DNA of 40,334 nucleotides from NCBI RefSeq assembly GCF_010672085.1, contig NZ_JAAHHT010000067.1, positions 1 through 40,334 on the forward strand, written 5' to 3'. The number at the start of each line of letters is the position of its first letter. Positions within the stretch are counted from its first letter, which is position 1. The position numbers and the translations under genes were made by a program. Source of the DNA: Okeania sp. SIO3I5. GTDB lineage: Bacteria; Cyanobacteriota; Cyanobacteriia; Cyanobacteriales; Microcoleaceae. The notes under the pieces were generated by a model that saw nothing but the letters and a program-made list of their open reading frames with translations, made no database searches and had not been told where the DNA came from. This document shows, in pieces, positions 1 through 40,334 of the stretch.

Positions 1-87
1 TCGGCAGATCGTAAAGTAGTCCCAAACGCTATTAGCAATGGGATAGAGGGTGTTGTAGTTCATCCAAGATTAATTAATTTGGTCTGA
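1..87 (+). CDS. possible 3' end of a truncated CDS
   Basis: Frame 1 is open from the first base of the window to a TGA at 85-87, while the other two forward frames stop within about 20 bases. The 28 residues end in GVVVHPRLINLV. I do not recognise a family. A stretch this short could be open by chance; the only support is the absence of the repeats that begin soon after it. Confidence 0.3.
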   Translation, partial: SADRKVVPNAISNGIEGVVVHPRLINLV

Positions 88-281
88 ACTGAATATTAGA
101 ATATTTTTCTATATATTTAGAAACTATAAATACTTCACTTTGCTACAGATTGATATACTACTTTTAATGCGACAAGTTGACGTGCGGAATGTGGGTTAAA
201 GGGTTTTTCTGATAGGGAAATGCTCCGCAAACAGGATTTATAAATGTCCGCACCCTTTGCTTCGACTGCTATAGTATTGAA

Positions 282-611
282 AGTAGTGGAGTGACACACC
301 TTAAATGGTACGTTAGATGGGAAGTGCGGGAAGTGCGGGAAGTGTCGCAAGTGTCGCAAGTGTCGCAAGTGTCGCAAGTGTGGGGAGGAAAAGATACCTA
401 GAAACAAAAATAAGAGTGCACAGTTTTAGCTGTGTCAGTCTAGTAGTGGAGTGACACACCTTAAATAGTGCATTAGATGGGAAGTGTGGGGAGGGTGGGT
501 AGGGACGTTGCATAACAAAAATGCGAACGTCCGTACGGGAGGGTGGGGAGAAAAAGACACCTGGAAACAAAAATAAGAGTGCACAGTTTTAGCTGTGTCA
601 GTCTAGTAGTA
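282..611. repeat. two tandem copies of a 160-bp repeat with divergent simple-repeat cores
   Basis: Both copies begin with AGTGGAGTGACACACCTTAA (near 283 and 445) and end with a short hairpin, CACAG-ttttag-CTGTG, followed by TCAGTCTAGTAGT. The middles differ. The first carries about five units of the 9-mer AAGTGTCGC. The second carries a disrupted form of the GTAGGGACGTT palindrome. Same frame, different core: this is the pattern also seen in the MITEs of this window. Confidence 0.7.
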
Positions 612-723
612 TAAGAATTGGGGGCAAGTAAATATTTATACTGAAGAAATCATCTTCTATTGACCTTTCTGTTGAGTCAAATTCTCAGGCAAATATTAAG
701 CATAAATACTCAATGGAGGCAGA

Positions 724-976
<253 letters not shown>

Positions 977-1107
977 GCTAGAATCATTTCCTACTGACTA
1001 CTGTACAGGCGATTCGCGTTTGCAGAGCATTCCGTAGGAAATCGCCCCTACGACTACTGACTACTTGCACTTGAGATTACATTTTGAAGTGCGGAATGTA
1101 GGTTGAA

Positions 1108-1248
1108 TAGACTTGTCGCTTTATAACTTAAAAAATCCTCAAAACCCTTGATATTTAACGATTATAGCTATCAAAAATCTCAAATACCTGGAATTATTAC
1201 TCTGCCTGATTTTGAGCGATTTTTTCCCTCTATTTAGCGACAAGTCTA
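1108..1248. mobile_element. MITE with TAGACTTGTCGCT inverted ends
   Basis: A 141-bp element whose left end TAGACTTGTCGCT is matched by AGCGACAAGTCTA on the right. The interior is AT-rich with no ORF. There is no second full copy in the window, so the boundaries rest on the inverted ends alone. Confidence 0.6.
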
Positions 1249-1438
1249 ATAGTCTTCTGTTCCCTATTCCCTGTTCCCTGTTCCCTAGCGCGTAGCGCTA
1301 TACAACTTGACGTGCGGAATCTGGGTTATATGCTAGATTTTGAAGTGCGGAATGTGGGATCTAAGGAAATAAATCTTCTGATTCTAAGCAATAAACCCAG
1401 TTTCTTGTTTGGGTGTATAAGTCCTGAACTTCTGACTT

Positions 1439-4400
1439 CTAACTTCTCACTTCACTGTTTCCCCCACCACCTGGAGTTTCAATAACAAACACATCTCCTA
1501 CATTCATCTCGACAGTAGCAATACCTCCCAACTCCTCAACTTTCCCATCATTCCGTTCTACATAATTTTTTCCTACTAAACCATTACCTCCACCATTTAA
1601 ACCAGGGGGAGAAACGACGCGACGACTTGATAAGATTCCGGCAGTCATCTCCTCCAAAAAACGCATTCGCCGAATTACTCCATTACCTCCTTTATATAAA
1701 CCTTCACCCCCACTACCAGAACGTATGGCAAAACTTTCCAGTAATACCGGAAACCGCAATTCTAAAACTTCCGGATCGGTTAACCGAGAGTTGGTCATGT
1801 GAGTATGCACTGCATCAGTGCCATGAAAGTTTATACCTGCACCAGAACCTCCACAAATAGTTTCATAATATTGATATTTACTATTACCAAAAGTGAAATT
1901 ATTCATGGTTCCTTGAGATGATGCCATTATTCCTAAAGCATTGTATAAAGTATCAGCGATCGCTTGGGAAGTTTCGACATTTCCTGCTACTACTGCTGCT
2001 GGATATTTTGGGTTTAACATACTGCCTTGAGGAATGATAATTTCTAATGGTTTGAGGCAACCTGCGTTGAGGGGGATATCATCATCAACTAGGGTACGAA
2101 AGACGTATAATACTGCTGCTTTACAAACTGCACTTGGTGCGTTGAAGTTGTTGGGAAGTTGGGGAGATGTACCTGTGAAGTCTATTTTTGCACTGAGATT
2201 TTTTTTGTCGATACTGACAGAAATTGAAATTTTATTATTGTCGTCTAGGATAGAGGTAGCAGTTTTATTGGTGAGTGATGAAGATAATTTTTTGATGGCT
2301 TGGCGTACTGAGTTTTCGGCGTTATTTTGCACAAATTTCATGTAAGTTTGTACGGTTTTTAAGCCATAATTTTCTGTCATTTTTTGCAGTTCTTTTACGC
2401 CTTTTTCATTGGCAGCTACTTGTGCTTGTAAGTCGGCGATATTTTGGCTGGTGTTTCTGGCAGGATATTTGCCGGATGTGAGGATTTCTAATAGTTTTGT
2501 TTCTTGGAATTTTCCGTTTTTGACAAGTTGGAAATTGTCGATTAATATTCCTTCTTCTTCGACTGTTTGACTATGGGGTGGCATGGAACCTGGAGTAATT
2601 CCGCCAATGTCTGCATGATGTCCGCGAGAGGCGACATAAAAGATGGGAGTTGCTATTTTTTCTTCTGTATTTTTAGGGGAATTTAGAGAAATATTTGTCT
2701 GATTCTCCCCAATCAAGTTTTTATTGTTAGGAAGGTTGGCAGACTTTAACTTTTGAGTAGTAGATTTATCCTCTAAAGCAATATCTGTATCGGAGAAAAT
2801 TTCTGGAGTGGAATTAGTTTCCGTCAAAATCTTTGTTGGATTCTCCACCATCAAATTTTCATTGTTAGGAAGGTTGCCAGACTTGAATTTTTGAGTAATA
2901 GATTTATCCCCTAAAGGAATATTTGTATCGGATAAAGTTTCTGGAGTGGAATTAGTTTCAAGAAAAATCTTTGTCTGATTCTTCCCCATCAAGTTTTCAT
3001 TGCCAAGAAGGTTGGCAGACTTTAACTTTTGAGTCAGCAATTTATCATCTAAAGCAATATTTGTATCCGATAAATTTTCGTCACTGGAATTAGTTTCAAG
3101 AAAAATCTTTGTCTGATTCTTCCTCATCAAGTTTTCATTGCCAAGAAGGTTGGCAGAGTTTAACTTTTGAGTCAGCAATTTATCGTCTAAAGCAATATTT
3201 GTATCGGAGAAAATTTCTGGAGTGGAATTAGCTTCAGTCAAAATATTTAGGGAAATATTTGTCTGATTCTCCCCCATCAAATTTTCATTGCCAAGAAGGT
3301 TGCCAGACTTTAACTTTTGAGTAATAGATTTATCCTCTAAAGCAATATTTGTATCCGATAAATTTTCGTCACTGGAATTAGTTTCAAGAAAAATCTTTGT
3401 CTGATTCTTCCCCATCAAATTTTCATTGCCAAGAAGGTTGCCAGACTTCAACTTTTGAGTCAGCAATTTATCATCTAAAGCAATATTTGTATCCGATAAA
3501 TTTTCGTCACTGGAATTAGTTTTAGTCAAAATATTTATATTTAGGGAAATATTTGTCTGATTCTCCCCAATCAAGTTTTCATTGTTAGGAAGGTTGCCAG
3601 ACTTGAATTTTTGAGTAATAGATTTATCCCCTAAAGGAATATTTGTATTGGATAAAGTTTCGTCACTGGAATTAGTTTCAAGAAAAATCTTTGTCTGATT
3701 CTTCCCCATCAAGTTTTCATTGCCAATAAGGTTGGCAGACTTTAACTTTTGAGTCAGCAATTTATCGTCTAAAGCGATATTTGTATCCGATAAATTTTCG
3801 TCACTGGAATTAGTTTCAAGAAAAATCTTTGTCTGATTCTTCCCCATCAAATTTTCATTGCCAAGAAGGTTGCCAGACTTCAACTTTTGAGTCAGCAATT
3901 TATCGTCTAAAGCAATATTTGTATCGGAGAAAATTTCTGGAGTGGAATTAGCTTCAGTCAAAATATTTAGGGAAATATTTGTCTGATTCTCCCCCATCAA
4001 ATTTTCATTGCCAAGAAGGTTGCCAGACTTTAACTTTTGAGTAATAGATTTATCCTCTAGAGCAATATTTGTATCCGATAAATTTTCGTCACTGGAATTA
4101 GTTTCAAGAAAAATCTTTGTCTGATTCTTCCCCATCAAATTTTCATTGCCAAGAAGGTTGCCAGACTTTAACTTTTGAGTCAGCAATTTATCGTCTAAAG
4201 CAATATTTGTATCCGAGAAATTTTCGTCACTGGAATTAGTTTTAGTCAAAATATTGAGGGAAATATTTGTCTGATTCTCCCCAATCAAGTTTTCATTGCC
4301 AAGAAGGTTGGCAGACTTTAACTTTTGAGTCAGCAATTTATCGTCTAAAGCGATATTTGTATCCGATAAATTTTCGTCACTGGAATTAGTTTCAAGAAAA

Positions 4401-7400
4401 ATCTTTGTCTGATTCTTCCCCATCAAATTTTCATTGCCAAGAAGGTTGCCAGACTTTAACTTTTGAGTAATAGATTTATCCTCTAAAGCAATATTTGTAT
4501 TGGAGAAAATTTCTGGAGTGGAATTAGCTTCAGTCAAAATATTGAGGGAAATATTTGTCTGATTTTCCCCAATCAAGTTTTCATTGCCAAGAAGGTTGCC
4601 AGACTTTAACTTTTGAGTCAGCAATTTATCGTCTAAAGCGATATTTGTATCCGATAAATTTTCGTCACTGGAATTAGTTTCAAGAAAAATCTTTGTCTGA
4701 TTCTTCCCCATCAAATTTTCATTGCTAGGAAAGTTGCCAGACTTTAACTTTTGAGTAATATATTTATCATCTAAAGCGATATTTGTATCCGATAAATTTT
4801 CGTCACTGGAATTAGTTTCAGTCAAAATATTATTGTTCTTGTTTTGCCAATCCTGCTTTGCAATTACAGAAGAATCTTTTGGTTTTTGTAGAGTTGGAAA
4901 TACGGGAGTAATAACTGTTATGTCTGGCAGATGAGTACCGCCATTGTAAGGATTATTTAAAACATAAACATCTCCTGGTTTGAGGATGTCGCTTTTCTCA
5001 GAAATTAAAGCATTAACACTTTCACTCATCGAACCTAAATGTATAGGAATGTGAGGAGCATTAGCAACTAATTCACCATCTTGATCAAATATGGCGCAGG
5101 AAAAATCTAGTCTTTCTTTGATGTTTACTGAAGAACTGGTGTTTTGTAATGTAATTCCCATTTGTTCGGCGATCGCTCGAAATAGATTATTAAATATTTC
5201 TAGCATTACGGGATCTGCTGAGGTGGAAATTTTGTCTTCAGATTTACCGATTATCTCTACGGATTTTTCTGTAGTTTGAGTTTTGGTTAAAATTAGGTGA
5301 TTTTTGGCAGTTAATTCTGCTTCCCATCCAGGTTCGATAATATTGGTTCCGGTTTTTTCAATTATTAAGGCAGGACTATTAATTTTGTCTCCTACTTGTA
5401 AATTTTCTCGGAAATAAATAGGAGTATTATGCCATTTTCCTGCTGTATAAACTTGTGTTGTTGCAGTTGGAGTTGTCGGAGATTTTTGGGTGGAAAATTT
5501 ATCTATTTCTTCTGGGATTTCCATTTGCTTAATAACTTCTAGAGAAACAGCTTCAACTATTAAGGATTTTTCTGCCATGAGAAATCCATATCTTTGTTGA
5601 TGAGCTGTTTCAAATTCAGCTTTTATTGTCGAGACATTTTCGGCAAAGTCTACTATTAATGTTGAGTCACTACCTTGATATTTGAGGTGAACTTTTAATA
5701 ATAAAGATGTAACAGCAGTATCTTGCTTATCAAAATTATTCCTTTCTGAAATTAAATCTGTTGTAGATTCTAAATCTGAATTTTCCGACGAAAAACTTTC
5801 TGCTATTAACTTTTGTTTAGCTTGAGTTTCTGACAAAGGTGTAACAGAAGCATCTTGCTTGTCAAATGTAGATTCTAAATCTGAATTTTCCGACGAAAAA
5901 CTTTCTGCTATTAACTTTTGTTTAGCTTGAGTTTCTAACAAAGGTGTAACAGAAGCATCTTGCTTGTCAAATGTAGATTCTAAATCTGAATTTTCCGACG
6001 AAAAACTTTCTGCTATTAACTCTTGTTTAGCTTGAGTTTCTGACAAAGGTGTAACAGAAGTATCTTGCTTGTCAAATGTAGACTCTAAATCTGAATTTTC
6101 CGACGAAAAACTTTCTGTTATTAACTCTTGCTTTGCTTCAATTTCTAACTTAGAAAAAATCCCCTTCAACTCTGACAATAATTCCGGAGTTAGTATTTTT
6201 TCAACCGCCTTTTCCTTCATCACTCGAATATCTGCTAATCCCATTCCATAAGCAGATAAAACTCCCGCGTAAGGATGAATAAAAATTTGTTTCATTCCCA
6301 AAGCATCAGCAATTAAACAAGCGTGTTGCCCTCCCGCTCCGCCAAAACAACAAAGAGTATATTCCGAAACATCATAACCCTTTTGCAAAGAGATTTTTTT
6401 AATCGCATTCGCCATTTTTTCCACAGCAATAGCTAAATATCCACTTGCCACCTCTTCCGGTTTTTTACTATTACCTATTTCTGCTGCTAACTGAACAAAC
6501 TTTTCTCTAACAACCTCCAAATTTAAAGGTAGATTTCCATCCTTACCAAAGACTTTAGGAAAAAAATCTGGCTGTATTTTTCCCACCATTAAATTACAAT
6601 CTGTAACTGTTAAAGGTCCCCCTTTTCCATAAGCAGCAGGTCCGGGATTTGCTCCAGCAGATTCAGGTCCGACACGATATCTAGCACCATCAAAAAATAA
6701 AATTGAACCTCCACCAGCAGCAACAGTATGTATCGACATCATCGGAGTTCGTAATCTTACTCCTGCAATTTCTGTTTCAAATTCTCGTTCATATTCTATT
6801 GTTTTATTTGCTGCTCCGGCGTAATGAGCAACGTCAGTAGAAGTACCTCCCATATCAAAACTAATTATCTTGTGAAAACCTGCCATTTTACTTGTTTGAA
6901 CTGCTCCAACAATTCCACCAGCAGGACCAGATAAAATACTATCTTTACCTTGAAATTTTTGAGCATCTGTCAAACCACCATTCGACTGCATAAACATTAG
7001 TTTGACTGGATTTATTTTTGAGGCATTTTTACTCCTCAAACTATCTTTTTCTAAGTTAAAAATTAAATCTTGTTTCTCCTCTTTTTGGTCTCCTAAATAA
7101 ATCTCTATTTTTTCCCTTTCTAAAGAATAGTTTTGTTTGACTGGATTTATTTTTGAGGCATTTTTACTCCTCAAACTATCTTTTTCTAAGTTGAAAGTTA
7201 AATCTTGTTTCTGCTCTTTTTGGTCTCCTAAATAAATCTCTATTTTTTCCCTTTCCAAAGAAGAATTTTCCTGAAAAATCTTATGATCTTCTCCCGAATT
7301 TTCAGACGATTCTAAATAACTGCTAACTTGCTCAACATATCGTCGTAAAATTGGTGATAAATAAGCATCAACTACAGTAGTATCTCCCCGACTAATTAAT

Positions 7401-8026
7401 TTCATTAAAGGACTAACTTCATGGGAAACAGATATTTGAGTAAATCCAATTTCTTGAGCAATTTCCTTGATTTTTTGTTCGTGTTTCGGATAGCGATAAC
7501 CGTGCATCAATACAATAGCGCAACTTCTAATTCCTTCGTTGTAAGCGGTTTCAAGTTTAGGAATTAATTCTGTTTTCTGAAGAGGAATTATTTCCTCACC
7601 TTTAACTGTGTAACGACACTCAACTTCGATAACTTTTTCATAAAGCATTTCCGGCAAAATAATTTGCCTGGCAAAAATATTAGGGCGGTTTTGATAACCA
7701 ACTCTTAGAGCATCTTTAAAACCCTTATTAATAACCAAAACTGTGCGATCGCCTTTCCTTTCCAATAAAGCATTAGTCGCAACAGTAGTACCCATTTTAA
7801 TAACTTCTATTTCTTGAGAAGGTATAGGTTCATTTTGAGAAATTCCTAATATTTCTCTAATTCCTTGAACCGGTGCGTCGGGATAGCGATCTGGATTTTC
7901 TGATAGTAATTTATGAATAATAATTTTACCGTCGGGAGACTTAGCAACTATGTCTGTAAATGTACCTCCACGGTCAATCCAAAATTGCCAACGGTTGTTA
8001 GTAATCAATGTGTTAGTCATGTTCAT
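1439..8026 (-). CDS. ATP-dependent 5-oxoprolinase / hydantoinase A-B fusion with large internal repeat arrays
   Basis: Family members hydrolyse 5-oxoproline to glutamate with ATP, or a related cyclic amide, in the cytoplasm. The N-terminal half is HyuA-like: WIDRGGTFTDIVA near residue 17, FDMGGTSTDVA, MFMQSNGGLTDA and FGGAGGQHAC. The HyuB-like half starts near residue 930 (PVMLEIFNNLFRAIAEQMG, then NPYNGGTHLPDI and FYVASRGHHADIGG) and ends in TPGGGGNSE. Fused enzymes are usually about 1200-1250 residues; this one has 2195. The excess is three hydrophilic repeat blocks at roughly residues 240-343, 622-775 and 1064-1783. Removing them leaves about 1220 residues with the core motifs in normal order. 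Every repeat unit is a multiple of three bases and no stop occurs, which suggests that the frame is under selection. The ATG at 8026 is used; a second ATG two codons on is equally possible, and neither has a clear Shine-Dalgarno. The exact substrate is not certain. Confidence 0.93.
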   Translation of the reverse strand: MNMTNTLITNNRWQFWIDRGGTFTDIVAKSPDGKIIIHKLLSENPDRYPDAPVQGIREILGISQNEPIPSQEIEVIKMGTTVATNALLERKGDRTVLVINKGFKDALRVGYQNRPNIFARQIILPEMLYEKVIEVECRYTVKGEEIIPLQKTELIPKLETAYNEGIRSCAIVLMHGYRYPKHEQKIKEIAQEIGFTQISVSHEVSPLMKLISRGDTTVVDAYLSPILRRYVEQVSSYLESSENSGEDHKIFQENSSLEREKIEIYLGDQKEQKQDLTFNLEKDSLRSKNASKINPVKQNYSLEREKIEIYLGDQKEEKQDLIFNLEKDSLRSKNASKINPVKLMFMQSNGGLTDAQKFQGKDSILSGPAGGIVGAVQTSKMAGFHKIISFDMGGTSTDVAHYAGAANKTIEYEREFETEIAGVRLRTPMMSIHTVAAGGGSILFFDGARYRVGPESAGANPGPAAYGKGGPLTVTDCNLMVGKIQPDFFPKVFGKDGNLPLNLEVVREKFVQLAAEIGNSKKPEEVASGYLAIAVEKMANAIKKISLQKGYDVSEYTLCCFGGAGGQHACLIADALGMKQIFIHPYAGVLSAYGMGLADIRVMKEKAVEKILTPELLSELKGIFSKLEIEAKQELITESFSSENSDLESTFDKQDTSVTPLSETQAKQELIAESFSSENSDLESTFDKQDASVTPLLETQAKQKLIAESFSSENSDLESTFDKQDASVTPLSETQAKQKLIAESFSSENSDLESTTDLISERNNFDKQDTAVTSLLLKVHLKYQGSDSTLIVDFAENVSTIKAEFETAHQQRYGFLMAEKSLIVEAVSLEVIKQMEIPEEIDKFSTQKSPTTPTATTQVYTAGKWHNTPIYFRENLQVGDKINSPALIIEKTGTNIIEPGWEAELTAKNHLILTKTQTTEKSVEIIGKSEDKISTSADPVMLEIFNNLFRAIAEQMGITLQNTSSSVNIKERLDFSCAIFDQDGELVANAPHIPIHLGSMSESVNALISEKSDILKPGDVYVLNNPYNGGTHLPDITVITPVFPTLQKPKDSSVIAKQDWQNKNNNILTETNSSDENLSDTNIALDDKYITQKLKSGNFPSNENLMGKNQTKIFLETNSSDENLSDTNIALDDKLLTQKLKSGNLLGNENLIGENQTNISLNILTEANSTPEIFSNTNIALEDKSITQKLKSGNLLGNENLMGKNQTKIFLETNSSDENLSDTNIALDDKLLTQKLKSANLLGNENLIGENQTNISLNILTKTNSSDENFSDTNIALDDKLLTQKLKSGNLLGNENLMGKNQTKIFLETNSSDENLSDTNIALEDKSITQKLKSGNLLGNENLMGENQTNISLNILTEANSTPEIFSDTNIALDDKLLTQKLKSGNLLGNENLMGKNQTKIFLETNSSDENLSDTNIALDDKLLTQKLKSANLIGNENLMGKNQTKIFLETNSSDETLSNTNIPLGDKSITQKFKSGNLPNNENLIGENQTNISLNINILTKTNSSDENLSDTNIALDDKLLTQKLKSGNLLGNENLMGKNQTKIFLETNSSDENLSDTNIALEDKSITQKLKSGNLLGNENLMGENQTNISLNILTEANSTPEIFSDTNIALDDKLLTQKLNSANLLGNENLMRKNQTKIFLETNSSDENLSDTNIALDDKLLTQKLKSANLLGNENLMGKNQTKIFLETNSTPETLSDTNIPLGDKSITQKFKSGNLPNNENLMVENPTKILTETNSTPEIFSDTDIALEDKSTTQKLKSANLPNNKNLIGENQTNISLNSPKNTEEKIATPIFYVASRGHHADIGGITPGSMPPHSQTVEEEGILIDNFQLVKNGKFQETKLLEILTSGKYPARNTSQNIADLQAQVAANEKGVKELQKMTENYGLKTVQTYMKFVQNNAENSVRQAIKKLSSSLTNKTATSILDDNNKISISVSIDKKNLSAKIDFTGTSPQLPNNFNAPSAVCKAAVLYVFRTLVDDDIPLNAGCLKPLEIIIPQGSMLNPKYPAAVVAGNVETSQAIADTLYNALGIMASSQGTMNNFTFGNSKYQYYETICGGSGAGINFHGTDAVHTHMTNSRLTDPEVLELRFPVLLESFAIRSGSGGEGLYKGGNGVIRRMRFLEEMTAGILSSRRVVSPPGLNGGGNGLVGKNYVERNDGKVEELGGIATVEMNVGDVFVIETPGGGGNSEVRS
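2680..4835 (-). repeat. in-frame array 3 in the oxoprolinase: 15 units of 46-50 codons
   Basis: This array lies in the HyuB half between ITVITPVFP and PIFYVASRGHHADIGG, which are adjacent in ordinary family members. The units are of two types. One is 46 codons, beginning IFLETNSSDENLSDTNIAL. The other is 46-50 codons, beginning NILTEANSTPEIFSDTNIAL and mostly ending in ENQTNISL. They partly alternate, giving a higher-order dimer. The base period is 138 bp, measured between starts at 2971 and 3109. Composition is rich in N, S, D, E, K and L with no Cys or Trp, so a disordered or helical loop is likely. Confidence 0.9.
5715..6165 (-). repeat. in-frame array 2 in the oxoprolinase: 4 units of 35 codons
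   Basis: TTTTCCGACGAAAAACTTTC recurs at 5781, 5886, 5991 and 6096, an exact 105-bp period. The unit encodes FSSENSDLESTFDKQDASV followed by TPLSETQAKQ. The block sits near the end of the HyuA half, before LLKVHLKYQGSD. It is unrelated in sequence to the other two arrays in this gene. Confidence 0.9.
6995..7270 (-). repeat. in-frame array 1 in the oxoprolinase: 2 units of 45 codons
   Basis: TTTGACTGGATTTATTTTTG starts at 7001 and again at 7136, a 135-bp period. The unit encodes SLEREKIEIYLGDQKEQKQ and continues to KNASKINPVK. It separates YVEQVSSYLESS from LMFMQSNGGLTD, which normally lie close together in HyuA. Confidence 0.9.
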
Positions 8027-8391
8027 ATTAATTTTAGAGATAATAATTATAATTTTTTTTGGTCAAAGATGGTAAAAGTTATACCCATACTAAATTATCA
8101 AACATAATCTGATGGGATTTTTCATAATTATTTCTGCATACTAAGTTCAATGTGTAAAAAGAGTCTGATAATTATTCCTGATTCGGTCAAAAATAAAGTT
8201 TTGTCAAATTGTTTTCTTCAATTAATTAGTAGTCGAGCAAAATTAATTGTATATATTACCGACAAATTAAGGTATACACCCTTTCCATTCATGGATAAAA
8301 AAGAAATTTTTTTCTTTTAGCTAATCCTCTTATTTATAACAAGAATTAATTATTAATAATTAATTGTTGAATCAGGTAGATTTTCTTTTCC
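8027..8391. other. AT-rich spacer upstream of the oxoprolinase gene
   Basis: There is no gene or clear repeat element apart from a run of ATTAATTA-type repeats near 8340-8366, which resembles the tail of the TTACCG MITE family. The promoter of the minus-strand oxoprolinase gene must lie here, but no consensus boxes stand out. Confidence 0.5.
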
Positions 8392-8883
8392 CTATTCCCC
8401 TTCATATAAAGTCCCTTCAGAAATTGCCATTGGTTCCATTTCCGTTTCCAAATTTTCCTGATTACCCATTTCTCGTATCCATCTCAAAAGTGTATTTGCT
8501 AACCTTGTTGCTATAACAGTTCCTTCAAAATTAAAATCAGGATTTTGTAAACCCTTTCCCAGCATTTGTTTACCTATATCTGTAATGAAAACCAATACCG
8601 CTCTATTTTTTACCTCAATTCTAATTGCTCCTGATTTTTCTAATTCCTCATATACTGCTTGATATTTACCGATTTTTTTACCGTATTTTTTCCGTTTAAC
8701 TCTAGTAGTTAATTCACTTTTTTTTACTCCTATAGCTGTTTCTCCTTCTCCTCCTAAATCCCATAAAGTAAGTAGTAAACGAGTTTTATTTATATCCTCA
8801 ACACTTTCCTTTCCAATAGTTTCATTATTATCCTCTAAATTAATATTTGTTTCTGTTCCTAAACTATGATTTTCTGTTGACAT
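8392..8883 (-). CDS. hypothetical protein, possible winged-helix-like domain
   Basis: This 163-residue protein has an acidic, Asn/Glu-rich first 30 residues, a basic middle (LTTRVKRKKYGKKIGKYQAV, then a short helix and EKSGAIRIEVKNRAVLVFIT) and an acidic tail. The helix-helix-strand pattern in the middle resembles a small winged-helix fold, but I do not recognise a family. I take the ATG at 8883, which follows AAGGAAATTTGGAG on the minus strand. A TTG two codons upstream is also in frame and less likely. It is monocistronic by spacing. Confidence 0.6.
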   Translation of the reverse strand: MSTENHSLGTETNINLEDNNETIGKESVEDINKTRLLLTLWDLGGEGETAIGVKKSELTTRVKRKKYGKKIGKYQAVYEELEKSGAIRIEVKNRAVLVFITDIGKQMLGKGLQNPDFNFEGTVIATRLANTLLRWIREMGNQENLETEMEPMAISEGTLYEGE

Positions 8884-9085
8884 CTCCAAATTTCCTTATG
8901 TGTATGAAATCATTAATAAACGTCATTGGGTAGACTCATCTTTTTGCCTATTAAACCTGCCCACGACAATTAAATGATTAACCAATTTCAAATTAAAATT
9001 GAACTATCAGAAAAGACTCTAATAGCTCTTAATTTCAAAATTCAGAAATGCTTTTAGAGAGACAAAGCTAAATATTCAGTATTTT

Positions 9086-9220
9086 CTATGCCATCTCTAT
9101 AATTTGACGCATCTTCCGTTTACGATTAATCAATGCAGAATGTTCCGCATCTGTCAAGTCTACCTTTAACACTTTTTCAACTTTCTCACTTCCGAACAAA
9201 CAAAGAACTCCAGGTATTGC
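9086..9220 (-). pseudogene. possible 3' remnant of an unidentified gene
   Basis: Read on the minus strand, an open stretch of about 45 codons ends at a TAG at 9088-9086. It includes AIPGVLCLFGSEKVEKVLK and continues KVDLTDAEHSALINRKRKM. The ending is reminiscent of the last helix of lactate/malate dehydrogenases (EKV...L...LT..E...L), but the match is by eye and weak. Upstream the frame runs into simple repeat sequence with no start, so if it was a gene it is truncated. Confidence 0.3.
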
Positions 9221-9601
9221 GTCAAGGAAGTGTTGGAAGTGTGGGGAGGTAGACGCTCGAAAGTAGGAGGAATAATTGTACCTGTATTTTTTGGGGAAGT
9301 GTTTGCCACCCGTCCTACTCCCTTCCCGCTGGAAGATTTCCTATAAGATAGGTTGCGTTTCACTTCGTTCAACCCAATGTCTGTCTTCGGTTTCGGGTTC
9401 CTCAACCCACCCTACAATTTTTCGGTAATCTTAGAGCGTAATGGGAGTAACTTTTTAGTCTTAAAGGCTGAAAAATTTGCACTTTTTTCGCTCCAAAAAT
9501 GCGCTCAATCTTTATATATCAGTGCTTTTAGATTATATTGGCCATCCCTGCTAGGGCGTTTCCCACACTTTATTGATGCACAACCGAACTCCTAAGAAAA
9601 G

Positions 9602-9704
9602 AAAATATAGTCATTCTGAATAAGACTGGGACGAGTGTTTCTTTCCTGGAAAGAGTTTCAGGCAAAAAAGTGTTTCATCCTTATTTGAAATGACTATATT
9701 TTCT
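9602..9704. mobile_element. MITE with 24-bp inverted ends (GAAAATATAGTCATT)
   Basis: The left end, GAAAATATAGTCATT then CTGAATAAG, is mirrored on the right by CTTATTTGAAATGACTATAT then TTTC. The roughly 100-bp element has no ORF and could be mobilised by a full-length transposon elsewhere in the genome. It is the only copy in this window. Confidence 0.7.
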
Positions 9705-9857
9705 ATACCTACCTAAATCCAAAATACCTGCCATAATATGATTTCCAGGTATTACCAGTTTACCAAGCTAAAAAAGTTAGCAGGAGTCCCCTGTTTGAAT
9801 TTCTGATTTAAAGGAAGACCCCTGCTTTTGATATATTCTTAAAGTTTATGGAAAATT

Positions 9858-10073
9858 TTACTCAAATTCTTCTAATTGCTCTAGTCGCAACCAGATATTC
9901 GGAGTAGGTACTTTGCCGAATTTGACAAAAGCATAATCTCCCCTAGTATCTACAATTTCTCCCTTACTCTCAAATATGTAAGGAGGGAACCTATTGTCAC
10001 TTGCTTTAGCTTCTAAACTATTTTCTAGTTTTTCTCGGATAACACGAACTAAACTACCTTTTTTAATCGCCAT
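9858..10073 (-). CDS. ndhO: NAD(P)H-quinone oxidoreductase subunit O
   Basis: NdhO is a small peripheral subunit specific to cyanobacterial and chloroplast NDH-1, on the cytoplasmic side of the thylakoid membrane, in the complex that runs cyclic electron flow and respiration. The 71-residue product has the expected length and pattern: [20 protein letters not shown] at the start, [18 protein letters not shown] in the middle and [13 protein letters not shown] at the end. The ATG at 10073 gives the canonical N-terminus. It is read in the same direction as mutM and psaE but is separated from mutM by 352 bases of repeats, so a shared transcript is doubtful. Confidence 0.93.
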
Positions 10074-10425
10074 ATATGATTTCTATTTCTTGTCTTTTCT
10101 GTATTAAATTCTAATAGGGAATTAGATTAAGTTTATCTTTTTTTTTAGGGAATAGGGAATAGGGAATAGGGAATAGGGAATAAGATAGAAATAAATATAG
10201 GTTTACCTCATTAGTCTGAGAAATGCTATACTAAAGTTTTTGCTACAAATACTTAGGCTGTTTCAAGGAGTCAGGAGTTGAGTCGAAATAGCCTATATAT
10301 CATTTAGTTGGAGTCAAACTCTCTTTTCAGAGTCTAAGTTTGAGCTGTAAATACGCACCCTACAAATTTTGCACTCCCTTACTCCCTTACTCCCCTACTC
10401 CTTACTCCCTAGTCCCTACTCCCGA
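10074..10425. repeat. spacer with STRR heptamer runs
   Basis: It contains about five AGGGAAT heptamers at 10147-10183, a short GGAGTCA run near 10266, and a run of ACTCCCTT/ACTCCCC units at 10374-10425 directly against the mutM stop codon. No gene is visible. Confidence 0.75.
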
Positions 10426-11328
10426 TTATTTTTGACATTGAGGACAAAAATGGGTAGAGCGTCCTGCTAATTTAATTTTTTCCAAAGAAGTATCACAAAT
10501 TCGACATGGTTGGCCAGCACGATTATAAACCCAAGCTACACCCCCATAATTACCATTAACTCCCTTAACATTTAGAAAGTTGCTGAAAGTTGTACCACCT
10601 GCATCTATAGACGTTTGTAATACTTTGATAATAGCCTGATGTAGTTTTTCTACTTGGTTTTCAGTCAAATCTTTGCACAAAGTTGTTGGTCTAATATTAC
10701 TGAGAAATAGAGCTTCATCAGCATAAATATTACCTAACCCGGCAATAGTTGTTTGGTCTAAAAGAGCTGTTTTAATTGCTCTGTGACTTTTGTAGAGTTT
10801 TTTGTTAAGGTACTTTGGGCAAAATTCTGGAGAAAACGGTTCTATCCCCAATTGTTTCAGACCAGTTATAATTTGGGATACTTCCGTTGCTGGTGGTACT
10901 CCCCACATCTGGCCAAAAGTACGTTGATCTACAAATCTCAATTCATGGGTAAAACTACCTTCATCTCCTGAAGATTGATGACCAAAAAATAATCTTACTC
11001 GTGTGTGTTTCTGTAGATTTTCTTCTGGATTTACCCATAAAAGTTGGCCTGTCATTCGTAGATGAACTCCTAACCAACCATCTTGATTTTCTATAACTTG
11101 GGATTTTGGGTTCTTTTTGCCCCATTTGTAGAGTTGGGCAAGTAAATACTTCCCTCGTCGATGCCATTGGGCGATCGCTTTTCCTTCCAACCCTCTCAAA
11201 AAATCAACTATAGAAATAGGGTGAGCAACTGTGCGTTCTAGCAACACTTCCCCACCCAATATTTTTTTGTTGAGAGTCAGTTGATTTAGACCTCGTTTTA
11301 CTATTTCTACTTCCGGCAGTTCTGGCAC
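10426..11328 (-). CDS. mutM: formamidopyrimidine-DNA glycosylase (GTG start)
   Basis: MutM/Fpg excises 8-oxoguanine and formamidopyrimidines and cleaves the abasic site using its N-terminal proline as nucleophile. The protein must therefore begin (M)PELPEVE. The sequence offers that only if the GTG at 11328-11326 is the start codon; a TTG seven codons upstream would bury the proline. With GTG the product is 300 residues, in the family range. Other landmarks are the basic HRRGKYLL segment near residue 57, LLDQTTIAGLGNIYADE (helix-two-turn-helix) and a C-terminal CRIC...CPQC zinc finger. psaE lies 166 bases upstream on the same strand, an arrangement seen in other cyanobacteria. Confidence 0.95.
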   Translation of the reverse strand: MPELPEVEIVKRGLNQLTLNKKILGGEVLLERTVAHPISIVDFLRGLEGKAIAQWHRRGKYLLAQLYKWGKKNPKSQVIENQDGWLGVHLRMTGQLLWVNPEENLQKHTRVRLFFGHQSSGDEGSFTHELRFVDQRTFGQMWGVPPATEVSQIITGLKQLGIEPFSPEFCPKYLNKKLYKSHRAIKTALLDQTTIAGLGNIYADEALFLSNIRPTTLCKDLTENQVEKLHQAIIKVLQTSIDAGGTTFSNFLNVKGVNGNYGGVAWVYNRAGQPCRICDTSLEKIKLAGRSTHFCPQCQK

Positions 11329-11494
11329 AGTGCTAACTATCTCTGACAATATTTATTATTATAGATACTGTAGAATTTTTTTCTCGTTAAGCATTTATCT
11401 GAAACAGTTTTTGCCTATTTTTGGTTGTTGAATTTAGAATTGCTAGACTAAGCTTTTCCTTCAGCTTTATGTTCTAAGAACAGTTTTAGCCTAA

Positions 11495-11719
11495 TTATTT
11501 ACCTTTCGGTGCTTCTACCTCTACAACTTCATTCATGCCAAAGTTATTGGTATTAATGCCAGTTGCACTACCACTGAAACCGTTGTAATTTACTTTCTCA
11601 AAGCGAACAATAACTGGATACTTAATGCCACTTTTGTCAACAGAAGCAACTGTACCAACTTCCTGATACCAATAAGATTCTTTGCGTAAAATCCGAACTT
11701 TAGAACCACGTTGAACCAT
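11495..11719 (-). CDS. psaE: photosystem I reaction centre subunit IV
   Basis: PsaE is an SH3-like stromal subunit of photosystem I that helps dock ferredoxin and supports cyclic electron flow. The 74-residue product starts [20 protein letters not shown] and contains the conserved [17 protein letters not shown] segment, and its length is normal. The ATG at 11719 follows AAGGGA with a spacing of about eight bases. The upstream 90 bases include one TTTTACAAT half-site of the kind found in RpaB-bound HLR1 elements, but no good second half, so regulation by RpaB is only possible. The end of a MITE lies about 90 bases upstream. Confidence 0.96.
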
Positions 11720-11808
11720 GATGTTTTTCCCTTAAAATTAAGTATTGTAAAATTGTTCTCTCATCCTATCTCTTTTAAGTCTAATAATTTTTTAAGTTTT
11801 GTTGCAAT

Positions 11809-12066
11809 TAATTAGGGTTTGCACTCAAAAGTCTTATGGGTGAGGGTAGGAGTCAGGAGACAGGAGACAGGAGACAGGAGGAGTCAGGAATGAGCGAGGA
11901 GGCAGAAGGAAGAATTAAATTCGTGATTTTTCGGCTCTTGTCAACCCTTTCATCCGCTCCTAGCATGAGCTTTTTGGAGCAAAAACCTTGTAATGGATGA
12001 AAGACCATTATCGGCTAAAACCTTTAGGAGTCAATGCTTTAAAATTTAATCAGCAAACCCTAATTA
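11809..12066. mobile_element. MITE, TAATTA-GGGCTTGCTGA family, copy 2
   Basis: Inverted ends TAATTAGGGTTTGC and GCAAACCCTAATTA enclose GGAGTCA/GGAGACA heptamers and a block shared with copy 1 in the opposite orientation. Its right end overlaps the last codons and TAG stop of the DUF6391-type gene (12060-12068), so the element supplies that gene's stop. The left end lies about 90 bases upstream of psaE. Confidence 0.75.
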
Positions 12067-12680
12067 ATCCAGGATACTTGAACAAAATGAGCATTATGAC
12101 CCCATAAATCCTTAGTTGGAGAAATATTTATCACTCTGAGGTTAAAAGGAATAGCAGTTGTTAGATATTTTTGGGTGAAAATACCCAGTCCCGGTGCTAA
12201 CTGTCTAGCTGCTGTAACTGCAATACCAAAACCTAAAAGTTGCTCAATTGGTCTTGGGGGTAGAAACATATTTATACCAAAAGCTAATCCAGCAGTTAGA
12301 GTCATTGCCACTGATAAGTTTGTCCCACATCTAGGATGTACTGCTAAATCCCATTCTCCAGAAGTAATTCTCCGTAGTGCTATTTCTACTGCCCGGTCTA
12401 ATTGAGATGGATCTACTGCGCCGTAAAGGTAAAATCCTTGTGGTGTGGACATTCCCCCTATTGATTCATTAGAAGCTTTTGCAGTTGCTGAGTCTGCTAG
12501 TTCACCCAGTACCCAAACTGTAGCGTGTTCTAAAGCATGAACTTGTCTAATTGTCAATATCTCTTTTAAAGCAGGAATAAATTCTAATTGATTGAGAAAA
12601 TCCCTATCCTGTTTAGAATCAGGGGAAAATTCAAAGGGAAAGTAATATTGTCTAGAGGCAGTAGCGTTAGTTGCTGTCAT
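12060..12680 (-). CDS. DUF6391 family membrane-associated protein
   Basis: The 206-residue product has the motif VHALEHATVWVLGELA near residue 47 and a conserved DLAVHPRCGTNLSV stretch near 115. A hydrophobic segment follows (AMTLTAGLAFGINMFLP), then LLGFGIAVTAARQLAPGLG. This matches a conserved cyanobacterial family of unknown function that I recall as DUF6391. The His/Glu motif suggests metal binding, but no activity is known to me. The ATG at 12680 gives the expected length. The stop codon and the last one or two residues come from the end of a MITE, so the native C-terminus may have differed slightly. Confidence 0.75.
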   Translation of the reverse strand: MTATNATASRQYYFPFEFSPDSKQDRDFLNQLEFIPALKEILTIRQVHALEHATVWVLGELADSATAKASNESIGGMSTPQGFYLYGAVDPSQLDRAVEIALRRITSGEWDLAVHPRCGTNLSVAMTLTAGLAFGINMFLPPRPIEQLLGFGIAVTAARQLAPGLGIFTQKYLTTAIPFNLRVINISPTKDLWGHNAHFVQVSWIN

Positions 12681-12715
12681 AGTATTTTTTTACTTCTTTC
12701 AAATTGCATATTTGT

Positions 12716-12838
12716 ATAGCACTAGGGAATAGGGAATAGGGAATAGGGAATAATAAAGTGTCAAATGGTTTTTCCTGTGGAAATGCTCCGCAAACAGGAT
12801 TTATAAATATCCTAACCTTTGCTTCGACCGCTATACAT
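12716..12838. mobile_element. TATAGC(A/G)CTA repeat element with AGGGAAT heptamers
   Basis: It starts TATAGCACTAGGGAATAGGG and ends GCTATA. The interior block (GCAAACAGGATTTATAAAT and neighbours) is also found near 222-272, and in shortened form in the 173-bp array at 15960-16500 and near 18905. The same family therefore occurs both as single copies and as a tandem array. Confidence 0.6.
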
Positions 12839-12933
12839 AGCAGGGAACAGATAATAGACAACAAAAATTTAGAAAAACATTTCCTAGTCTAAGATTCATT
12901 ATCAGTAATTCTCCTAACCCATTCTTTCTTAGC

Positions 12934-13057
12934 TATAGCAATCCTAAATAGGTTGTAAGATTTTATCGTAGGGGTTTGGTCTCCAAATCCCTTAGCGCTT
13001 AGGTTTAGAGACCAAACCCCTACAGCTTTTTCTCATATCTCATTGCTGATTGCTATA
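12934..13057. mobile_element. MITE, TATAGCAATC family, copy 1
   Basis: Inverted ends TATAGCAATCC and GATTGCTATA flank a long hairpin made of GTAGGGGTTTGGTCTCCAAA and its inverse. That hairpin core is the same motif that is tandemly repeated at 19351-19905. Confidence 0.7.
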
Positions 13058-13416
13058 TATTTTATCTTTAAAATTACTTTGAAAATGTAAATCGACGTTC
13101 AGGTAATTAACTCTTATTTATAAAGATTTATGAAATAGTTTGAGATTCATATAATCCAGTTCTTTTTACTATTTTTCTCAAATTATACCTTGATTACTTT
13201 ATCTTAATTAAGAATACTATAGCTTCCTTCAGCTTTTGTCAGGTAAAGTTTTTTCTTCTTTTCTGTATTCAGAATTAACATATTAGCTAAAACTTAAAAT
13301 TTCATACTTCACTCACAGACAATAATTGCTAGAAATGTATTTCTAGCAATTAAAATTTTATCCAATTATCTCCAACTCCAATCAAATTACTTACACATTT
13401 TTTTGGGAAAATAAAC

Positions 13417-13573
13417 TATAGCAATCCGATTCCTATTCCCTATTCCCTATTCACGCTTCGCGTAGCGCTATAATAGTTAATTTGAGCTAAAAACATCAGT
13501 AAATTCTAACTCCTGACTTCTGACTTCTAAGTGCCTCCAAAAAAATATTACAACTTAAATTAGGATTGCTATA
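13417..13573. mobile_element. MITE, TATAGCAATC family, copy 2
   Basis: Ends TATAGCAATCC and GGATTGCTATA. The interior has TTCCCTA heptamers, a GCTTCGCGTAGCGC palindrome and GACTTCT units. Its right end is one base from the stop codon of the MORN gene. Confidence 0.75.
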
Positions 13574-13574
13574 T

Positions 13575-14315
13575 CTAAGTTTCTTCCTGTCTTTGACCAT
13601 TACGAAATACTCCTGGAAATCGCTTTCCTTCAGTATCTATAATAACTCCTATCCCATGAGGTATTCCACCTCTTAGTTCTCCTTCATAGCGAATTCCATT
13701 AGGATATGTACAAGTCCCTTTGCCATCTAGTACTTCGTTATAAAAATCTCCCTGACACCGTATTCCATTAGCACGGGTAAACACTCCTGGGCCAAAAGGA
13801 TCTCCAGCAAAGAATTCTCCCTCAAAGCGATCGCCATTCGCGTAAATAAATCGACCTTGACCATCGGCCTGACTACTGGTCACACCACTAGAGATATCTG
13901 TTACTAAGTCAAATTCTCCCTCATAGCGATCGCCATTCGCAAAAATAATTGTCCCAGACCTAATTTTTCCATTTTGGAATATTCCTGTCACTCTAGCGTC
14001 ATTGGAGAAGATAAAAGTACCTTGTCCATTGGGAAGACCATTACGAAACTGTCCTTCATAGCGATCGCGATTAGCATAGACATATATACCACTTCCTTCT
14101 GGCCTTCCATTAACAAAATCCCCAACATAATTATCTCCACTATCAGGGTAATTACACTTAACTCGACCTGTGGGAGGATTGCCCTCACAAATAGGAGGTC
14201 TTGTTTGTTCTTGTGCCATTAAGGGCTGAGGATACCAAGTTATGATTATGTATCCTAGGCAAGAACCTGTTAATATTGCTTTCCTTAGTTGTTTTATTAA
14301 TAGCAGCATAGTCAT
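13575..14315 (-). CDS. exported MORN-repeat protein
   Basis: The 246-residue protein has a signal peptide (two basic residues, a hydrophobic run to about residue 32, then PLMA before QEQTRP) and about eight MORN motifs of the form NGDRYEGEF followed by G.G...YANG, filling residues 45-240. MORN repeats form extended beta-hairpin arrays used as scaffolds or for membrane or lipid contact; here they would act in the periplasm or envelope. No catalytic domain is present. Many of the NGDR(Y/F)EG codons carry GCGATCGC HIP1 sites. An ATG two codons inside the ORF is an alternative start. TATAGCAATC MITEs lie just downstream and 240 bases upstream. Confidence 0.8.
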   Translation of the reverse strand: MTMLLLIKQLRKAILTGSCLGYIIITWYPQPLMAQEQTRPPICEGNPPTGRVKCNYPDSGDNYVGDFVNGRPEGSGIYVYANRDRYEGQFRNGLPNGQGTFIFSNDARVTGIFQNGKIRSGTIIFANGDRYEGEFDLVTDISSGVTSSQADGQGRFIYANGDRFEGEFFAGDPFGPGVFTRANGIRCQGDFYNEVLDGKGTCTYPNGIRYEGELRGGIPHGIGVIIDTEGKRFPGVFRNGQRQEET

Positions 14316-14805
14316 TTCAGTTATCAGTTATCAGTTATCAGTACCTCCAGTAATAGAGATATTTGAAATCTGAAATTTCCTTTCTCTTTGTCTGTTGGAT
14401 ATGGCGTTCCCTCTGGGAATGGAGGGAACGGAAACCCTATCTTTCAAAGTCGCTCCGCTTTTCATATCAACAAGAGTGGAAAACGACCGCTTTTTATCCC
14501 CTTAAAAGGGGAAGCTTGAAACCTTATTTCTTGGTCAGTATCCAGCTTGCTTATTTATAGCAATCCTCAATAGGTTGTAACAATTCAAAAACTAGAAATA
14601 AATTCTGAAACTCTTACCCATTGCCCATTGCCTATTCCCTATTCCCGAAAGCCGTAAGATTTTTATACACAAATATATTAGAGGATTGCTATAGTAGATT
14701 TTCTATTATTCCTGATTTCATTATAATACTGTTCTCTAAATCTTTAGGAGTTTGTGGGCATTTAATAATAAATGCCTAAACTTGCTGAAAAGAAGTTATT
14801 TTTTA
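14316..14805. other. spacer between the MORN gene and the lipoprotein gene
   Basis: No gene is seen. There are TTATCAG heptamer units at 14318-14342, a palindrome-rich block near 14400-14430 (CGTTCCCTCTGGGAATGGAG), a CCCCTTAAAAGGGG hairpin at 14499-14512, and a MITE at 14556-14693. Confidence 0.6.
14556..14693. mobile_element. MITE, TATAGCAATC family, copy 3
   Basis: Ends TATAGCAATCCTCAATAGG and GAGGATTGCTATA. The interior holds TTGCCCA and TTCCCTA heptamers. The segment AATAGGTTGTAA inside the left end is shared with copy 1. Confidence 0.75.
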
Positions 14806-15921
14806 TTAGTTTTCAGTAGTTATCGGTTTACTTCCTACTTCTTTGAAAATTTCCACACCATTTTGTTCAAAAACAACAATTGGGTCAGCTCCCTGCTTCA
14901 AGTCAACTCGCTTTACCAATACCTGACCATTAGCTAGTCTTTGTCCGATTTTCACATATCTACTTGTAGGTTCGGTAGGAACTTTCACGATAATCTGTTT
15001 TTGATTTCCTACTTGCACAACCCCGCTAACTTCTATGCCATCAGCAATAGTAGTATCTGGAGGAGGAGGTGGTGGAGGTGGTGGTGGAGGTGGAGGTGGT
15101 GGTGGAGGTGGAAAACCAGGCCCTCTCCACTGAGCAGGTGGGGTTGGTGAGATGGGCAATTCTGGTAAACTTGGTACTTGTCCAGTAGATGAATTTGGTA
15201 GCTCTGGGGGTTTTGGTGGAAGATTAGGTCTTGTGCTTGTGGGAGGACCTGCAGGTCTTCTCCACTGAGGAGGTATACCTGTTATTGGCAATTCAGGTAA
15301 CTTTGGTACTTGTTGTGGACTATTTGGTACTTGTTGTGGGCTATTTTCTGTAGTTGTATTTGGTGGAGTATCTGATGGAGAAGAAGGTTGAGGTGAACCT
15401 CCAGGGGGATTTCTTGGTTGAGTTCTCTGTTGAGTTCTCTCTGGTAATCTCCAATCTGGTAGATTGGGAAGCTCTGGTACTTGTTGACTGCTTACTTGAG
15501 GAAGTTGGGTCAATGTAGAATCTGTGGAATCATTCTCTTGGTCAGATTCCTGACGTGGCACTGGGATAGTTGGTAAACTAGAGAAGGGATTTTTCCTATC
15601 TGAATTTGTTTGAATAGAAGTTTGTCCTTGAGAGGTTGTGTTAGTTTGTTCTTGCTTGAGAGATTTAGTTCTTTCATCGGGGTCTGTAGACCTAGTTAAA
15701 TTTTTTGCCGTTTCCGACGTTTGGGGAACATCTGGAGATGGAAATGGTTCATCGGTAGGTTCTGGAGATGGAGATTCTGGAGCTTCTAATGTTGGAGTAG
15801 GAGAAGCTTCAGGAGTATTCTCGGTAGAACTATCTCTATTATTAAGAAAGGGAATAGAGTCACATCCACTTATCCATAGAGATAATATACCTACTCCTAT
15901 TGTTAGTATAAGTTTACGCAT
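14806..15921 (-). CDS. proline-rich lipoprotein with an 18-proline tract
   Basis: The N-terminus MRKLILTIGVGILSLWISGC is a lipoprotein signal with lipobox ISGC, so the mature protein is probably anchored in an envelope membrane. A long low-complexity region rich in P, S, T and Q follows, with repeated (V)P.LPELP motifs and WRxP segments, then 18 consecutive prolines (codons 15111-15058). The C-terminal 80 residues (GVVQVGNQKQIIVKVPTEP, then RYVKIGQRLANGQVLVKRVD) look like a small beta-rich domain, faintly like PilP-type pilotin partners. The spacer-plus-domain design suggests a wall-spanning protein. I use the ATG at 15921; a TTG two codons upstream is also in frame. The function is unknown. 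Confidence 0.75.
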   Translation of the reverse strand: MRKLILTIGVGILSLWISGCDSIPFLNNRDSSTENTPEASPTPTLEAPESPSPEPTDEPFPSPDVPQTSETAKNLTRSTDPDERTKSLKQEQTNTTSQGQTSIQTNSDRKNPFSSLPTIPVPRQESDQENDSTDSTLTQLPQVSSQQVPELPNLPDWRLPERTQQRTQPRNPPGGSPQPSSPSDTPPNTTTENSPQQVPNSPQQVPKLPELPITGIPPQWRRPAGPPTSTRPNLPPKPPELPNSSTGQVPSLPELPISPTPPAQWRGPGFPPPPPPPPPPPPPPPPPPDTTIADGIEVSGVVQVGNQKQIIVKVPTEPTSRYVKIGQRLANGQVLVKRVDLKQGADPIVVFEQNGVEIFKEVGSKPITTEN

Positions 15922-15959
15922 TGCCAATTCTGAAAAGCATAATATTGCATAGGATAGCT

Positions 15960-16500
15960 TAGAATTTAGAATTTAAAATGTAGAATTTAGAATTCTTAAA
16001 TTTTATAGCGCTAGGGAATAGGGAGTAGGGAATAGGAAACTGTCAAAGGGTTTCAGTATTTACAAATGTCCTCACCTATTTGCCTAGTGCTATACAAGTA
16101 GTTGTACTGAGAATTTAGAATTTAAAATAATGTAGAATGTAGAATTTAGAATTCTAAAATTTTATAGCGCTAGGGAATAGGGAACAGGGAATAGGGAGTA
16201 GGGAATAGGAAACTGTCAAAGGGTTTCAGTATTTACAAATGTCCTCACCTATTTGCCTAGTGCTATACAAGTAGTTGTACTGAGAATTTAGAATTTAAAA
16301 TAATGTAGAATGTAGAATTTAGAATTCTAAAATTTTATAGCGCTAGGGAATAGGGAACAGGGAATAGGGAGTAGGGAATAGGAAACTGTCAAAGGGTTTC
16401 AGTATTTACAAATGTCCTCACCTATTTGCCTAGTGCTATACAAGTAGTTGTACTGAGAATTTAGAATTTAAAATAATGTAGAATGTAGAATTTAGAATTA
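15960..16500. repeat. tandem array of a 173-bp unit, about three copies
   Basis: TGCCTAGTGCTATACAAGTA recurs at 16081, 16254 and 16427, an exact 173-bp period. Each unit contains AATTTAGAAT repeats, TATAGCGCTAGGGAATAGGG, further AGGGAATAGGG heptamers and the block GTCAAAGGGTTTCAGTATTT. The first unit is about 20 bases shorter through loss of heptamers. The unit is the TATAGC(A/G)CTA element plus flanking sequence, amplified as a whole. Confidence 0.85.
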
Positions 16501-16639
16501 TTAAAATTTATAAGTAGTTGTACTTTTAGGAATTTTCTAGTTGAGAACAGGAACAGGGAAAAGAGAACAAGGGAAAAGAGAACAGGAAATAGAGAATAGG
16601 AAATAGGGAATAGGAGCTATTCGGTTATCAGTTATTAGT

Positions 16640-16785
16640 TATTAAACTTCTCCAAAAATGCAAAATAAAATCAATTATTACCCATAAATTATCAATTACT
16701 TCCCCCAGTTAAGTGTTCCCAGTTAAGTGTTCCCAGTTAAGTGTTCCCAGTTCCCTCTTTTCTGGAGATGTCTATTAGTTATCAG
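16640..16785. mobile_element. MITE, GACTTCTCC family, copy 1
   Basis: The left end ACTTCTCCAAAAATG and the right end TTTTCTGGAGATGTCT are inverted. The core is four units of a 14-mer, AGTTAAGTGTTCCC. The flanks share TTATTAGTTAT-like sequence on both sides, consistent with insertion into a TTATTAG repeat. The second copy, at 24660-24762, has a different core repeat. Confidence 0.7.
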
Positions 16786-17212
16786 TACCTCCAAGTCAAC
16801 CATTGGGATTGAAATAATGAACCAAATATTTTCTTGAGGGGAGATTAGGTCAAGTTCTGCTTTTTAATTGCCTTAAAAAGGGGAAGCAAGAGACCTAATT
16901 TTTTGGTAGCAGAAAATTAAAAATTCGATGCTTGTTAAAATTTATGTTTACAGAATTTAGGATTTCTCTGCAACTAAATTAGGGCGAATTCTCTTCCCAA
17001 GAATTATTATAAATTTCTGATCAATTTATCAATTAAAGATAAAGTTAGTAGCAATTTAATAAGAAAATCATAAAATTTTCTTTATTAAGAGATTATATGA
17101 CTTTTTTTTCAATAAAATAAATCCAACTTATCATATAAAAAAAATACTACAAGTCTAGTATTTTGAGGTTATTGATTATCAAACCGAGATGAGGCATACA
17201 AGGTAATAAATT

Positions 17213-18811
17213 ATGAATAATGGTTCTATATCTCCGGTTGTACTAATTATCCTAGATGGTTGGGGTTATCGAGAAGACAAAGATGGAAATGCTGTTGCTA
17301 TGGGTGCAACACCTATATTTAATAGTCTTTGGCAAGCTTATCCCAGAACTTTAATTCAAGCTTCTGGAAAAGCAGTAGGTTTGCCAGAAGGTCAGATGGG
17401 TAACTCAGAAGTTGGTCACTTAAATATAGGAGCGGGGCGAGTTGTTCCCCAGGAATTAGTCAGAATTTCTGATGCGGTAGAAGATGGCTCAATAGCACAA
17501 AATCAAGCTATTGAAAAAATTTGCCAGGATGTGAGAGGGCGTAATTCTAAATTACACTTAGTAGGTTTATGCTCCCCTGGAGGGGTTCATTCCCATGTAA
17601 ACCATTTATTAGGTTTACTGGATATGGCTAAGGCAAAAGGAATTTCTGATGTTTGTATTCATGCCATTACTGATGGACGTGATACAAATCCTAAATTAGG
17701 AGTTCAGGTACTTAAACAGATAGAATATCATACTAATCAAATTGGTTTAGGAAGAATTGCTACAGTTAGTGGTCGCTATTATGCAATGGATCGGGATAAA
17801 CGATGGGACAGAGTTCAAAAAGCTTATGATGTAATGACCAAAGATGGTTATGGGCTTGGTTATTCTGCTTCAGATTTATTACAAAAGTCTTATACTGAAG
17901 GTATAACAGATGAATTTGTCATCCCCATTAGAGTAGCTCCAGGAGCTATAGAACCAGGAGATGGAGTGATTTTCTTTAATTTTCGCCCAGATCGTGCCCG
18001 TCAATTAACTCAAGCTTTTGTAGATCCAGATTTTAATGGGTTTGAGCGCCAACAAATTCAACCATTAACATTTTTAACTTTTACTCAGTATGATAGTAGG
18101 CTGCCAGTTTTAGTGGCTTTTGAACCTCAAAATTTTAATAATATTTTGGGACAGGTAATTTCTCAACATGGTCTGCGTCAGTTCCGCACTGCTGAAACTG
18201 AAAAGTATGCTCATGTAACTTACTTTTTTAATGGGGGTTTAGAAGAACCATTTGAGGGAGAAGAGCGAGAATTGGTTCAAAGTCCAATGGTGGCTCATTA
18301 TGATGAAGCACCGGAAATGTCTGCAGAAGAGGTGACAGAAGTGGCGATCGCTGCAGTGAAAAAGCAAATCTATTCTCTAGTGGTTATTAATTATGCTAAT
18401 CCTGATATGGTGGGACATACTGGGGTAATGAGTGCTGCGGTAAGTGCGATTGAGACAGTTGACCATTGTCTAGGAAAACTTTTAGATAATATTGGTGGAG
18501 TGGGTGGCACAGCGATTATTATTGCTGACCATGGAAATTCTGAATATATGTGGGACGACGATGGCAACCCTTGGACTGCCCACACAACAAATCCAGTGCC
18601 ATTTATACTGGTAGAGGGAGAGAGACGTAAAATTCCTGGTCATGGGACTAGCGTACCTCTACGAGTTGATGGACGGTTGGCAGATATAGCACCAACGATT
18701 TTGGAAATTCTGAATCTGCCTCAACCTGCTGAAATGACTGGAAGGTCAATGATCGAGGAGGCAAAGTATATTCTCCAACAAGATCGTACTCCTATGCGAG
18801 TTGGTTTGTAA
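17213..18811 (+). CDS. gpmI: 2,3-bisphosphoglycerate-independent phosphoglycerate mutase
   Basis: The enzyme interconverts 3- and 2-phosphoglycerate in glycolysis and carbon export from the Calvin cycle, using two Mn ions and a phosphoserine. The 532-residue product is normal in length. Landmarks are LIILDGWG at the N-terminus, the catalytic serine in GQMGNSEVGHLNIGAGR (Ser65), ITDGRDTNP, SGRYYAMDRDKRWDR, FFNFRPDRARQL and the metal ligands in IADHGNSE. The ATG at 17213 is preceded by AAGG with suitable spacing. secG follows on the same strand after 188 bases of heptamer repeats. Confidence 0.98.
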   Translation: MNNGSISPVVLIILDGWGYREDKDGNAVAMGATPIFNSLWQAYPRTLIQASGKAVGLPEGQMGNSEVGHLNIGAGRVVPQELVRISDAVEDGSIAQNQAIEKICQDVRGRNSKLHLVGLCSPGGVHSHVNHLLGLLDMAKAKGISDVCIHAITDGRDTNPKLGVQVLKQIEYHTNQIGLGRIATVSGRYYAMDRDKRWDRVQKAYDVMTKDGYGLGYSASDLLQKSYTEGITDEFVIPIRVAPGAIEPGDGVIFFNFRPDRARQLTQAFVDPDFNGFERQQIQPLTFLTFTQYDSRLPVLVAFEPQNFNNILGQVISQHGLRQFRTAETEKYAHVTYFFNGGLEEPFEGEERELVQSPMVAHYDEAPEMSAEEVTEVAIAAVKKQIYSLVVINYANPDMVGHTGVMSAAVSAIETVDHCLGKLLDNIGGVGGTAIIIADHGNSEYMWDDDGNPWTAHTTNPVPFILVEGERRKIPGHGTSVPLRVDGRLADIAPTILEILNLPQPAEMTGRSMIEEAKYILQQDRTPMRVGL

Positions 18812-18999
18812 GCTTGCTCAACACTAATTAGAATTCAGAATTCAGAATTTAGAATTTAGAATTTAGAATTTAGAATTTAGAATTTAGAATTCAGAAGTAA
18901 TTTCTGACGCTTGTTTGAGGATTTATAAATGTCCTAACTAATTAACATAGCGCTATATTAGTGAATTTTTTTGAGCTTTAATTAATGAGTTAGAAGATT
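18812..18999. repeat. AATTTAG heptamer run and partial repeat element
   Basis: Between gpmI and secG there are about eight AATTTAG/AATTCAG heptamers (18832-18892), followed by the GGATTTATAAATGTCCTAAC block and TAGCGCTATA that mark the TATAGC(A/G)CTA element family. Confidence 0.75.
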
Positions 19000-19233
19000 A
19001 TGAATGTTGTTCAAGTTGCGGAAACTATCTGGGTTATATCCGCTATTGGTATTATTGTATTTGTCTTGTTACATAGCCCGAAAGGTGATGGAATAGGTGG
19101 TATTGGTGGACAAGCTCAGTTATTTACTAGCACTAAGAGTGCAGAGATAACTTTAAATCGAATTACTTGGACTTTATCTGTGGTGTTTATGGGTCTAACT
19201 GTACTTCTAAGTGCAGGGTGGCTACCACAATAA
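19000..19233 (+). CDS. secG: preprotein translocase subunit SecG
   Basis: SecG is the small subunit of the SecYEG channel in the plasma and thylakoid membranes. The 77-residue product has two hydrophobic segments (IWVISAIGIIVFVLLHSPKG and TWTLSVVFMGLTVLLSAGWL) joined by a Gly-rich loop GDGIGGIGGQAQLF, as expected. It starts at the ATG at 19000 with no strong Shine-Dalgarno. It lies downstream of gpmI and could be read through from it. Confidence 0.93.
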   Translation: MNVVQVAETIWVISAIGIIVFVLLHSPKGDGIGGIGGQAQLFTSTKSAEITLNRITWTLSVVFMGLTVLLSAGWLPQ

Positions 19234-19319
19234 TGAAGTCAGAAGTTAGAAGTCAGAAGTCAGAAGTTACAAGTTAGAAGTTAAAAGTTAGAAGTTAGAA
19301 GTTAAATTCTTACTGTGAC

Positions 19320-19950
19320 TAAATTTGAAGATTTGAGAATGTTGTAATTAGTGTAGGGGTTTGGTCTCCAAACCCTTATATTTTTAGGAATTTGAAATTG
19401 AGAATTTGAAATTGTGGATGTAGCTAAATTGGAAGATTTGAGAATGTTGTAATTAGTGTAGGGGTTTGGTCTCCAAACCCTTATATTTTTGGGAAGTCAG
19501 AAGGCGGGAATTGAGAATTTGAAATTGTGGATGTAGTTAAATTGGAAGATTTGAGAATGTCGTAATTAGTGTAGGGGTTTGGTCTCCAAACCCCTATATT
19601 TTTAGGAATTTGAAATTGTGGATGTAGCTAAATTGGAAGATTTGAGAATGTTGTAATTAGTGTAGGGGTTTGGTCTCCAAACCCTTATATTTTTAGGAAT
19701 TTGAAATTGAGAATTTGAAATTGTGGATGTAGCTAAATTGGAAGATTTGAGAATGTCGTAATTAGTGTAGGGGTTTGGTCTCCAAACCCCTATATTTTTG
19801 GGAATTGAGAATTTGAAATTGAGAATTTGAAATTCTGGATGTAGCTAAATAGGAAGATTTAAGAATGTCGTAATTAGTGTAGGGGTTTGGTATCCAAACC
19901 CCTATATTTTTGAGAATTTGAAATTGAGAATTTGAAATTCTGGATGTAGC
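19320..19950. repeat. six-copy tandem array with a GGGGTTTGG hairpin in each unit
   Basis: GTGTAGGGGTTTGG recurs at 19351, 19456, 19569, 19660, 19765 and 19877, giving periods of 91-113 bp. Each unit carries the hairpin GGGGTTTGG-tct-CCAAACCC(C), then a variable number of GAATTTGAAATT repeats, then GGATGTAGCTAAATTGGAAG. Length variation lies in the GAATTTGAAATT part. If transcribed, the array would give a chain of identical hairpins. Confidence 0.85.
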
Positions 19951-19979
19951 TAAATATAGATATTGCTCAAACCCTACTG

Positions 19980-20143
19980 GCGCGTCAAGCTTGAAAATGT
20001 GGATTAAAAAACCTAACCCCCCAACCCCCTTCCCTGCAAGGGAAGGGGGGTGAAGCTCCCCTCTCCTGCGAGGAGAGGGGTTGGGGGATAGGTCTTCGTT
20101 TGTTGCTATCTCCTAACACACCATTTTAAGCTTGACACGCTAC
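19980..20143. mobile_element. MITE with GCG(T/C)GTCAAGCTT ends
   Basis: The left end GGCGCGTCAAGCTTGAAAATG and the right end CCATTTTAAGCTTGACACGC are inverted. The interior has two G/C-rich hairpins (CCTTCCCTGCAAGGGAAGG and CCTCTCCTGCGAGGAGAGG) enclosed by CCCCCAACCCC/GGGGTTGGGGG. This fold could also act as a terminator for the facing secG and TPR genes. Confidence 0.7.
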
Positions 20144-20149
20144 TACGAA

Positions 20150-20971
20150 CTATTCTATTTTGATAAATTTCTGCAGACTATTAACTAATGTGGGTGGCCA
20201 ACGACGCACATTAGCTACCCAATCAAGGTCTTGATACCGGGGGTCTAATCCTACAGCAGCTACCCAGTTACTTTCCGCTTCTCCTTTTTTGCCTTGTTCC
20301 CAGAGACAAGCAGTTAAAGCTGCCCGCATATCTGCAAAGTTAGGATATTTACGAACCAGACCTTTTATGGTTTTTACTGCTTTTTGAGTTTGTCCAATTT
20401 GGTAAAGAGCTAGAGAATAATTGGCACGAGCAAAAGCATATTCGGGAGCTAATTCAGAAGCTTTTTTGTAATCTGCGGTTGCTTTTTCCCATTCTCCTAA
20501 TCCTCCTTCTGCATTGCCACGGTTATTGTAGGCAACTGGATCTGTGGGGTCTAATTCTATGACTTGGTTGTAATCAGCGATCGCTTCTGACCATTTTTGG
20601 AGTCTTTCATAAGCAATACCACGATTTAGGTAGGGATCGGGTGCTGAGGGTACTATTTCTATAGCTTTTTCATAATCGGATATTGCTGCTTCTATTTTGT
20701 TTTGGCTGAGTCTGATATTGCCTCTGTTGCTCCAGATGGCAGGGTTGTCGGGATATTTTTCTAGGATTTGAGTCCACAATTGTTCGGCGTTGGTAAAATC
20801 ACCGTTATTACTGGCGTTTAAGGCTTGATCGAATAGATTTTCTAATTCTTCTAATTGAGTGGGAGTAATATTTTGTGGTTGAGTGGCAGCCATTAAATTT
20901 GATGGGTTACTCAAGCAAAATAGAGAGAATAAAAGGATTGTTATGAAAAATTGGCGAATTAAGTGTGGCAT
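20150..20971 (-). CDS. exported tetratricopeptide-repeat protein
   Basis: From the ATG at 20971 the product is 273 residues with an immediate signal peptide (PHLIRQFFITILLFSLFCLS, cleavage near NLMA-ATQ). At least four TPR motifs follow, with the typical NRGN.R..Q.....AI.DY.KAIE...P and YNNRGNAEGGLGEWEKATAD patterns, then a C-terminal stretch ending WVANVRRWPPTLVNSLQKF. Similar cyanobacterial proteins face the thylakoid lumen or periplasm and are thought to assist complex assembly; no specific partner is evident. Two upstream in-frame ATGs (21013 and 21001) would place hydrophilic residues before the signal peptide and are less likely. Confidence 0.8.
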   Translation of the reverse strand: MPHLIRQFFITILLFSLFCLSNPSNLMAATQPQNITPTQLEELENLFDQALNASNNGDFTNAEQLWTQILEKYPDNPAIWSNRGNIRLSQNKIEAAISDYEKAIEIVPSAPDPYLNRGIAYERLQKWSEAIADYNQVIELDPTDPVAYNNRGNAEGGLGEWEKATADYKKASELAPEYAFARANYSLALYQIGQTQKAVKTIKGLVRKYPNFADMRAALTACLWEQGKKGEAESNWVAAVGLDPRYQDLDWVANVRRWPPTLVNSLQKFIKIE

Positions 20972-21050
20972 ATTAATTTTATTTTTACCATGTTCGATCA
21001 TACTGTATATCATATTTTGAACCTATAAATGTTTTGAAAAAAGCTAAACC

Positions 21051-21749
21051 ATGCCAGAATTATATATAATTGGAGGATGTAATGGTTCAGGAAAAACTAC
21101 CACAGCCAAAGAAATATTACCGAAAAACTAAGGTTTAAAGCTTCTTCTTTCAAGGAGAAAAAAAATCCTTTTAACCAATCCTCTTATTTTTAAGAAGAGG
21201 TGATTATTAATTATTAATTATTAATTGTTCATTGTTAATTATTGAACCTATTTATTAGACATTTATGAATACGTCAACGCTGATGAAATTGCTTCTGGTT
21301 TATCGCCATTTCGCCCGGAAAATGTAGCTATTCAAGCCGGAAAATTAATGATAAAAAGGCTAAATTACTTATGCCAAAATCAAATTAACTTTGCGTTTTA
21401 AACTACCTTATCTGGTTTGAATTATCTACGCTTTCTTGAGCAATGTCAAAACAAAGATTATCAAATTAACCTCATTTACTTTTGGTTAAATAATCCCCAA
21501 TTAGCTATTGCTAGAGTTCAACGAAGAGTAGCAAGCGGAGGACATAATATCCCTGAAGATGTTATAATTCGGCGTTATTACCGAGGACAAAAAAACTTAA
21601 TTGAATTTTATCTTCCTTTGTGTGATACTTGGGTAATTTTTGATAACACTAACTTTCCTAGTCAATTAATTGGAGAAAAAGGAATCAAGCAAACACCGAT
21701 TATTTATCAACCTAAAAGTTATTCTCAAATTATGGAGATCAAACCATGA
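21051..21749 (+). pseudogene. zeta-toxin-like P-loop kinase, broken by a MITE and a nonsense codon
   Basis: The first 26 codons, MPELYIIGGCNGSGKTTTAK then EILPKN, carry an intact Walker A motif and run into a stop at 21129-21131 inside a MITE. After the MITE the same frame resumes with YLLDIYEYVNADEIASGLSP (NADEIA motif) and continues to FAF. A TAA at 21399-21401 follows where the family has Glu of an ETTLSG motif; TTLSGLNYLRFLEQ continues directly in frame, so this is one G-to-T change, not a frameshift. The rest is open to the TGA at 21747. Zeta-like kinases phosphorylate nucleotide-sugar or other small substrates and are often toxins. This copy should be inactive. Confidence 0.85.
21117..21249 (+). 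mobile_element. MITE, TTACCG family, copy 1 (inside the kinase pseudogene)
   Basis: It starts TTACCGAAAAACTAAGGTTT and ends in TTATTGAAC after AATTATT heptamers. The interior has a hairpin from CCTCTT...AAGAGG. The same order of blocks is found at 23449-23582 and, inverted, at 32162-32300, all 133-139 bp. It splits the kinase gene between its Walker A motif and the NADEIA motif. Confidence 0.75.
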
Positions 21750-21931
21750 ATAATGAGCAACCTAAATTATTGTCGGAAAGAATCCATAAAGGTGTCAATA
21801 AAGCCATTGCTGAAGCCTTAGAAAGACACCGAAAATTGGGAGAGTCGATCGCTATTTGGCAAGATGGAAAAGTAGTTATTGTACCTCCAGAAAAAATCCC
21901 ATTAATCTTGGACAAGGAATGGGATGGATAA
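21746..21931 (+). CDS. small protein paired with the zeta-like kinase, possible antitoxin
   Basis: The 61-residue product, starting MNNEQPKLLSERIHKGVNKA and ending in VVIVPPEKIPLILDKEWDG, overlaps the kinase stop by four bases (ATGA), the classic arrangement for a coupled pair. GGAG precedes the ATG by seven bases. A helical N-terminal half and a WQDGKVVIVPP strand turn suggest a small binding protein. I infer a partner or antitoxin role from position only. The gene itself looks intact although the kinase is dead. Confidence 0.6.
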   Translation: MNNEQPKLLSERIHKGVNKAIAEALERHRKLGESIAIWQDGKVVIVPPEKIPLILDKEWDG

Positions 21932-21986
21932 TTAATAATTAATAATTAATAATTAATAATTACCTTTGGTTCAGCTTGAGGTGCTG

Positions 21987-22076
21987 ATTAGGATTGAGTT
22001 TAGAATTAATTGCTGAATATTTAGATTTGCCTTTGTCGGTTGTTCAACAAATAGTTAATTCTGCTAATAATAATTA
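21987..22076 (+). pseudogene. C-terminal relic of a fifth Uma2 gene
   Basis: The sequence encodes LGLSLELIAEYLDLPLSVVQ and the final QIVNSANNN with a TAG stop, nearly identical to the last 30 codons of the four full Uma2 genes nearby. The 130 bases that follow match the spacer between the second and third full copies. The 5' 200-plus codons are missing. It is left over from a deletion or unequal exchange in a tandem Uma2 pair. Confidence 0.85.
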
Positions 22077-22210
22077 GATAACTCAAGAGATTTAGCCTAA
22101 CTTGGCTACAGAAGATTTTTGATCAATAATTCAATTTTATTTGTAGGGGCGAACGGCGGTTCGCCCGTACTTAAATAAATTAGACAAACGTCAAAACAGG
22201 ATGAAACTCT

Positions 22211-23017
22211 ATGGTTTTAACAGCCCAACAATTAGAGGCAATAATGCCGGATGCCACTCAACTAGAAAGCGATGAACCTGAAATGGAAAGCTCTCAACAC
22301 TATGCCCAACTCATGTTGCTAGTTATTTGTCTGGAATGGTTATGGCGCAATAAAAATGATTACTTTATTGGTGCCAACTTAACTATTTATTATAGTCGCC
22401 AACATCTAAAAACTCGTGACTTTCGCGGTCCTGATTTTTTCTTAGTCAAGCAAACCGAGAAGCAACCTAGGAAGTCATGGGTAGTTTGGGAAGAAAACGG
22501 TAAATATCCCAATTTAATTATCGAGTTACTATCAGACTCTACTGCTAGAGTCGATCGCAACGTAAAAAAACAGTTATATCAAAACAACTTCCGCACCCCA
22601 GAATATTTTTGGTTTGACCCCGAAACTCTGGAGTTTATGGGATTTTGCTTAAAACAAAATGGTTATGAAGAAATTCAACCGAATCAGGAAGGTTGGCGTT
22701 GGAGCCAAGAATTAGAATTATACTTGGGAGTAGATGAAGGTAAACTGCGTTACTTCACTGCCAACGGTGAACGAGTGCCAACTCCCCAGGAGGATGCTCA
22801 ACAAGCTCAAGTACAAGTTCAAGAAGCTCAATTGCAAGCACAACAAGCTTTTGCCGATGGGGAAGAAGTTGGTGAAGAAAGAGGCAAACAGAAAGTCAAG
22901 CAAGAAGCAGTTGCTCGAATGCTCAAATCAGGATTGAGTTTAGAATTAATTGCTGAATATTTAGATTTGCCTTTGTCGGTTGTTCAACAAATAGCTAATT
23001 CTACTAATAACAACTAG
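22211..23017 (+). CDS. Uma2 (DUF820) family nuclease-like protein, copy 1
   Basis: Uma2 proteins have a PD-(D/E)XK nuclease fold and are hugely expanded in cyanobacteria; their biological targets are unknown. This 268-residue copy has P74-D75 in RGPDFFLVK, E105 in NLIIELLSDST, K119/K120 in RNVKKQLY and the PEYFWFDP strand. After the nuclease domain come an Ala/Gln-rich coiled coil (about 193-232) and a conserved C-terminal helix-turn-helix-like segment, ARMLKSGLSLELIAEYLDLP. It is 76-90% identical by eye to the other three copies. Upstream is the spacer type shared with copy 3, not the TATAAT promoter of copies 2 and 4. The RBS is CAGGATGAAACTCT-ATG (weak). Confidence 0.88.
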   Translation: MVLTAQQLEAIMPDATQLESDEPEMESSQHYAQLMLLVICLEWLWRNKNDYFIGANLTIYYSRQHLKTRDFRGPDFFLVKQTEKQPRKSWVVWEENGKYPNLIIELLSDSTARVDRNVKKQLYQNNFRTPEYFWFDPETLEFMGFCLKQNGYEEIQPNQEGWRWSQELELYLGVDEGKLRYFTANGERVPTPQEDAQQAQVQVQEAQLQAQQAFADGEEVGEERGKQKVKQEAVARMLKSGLSLELIAEYLDLPLSVVQQIANSTNNN

Positions 23018-23081
23018 ATAACTTCAGAAGTTCTGACTAACTTGGCTACAGAATATTTTTGATAGATCATTCAATTTTATT

Positions 23082-23108
23082 TGTAGGGGCGAACGGCGGT
23101 TCGCCCCT
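23082..23108 (+). terminator. hairpin in the conserved Uma2 3' tail
   Basis: TAGGGGCGAACGGCGGTTCG followed by CCCCTA forms a strong stem. Equivalents lie at about 22145-22170, 26167-26194 and 34786-34812, each roughly 70 bases past a Uma2 stop. No U-run follows, so the hairpin may stabilise RNA rather than terminate it. Compensating changes occur in copy 2's tail (CGAACCGCCGTTCG). Confidence 0.45.
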
Positions 23109-23120
23109 ATTTAAATAAAC

Positions 23121-23210
23121 AGGACTTACGCAAATTCTTGGACAATACGCTATCTCTAGAGGGCGAATGCCATTCGCCCCTACTAAATATGGAGGTTCTG
23201 CGTAAGTCCT
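23121..23210. mobile_element. MITE, AGGACTTACGC family, copy 1
   Basis: Inverted ends AGGACTTACGCAAAT and CTGCGTAAGTCCT. The core is a second palindrome, GGGCGAATGCCATTCGCCC. The same core lies in fragments near 27250 and 32610. Confidence 0.8.
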
Positions 23211-23217
23211 GATATTT

Positions 23218-23318
23218 AGGACTTACGCAAAGAAACCCGGTTTCTATGATAAATTGTTGTTTTTGACAATAAACATCTAGGAGAAACCGGGTTTCTGGGT
23301 TGGCATAGCTTTAGTCCT
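23218..23318. mobile_element. MITE, AGGACTTACGC family, copy 2
   Basis: It starts AGGACTTACGCAAAGAAACC. The core has the mirrored block GAAACCCGGTTTCT ... AGAAACCGGGTTTCT. The right end is degraded to TTTAGTCCT. It lies seven bases from copy 1. Confidence 0.8.
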
Positions 23319-23448
23319 GATGAAATATTAAAATCTTCGCTACATATTGATTTGACTGGTTTCTAGTTGCAAATATTGGAGTAGCTCCTCAGTTCTGAGA
23401 TGCAATGATTTTACAGTTTCGTTACCGATCGCTCTAAAATTAACAAAT

Positions 23449-23582
23449 TTACCGAAAAATTTTGGTTTAAAGCCTCCCCTTTTAAGGGGATAATAAATAA
23501 AAATTGTATGCATGAGTCAATCCTCTTCTTTTCAAGGAGAGGTAATTATTAATTATTCATTATTAATTATTAATTGTTGAAC
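23449..23582. mobile_element. MITE, TTACCG family, copy 2
   Basis: Starts TTACCGAAAAATTTTGGTTT and ends AATTGTTGAAC. It has the CCCCTTTTAAGGGG hairpin, then CCTCTTCTTTTCAAGGAGAG and TTAATTA-type heptamers. It ends five bases from the stop of the next gene. Confidence 0.75.
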
Positions 23583-23587
23583 TATCC

Positions 23588-24154
23588 CTACTCTTCTTCA
23601 TCAAAGACTGGCGGCCAAAGTTCGGAAATGAATATTTCCCAACCAGGGAATAGTTCGGGAATGCTCAAGATGTCATCCCCTGTGAGTTTAATGGGTTTTC
23701 CTGTGGGGCGATAAATTATTACTGTTTCTTCATCGGGATCGATTAATATTGCGACTTGCACCCCCAGCTCAATATATTTTAGGAGTTTCTTTTTCAGAGG
23801 GGGAACTCTATCGCTTTGAGATTTAATTTCGACTGCTAGATCGGGTACCATTTCTGCAAAATAGCGGATGCTTCGTGGTAAGCGATCGGCTTTGACAAAG
23901 GATACGTCTGGTGCTTTGAGGTTACTATCGGGTAAGATAAAACCACCAGCAGAGTCAAATACTCGCCCCAGACGACGGGGGTTTATCCAGGCATAAAGGG
24001 AAGCGCCTAAACGCATAGTTATTTCGCTCGAAACGATATCTGATGGCCCCATAACTGATATTTTTCCACCTTCTAATTCTAATTGATAATCTAAACCTGC
24101 TTCGTTGAATAGGGTTTGTACTATTTCTAAGTCTTTGATGGTGACATCCGACAT
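23588..24154 (-). CDS. divergent Uma2 (DUF820) family protein
   Basis: This 188-residue protein belongs to the same superfamily as the four neighbours but to the more typical short subfamily without coil or C-terminal extension. Motifs are KAPDVSFVKADRLP near residue 78, VPDLAVEIKSQSD near 105 (the D and E/K of PD-(D/E)XK), KKKLLKYIELGVQVAILIDP and an acidic tail. The ATG at 24154 follows AGAGGAAAT. It is on the opposite strand and shows no recent duplication. Confidence 0.85.
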   Translation of the reverse strand: MSDVTIKDLEIVQTLFNEAGLDYQLELEGGKISVMGPSDIVSSEITMRLGASLYAWINPRRLGRVFDSAGGFILPDSNLKAPDVSFVKADRLPRSIRYFAEMVPDLAVEIKSQSDRVPPLKKKLLKYIELGVQVAILIDPDEETVIIYRPTGKPIKLTGDDILSIPELFPGWEIFISELWPPVFDEEE

Positions 24155-24237
24155 ATTTCCTCTGAATTATATGATGATAGGTTAATTTGTATTTTAGCAG
24201 AAGATGCTACACATTGAAATAGATTCTACAGCAGTTT

Positions 24238-24331
24238 TCATTTGGGTAAACCACAGTAGGGACGTTCCATGGAACGTCCCCTACAAGGTTCTGGCTGTGA
24301 CGATGTGGTTCATCAATCTGAAAAGCGCTGT
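24238..24331. mobile_element. MITE, ACAGCGCTTTTCA family, copy 1
   Basis: The left end ACAGCAGTTTTCATTTGGGT and then AAACCACA is mirrored by GTGGTTCATCAATCTGAAAA and then GCGCTGT. The core is the 22-bp perfect palindrome GGGACGTTCCA/TGGAACGTCCC. The other copy, at 34816-34961, has GGAGTCA heptamers in the same place. Confidence 0.75.
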
Positions 24332-24357
24332 AAAACAAACTCGGTTTCTGCGCTTCT

Positions 24358-24440
24358 CCCCACACCTCCCACACCTCCCACACTCCCCACACCTCCCACA
24401 CTCCCCACACCTCCCACACTCCCCACACTCCCCACACTCT
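24358..24440. repeat. CACACCTCC/CACACTCCC tandem run
   Basis: About ten units of 8-9 bases of the form CACACCTCC or CACACTCCC abut the end of the WD40 pseudogene. Open frames on both strands through it are low-complexity artefacts. Confidence 0.8.
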
Positions 24441-24441
24441 C

Positions 24442-24856
24442 CTAACAATATTCCACTGCTCCCAATGCTTTCAGGCTGTCTTTTTGGGCGTTGCTTAATC
24501 CTGTGACTCCGGTAATGTTGGCGTTTTCATAAAGTCTGGGTATTCTCAGGGTTTTGATGCACTCTCCTGTTTTGATGTTCCAGAGTTTAATTGTTTCGTC
24601 GGCGCTACTGCTGGCAAGAATTTGACCGTCGGGGTGGAATGCTACTTCTAATAGACTTCTCCAAAAATGAAAAATAAAATCAATTCTTATCCATAAATTA
24701 TCAATTATTCCCCCCTGTTCCCTGTTCCCTGTTCCCTGTTCCCTCTTTTCTGGAGATGTCTAATACCCAACTCTGATGTCGGGTAAGGGTGGCGTAGGGT
24801 TCGTGGGTGTTAACGTTCCACAAGCGCACGGTGTTGTTTTCTGCTCCACTTGCTAA
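24442..24856 (-). pseudogene. duplicated 3' fragment of the NACHT-WD40 gene, interrupted by a MITE
   Basis: The sequence matches the last 100 codons of the intact gene at 27323-27630, including the final WD40 blade ([12 protein letters not shown]) and the [20 protein letters not shown] tail. It differs at a few bases and ends in a TAG at 24444-24442. A MITE (24660-24762) splits the last two blades. Homology stops at about 24856, where sequence related to 33518 begins. There is no 5' part, so it is not functional. Confidence 0.88.
24660..24762. mobile_element. MITE, GACTTCTCC family, copy 2
   Basis: Ends GACTTCTCCAAAAATG and TTTTCTGGAGATGTC. The core is about four TGTTCCC heptamers. TAATA occurs on both sides and only once in the intact gene (CTAATACCCAAC near 27529), so TAATA is the likely 5-bp target duplication. 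Confidence 0.8.
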
Positions 24857-24874
24857 ATGAACAAATAGAAAATC

Positions 24875-25058
24875 GGCGTTGGTGAATTAGTGTATGATAT
24901 TAAACTTAATTATTTAGGAGTCAGGAGGTAGGGACGTTGCATGCAACGTCCGTACGGAGTCAGGAGGAAAGAAAGAAGAAGAAAGAATAGTAGAGGGAGA
25001 AAGTTTTTTGTTTGCGCTCTGATCCGGACAAGAAATCATACCTCAAATCACCAACGCC
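24875..25058. mobile_element. MITE with GGCGTTGGTGA ends and 8-bp target duplication
   Basis: The left end GGCGTTGGTGAATTAGTGTA and the right end ATCACCAACGCC (preceded by ATCATACCTCAA) are inverted over about 24 bases. AGAAAATC flanks both sides (24867-24874 and 25059-25066) and occurs once at the homologous empty site at 33531-33538. The core is a GGAGTCA run split by a GTAGGGACGTTGCATGCAAC palindrome. A degraded right end of the same family lies near 37825-37845. Confidence 0.85.
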
Positions 25059-25284
25059 AGAAAATCAAGTAAGTTTCAATCCTTCAACAACAACTACAGA
25101 TCGTGACAAATCCTGGAAAGACGACACTTATCATCTGGGCAAAGTTTGTCAAATATCCTGGTTTCGGTACTTGGTTAGAATATTGTGGTCGCTCTTGCAA
25201 GACAGAAACCAGAAGGCAAAAGGCAGAAAACAGAAGAAAAGAAACTGACAGATTCAAAACCTTTAAGCGATCGCTGATTTGTTA

Positions 25285-25293
25285 TGCTATAAT
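25285..25293 (+). promoter_or_regulatory. extended -10 promoter of Uma2 copy 2
   Basis: TGCTATAAT (TGN plus a perfect TATAAT, 25288-25293) lies 36 bases before the ATG at 25329, with AAGGTG as ribosome site (25316-25321). The same box and leader occur before copy 4 (33888-33896), although the sequence further upstream differs there, which supports a functional core promoter. Confidence 0.65.
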
Positions 25294-25328
25294 CTCAACT
25301 ATATCTATTAATTGTAAGGTGAAAATCA

Positions 25329-26102
25329 ATGGTTTTAACTGCCCAACAATTAGAGGCAATAATGCCTGATGCCACTCAACTAGAAAGCGACGAACCTGAA
25401 ATGGAAAGCTCTCAACACTATGCCCAACTCATGTTGCTAGTTACTTGTCTGGAATGGTTATGGCGCAATAAAAATGATTACTTTATTGGTGCCAACTTGA
25501 CTATTTTTTACAGTCGCCAACATCTAAAAACTAAGGAATTTCGCGGTCCTGATTTTTTCTTAGTCAAGGATACCCAGAAGCAACCCCGGAAGTCATGGGT
25601 AGTTTGGGAAGAAAACGGTAAATATCCTAACTTAATTATCGAGTTACTATCAGACTCTACCGCTAGAGTCGATCGCAACTTAAAAAAACAGTTATATCAA
25701 AACAACTTCCGTACCCCAGAATATTTTTGGTTTGACCCCGAAACTATGGAGTTTATGGGATTTTGCTTAAAACAAAATGGTTATGCAGAAATTCAACCGA
25801 ATCAGGAAGGTTGGCGTTGGAGCCAAGAATTAGAATTATATTTAGGAGTAGATGAAGGTAAACTGCGTTACTTCACTGCTAACGGCGAACGAGTGCCAAC
25901 TCCTCAGGAGTCAGCGATACAAGAAAAATTGCAAGCTCAAGAAGCTTTTGCCGATGGTCAACAAGTTGGTGAACAGAAGGCCAAACAAGAAGCAGTTGCT
26001 CGAATGCTCAAATCAGGATTGAGTTTAGAATTAATTGCTGAATATTTAGATTTGCCTTTGTCGGTTGTTCAACAAATAGCTAATTCTGCTAATAATAATT
26101 AG
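25329..26102 (+). CDS. Uma2 (DUF820) family nuclease-like protein, copy 2
   Basis: This 257-residue copy keeps P74-D75, E105 and the KKQLY lysines. It differs from copy 1 mainly in KEFRGPDFFLVKDTQKQPRK and in a shorter coil (ESAIQEKLQAQEAFADGQQV then GEQKAKQEAVA). The C-terminal LKSGLSLELIAEYLDLPL segment is unchanged. It has its own TATAAT promoter and a good AAGGTG ribosome site, and copy 3 starts 134 bases downstream with no promoter seen, so copies 2 and 3 are likely co-transcribed. Confidence 0.88.
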   Translation: MVLTAQQLEAIMPDATQLESDEPEMESSQHYAQLMLLVTCLEWLWRNKNDYFIGANLTIFYSRQHLKTKEFRGPDFFLVKDTQKQPRKSWVVWEENGKYPNLIIELLSDSTARVDRNLKKQLYQNNFRTPEYFWFDPETMEFMGFCLKQNGYAEIQPNQEGWRWSQELELYLGVDEGKLRYFTANGERVPTPQESAIQEKLQAQEAFADGQQVGEQKAKQEAVARMLKSGLSLELIAEYLDLPLSVVQQIANSANNN

Positions 26103-26236
26103 ATAACTCAAGAGATTTAGGCTAACTTGGCTACAGAATATTTGTGATCAATAATTCAATTTGATTTGTAGGGGGCGAACCGCCGTTCGCCCCTACTTAA
26201 ATAAATTAGACAAATGTGAAAACAGGATGAAACTCT

Positions 26237-26941
26237 ATGGTTTTAACAGCCCAACAATTAGAGGCAATAATGCCAGATGCTACTCAACTAGAAAGCGATG
26301 AACCGGAAATGGAAAGCTCTCAACACTATACCCAACTCATGTTGCTAGTTATTTGTCTCGAATGGTTGTGGCGCAATAAAAATGATTACTTTATTGGTGC
26401 CAACTTGACTATTTTTTACAGTCGCCAACATCTAAAAACTAAGGAATTTCGCGGTCCTGATTTTTTCTTAGTCAAGGATACCCAGAAGCAACCCCGGAAG
26501 TCATGGGTAGTTTGGGAAGAAAACGGTAGATATCCCAATTTAATAATAGAGTTACTATCAGACTCTACCGCTAGAGTCGATCGCAACTTTAAAAAACAGT
26601 TATATCAAAACAACTTCCGCACCCCAGAATATTTTTGGTTTGACCCCGAAACTCTGGAGTTTATGGGATTTTGCTTAAAACAAAATGGTTATGAAGAAAT
26701 TCAACCGAATCAGGAAGGTTGGCGTTGGAGTCAAGAATTAGAATTATATTTAGGGGTAGATGGAGGTGAACTGCGTTACTTTACTGCCGACGGTAAACGA
26801 GTGCCGACTCCCGAGGAGTCAGCAGAAAAAGCTATTACTCGAATGCTCAAATTAGGATTGAGTTTAGAGGTAATTGCTGAATCTTTAGATTTGCCTTTGT
26901 CTGTTGTTCAACAAATAGCTAATTCGGCTAATAATAATTAG
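26237..26941 (+). CDS. Uma2 (DUF820) family nuclease-like protein, copy 3 (coil deleted)
   Basis: At 234 residues this is the shortest copy. The nuclease residues (P74-D75, E105, FKKQLY lysines) are intact, but the Ala/Gln coil is almost absent: VPTPEESAEKAITRMLKLGL joins the domains directly. The C-terminal segment has diverged slightly (LEVIAESLDLP). The stop codon TAG lies in the duplicated TAATTA target of a MITE inserted exactly there; other copies have the same TAATTAG, so the protein end is unaffected but the gene's normal 3' tail and hairpin are displaced. Confidence 0.88.
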   Translation: MVLTAQQLEAIMPDATQLESDEPEMESSQHYTQLMLLVICLEWLWRNKNDYFIGANLTIFYSRQHLKTKEFRGPDFFLVKDTQKQPRKSWVVWEENGRYPNLIIELLSDSTARVDRNFKKQLYQNNFRTPEYFWFDPETLEFMGFCLKQNGYEEIQPNQEGWRWSQELELYLGVDGGELRYFTADGKRVPTPEESAEKAITRMLKLGLSLEVIAESLDLPLSVVQQIANSANNN

Positions 26942-27203
26942 GGCTTGCTGAAAAAGTATTTTTGCTGTTTCTAGTAGTCAGTAGGTAGGGACGTTGCATG
27001 CAACGTCCGTACGGAGTCAGGAGAAATAGGAATTTTAGAGGAGATAGTCGGAAAAATTGTCCCTCAATTTTTCTGCCATAATCATCCCAAAATACTAGCT
27101 TTTTGGCGCTAAAAGCTCAAAAAGCTGGTACTTTTTCAGGACTAAAAAATGGTATAACCTTTACCTGTCAATGCTTTGATATTTAATCAGCAAGCCCTAA
27201 TTA
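26935..27203. mobile_element. MITE, TAATTA-GGGCTTGCTGA family, copy 3
   Basis: Ends GGGCTTGCTGAAAAAGTA and TCAGCAAGCCC, flanked on both sides by TAATTA. The uninterrupted Uma2 copies read AATAATAATTAGATAACT at this place, and here TAATTAGA resumes after the element, proving TAATTA as the duplicated target. The core carries the GTAGGGACGTTGCATGCAAC palindrome and GGAGTCA. Confidence 0.88.
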
Positions 27204-27322
27204 GATCGGGATTTAGGCAAATTCTTAGACAACGAGCTATTCGTAGGTGGGCGAGTGCCATTCGCCCCTACAGAATTAGTCAATCCTTTCCCTAAAAGGG
27301 AGACGTAATTATCAATTATCCA

Positions 27323-30300
27323 TTATCTATTATCCACTGCTCCCAATGCTTTGAGGCTGTCTTTTTGGGCGTTGCTTAATCCTGTGACTCCGGTAATGTT
27401 GGCGTTTTCATAAGGTCTGGGTACTCTCAGGGTTTTGATGCACTCTCCTGTTTTGATGTTCCAGAGTTTAATTGTTTCGTCGGCGCTACTGCTGGCAAGA
27501 ATTTGACCGTCGGGGTGGAATGCTACTGCTAATACCCAACTTTGATGCCCGCTAAAGGTGGCGTAGGGTTCGTGGGTGTTAACGTTCCACAAGCGCACGG
27601 TGTAGTTTTCTGATCCATTGGCCAATAGTTGACCGTCTGGACTGAAGGCAATTGAATAATGCCATACTTGTTGACCTTCAAAAACCGCGAGGCATTCTTG
27701 GGTGCTAAAATTCCACAAACGAGCTGTTTTGTCACGGCTGCTAGTTGCTAATAGCTTACCATCAGGGCTGAAAGTAACTGACACAATCTCTGCTTGATGT
27801 CCTTGGAAACTGCTTAGATTTTCATCTGTCTCAATGTCCCACAATTGAACAATAGGCTCAACTCCACCAACAGCTATTTTCTTACTATCTGGGCTGATGG
27901 CAATTGCAAAAACTTTCGATTTGTAGTGGCTGGGTAAAGTTTTCCGTTGCTGCTTTGTCTTGACATCCCACAACTTTATAGAGCGAGACTCTCCAGCACT
28001 AATCAATAAGCTGCTGTCAGGAGTAAAAGCAATAGAATGTACTACGTCTGTATATCCACTCAAAGTTGTTAAATATTCCCTGGTAGTCACATTCCATAAC
28101 TTAACAGTAAAATCGAAACTTCCACTAGCTAGAGTTTTACCATCAGGACTAAAAGCAACTGATTGCACACGCTCCTGATGTTTCTGGAAATTTGCTACTA
28201 TTTTCTCCTCTTTTATATTCCAAAGTTTCACCGTATAGTCATCACTACCACTAGCTAAGGTCTTGCCATCAGGACTAAAAGCAATTGAGCGAATCCAATT
28301 TCCCCAACCTCCTAGAGTATTTTGGAGTTTTAGGTTATCAATATTCTCAAGACTATACAAATTTACTTTGTTATCACTAGCACTACTGGCTAAAATCTTT
28401 CCATCAGGACTAAAAGCAACCTGATGCAGCCAAGAGGTATGTTCTCGTAAAGTATTAAGTAGTTGTGGGCGATCGCTATGGCTAACATCCCATAATTTTG
28501 CAGTTAGATCGCCACTGCCACTGGCAAGCATTTTTCCATCTGCGGAAAAAGCTAGCCCTCTTACTAGATTATCATGGGCAGGAATAGTAACAGCCAGGGA
28601 AATATTTTTGATATCTCTAATATCCCAAAGTTTAATAGTAAAGTCAAGACTACCACTTGCCAAGATTTTACCATCGGGTCTAAAAGCAATAGTGCGGACT
28701 GCTTCTTCATGTCCTGATAAAGTGGCTAAACATTCACCATTATTGACACTCCATAGCTTGATGTTTCTATCTTGGCTAGCAGTTGCTAAAATTTCTCCAC
28801 TTGGACTAAACACTACTTTGTTTATCCAACTTGTATGTCCTTGTAAGATAGCTAAATATTTGCCATCGCTAAGATTCCATAATTTGATTGTCCCATCTAT
28901 GCTACCAGTAGCTAAGAGTTGGATATTTGCACTCAAGGCAGTAGCTTTTATAGATTCAGAATCTATTAGTAAACTTCTCAAACATTTACTGCTTACCAAG
29001 TTCCAAAATTTTACTGTTTTGTCAGAACTAGCGCTAACTAGAGTTTGACCATCCGCAGAAAATTTTACGGTTTTGATCGCATTGGTATGACCTTCCCAAG
29101 TCAAAACTTTTTTACCATCGGCAACTTGCGACAAATGAATTTTGCCAGACTCATCCCCCGTTGCCAGGAGTTTACTATCGGGAGTAAAAGCTAAAGACCT
29201 AACTATACCCAGAGACTCCAGAAAAATAGAATCAGCCAGATTTGCCTCAGTCAAATTAACATCCTGCAAGCTTGCACCTACAAAATTAGCTCCCAAAATG
29301 ACAGTCTGACTCAAATCGCAACCCTCCAAAGCAGCATTATTGCTTTTCACTAACAAAGTTGCAGCATTGCCACCCACATAACCAACCTCGTCAACTGTTT
29401 TCCCTCGCGTCGCTTCCACAACTTCCCGTAACTTCTGGCAGGTTTGCGCTGCCGTTGTTTCCCTAGAAAGCATTGGTAACAACAAATCCAGAACCGCTTT
29501 CGCCAGAGGCATCTCTCCAAAAGTGGTACGCAAACGCTCCAGAGATTCTCTAGAAAAAGTTTTTAGAGGAGGCGCAACAGAAAGAACCTTCCCCTGAGCA
29601 TCCACTTCCCGCTGGAAATAATTAGACCAAGTGTACTCCTGGGCAGTTGCCTCTGTGTTGACATAAGACTGCGCCGCTGCAACTTCCACAAAATCTGGAG
29701 GCAATACCCCCAACTCGGCAGCAAACTTATAGGCAACAAAAAACTCTAACAACGAACGATGCGCCGGACTGTAATCCCCATCCTCATTGCGGATCAACAT
29801 TGTCTGACCCATCATGTCAAAATGCCAGTGGTCTAAATCTTTTTGTTCTTCGACTTTGCTTCCAAACAAACGGCGAATGCGGTCTGGAAATTCCCGATAG
29901 TTGAGACTCATCTTGTCACTAGATAACATTTCCCAAGAAAGTTCGCAAAGAAAATACAACTTATCCGCTAGAGAAGTAAAAGTCCGCCCTTCTTTAATAT
30001 CTCGTTCCATCTTGTGTTTCACCGCATACAAATAAAGCCGTGCCAAGTCGATCGCTTTCCCTGCTTCTATATCTGGCAGCGCCTCCAGAATTAACTCGCT
30101 CATCACCGGACGGCGAGCTAAATCTAATAATTGAGAATTACCCATCACTTTTTCCACCGTTGCGGGTTCAGTCTGAAAGGAAAGTACCTGACGAATTTGG
30201 TCGTCGTTAAATTTTTTCAGTTCCAACACTTCAAACTGTGGAGGTTCCCCAGTCAAGTTAGCCACAGAAGCTTGCAACTCGGCATTTAGTAAAGCGCGAC

Positions 30301-31525
30301 CTTCCTTAGCTTCGGGAAAATGCTCGGTGCGACAAGTGAGAATCACCTTAGCTCCGGGCACCACCGTTTGTGCTAACTCCCAAAAATTATTAATCATCTT
30401 TTGCCGATCTACCTTAGCTGCCATCTCGTCAAAACCGTCAAAAATTACCAACAACTTACCCATGCGGTTGAGCAGTTCAAAAGCAGAATAACCAGGCAGT
30501 GGAATTTCGTGTTGCCGGAAAAAGAACTCCGAAAACAGAGATTTCATATTAACTGCCTTAGCATAGTCCCGCAACAAGATAACTAGAGGCAAGCGCGGAC
30601 GTTCCACCCCTCGCTTTTTAGCATCCAAATAGCGCTGCAACTGTTCCCAAGCGTAGTGAAACACAAACCAAGTTTTGCCAGTACCGAACTCGCCCAAAAC
30701 CGAAAGATGTTTTTTCGCCGGATCGCCCTGCCATCGATCAACATAACCATCTATCCAGCCATCATCTTCATCGTAGTGACTCACTCCGATTTTTTGTTTA
30801 GTGTTGGGGTCAACCTCTGCCTTGCTACAACCGAGGGGCACATATTTAACATCCATACCCCGCTGTTTGACTTGTTCCTCCAACCACTGACAATAACGAC
30901 TAAAGTCCGCTTCTTGGTCTATGAGTTCGTCAAAAGTGTAGCAAAATAAGTTTTGGTTTTCTGGCTTTTTGACTTCATCGCGAGCAGCTTTACTAATACG
31001 AAAAACTGCCACTAACCAACCCTCATCCGTTCTTTCGTTAATTACAGACTGACGCAAAGCATTTAGTTCCCAAGGTTCTGCCTCCCCTTCCACTCCTCGA
31101 ACCAGGATGCGATCGTATCCGCGACGAGTTTTAATTTTGATAATCCATTCAAACCACCTTTTACCTTTTTTCTCCTCACGGTGGTAGTCTGTAAACTCGT
31201 AGCCAAGAATTTCAAACCATTCTTTCATCTGTTTCGGTAGGAGGAAATTGTGGCGATCGCTATCTCGTTTAATTTCAGCTTCTACAACCAATCGAAAATT
31301 CTTATTAGTGACTTTTTGCCCGCATAAATCTCCCAGTATTTTCCATAATTTAGCTGCTTCCAGTTTGATATTTCCCTCAGTAGAATATATTTTTAGTGCA
31401 ATTTCTTTATATTTTTCACCTTCCCAAGCCAAGCAAAAAATACTTTTTTGCAAGTCGCTCAAACTTTTTTCTTTTTGGTTAAAATATTGATTATTTACAA
31501 ATTCAAAAGCTGTTTCTCTGTTCAT
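27323..31525 (-). CDS. NACHT-type NTPase with N-terminal HTH-like domain and 14 WD40 repeats
   Basis: This 1400-residue STAND-type signalling ATPase is of the class that includes bacterial NLR-like defence proteins. In order: residues 1-80 ([10 protein letters not shown] ... [20 protein letters not shown]) resemble the helical N-terminal domain of cyanobacterial vWA-MoxR-associated/NACHT proteins; 100-220 is a mixed domain ([20 protein letters not shown]) that may be a degenerate restriction-endonuclease-like fold; Walker A GEFGTGKT at 278-285; Walker [11 protein letters not shown] at 358-367; then helical NACHT parts, a short pentapeptide stretch ([19 protein letters not shown]) and 14 WD40 units, enough for two seven-bladed propellers. 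The first ATG, 31525, begins at the conserved domain; the open frame extends to a TTG at 31597. It stands alone, convergent with Uma2 copy 3. Confidence 0.88.
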
Positions 31526-31599
31526 TTTTTTTATAAACTGTAATTTATTGGCAACTATTATATTTTCTTCTACTAGCAAATGCCAGCTTTTTATCAAAA

Positions 31600-31850
31600 T
31601 TCTAACTTTTCCTAACTTTTTTAATAGGCATATATACCGTTTCTCTGTTGGATGAGGTACACCTACGATCCCCCTAAATCTCCCTTGAAAAGGGGGACTT
31701 TGAAGTTCTAACTTTTTCTAACTTTTTCAATAGGCATATATAGCGTTTCTCTGTTGGATGAGGTACACCTACGATCCCCCTAAATCCCCCTTGAAAAGGG
31801 GGACTTTGAATCCCCCTAAATCCCCCTTGAAAACGGGGACTTTGAAGTTC
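31600..31850. repeat. two tandem copies of a 120-bp block directly upstream of the NACHT gene
   Basis: Both copies contain TAGGCATATATA, CGTTTCTCTGTTGGATGAGG and TACACCTACGATCCCCCTAA, followed by a CCCCCTTGAAAAGGGGGACT hairpin (a third hairpin follows at 31810-31842). They begin about 75 bases before the chosen start codon, so they may contain duplicated regulatory sequence. Confidence 0.75.
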
Positions 31851-32161
31851 CCCCCTTAAGAAGCTATCCCTTATAAGGAACTCTTGAAACCCTTGTGGGA
31901 GGGTGGGGAGGAGGGGGAGGAAGAATTCTGTCTACATTGATAAAAAAGTGTATTGAAAAATACTCTTTTCTCCTGAAAAAGCCGATTCAAGACTTCAACA
32001 TAACTTGTCTATGTTGTCAAGTTTTATGTTAAGAAAGATGTTTATAAAGCATAGCTTAAGAAGGGAGGTTAGGGGGGATCGAACATCTATACCTCACAGA
32101 TTAAAGAATTGCTATATCAGAAATTTAAAGTCATAATACTTATAATTAAAGCTCAAAGCTC

Positions 32162-32300
32162 TTCAACAATGAATAATGAATAATGAATAATGAATAATGA
32201 ATAATTACCTCTCCTTGAAAAGAAGAGGATTGACTCGAAGGAAAATTTTTATTTATTACCCCCTTAAAAGGGGAGACTTTAAACCAAAATTTTTCGGTAA
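32162..32300. mobile_element. MITE, TTACCG family, copy 3 (inverted)
   Basis: It is read inverted relative to copies 1 and 2: TTCAACAATGAATAATGAAT, five AATAATG heptamers, CTCTCCTTGAAAAGAAGAGG, CCCCTTAAAAGGGG and finally AAAATTTTTCGGTAA. The heptamer differs from the AATTATT type seen in the other two copies. Confidence 0.75.
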
Positions 32301-32324
32301 AACAAAAACTAACTCTAACCTCTA

Positions 32325-33336
32325 ACGTTTTCTAACTATTAAAACTCAATTATTCCCTAAAGTTGAGATGACAAAATAAATTGCTCAGTGAGGTGATCGC
32401 TAGATAGATATCTTACCATAATACTAACTAAAACTAACTCTAAGTTTTCACATTTTCTAACTATTAAAAATAAATTATTTCCTAAGATTTAGATGACAAA
32501 AAAAAACTCAGTGAGGCGATCGCTAGATAGATATCTTGCCATACTACCAATTAAAACTAACTCAAACCTCTAACGTTTTCTAACTATTAAAACTCAATTA
32601 TTCCCTATATAGTAGAGGGCGAATGCCATTCGCCCCTACATAAGGTGTCTGGTTTCGTATTTTGCCTAAGTCCTGTATTACAAAATAAATCGCTAAGTGA
32701 GGCGAGCGCTAGATAGATATCTTGCCCTACTACTAACTCAAACTAACTCAAATTCTTCACGTTTTCTAACTATTAAAACTCAATTATTCCCTAAAGTGGA
32801 GATAACAAAATAAATCGCTAAGTGAGGCGATCTCTAGATATGTATCTTGATCTATTACTAACTCAAACTAACTCTAACCTCTAACGTTTTCTAACCATTA
32901 AAACTCAATTATTCCCTAAAATAGATGTTACAAAATAAATCGCTAAGTGAGGCGATCGCTAGATAGATATCTTGCCCTACTGCTAATTAAAAACAACTCT
33001 AACCTCTAACGTTTTCTAACTATTAAAACTCAATTATTCCCTAAAGTGGAGATAACAAAATAAATCGCTAAGTGAGGCGATCTTTAGATAGATATCTTGC
33101 CCTACTACTAACTAAAACTAACTCTAACCTCTAAGGTTTTCTCACCATTAAAACTCAATTATTCCCTAAAGTGGAGATAACAAAATAAATCGCTAAGTGA
33201 GGCGATCGCTAGATAGATATCTTGCCCTACTACTAACTAAAACTAACTCAAATTATTCACGTTTTCTAACTATTAAAACTCAATTATTCCCTAAAATTGA
33301 GATAACAAACAAAATCGCTAAGTGAGGCGATCGCTT
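32325..33336. repeat. eight-copy tandem array, 125-bp unit with HIP1 site
   Basis: GTGAGG(C/T)GATCGC-type sequence recurs at 32389, 32511, 32697, 32822, 32947, 33072, 33197 and 33322. The period is exactly 125 bp in the last five intervals, 122 in the first, and 186 in the second, where a fragment with GGGCGAATGCCATTCGCCC is inserted. Each unit runs AACTCAATTATTCCCTAAAG, AAATCGCTAAGTGAGGCGAT, CGCTAGATAGATATCTTGCC, then CTAACT-rich sequence ending CTAACGTTTTCTAACTATT. There is no ORF. Both ends show more divergence than the middle, as expected for an array homogenised by unequal exchange. Confidence 0.9.
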
Positions 33337-33396
33337 GAGGGTTCAACTAATCGTTTAGTTGAATCGAAATGTCTAATAAAATATGGAGATGCAAAA

Positions 33397-33753
33397 ATGA
33401 AAGGTATTAATAAAAAACTGTTAGCAGCTTCTTTATTATCTGTTGTGTTGCTAACTTGTAAATTAGCTAAACTAGATCGATCTAGTAAGACTCTACGTTG
33501 CGCAACCGGAAGCACTAATGAACAAATAGAAAATCAAGTAAGTTTCAATCCTTCAACAACAACTACGGAGCATGACAAATCTTGGAAAGACGACACTTAT
33601 CATCTGGGCAAAGTTTGTCAAACATCCTGGTTTCGGTACTTGGTTAGGATATTGTGTTCGCTCTTGCAAGACAGAAACCAGAAGGCAAAAGGCGAAAGGC
33701 AGAAAACAGAAGAAAAGAAACTGACAGGTTCAAAACCTTTAAGCGATCGCTGA
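33397..33753 (+). CDS. hypothetical short exported protein, probably a truncated remnant
   Basis: ATGAAAGGTATTAATAAAAA at 33397 is preceded by GGAGATGCAAAA and encodes a plausible signal peptide, MKGINKKLLAASLLSVVLLT, with a following Cys. The 118-codon frame then runs through sequence duplicated near 25067-25260 that lacks coding character and ends in GCGATCGC-rich DNA. I do not recognise it. Most likely the 5' end of a secreted-protein gene is fused to unrelated sequence. Confidence 0.35.
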   Translation: MKGINKKLLAASLLSVVLLTCKLAKLDRSSKTLRCATGSTNEQIENQVSFNPSTTTTEHDKSWKDDTYHLGKVCQTSWFRYLVRILCSLLQDRNQKAKGERQKTEEKKLTGSKPLSDR

Positions 33754-33887
33754 TTTACCAAAATAATTGGGTTTAGAGCAAGGACTTTTAAGGCGAAATG
33801 TTTTTGGAACTGGGCATAAATCCCCGTTACAAAAACAACTTCTGACTTCTGACTTATAACTTCTGACTTCGTTAACGTGCTATAATC

Positions 33888-33896
33888 TCAATTATA
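33888..33896 (+). promoter_or_regulatory. extended -10 promoter of Uma2 copy 4
   Basis: TGCTATAAT, wholly identical with the box before copy 2, lies here with the same leader ATCTATTAATTGTAAGGTG to the ATG at 33922. Upstream, a 140-bp piece including GACTTCT heptamers replaces the sequence found before copy 2. Confidence 0.65.
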
Positions 33897-33921
33897 TCTA
33901 TTAATTGTAAGGTGAAAATCA

Positions 33922-34719
33922 ATGGTTTTAACTGCCCAACAATTAGAGGCAATAATGCCCGATGCTACTCAACTAGAAAGCGACGAACCCGAAATGGAAA
34001 GCTCTCAACACTATGCCCAACTCATGTTGCTAGTTACTTGTCTGGAATGGTTATGGCGCAATAAAAATGATTACTTTATTGGTGCCAACTTGACTATTTT
34101 TTACAGTCGCCAACATCTAAAAACTAAGGAATTTCGCGGTCCTGATTTTTTCTTAGTCAAGGATACCCAGAAGCAACCCCGGAAGTCATGGGTAGTTTGG
34201 GAAGAAAACGGTAGATATCCCAATTTAATAATAGAGTTACTATCAGACTCTACCGCTAGAGTCGATCGCAACTTAAAAAAACAGCTATATCAAAACAACT
34301 TCCGTACCCCAGAGTATTTTTGGTTTGACCCCGAAAATATGGAATTTATGGGATTTTGCTTAAAACAAAATGTTTATGAAGAAATTCAACCGAATGAAAA
34401 AGGTTGGCGTTGGAGCCAAGAATTAGAATTATATTTAGGAGTAGATGAAGGTAAACTGCGTTACTTTACTGCCAACGGTGAACGAGTGCCAACTCCCCAG
34501 GAGTCAGCGATACAAGAAAAATTTAAAGCTCAAGAAGCTTTTGCCGATGGTCAACAAGTTGGTGAAGAAATTGGAGAACAAAGAGGCCAACAGAAAGCCA
34601 AGCAAGAAGCAGTTGCTCGAATGCTCAAATCAGGATTGAGTCTAGAATTAATTGCTGAATATTTAGATTTGCCTTTGTCGGTTGTTCAACAAATAGCTAA
34701 TTCTGCTAATAACAACTAG
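33922..34719 (+). CDS. Uma2 (DUF820) family nuclease-like protein, copy 4
   Basis: This 265-residue copy is closest to copies 2 and 3. P74-D75, E105 and the KKQLY lysines are present. Copy-specific changes are PENMEFMG, KQNVYEEIQPNEKGW and a coil of intermediate length (ESAIQEKFKAQEAFADGQQV, then GEEIGEQRGQQKAKQEAVA). The C-terminal segment is intact. It has its own TATAAT promoter and AAGGTG ribosome site, and is followed by the conserved 3' tail with hairpin. It lies 7 kb from the others, beyond the NACHT gene. Confidence 0.88.
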   Translation: MVLTAQQLEAIMPDATQLESDEPEMESSQHYAQLMLLVTCLEWLWRNKNDYFIGANLTIFYSRQHLKTKEFRGPDFFLVKDTQKQPRKSWVVWEENGRYPNLIIELLSDSTARVDRNLKKQLYQNNFRTPEYFWFDPENMEFMGFCLKQNVYEEIQPNEKGWRWSQELELYLGVDEGKLRYFTANGERVPTPQESAIQEKFKAQEAFADGQQVGEEIGEQRGQQKAKQEAVARMLKSGLSLELIAEYLDLPLSVVQQIANSANNN

Positions 34720-34815
34720 ATAACTTCAGAAATTCTGGCTAACTTGGCTACAGAATATTTTTGATAAATCATTCAATTTTATTTGTAGGGTGCGAACGAC
34801 GGTTCGCCCCTACTT

Positions 34816-34961
34816 ACAGCGCTTTTCAGTTGAGTAGACCACTAAATTCATTGTTAGGAGTCAGGAGTCAGGAGTCAGGAGTTAGGAGTTAGGAGTCAGG
34901 AGTCAAGAGTTAGGAGTGAAGAGTCAGTATCATTGTGGTTTATTCATATGAAAACCGCTGT
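34816..34961. mobile_element. MITE, ACAGCGCTTTTCA family, copy 2
   Basis: Left end ACAGCGCTTTTCAGTTGAGT then AGACCAC; right end GTGGTTTATTCATATGAAAA then CCGCTGT. About nine GGAGTCA/GGAGTTA heptamers (34857-34925) fill the core. Confidence 0.8.
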
Positions 34962-35000
34962 CAAAAAATTAGACAGGAAGTTGAAGGGGGGAATTTGGTT

Positions 35001-35100
35001 AGGACTTAGGCAAAGAAACCGGGTTTTTAGGATAAATCGTTGTTTTGGCAATAAATATCTACGAAAAAACCCGGTTTCTGGGTTGATCTGCGTAAGTCCT
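35001..35100 (+). mobile_element. MITE, AGGACTTACGC family, copy 3, just past cpeY
   Basis: Starts AGGACTTAGGCAAAGAAACC and ends CTGCGTAAGTCCT. The core has GATAAATCGTTGTTTTGGCA between mirrored CCGGGTTT/AAACCCGG blocks. It matches copy 4 in the opposite orientation. Confidence 0.85.
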
Positions 35101-35107
35101 GTTGGCA

Positions 35108-36385
35108 TCAAATCATATTTTTTGCTTTAGCTTGAATCAATAAATCTGAATCATCAACCAACAACTCAGCAGCTTGACGATCGCCTAACTTTTTCAACGC
35201 CAATAAACAAGCATATTTAAAGTCAAAAATTCTTGTCTGACTAATACTTTCTCTAAGCAAAGGTATCGCTCGTTCATCTCCCAAATTTGCCAGAGCAAGT
35301 GCAGCAGCACCACGAGACTTCTGAAATTGAGGCGCTGTATTGTGCAGTGCTTCTACCAAAAGATCGTAAGCATCAACATATTTCAGCCAACCTAAAAGTC
35401 TAACTACATGATAGTGAGCGCCATAATCATTATGAGCGCTTTCGGCAAAGGTTGCCATTAATGCTGCACCTGCAACTTCTGGAGCAACTTGTTCTAGAAG
35501 AGTTTTGCTAGCTAAATAACACCTACCAAAATCTGTACTGTATAATTCCTTAATCACAAATTCTAAAGCAGGAGTTTGATCATATTCGTGAACTAATTCT
35601 AAATCGTTGGGATGATCGCGAATAACTGTATCTAAAAACGGTTCAATTTCAGTAAAGTTAATCTCCCCTGTGGGAATACCTGCTTCTGCTAAAAGTCTAA
35701 TTCCCCGGAGACGAAAAACCATAGAAACTGGGCACTTAGCAATATTCGGAATAGACTGATAATATTTGCCATCAATCAAGTCTTGAATACAACCACGTCT
35801 CGCATTAACACTAGAATGCTCTAAAAATTCCATTACCTTTGTCATTTGCGAGTAGTCTCCCGTTAAACGACAAACAGTAGCGATCGCTGCACTAGCAATA
35901 GGTTCATCATCAGATTCTGTAAACTGCTGAATCTTACTTATTGCAGGTTTATAGTCAAACTTTGCCAACACCTGAATAATCAAACGATAACTTTGAGCTG
36001 GTTTTTCTAACAACTGAGCAATTTCTGCCAGAATTTCTTGGTCTTCAGTTCCTATTTCACTAATTGCCCAGACAGCATTTTCTACAGTGTAGCAGTCTGC
36101 ATCACCCAAACAAGCTCGAATTGTGGGTAGTGCAGATGTTACATTCAAACGCCCCAATGTTTCGATCGCTTTACGTCTAGCAATTTTATGTTCTAAAACA
36201 GGATTCGTATCCTGTATAGTTTTGATTAAAGCATTAATAGAGCGATCGCTAGGAAAATTAACCAAATGACTTGCTGCAATATAACGGTCTGATTTGTCTT
36301 CTAACTCTTCTAGAGGTGTTTCTAACAAAGCAATTGCTTTTTCTTCAGTTAATCCAGGAAATACATTGAAAAAACGCTTATCCAT
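35108..36385 (-). CDS. cpeY: phycoerythrobilin lyase CpeY
   Basis: CpeY attaches phycoerythrobilin to alpha-phycoerythrin (Cys82 in the studied Fremyella enzyme), often with CpeZ as helper. The 425-residue product opens with MDKRFFNVFPGLTEEKAIAL and has the family stretches SDRYIAASHLVNFPSDRSIN, RRKAIETLGRL, CRLTGDYSQM and VNARRGCIQDLIDGKYY. It continues with VFRLRGIRLLAEAGIP and NDYGAHYHVVRLLGWLKY, and the HEAT/E-Z repeats run throughout. It implies a phycoerythrin operon elsewhere in the genome. It follows psaK on the same strand after 276 bases that contain a MITE. MITEs in inverted orientation lie 7 bases past the stop and 33 bases before the start. No good Shine-Dalgarno precedes the ATG. 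Confidence 0.93.
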   Translation of the reverse strand: MDKRFFNVFPGLTEEKAIALLETPLEELEDKSDRYIAASHLVNFPSDRSINALIKTIQDTNPVLEHKIARRKAIETLGRLNVTSALPTIRACLGDADCYTVENAVWAISEIGTEDQEILAEIAQLLEKPAQSYRLIIQVLAKFDYKPAISKIQQFTESDDEPIASAAIATVCRLTGDYSQMTKVMEFLEHSSVNARRGCIQDLIDGKYYQSIPNIAKCPVSMVFRLRGIRLLAEAGIPTGEINFTEIEPFLDTVIRDHPNDLELVHEYDQTPALEFVIKELYSTDFGRCYLASKTLLEQVAPEVAGAALMATFAESAHNDYGAHYHVVRLLGWLKYVDAYDLLVEALHNTAPQFQKSRGAAALALANLGDERAIPLLRESISQTRIFDFKYACLLALKKLGDRQAAELLVDDSDLLIQAKAKNMI

Positions 36386-36418
36386 ATTCTTGGCGTGTTA
36401 ATTATAATCAACAATTAC

Positions 36419-36519
36419 AGGACTAAGGCCATGTGAACCCAGAAACCCGGTTTCTCGTAGACATCTATTGCTCAAAACAACGATTTATTGTAGAAACCGG
36501 GTTTCTTTGCGTAAGTCCT
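36419..36519 (-). mobile_element. MITE, AGGACTTACGC family, copy 4, just before cpeY
   Basis: Read on the minus strand it starts AGGACTTACGCAAAGAAACC and ends GGCCTTAGTCCT, the same order of blocks as copy 3 on the plus strand. It lies between psaK and cpeY and so may contain or disrupt the cpeY promoter. Confidence 0.85.
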
Positions 36520-36661
36520 AAATTAATTTCTTGAATAGATTATATAGCAATTCGGGACATAAATATACACAACAAAATTTGTAGAGACATTCCATGGAAT
36601 ATCTCTACTATTGTTCGGCAGATATATATTTGCTAGAAGACCCTAAAAGTATTTCAGTAGA

Positions 36662-36925
36662 TTAGAGAATACCTATATTCGCCAATCCTAAAATAGCACC
36701 AAATCCGATCACATGGCCTAAACTTGTAGTTGCTAATAGGGCAGGATATCCCATACCACCAAACATTTTTGGCATGGGTAATTCTGGTCCAGCAGTAGGG
36801 GTAGCCATAGTTAATTTACCCACAGCGATCGCTAAGATATTGCAAATAATCATTACCATTCCCACTATAGGACTCCACTCAGGGGTATGGGGAACAGCAG
36901 CGGCAAGTGTCATTAAATGAATCAT
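36662..36925 (-). CDS. psaK: photosystem I reaction centre subunit PsaK
   Basis: PsaK is a peripheral two-helix PSI subunit; a PsaK paralogue in Synechocystis is linked to energy transfer from phycobilisomes to PSI. The 87-residue product has a short leader, helix 1 (WSPIVGMVMIICNILAIAVG), the loop PTAGPELPMPKMFGG and helix 2 (GYPALLATTSLGHVIGFGAI). The ATG at 36925 follows AGAGAGACATAAA. It begins 94 bases after the cpcL stop on the same strand, so co-transcription is likely. Confidence 0.93.
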   Translation of the reverse strand: MIHLMTLAAAVPHTPEWSPIVGMVMIICNILAIAVGKLTMATPTAGPELPMPKMFGGMGYPALLATTSLGHVIGFGAILGLANIGIL

Positions 36926-37019
36926 TTTATGTCTCTCTCTGGATTAAATAAAGTAATTGAAATAGGACAAACTGAAATCTTATGCAGATTTTAAACCTTT
37001 TTATTTTAGCACAAGAATA

Positions 37020-37697
37020 TTAAAAAGAACCTGTCTTGAAAGCAGCAATGGCAATTGTCACAAATATCCTGATAACTTCAATGCCGAATGCAACAGCTAT
37101 AATAGCAAAAACTTGACTGACAAGAAGGGGTGGATTTCCATTTTTCCAACGTAGAATACTGCCATAATAATGAGGTTTATACTGATTAATATTACCCTCT
37201 CCTGCATAGCGTTGAATACTTTGTTCTTTAGGTAAAGCAGGAAGATTCTGATCGCTAGAAAATAGCTTTAGAGAACGGCGACTTGGCACAATATTGTCAC
37301 CAAAAGCTGCGATATATTCATCACTTCCTGTCAATTGTTCTGCAAAAGCTCTGAGACCTTCTGTTGCTAAAAAAGAACTCCACTTATATTTTTCCAGTTG
37401 TTCTGGTGGACGGCCAAGAACCCTTTCAAAACAAAGACTAACAAAATAATAGTTGCTATTAACTCCTAGAATATAGTCTCTGTACATTTCTGAACAAAGC
37501 AACTCGCAAATCATGTCGCGGGTTGTTAACTCACCTGCTAAAAACAATGAATCTAATGTCGAATTATGAAAGAAATCGAAATTTCGGTTTTCTTTAAAAA
37601 GTTGTCGATAGATTCCTTCCAAACAAGATGAACGATCTGAATAATCCTGTGTCGGATTAATTTCCATTAAGCTGGCGTTAACAGGTTGTGTCTCCAT
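37020..37697 (-). CDS. cpcL: membrane-anchored rod linker for PSI-associated phycobilisomes
   Basis: CpcL (CpcG2) connects phycocyanin or phycoerythrin rods to photosystem I without an allophycocyanin core. The 225-residue product has a pfam00427-type linker domain at about 20-145 (LEGIYRQLFKENRNFDFFHN, then YFVSLCFERVLGRPPEQLEK and LTGSDEYIAAFGDNIVPSRR). A short linker follows, then the diagnostic C-terminal hydrophobic helix at about 190-220 (VSQVFAIIAVAFGIEVIRIF). Core-type CpcG proteins lack that helix. GGAGG six bases before the ATG at 37697 is the best ribosome site in the window. It is first in the likely cpcL-psaK-(cpeY) transcript. Confidence 0.9.
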   Translation of the reverse strand: METQPVNASLMEINPTQDYSDRSSCLEGIYRQLFKENRNFDFFHNSTLDSLFLAGELTTRDMICELLCSEMYRDYILGVNSNYYFVSLCFERVLGRPPEQLEKYKWSSFLATEGLRAFAEQLTGSDEYIAAFGDNIVPSRRSLKLFSSDQNLPALPKEQSIQRYAGEGNINQYKPHYYGSILRWKNGNPPLLVSQVFAIIAVAFGIEVIRIFVTIAIAAFKTGSF

Positions 37698-38345
37698 AAA
37701 AACCCTCCAAACTATTTTGAGGAAATTGTGTTTTTCTAAATTCCAGTATTGCTGATTTTAGGTATCTGAATCTAGTTACTTACTTTGGGTAGTAAAACAC
37801 TTTCTTTCTATCTCCTGACTCCTAAAATCATACCTTCATTCACCAACACCAAAAATCCTTGTTTTTAATACCCCCCAGGCAAAAGCAAAAGGAGTTACCC
37901 ATTAAATTAATATTTTCTGGTAGTTTGTCAAGCAATTAAGTAGCAAAAGTAATAAAAATTAACTTTACAGATTTTGTATATTATTTAGTGAACTTTTATT
38001 AATTAAGTTTAAAGGAATTGTTTGTGGCTTCATTATGCTTAGTTTAAATAAATAATTGTAACAATTTGTTTCTCACAAACCATTCATAAATAAAATATTG
38101 TAAATAAAAGCAAACAGAAATAGACAATAAATTGGATAATCTTATATTTTACTTATTTTTGTAGATTTCTGGAAACAGATTATATAAAATTCGGATAATT
38201 ACTATATCTAAGTTATTGCGACTCGAACGGAGTCGAAGGAAGCAATCTCATTGGTTTCGCGAGATTGCTTCCTATCGTCGTGGCGGAGACTGTTCAACCG
38301 GATTTTATATTAGCTATAAATACTACCAACTTATACACGGAAAAG
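37698..38345. other. divergent regulatory region between cpcL and the ankyrin gene
   Basis: It holds about 400 bases of AT-rich DNA, a degraded right end of the GGCGTTGGTGA MITE near 37825-37845 and a repeat at 38215-38290. I looked for the CcaR G-box pattern (CTTTNCNATTT and its inverse) and saw none. Promoters for both directions should be here, but no box is convincing. Confidence 0.55.
38218..38290. repeat. REP-like palindrome
   Basis: GCGACTCGAACGGAGTCG is followed by a 12-bp stem, GGAAGCAATCTC / GAGATTGCTTCC, with a loop containing TTTCGC. Sequences of this AAGCAATCTC type are scattered in many bacterial genomes. The open frame of the ankyrin gene extends into it, which argues that translation starts further downstream. 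Confidence 0.7.
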
Positions 38346-38819
38346 ATGAATACCAATGATAAATTGATAGAAGCAGCTAAAAACGGTCAAGTCGATTTAG
38401 TACAAACTTTGCTTGTCCAAGTTGATAATATTAATGCCAGAGACAACCTCTTTGGTAGGACAGCTTTAATGTGGGGAGCTCGACAAGGAGAAACTGCCAC
38501 CGTTAAAATTCTGCTTGAGCAAGGAGCAGATATGAATGCTGCCGACAAATATGGTGTTACAGCTTTACAAGCATCTGCCTCTTGTGGTCATACTGCAACA
38601 GTTAAAACTATTGTTGAATATGGAGCAAATATTAATGCTCAAGATGGTCAAGGATGGACTGCTTTAATGATGGCTGTCGCCCATAATCATCCTGACACAG
38701 TACAAATTTTACTAGAAAATCAAGCGCAAAAAGATATTCAGGAAGAAAATGGTTTGACAGCATCGATCATGGCTCAAAAATACAATTATTCTGATATCGT
38801 AAAATTATTGAATTCTTGA
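38346..38819 (+). CDS. ankyrin-repeat protein
   Basis: From the ATG at 38346 (MNTNDKLIEAAKNGQVDLVQ) the product is 157 residues made almost entirely of four to five ankyrin repeats, including FGRTALMWGARQGETATVKI, YGVTALQASASCGHTATVKT and QGWTALMMAVAHNHPDTVQI. It is cytoplasmic with no other domain. An upstream in-frame ATG at 38265 lies inside a REP-like palindrome and is unlikely. The next gene starts 21 bases after the stop, so the two form an operon. Ankyrin proteins mediate protein contacts; next to linker and lyase genes, a phycobilisome assembly or turnover role is possible but unproven. Confidence 0.8.
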   Translation: MNTNDKLIEAAKNGQVDLVQTLLVQVDNINARDNLFGRTALMWGARQGETATVKILLEQGADMNAADKYGVTALQASASCGHTATVKTIVEYGANINAQDGQGWTALMMAVAHNHPDTVQILLENQAQKDIQEENGLTASIMAQKYNYSDIVKLLNS

Positions 38820-38840
38820 TTTATTTATTATTAATTTTCC

Positions 38841-39698
38841 ATGGTCAATATTTCTGAGAAATTACCAGATCCTATAGAAACTGAACAATTATTAGAACAA
38901 ATTAACGAACAACTCGCTCAAAAAACATTTAACTCACAAGACTCTGAACTATTGCAACAAATGGTAGAAGCATTGGCAGATAAGCGAGGTATGATTAGAT
39001 TAGGTTTTGTGGAAGCTTTTGGGCAAATTGGCAAACCAATAACTCCTTTTTTGTTAGAAGCACTAGCTAACCATCCTAATCCTGTTGTGAGGCGATCGGC
39101 AGGAAAAGGATTAGCTAAAATTCAAGAACCAGAGTCTATTCCCACTTTAATTAATGCACTATTAAATGATGAGGATACTGTAGTCAAAAGTTCATCTGCT
39201 GGAGCATTAGCTAAAATGGGTGCCCTCGCCGTTAAACCTTTATTAGAAATTATAGAAGGAGATTATCCCGGTACATCCAAGGGGCAAGCTAGTTGGGCAT
39301 TAGGATTTATTGGAGCAGAAGGAATTGAAGAATTATTGTTAGCATACCAATCGGATAACAGAGATGTTCGTATTGGTGTGGTAGGAGCATTAGGGAGAAT
39401 AGCAGAAAGTAGATGGGATGAAAGTTTAGAGGAAGTTCTATTTTCTGCCCTTGAAGATCGAGATATCGAAGTGCGTCTGGAAGCGATCGCCGCTTTAAGT
39501 AGAATACCACCAGGGTTAGCATTAGCTAAACTTATTCCTTTGTTAGATGAGTCAAATTTAGAATTATCAAAAGCAGCCTTTTTAGCATTAGGAAAATTAG
39601 GAGACAAAGAAGCTTTACCTTATTTAGAAGCTAAATTAAAGGATAATCGACCAGGGATTTCACAAGTTGCTAAAATTGCTATTTCTCAAATTAAATAA
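38841..39698 (+). CDS. HEAT-repeat protein of the bilin lyase / NblB group, CpeF-like
   Basis: The 285-residue protein consists of E/F-type HEAT repeats: MVEALADKRGMIRLGFVEAF, NPVVRRSAGKGLAKI, DEDTVVKSSSAGALAKMGAL, then GTSKGQASWALGFIGAEGIE, DRDIEVRLEAIAALSRIPPG and NLELSKAAFLALGKLGDKEA. Length and the GTSKGQASWALGFIG stretch fit the CpeF/MpeV lyases, which add doubly linked phycoerythrobilin to beta-phycoerythrin, better than the shorter NblB proteins. Proximity to cpeY and cpcL supports a phycoerythrin role. The assignment within the superfamily is from memory. It is co-directional with the ankyrin gene. Confidence 0.7.
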   Translation: MVNISEKLPDPIETEQLLEQINEQLAQKTFNSQDSELLQQMVEALADKRGMIRLGFVEAFGQIGKPITPFLLEALANHPNPVVRRSAGKGLAKIQEPESIPTLINALLNDEDTVVKSSSAGALAKMGALAVKPLLEIIEGDYPGTSKGQASWALGFIGAEGIEELLLAYQSDNRDVRIGVVGALGRIAESRWDESLEEVLFSALEDRDIEVRLEAIAALSRIPPGLALAKLIPLLDESNLELSKAAFLALGKLGDKEALPYLEAKLKDNRPGISQVAKIAISQIK

Positions 39699-39815
39699 TG
39701 TTTTTGGGGCTTTGGTAAATCAAGAGATGAAACTTTAAAAGTAATCTGTTTCTGATACCTCTAAATATCTAACCAGAGTAAGTAATGGGTATCACCCATA
39801 GTAGAAAACCATCTT

Positions 39816-39955
39816 ATATCATGTCCGGTTGAATAGTTATAAATAATTAGGGAGGAGTCAGGAGACTCGAGACTGGAGACTGGAGGGAATAAGAGGAAGT
39901 TTTAAGGTATAAAGAGGAGCAAGTTTTTTTATCACTAATTATCCTGACATGATAT
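39816..39955. mobile_element. MITE with ATATCATGTC ends
   Basis: Inverted ends ATATCATGTCCGG and CCTGACATGATAT. The core has GGAGTCA, GGAGACT and GACTGGA units. Single copy in the window. Confidence 0.65.
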
Positions 39956-40162
39956 TATATCAAGTCTCATTAATGAGCCATAATAAAAATGTTCTTCGTC
40001 TCTAAGGAAGAATATTTTTCGCTCTTTCCCCTAACCGCATCTTTTGAGGAAGTTGAGGTTTGAAACCTCTCGGCTCAGGTTTGGGACTTCAAGGTTTCAG
40101 GTTTGGGCCGTCTTAGTTAACTCCTACCCTAACCACTCATACTTTTTCAGCAAACTCTCTTG

Positions 40163-40191
40163 TTGACAAAACTAAAATGAATGTTTATACT
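40163..40191 (+). promoter_or_regulatory. sigma-70 type promoter of the helix-turn-helix gene
   Basis: TTGACA (40163-40168), a 17-base spacer and TATACT (40186-40191) make the closest match to a vegetative promoter in the window. The start codon lies 73 bases after the -10 box, so a leader of about 65 bases is expected, ending in AAAGGAGAAAATC before the ATG. Confidence 0.7.
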
Positions 40192-40264
40192 TGTTTTTAG
40201 ATAACACCTCTTATGTTATTTTTTTTAAACATCTAACTATTGTCCAATAGTAAAGGAGAAAATC

Positions 40265-40334
40265 ATGCGTACTAGAGAAGCGTCTTTTTTATTAGGTATC
40301 TCTCGTCAACGTTTATTAGTCTTACTCGCTCAAG
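40265..40334 (+). CDS. partial CDS, helix-turn-helix DNA-binding protein N-terminus
   Basis: The first 23 codons, MRTREASFLLGISRQRLLVL then LAQ, run off the window. The pattern (E-A-S-F-L-L-G-I-S-R-Q-R-L) is that of excisionase/MerR-like or small antitoxin-like helix-turn-helix domains that start at residue 3. AAAGGAG precedes the ATG by six bases. The family cannot be fixed from this fragment; a toxin-antitoxin or mobile-element regulator would fit. Confidence 0.65.
   Translation, partial: MRTREASFLLGISRQRLLVLLAQ

Follow-up and report, generated by a model that had tools for sequence, protein, structure and literature searches.

Rickettsia palindromic elements are in-frame repeats that lie inside coding sequence, in families found in many genes. 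PARCEL coding repeats reportedly also sit in frame inside coding sequence, with families spread over many genes. Yang, Meng and Liu are said to have described, in Mol Microbiol in 2004, a DnaB intein of Trichodesmium erythraeum that holds large tandem repeats. In Plasmodium, proteins exceed their homologues in length through hydrophilic, asparagine-associated inserts that are presumed to be pushed out of the protein core, as PMC2705789 relates of work by Pizzi and Frontali. Among literature titles and abstract openings, a coverage outside which most subscription journals fall, no description was found of repeats in the enzyme considered here, or of tandem repeats inside Trichodesmium or Okeania genes.

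The genome of Okeania sp. SIO3I5 (10.5 Mb in 562 contigs) presents a related case. The stretch analysed, called the window, is the whole of its contig C527 (40,334 nucleotides). It carries a gene for a fused 5-oxoprolinase/hydantoinase-type enzyme with tandem arrays in three linkers: sites 1 and 2 in the HyuA half, and site 3 in the HyuB half (Table 1).

An enzyme with three long loops

No stop interrupts the reading frame of 2195 codons. A Pfam scan of the protein finds Hydant_A_N, Hydantoinase_A, Hydant_A_C, and Hydantoinase_B in a single chain and in family order; the Hydantoinase_B match falls into two stretches, and the break is the third array. The best solved-structure matches are to N-methylhydantoinase and to a chain that is named 5-oxoprolinase within entry 6yra, itself titled caprolactamase. 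Among the best 80 relatives of the enzyme, the top four come from Okeania sp. SIO1I7, Trichodesmium sp. MAG_R02, Okeania sp. SIO2C9, and Hydrocoleum sp. CS-953. The whole genome yielded no second gene copy, both of its Hydantoinase_B matches being the two parts of this one gene. Judged by domains and matches, the product is a 5-oxoprolinase/hydantoinase-type enzyme, and an ordinary member of the OplAH/HyuAB family save for its loops. Elsewhere in the window, at 27323-31597, a frame of 1424 residues has a NACHT-associated domain and WD40 repeats.

Table 1. Positions of the predicted gene, its halves and expanded loops in the window, and of repeats in the Planktothrix enzyme genes
Feature	Position	Strand	Basis
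oplAH/hyuAB-type fused 5-oxoprolinase/hydantoinase gene, 2195 aa	1439..8026	(-)	ATG start, single frame
HyuA half: Hydant_A_N, Hydantoinase_A, Hydant_A_C; holds sites 1 and 2	5222..8026	(-)	Pfam
HyuB half: Hydantoinase_B, broken up by site 3	1439..5221	(-)	Pfam
Site 1 loop, 111 aa; holds array 1 (7000-7269, 135 bp x 2.0)	7001..7333	(-)	Tandem Repeats Finder and loop boundaries
Site 2 linker, 172 aa; holds array 2 (5762-6149, 105 bp x 3.7)	5693..6208	(-)	Tandem Repeats Finder and loop boundaries
Site 3 loop, 752 aa; holds array 3 (about 2685-4831)	2642..4897	(-)	Tandem Repeats Finder and loop boundaries
C/G-rich repeat in Planktothrix enzyme gene (G017)	L045:2177-2356, L045:4211-4369		
C/G-rich repeat in Planktothrix enzyme gene (G026)	L048:4219-4377	numbered on minus strand	

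Loop lengths at sites 1 to 3 were obtained by anchor matching, and the end points of the site 1 loop were computed from a structure-chain alignment together with the loop lengths; pieces of the window itself (L001-L008) are omitted from the counts. Between aligned stretches the window enzyme has 97, 159, and 752 residues where 7hk5_A has 4, 37, and 6. Among loci listed outside the Trichodesmium/Hydrocoleum/Okeania group, most have loops of about 11-20, 40-50, and 6-20 residues at sites 1, 2, and 3 respectively, and the longest reach 82, 73, and 53.

Tandem Repeats Finder reports array 3 as 14.9 copies of a 138-bp row. It comprises 15 units, spaced 46, 50, or (one time) 52 residues apart (138-156 bp), and its longest exact repeat is 178 bp. 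The loop at site 3 has a high content of N, L, T, S, and K. No significant likeness is found among the three array units (P 0.13, 0.08, and 0.92; 2000 shuffles each); the resemblance between units 1 and 3, with an uncorrected BLASTP E of 0.001, did not prove significant in the shuffle test. A match of the array to the Pfam family VapB_antitoxin (E 4.5e-6) uses 12 residues many times over, with no single stretch passing, and was taken as a repeat-summed chance match.

Much of this anatomy was foreseen in the original prediction, made from the letters of the window. It described a complete 5-oxoprolinase frame, in agreement with the open frame and its full, ordered set of HyuA and HyuB domains, and a gene nearly doubled, in agreement with a protein excess of about 967 residues (normal loops being taken as 15, 45, and 8). 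The arrays were said to be mutually unrelated, which the shuffle tests bear out; to be multiples of three, as are the periods of 135 and 105 bp and the array 3 spacings of 46, 50, and 52 codons; to lack stops, and none is present; and to lie between segments that are normally adjacent, as the shorter linkers of relatives at each site and the split Hydantoinase_B match indicate. Its repeat counts stand for array 1 (two of 135 bp) and for the 15 units of array 3, but array 2 holds 3.7 rather than four copies, and the spacing in array 3 extends beyond the 150 bp given.

AlphaFold2 models add a view of the loops. In the HyuB half of Trichodesmium MAG_R02, residues 114-186, which make up most of the single-copy insert, have pLDDT below 50, and they are flanked by two well-modelled strands (100-107 and 194-201). 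This model matches seven solved chains at E <= 0.001 (9h03, 6yra_B, and acetone and acetophenone carboxylase subunits). In the HyuA half of the window enzyme, residues 640-770 (site 2, array 2) have pLDDT below 50. Sites 2 and 3 are predicted to be disordered, site 3 as judged in the Trichodesmium relative. For the loop at site 1 (232-342) the model shows not plain disorder but helices, of low to fair confidence, which prolong the preceding helix. Alignment with relatives and placement on a structure, proposed as a check along with the original prediction, put the arrays in linkers, with the site 3 homologue between its two strands.

A constrained core and nearly neutral repeats

Substitution ratios place the enzyme core under strong purifying selection. 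Over nine genome pairs, three of them including the window, four core segments have pN/pS of 0.02-0.20 (some pair and segment combinations were not computable); in the HyuA C-terminal stretch it is 0.06-0.44, again over nine pairs. Of the columns that are invariant in 40 relatives, defined separately for each half, the window enzyme retains all 171 on the HyuB side, and on the HyuA side 145 of 146. Core purifying selection and the retention of invariant positions together make the enzyme look alive. The sole HyuA exception is residue 100, which is Asn in the window protein and Thr in all 40 aligned relatives.

The loops give higher ratios. Single-copy site 3 loops have pN/pS of 0.62-0.83. Between units within one genome, the ratio is 0.92 in the window, 1.1 in G003, and 0.59-0.69 in three Okeania; between groups it is 0.69 overall. 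(Units truncated by shorter spacing are omitted from the within-genome comparison. Units L044_1 and L046_1, which have unrelated left halves, are kept in it, and the G018 value of 0.69 includes L046_1; both are excluded from the unit tree, the composition, and the motif test.) These values suggest that the repeats evolve nearly neutrally, and that their amino-acid sequence is hardly constrained. A shifted-frame control gives 0.32-1.28, with no steady difference from the true frame; this fits near neutrality, and it shows that unit comparison alone does not reveal the coding frame. Near neutrality of this kind is compatible with a role that depends on length or composition.

Openness of the frame, by a different line of evidence, is constrained in the array 3 loop. 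The site 3 loop of the window has 0 stops in its own frame and 29-78 in each of the other five. Across four lineage groups, about 8 nonsense changes are expected from the distinct synonymous changes and 0 are seen (Poisson P about 3e-4), in a rough test, since it counts changes against a consensus and its copies have common ancestry. L046_1 is left out of this test, and L044_1 and L040_1 belong to no group.

Probable growth and collapse among relatives

Close relatives differ widely in unit number at site 3. The Trichodesmium-type genomes G001, G004, and G005 have an 85-residue loop with one unit, and Hydrocoleum has 101 residues, likewise with one unit. G003 has six units up to the contig end, its match reaching contig base 1 inside the array. 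Three Okeania genomes have 11 (G018), 14 (G027), and 14 (G030) units, beside the 15 of the window. Two others, G012 and G023, have a 67-residue loop in which the core pattern was matched in G012 and not in G023, although the two are alike by eye. No match to the enzyme was present in G006, a genome of the same genus group as the window that is 81% complete.

By eye, G012, G023, and G018 have in common a left boundary without the first half of the unit, and later units of G018 have that half. Because G012 and G023 share the boundary of an array whose later units hold the missing half, their short loops are best read as the probable collapse of an array.

In the unit tree, the five full G003 units lie on one side of a branch (98/93), and the 15 units of the window stand together with the single Hydrocoleum unit (99/97). 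Support for most inner branches is weak (21 of 36 drawn open), and units of the three Okeania intermix. The units appear, then, to group by lineage, with weak inner support. Site 2 is expanded in the window (172 residues) and in G003 (190). Site 1 measures 67-104 residues in the four Okeania in which it could be measured and 69 in G003; in G018 it holds the heptamer GGGAACA in runs.

Planktothrix has something else at the same places. In G017 and G026, unrelated sequence occupies site 1 (60 residues) and site 3 (53 residues), and site 2, as defined here, is unexpanded (41 residues). A C/G-rich repeat of some 40 bp opens the site 3 insert. Searches with this insert give at least 36 matches in G017, at least 39 in G026, and 11 in G029. 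Among the matches listed, three in G017 and four in G026 lie within the enzyme gene; in each case sites 1 and 3 have one match apiece, with the rest elsewhere in the gene. Sites 1 and 3 have thus come to hold different repeats from one genus to another.

Repeats elsewhere in the genome

Protein searches of the whole genome with units 1, 2, and 3 gave no match outside this gene at E <= 0.01, weak other matches appearing at E 0.5. DNA searches of 60 sampled stretches and the rest of the window gave none better than E 0.05; 20 codon-shuffled control queries produced 23 matches at E <= 0.1. In these protein and DNA searches, then, the array units did not show up as copies of a dispersed repeat.

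The same 60 stretches (911 kb, about a quarter of it from contig C1) contain 86 arrays with a period of 30 bp or more and a span above 150 bp, covering 5.9% of bases. The period is divisible by three in 22 of 22 arrays within open frames of 150 residues or more versus 19 of 64 outside, a contrast partly built into the comparison, because with many copies an array keeps a frame open more readily when three divides its period. The arrays in open frames belong to 18 frames, of which 17 were scanned with Pfam (7 at E <= 0.001, 10 at E <= 1e-12; L217:16058-16687 was left out). Repeat proteins of the TPR, WD40, FG-GAP, or cadherin type account for eight of these 17. The other nine include HlyD-like, DHH/RecJ-like, nitrite/sulfite reductase-type, SNF2-type, and toxin-like frames, along with four that have no match at the cut-off. 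Among the 17 scanned frames, the Pfam level shows no clear case of a metabolic enzyme whose array separates two conserved blocks, the SNF2-type frame L179 being one that cannot be judged. In-gene arrays are thus common here, but inter-block arrays in a metabolic enzyme are not clearly met again in this sample.

Individual frames vary in the position of their arrays. In the HlyD-like frame, the arrays precede the matched stretch. The DHH/RecJ-like frame (L207:14077-16791) has a long N/S/K-rich repeat array C-terminal of the matched domains, running into unknown bases; the nitrite/sulfite reductase-type frame (L215:1188-3893, 902 residues) has a 48-bp array (TTLGQE..SQ.VAPTAP) near its C-terminus, beyond the matched domains. 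The SNF2-type helicase frame (L179:1-3228) matches an intein and LAGLIDADG, with a 126-bp array after them where the contig ends. A Tc-toxin-like frame of 1705 residues (L211:7364-12478), with ABC_toxin_N, Neuraminidase-like, and VRP1 matches, has a 228-bp array. Within the window, further minisatellites lie outside long frames at 16013-16512, 19319-19956, 31600-31846, and 32301-33335, and 7-bp tandem repeats are numerous elsewhere.

A model for the expansion

These results quite probably describe a live enzyme whose three linkers were lengthened by tandem duplication, in a genome rich in repeats and with the reading frame as the only filter. The linkers would have been already long, in the single-copy form seen in relatives, and disordered before expansion. 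The mutational step would be replication slippage or unequal recombination between copies. Selection would discard changes that break the frame or create a stop, because the enzyme segments on either side must be translated as one chain. It would hardly see the sequence or copy number of the repeats, because the linkers presumably protrude from the fold, without harm and perhaps without function. Such weak selection would allow copy number to rise and fall between species. Some observations run counter to a neutral reading: three loops of one enzyme have expanded, none of the 17 other scanned frames is a clear parallel, and array 1 is modelled as helices rather than plain disorder.

The original prediction had held that something repeatedly expands sequence inside loops of this gene while translation is still selected. 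Three separate in-frame expansions, a selected frame, and expanded relatives agree with this, and the same 46-residue unit recurs in the window, in G003, and in three Okeania; no sign was seen of insertion from outside. At sites 1 and 3, the fillings across genera comprise unique minisatellites, runs of a heptamer, and a dispersed C/G-rich repeat. A broader and rather doubtful proposal is that the linkers of this enzyme form a lasting reservoir for in-frame repeats in this cyanobacterial family, giving a length-variable coat that could be kept because it alters assembly or turnover.

Alternative explanations

The arrays could instead be adaptive, their disordered Asn/Leu/Thr/Ser-rich sequence serving as a multivalent tether or scaffold, either to assemble the enzyme into larger bodies or to capture a partner. 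Several genera have long loops at sites 1 and 3, and the composition of the site 3 loop would suit such a role. Within the unit, the candidate for a conserved motif was DDKSITQKLKS, whose pN/pS (0.39) is lower than that of every other 11-codon stretch, but this minimum is ordinary under a codon-column shuffle (P 0.51), and the overall ratio between groups is 0.69. Close relatives, moreover, manage with a single unit, and in Planktothrix sites 1 and 3 are filled by unrelated sequence. The scaffold is accordingly judged unlikely. An error of assembly in the copy number is far less credible than that. The assembly is a draft, array 3 contains the 178-bp exact repeat, and the G003 match ends at contig base 1, within its array; but the units differ among themselves, and arrays of the same unit stand at the same place in four other assemblies (G003, G018, G027, and G030). 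The exact count of 15 for array 3 is nonetheless uncertain.

The original prediction also allowed that the segments are removed from the RNA or the protein, and both routes are disfavoured. In the protein version, the segments would be translated and then cut out or off, in an intein-like manner or by proteolysis, leaving a working enzyme of normal length. A frame kept free of stops fits such removal, and HyuA and HyuB are separate frames in several loci, so a nicked chain could work. However, the protein has no intein or homing-endonuclease match at E <= 1, and site 3 lies inside HyuB, away from the HyuA/HyuB junction; this version is improbable, though less so than the assembly error. Removal from the RNA ranks lowest, with hardly any probability left to it. 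Nothing was found in its support: the region 1000-8500 of the window has no Rfam match at the gathering score, group I and II introns included, and although splicing would tolerate stops in the removed segment, 0 occur against about 8 expected. Tandem duplication filtered for frame accommodates these observations best.

Comparison with known systems

With duplication in frame as the favoured reading, the natural series of 1, six or more, 11, 14, 14, and 15 units, together with the probable collapses, offers a view of intragenic minisatellite growth and shrinkage in a bacterial enzyme under selection. The series is also relevant to how marine cyanobacteria with repeat-rich genomes accommodate repeats within genes. 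Such arrays may also break assemblies, as where the G003 contig ends inside one.

In its domains and their order, the enzyme is the same as described OplAH/HyuAB proteins (PF05378, PF01968, PF19278, PF02538; PDB 7hk5 and 9h03, N-methylhydantoinase, and 6yra, caprolactamase). Unlike PARCEL and Rickettsia palindromic elements, the units of the window are confined to one gene; the Planktothrix inserts, with their dispersed repeat, come nearer to those families. The DnaB intein reported from T. erythraeum shares large in-frame tandem repeats and the same cyanobacterial group, but its repeats lie inside a self-removing intein, whereas the window enzyme has no intein match.

Intragenic minisatellite dynamics of this kind are better known from Plasmodium. 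The low-complexity inserts described there resemble the present case in an enlarged protein and an N-rich insert, with site 3 of the window rich in L as well. The cyanobacterial case differs in occurring in a bacterium; in its long, non-homopolymeric units of 35-52 residues; and in having three separate arrays within a single enzyme, their unit numbers varying among related species.
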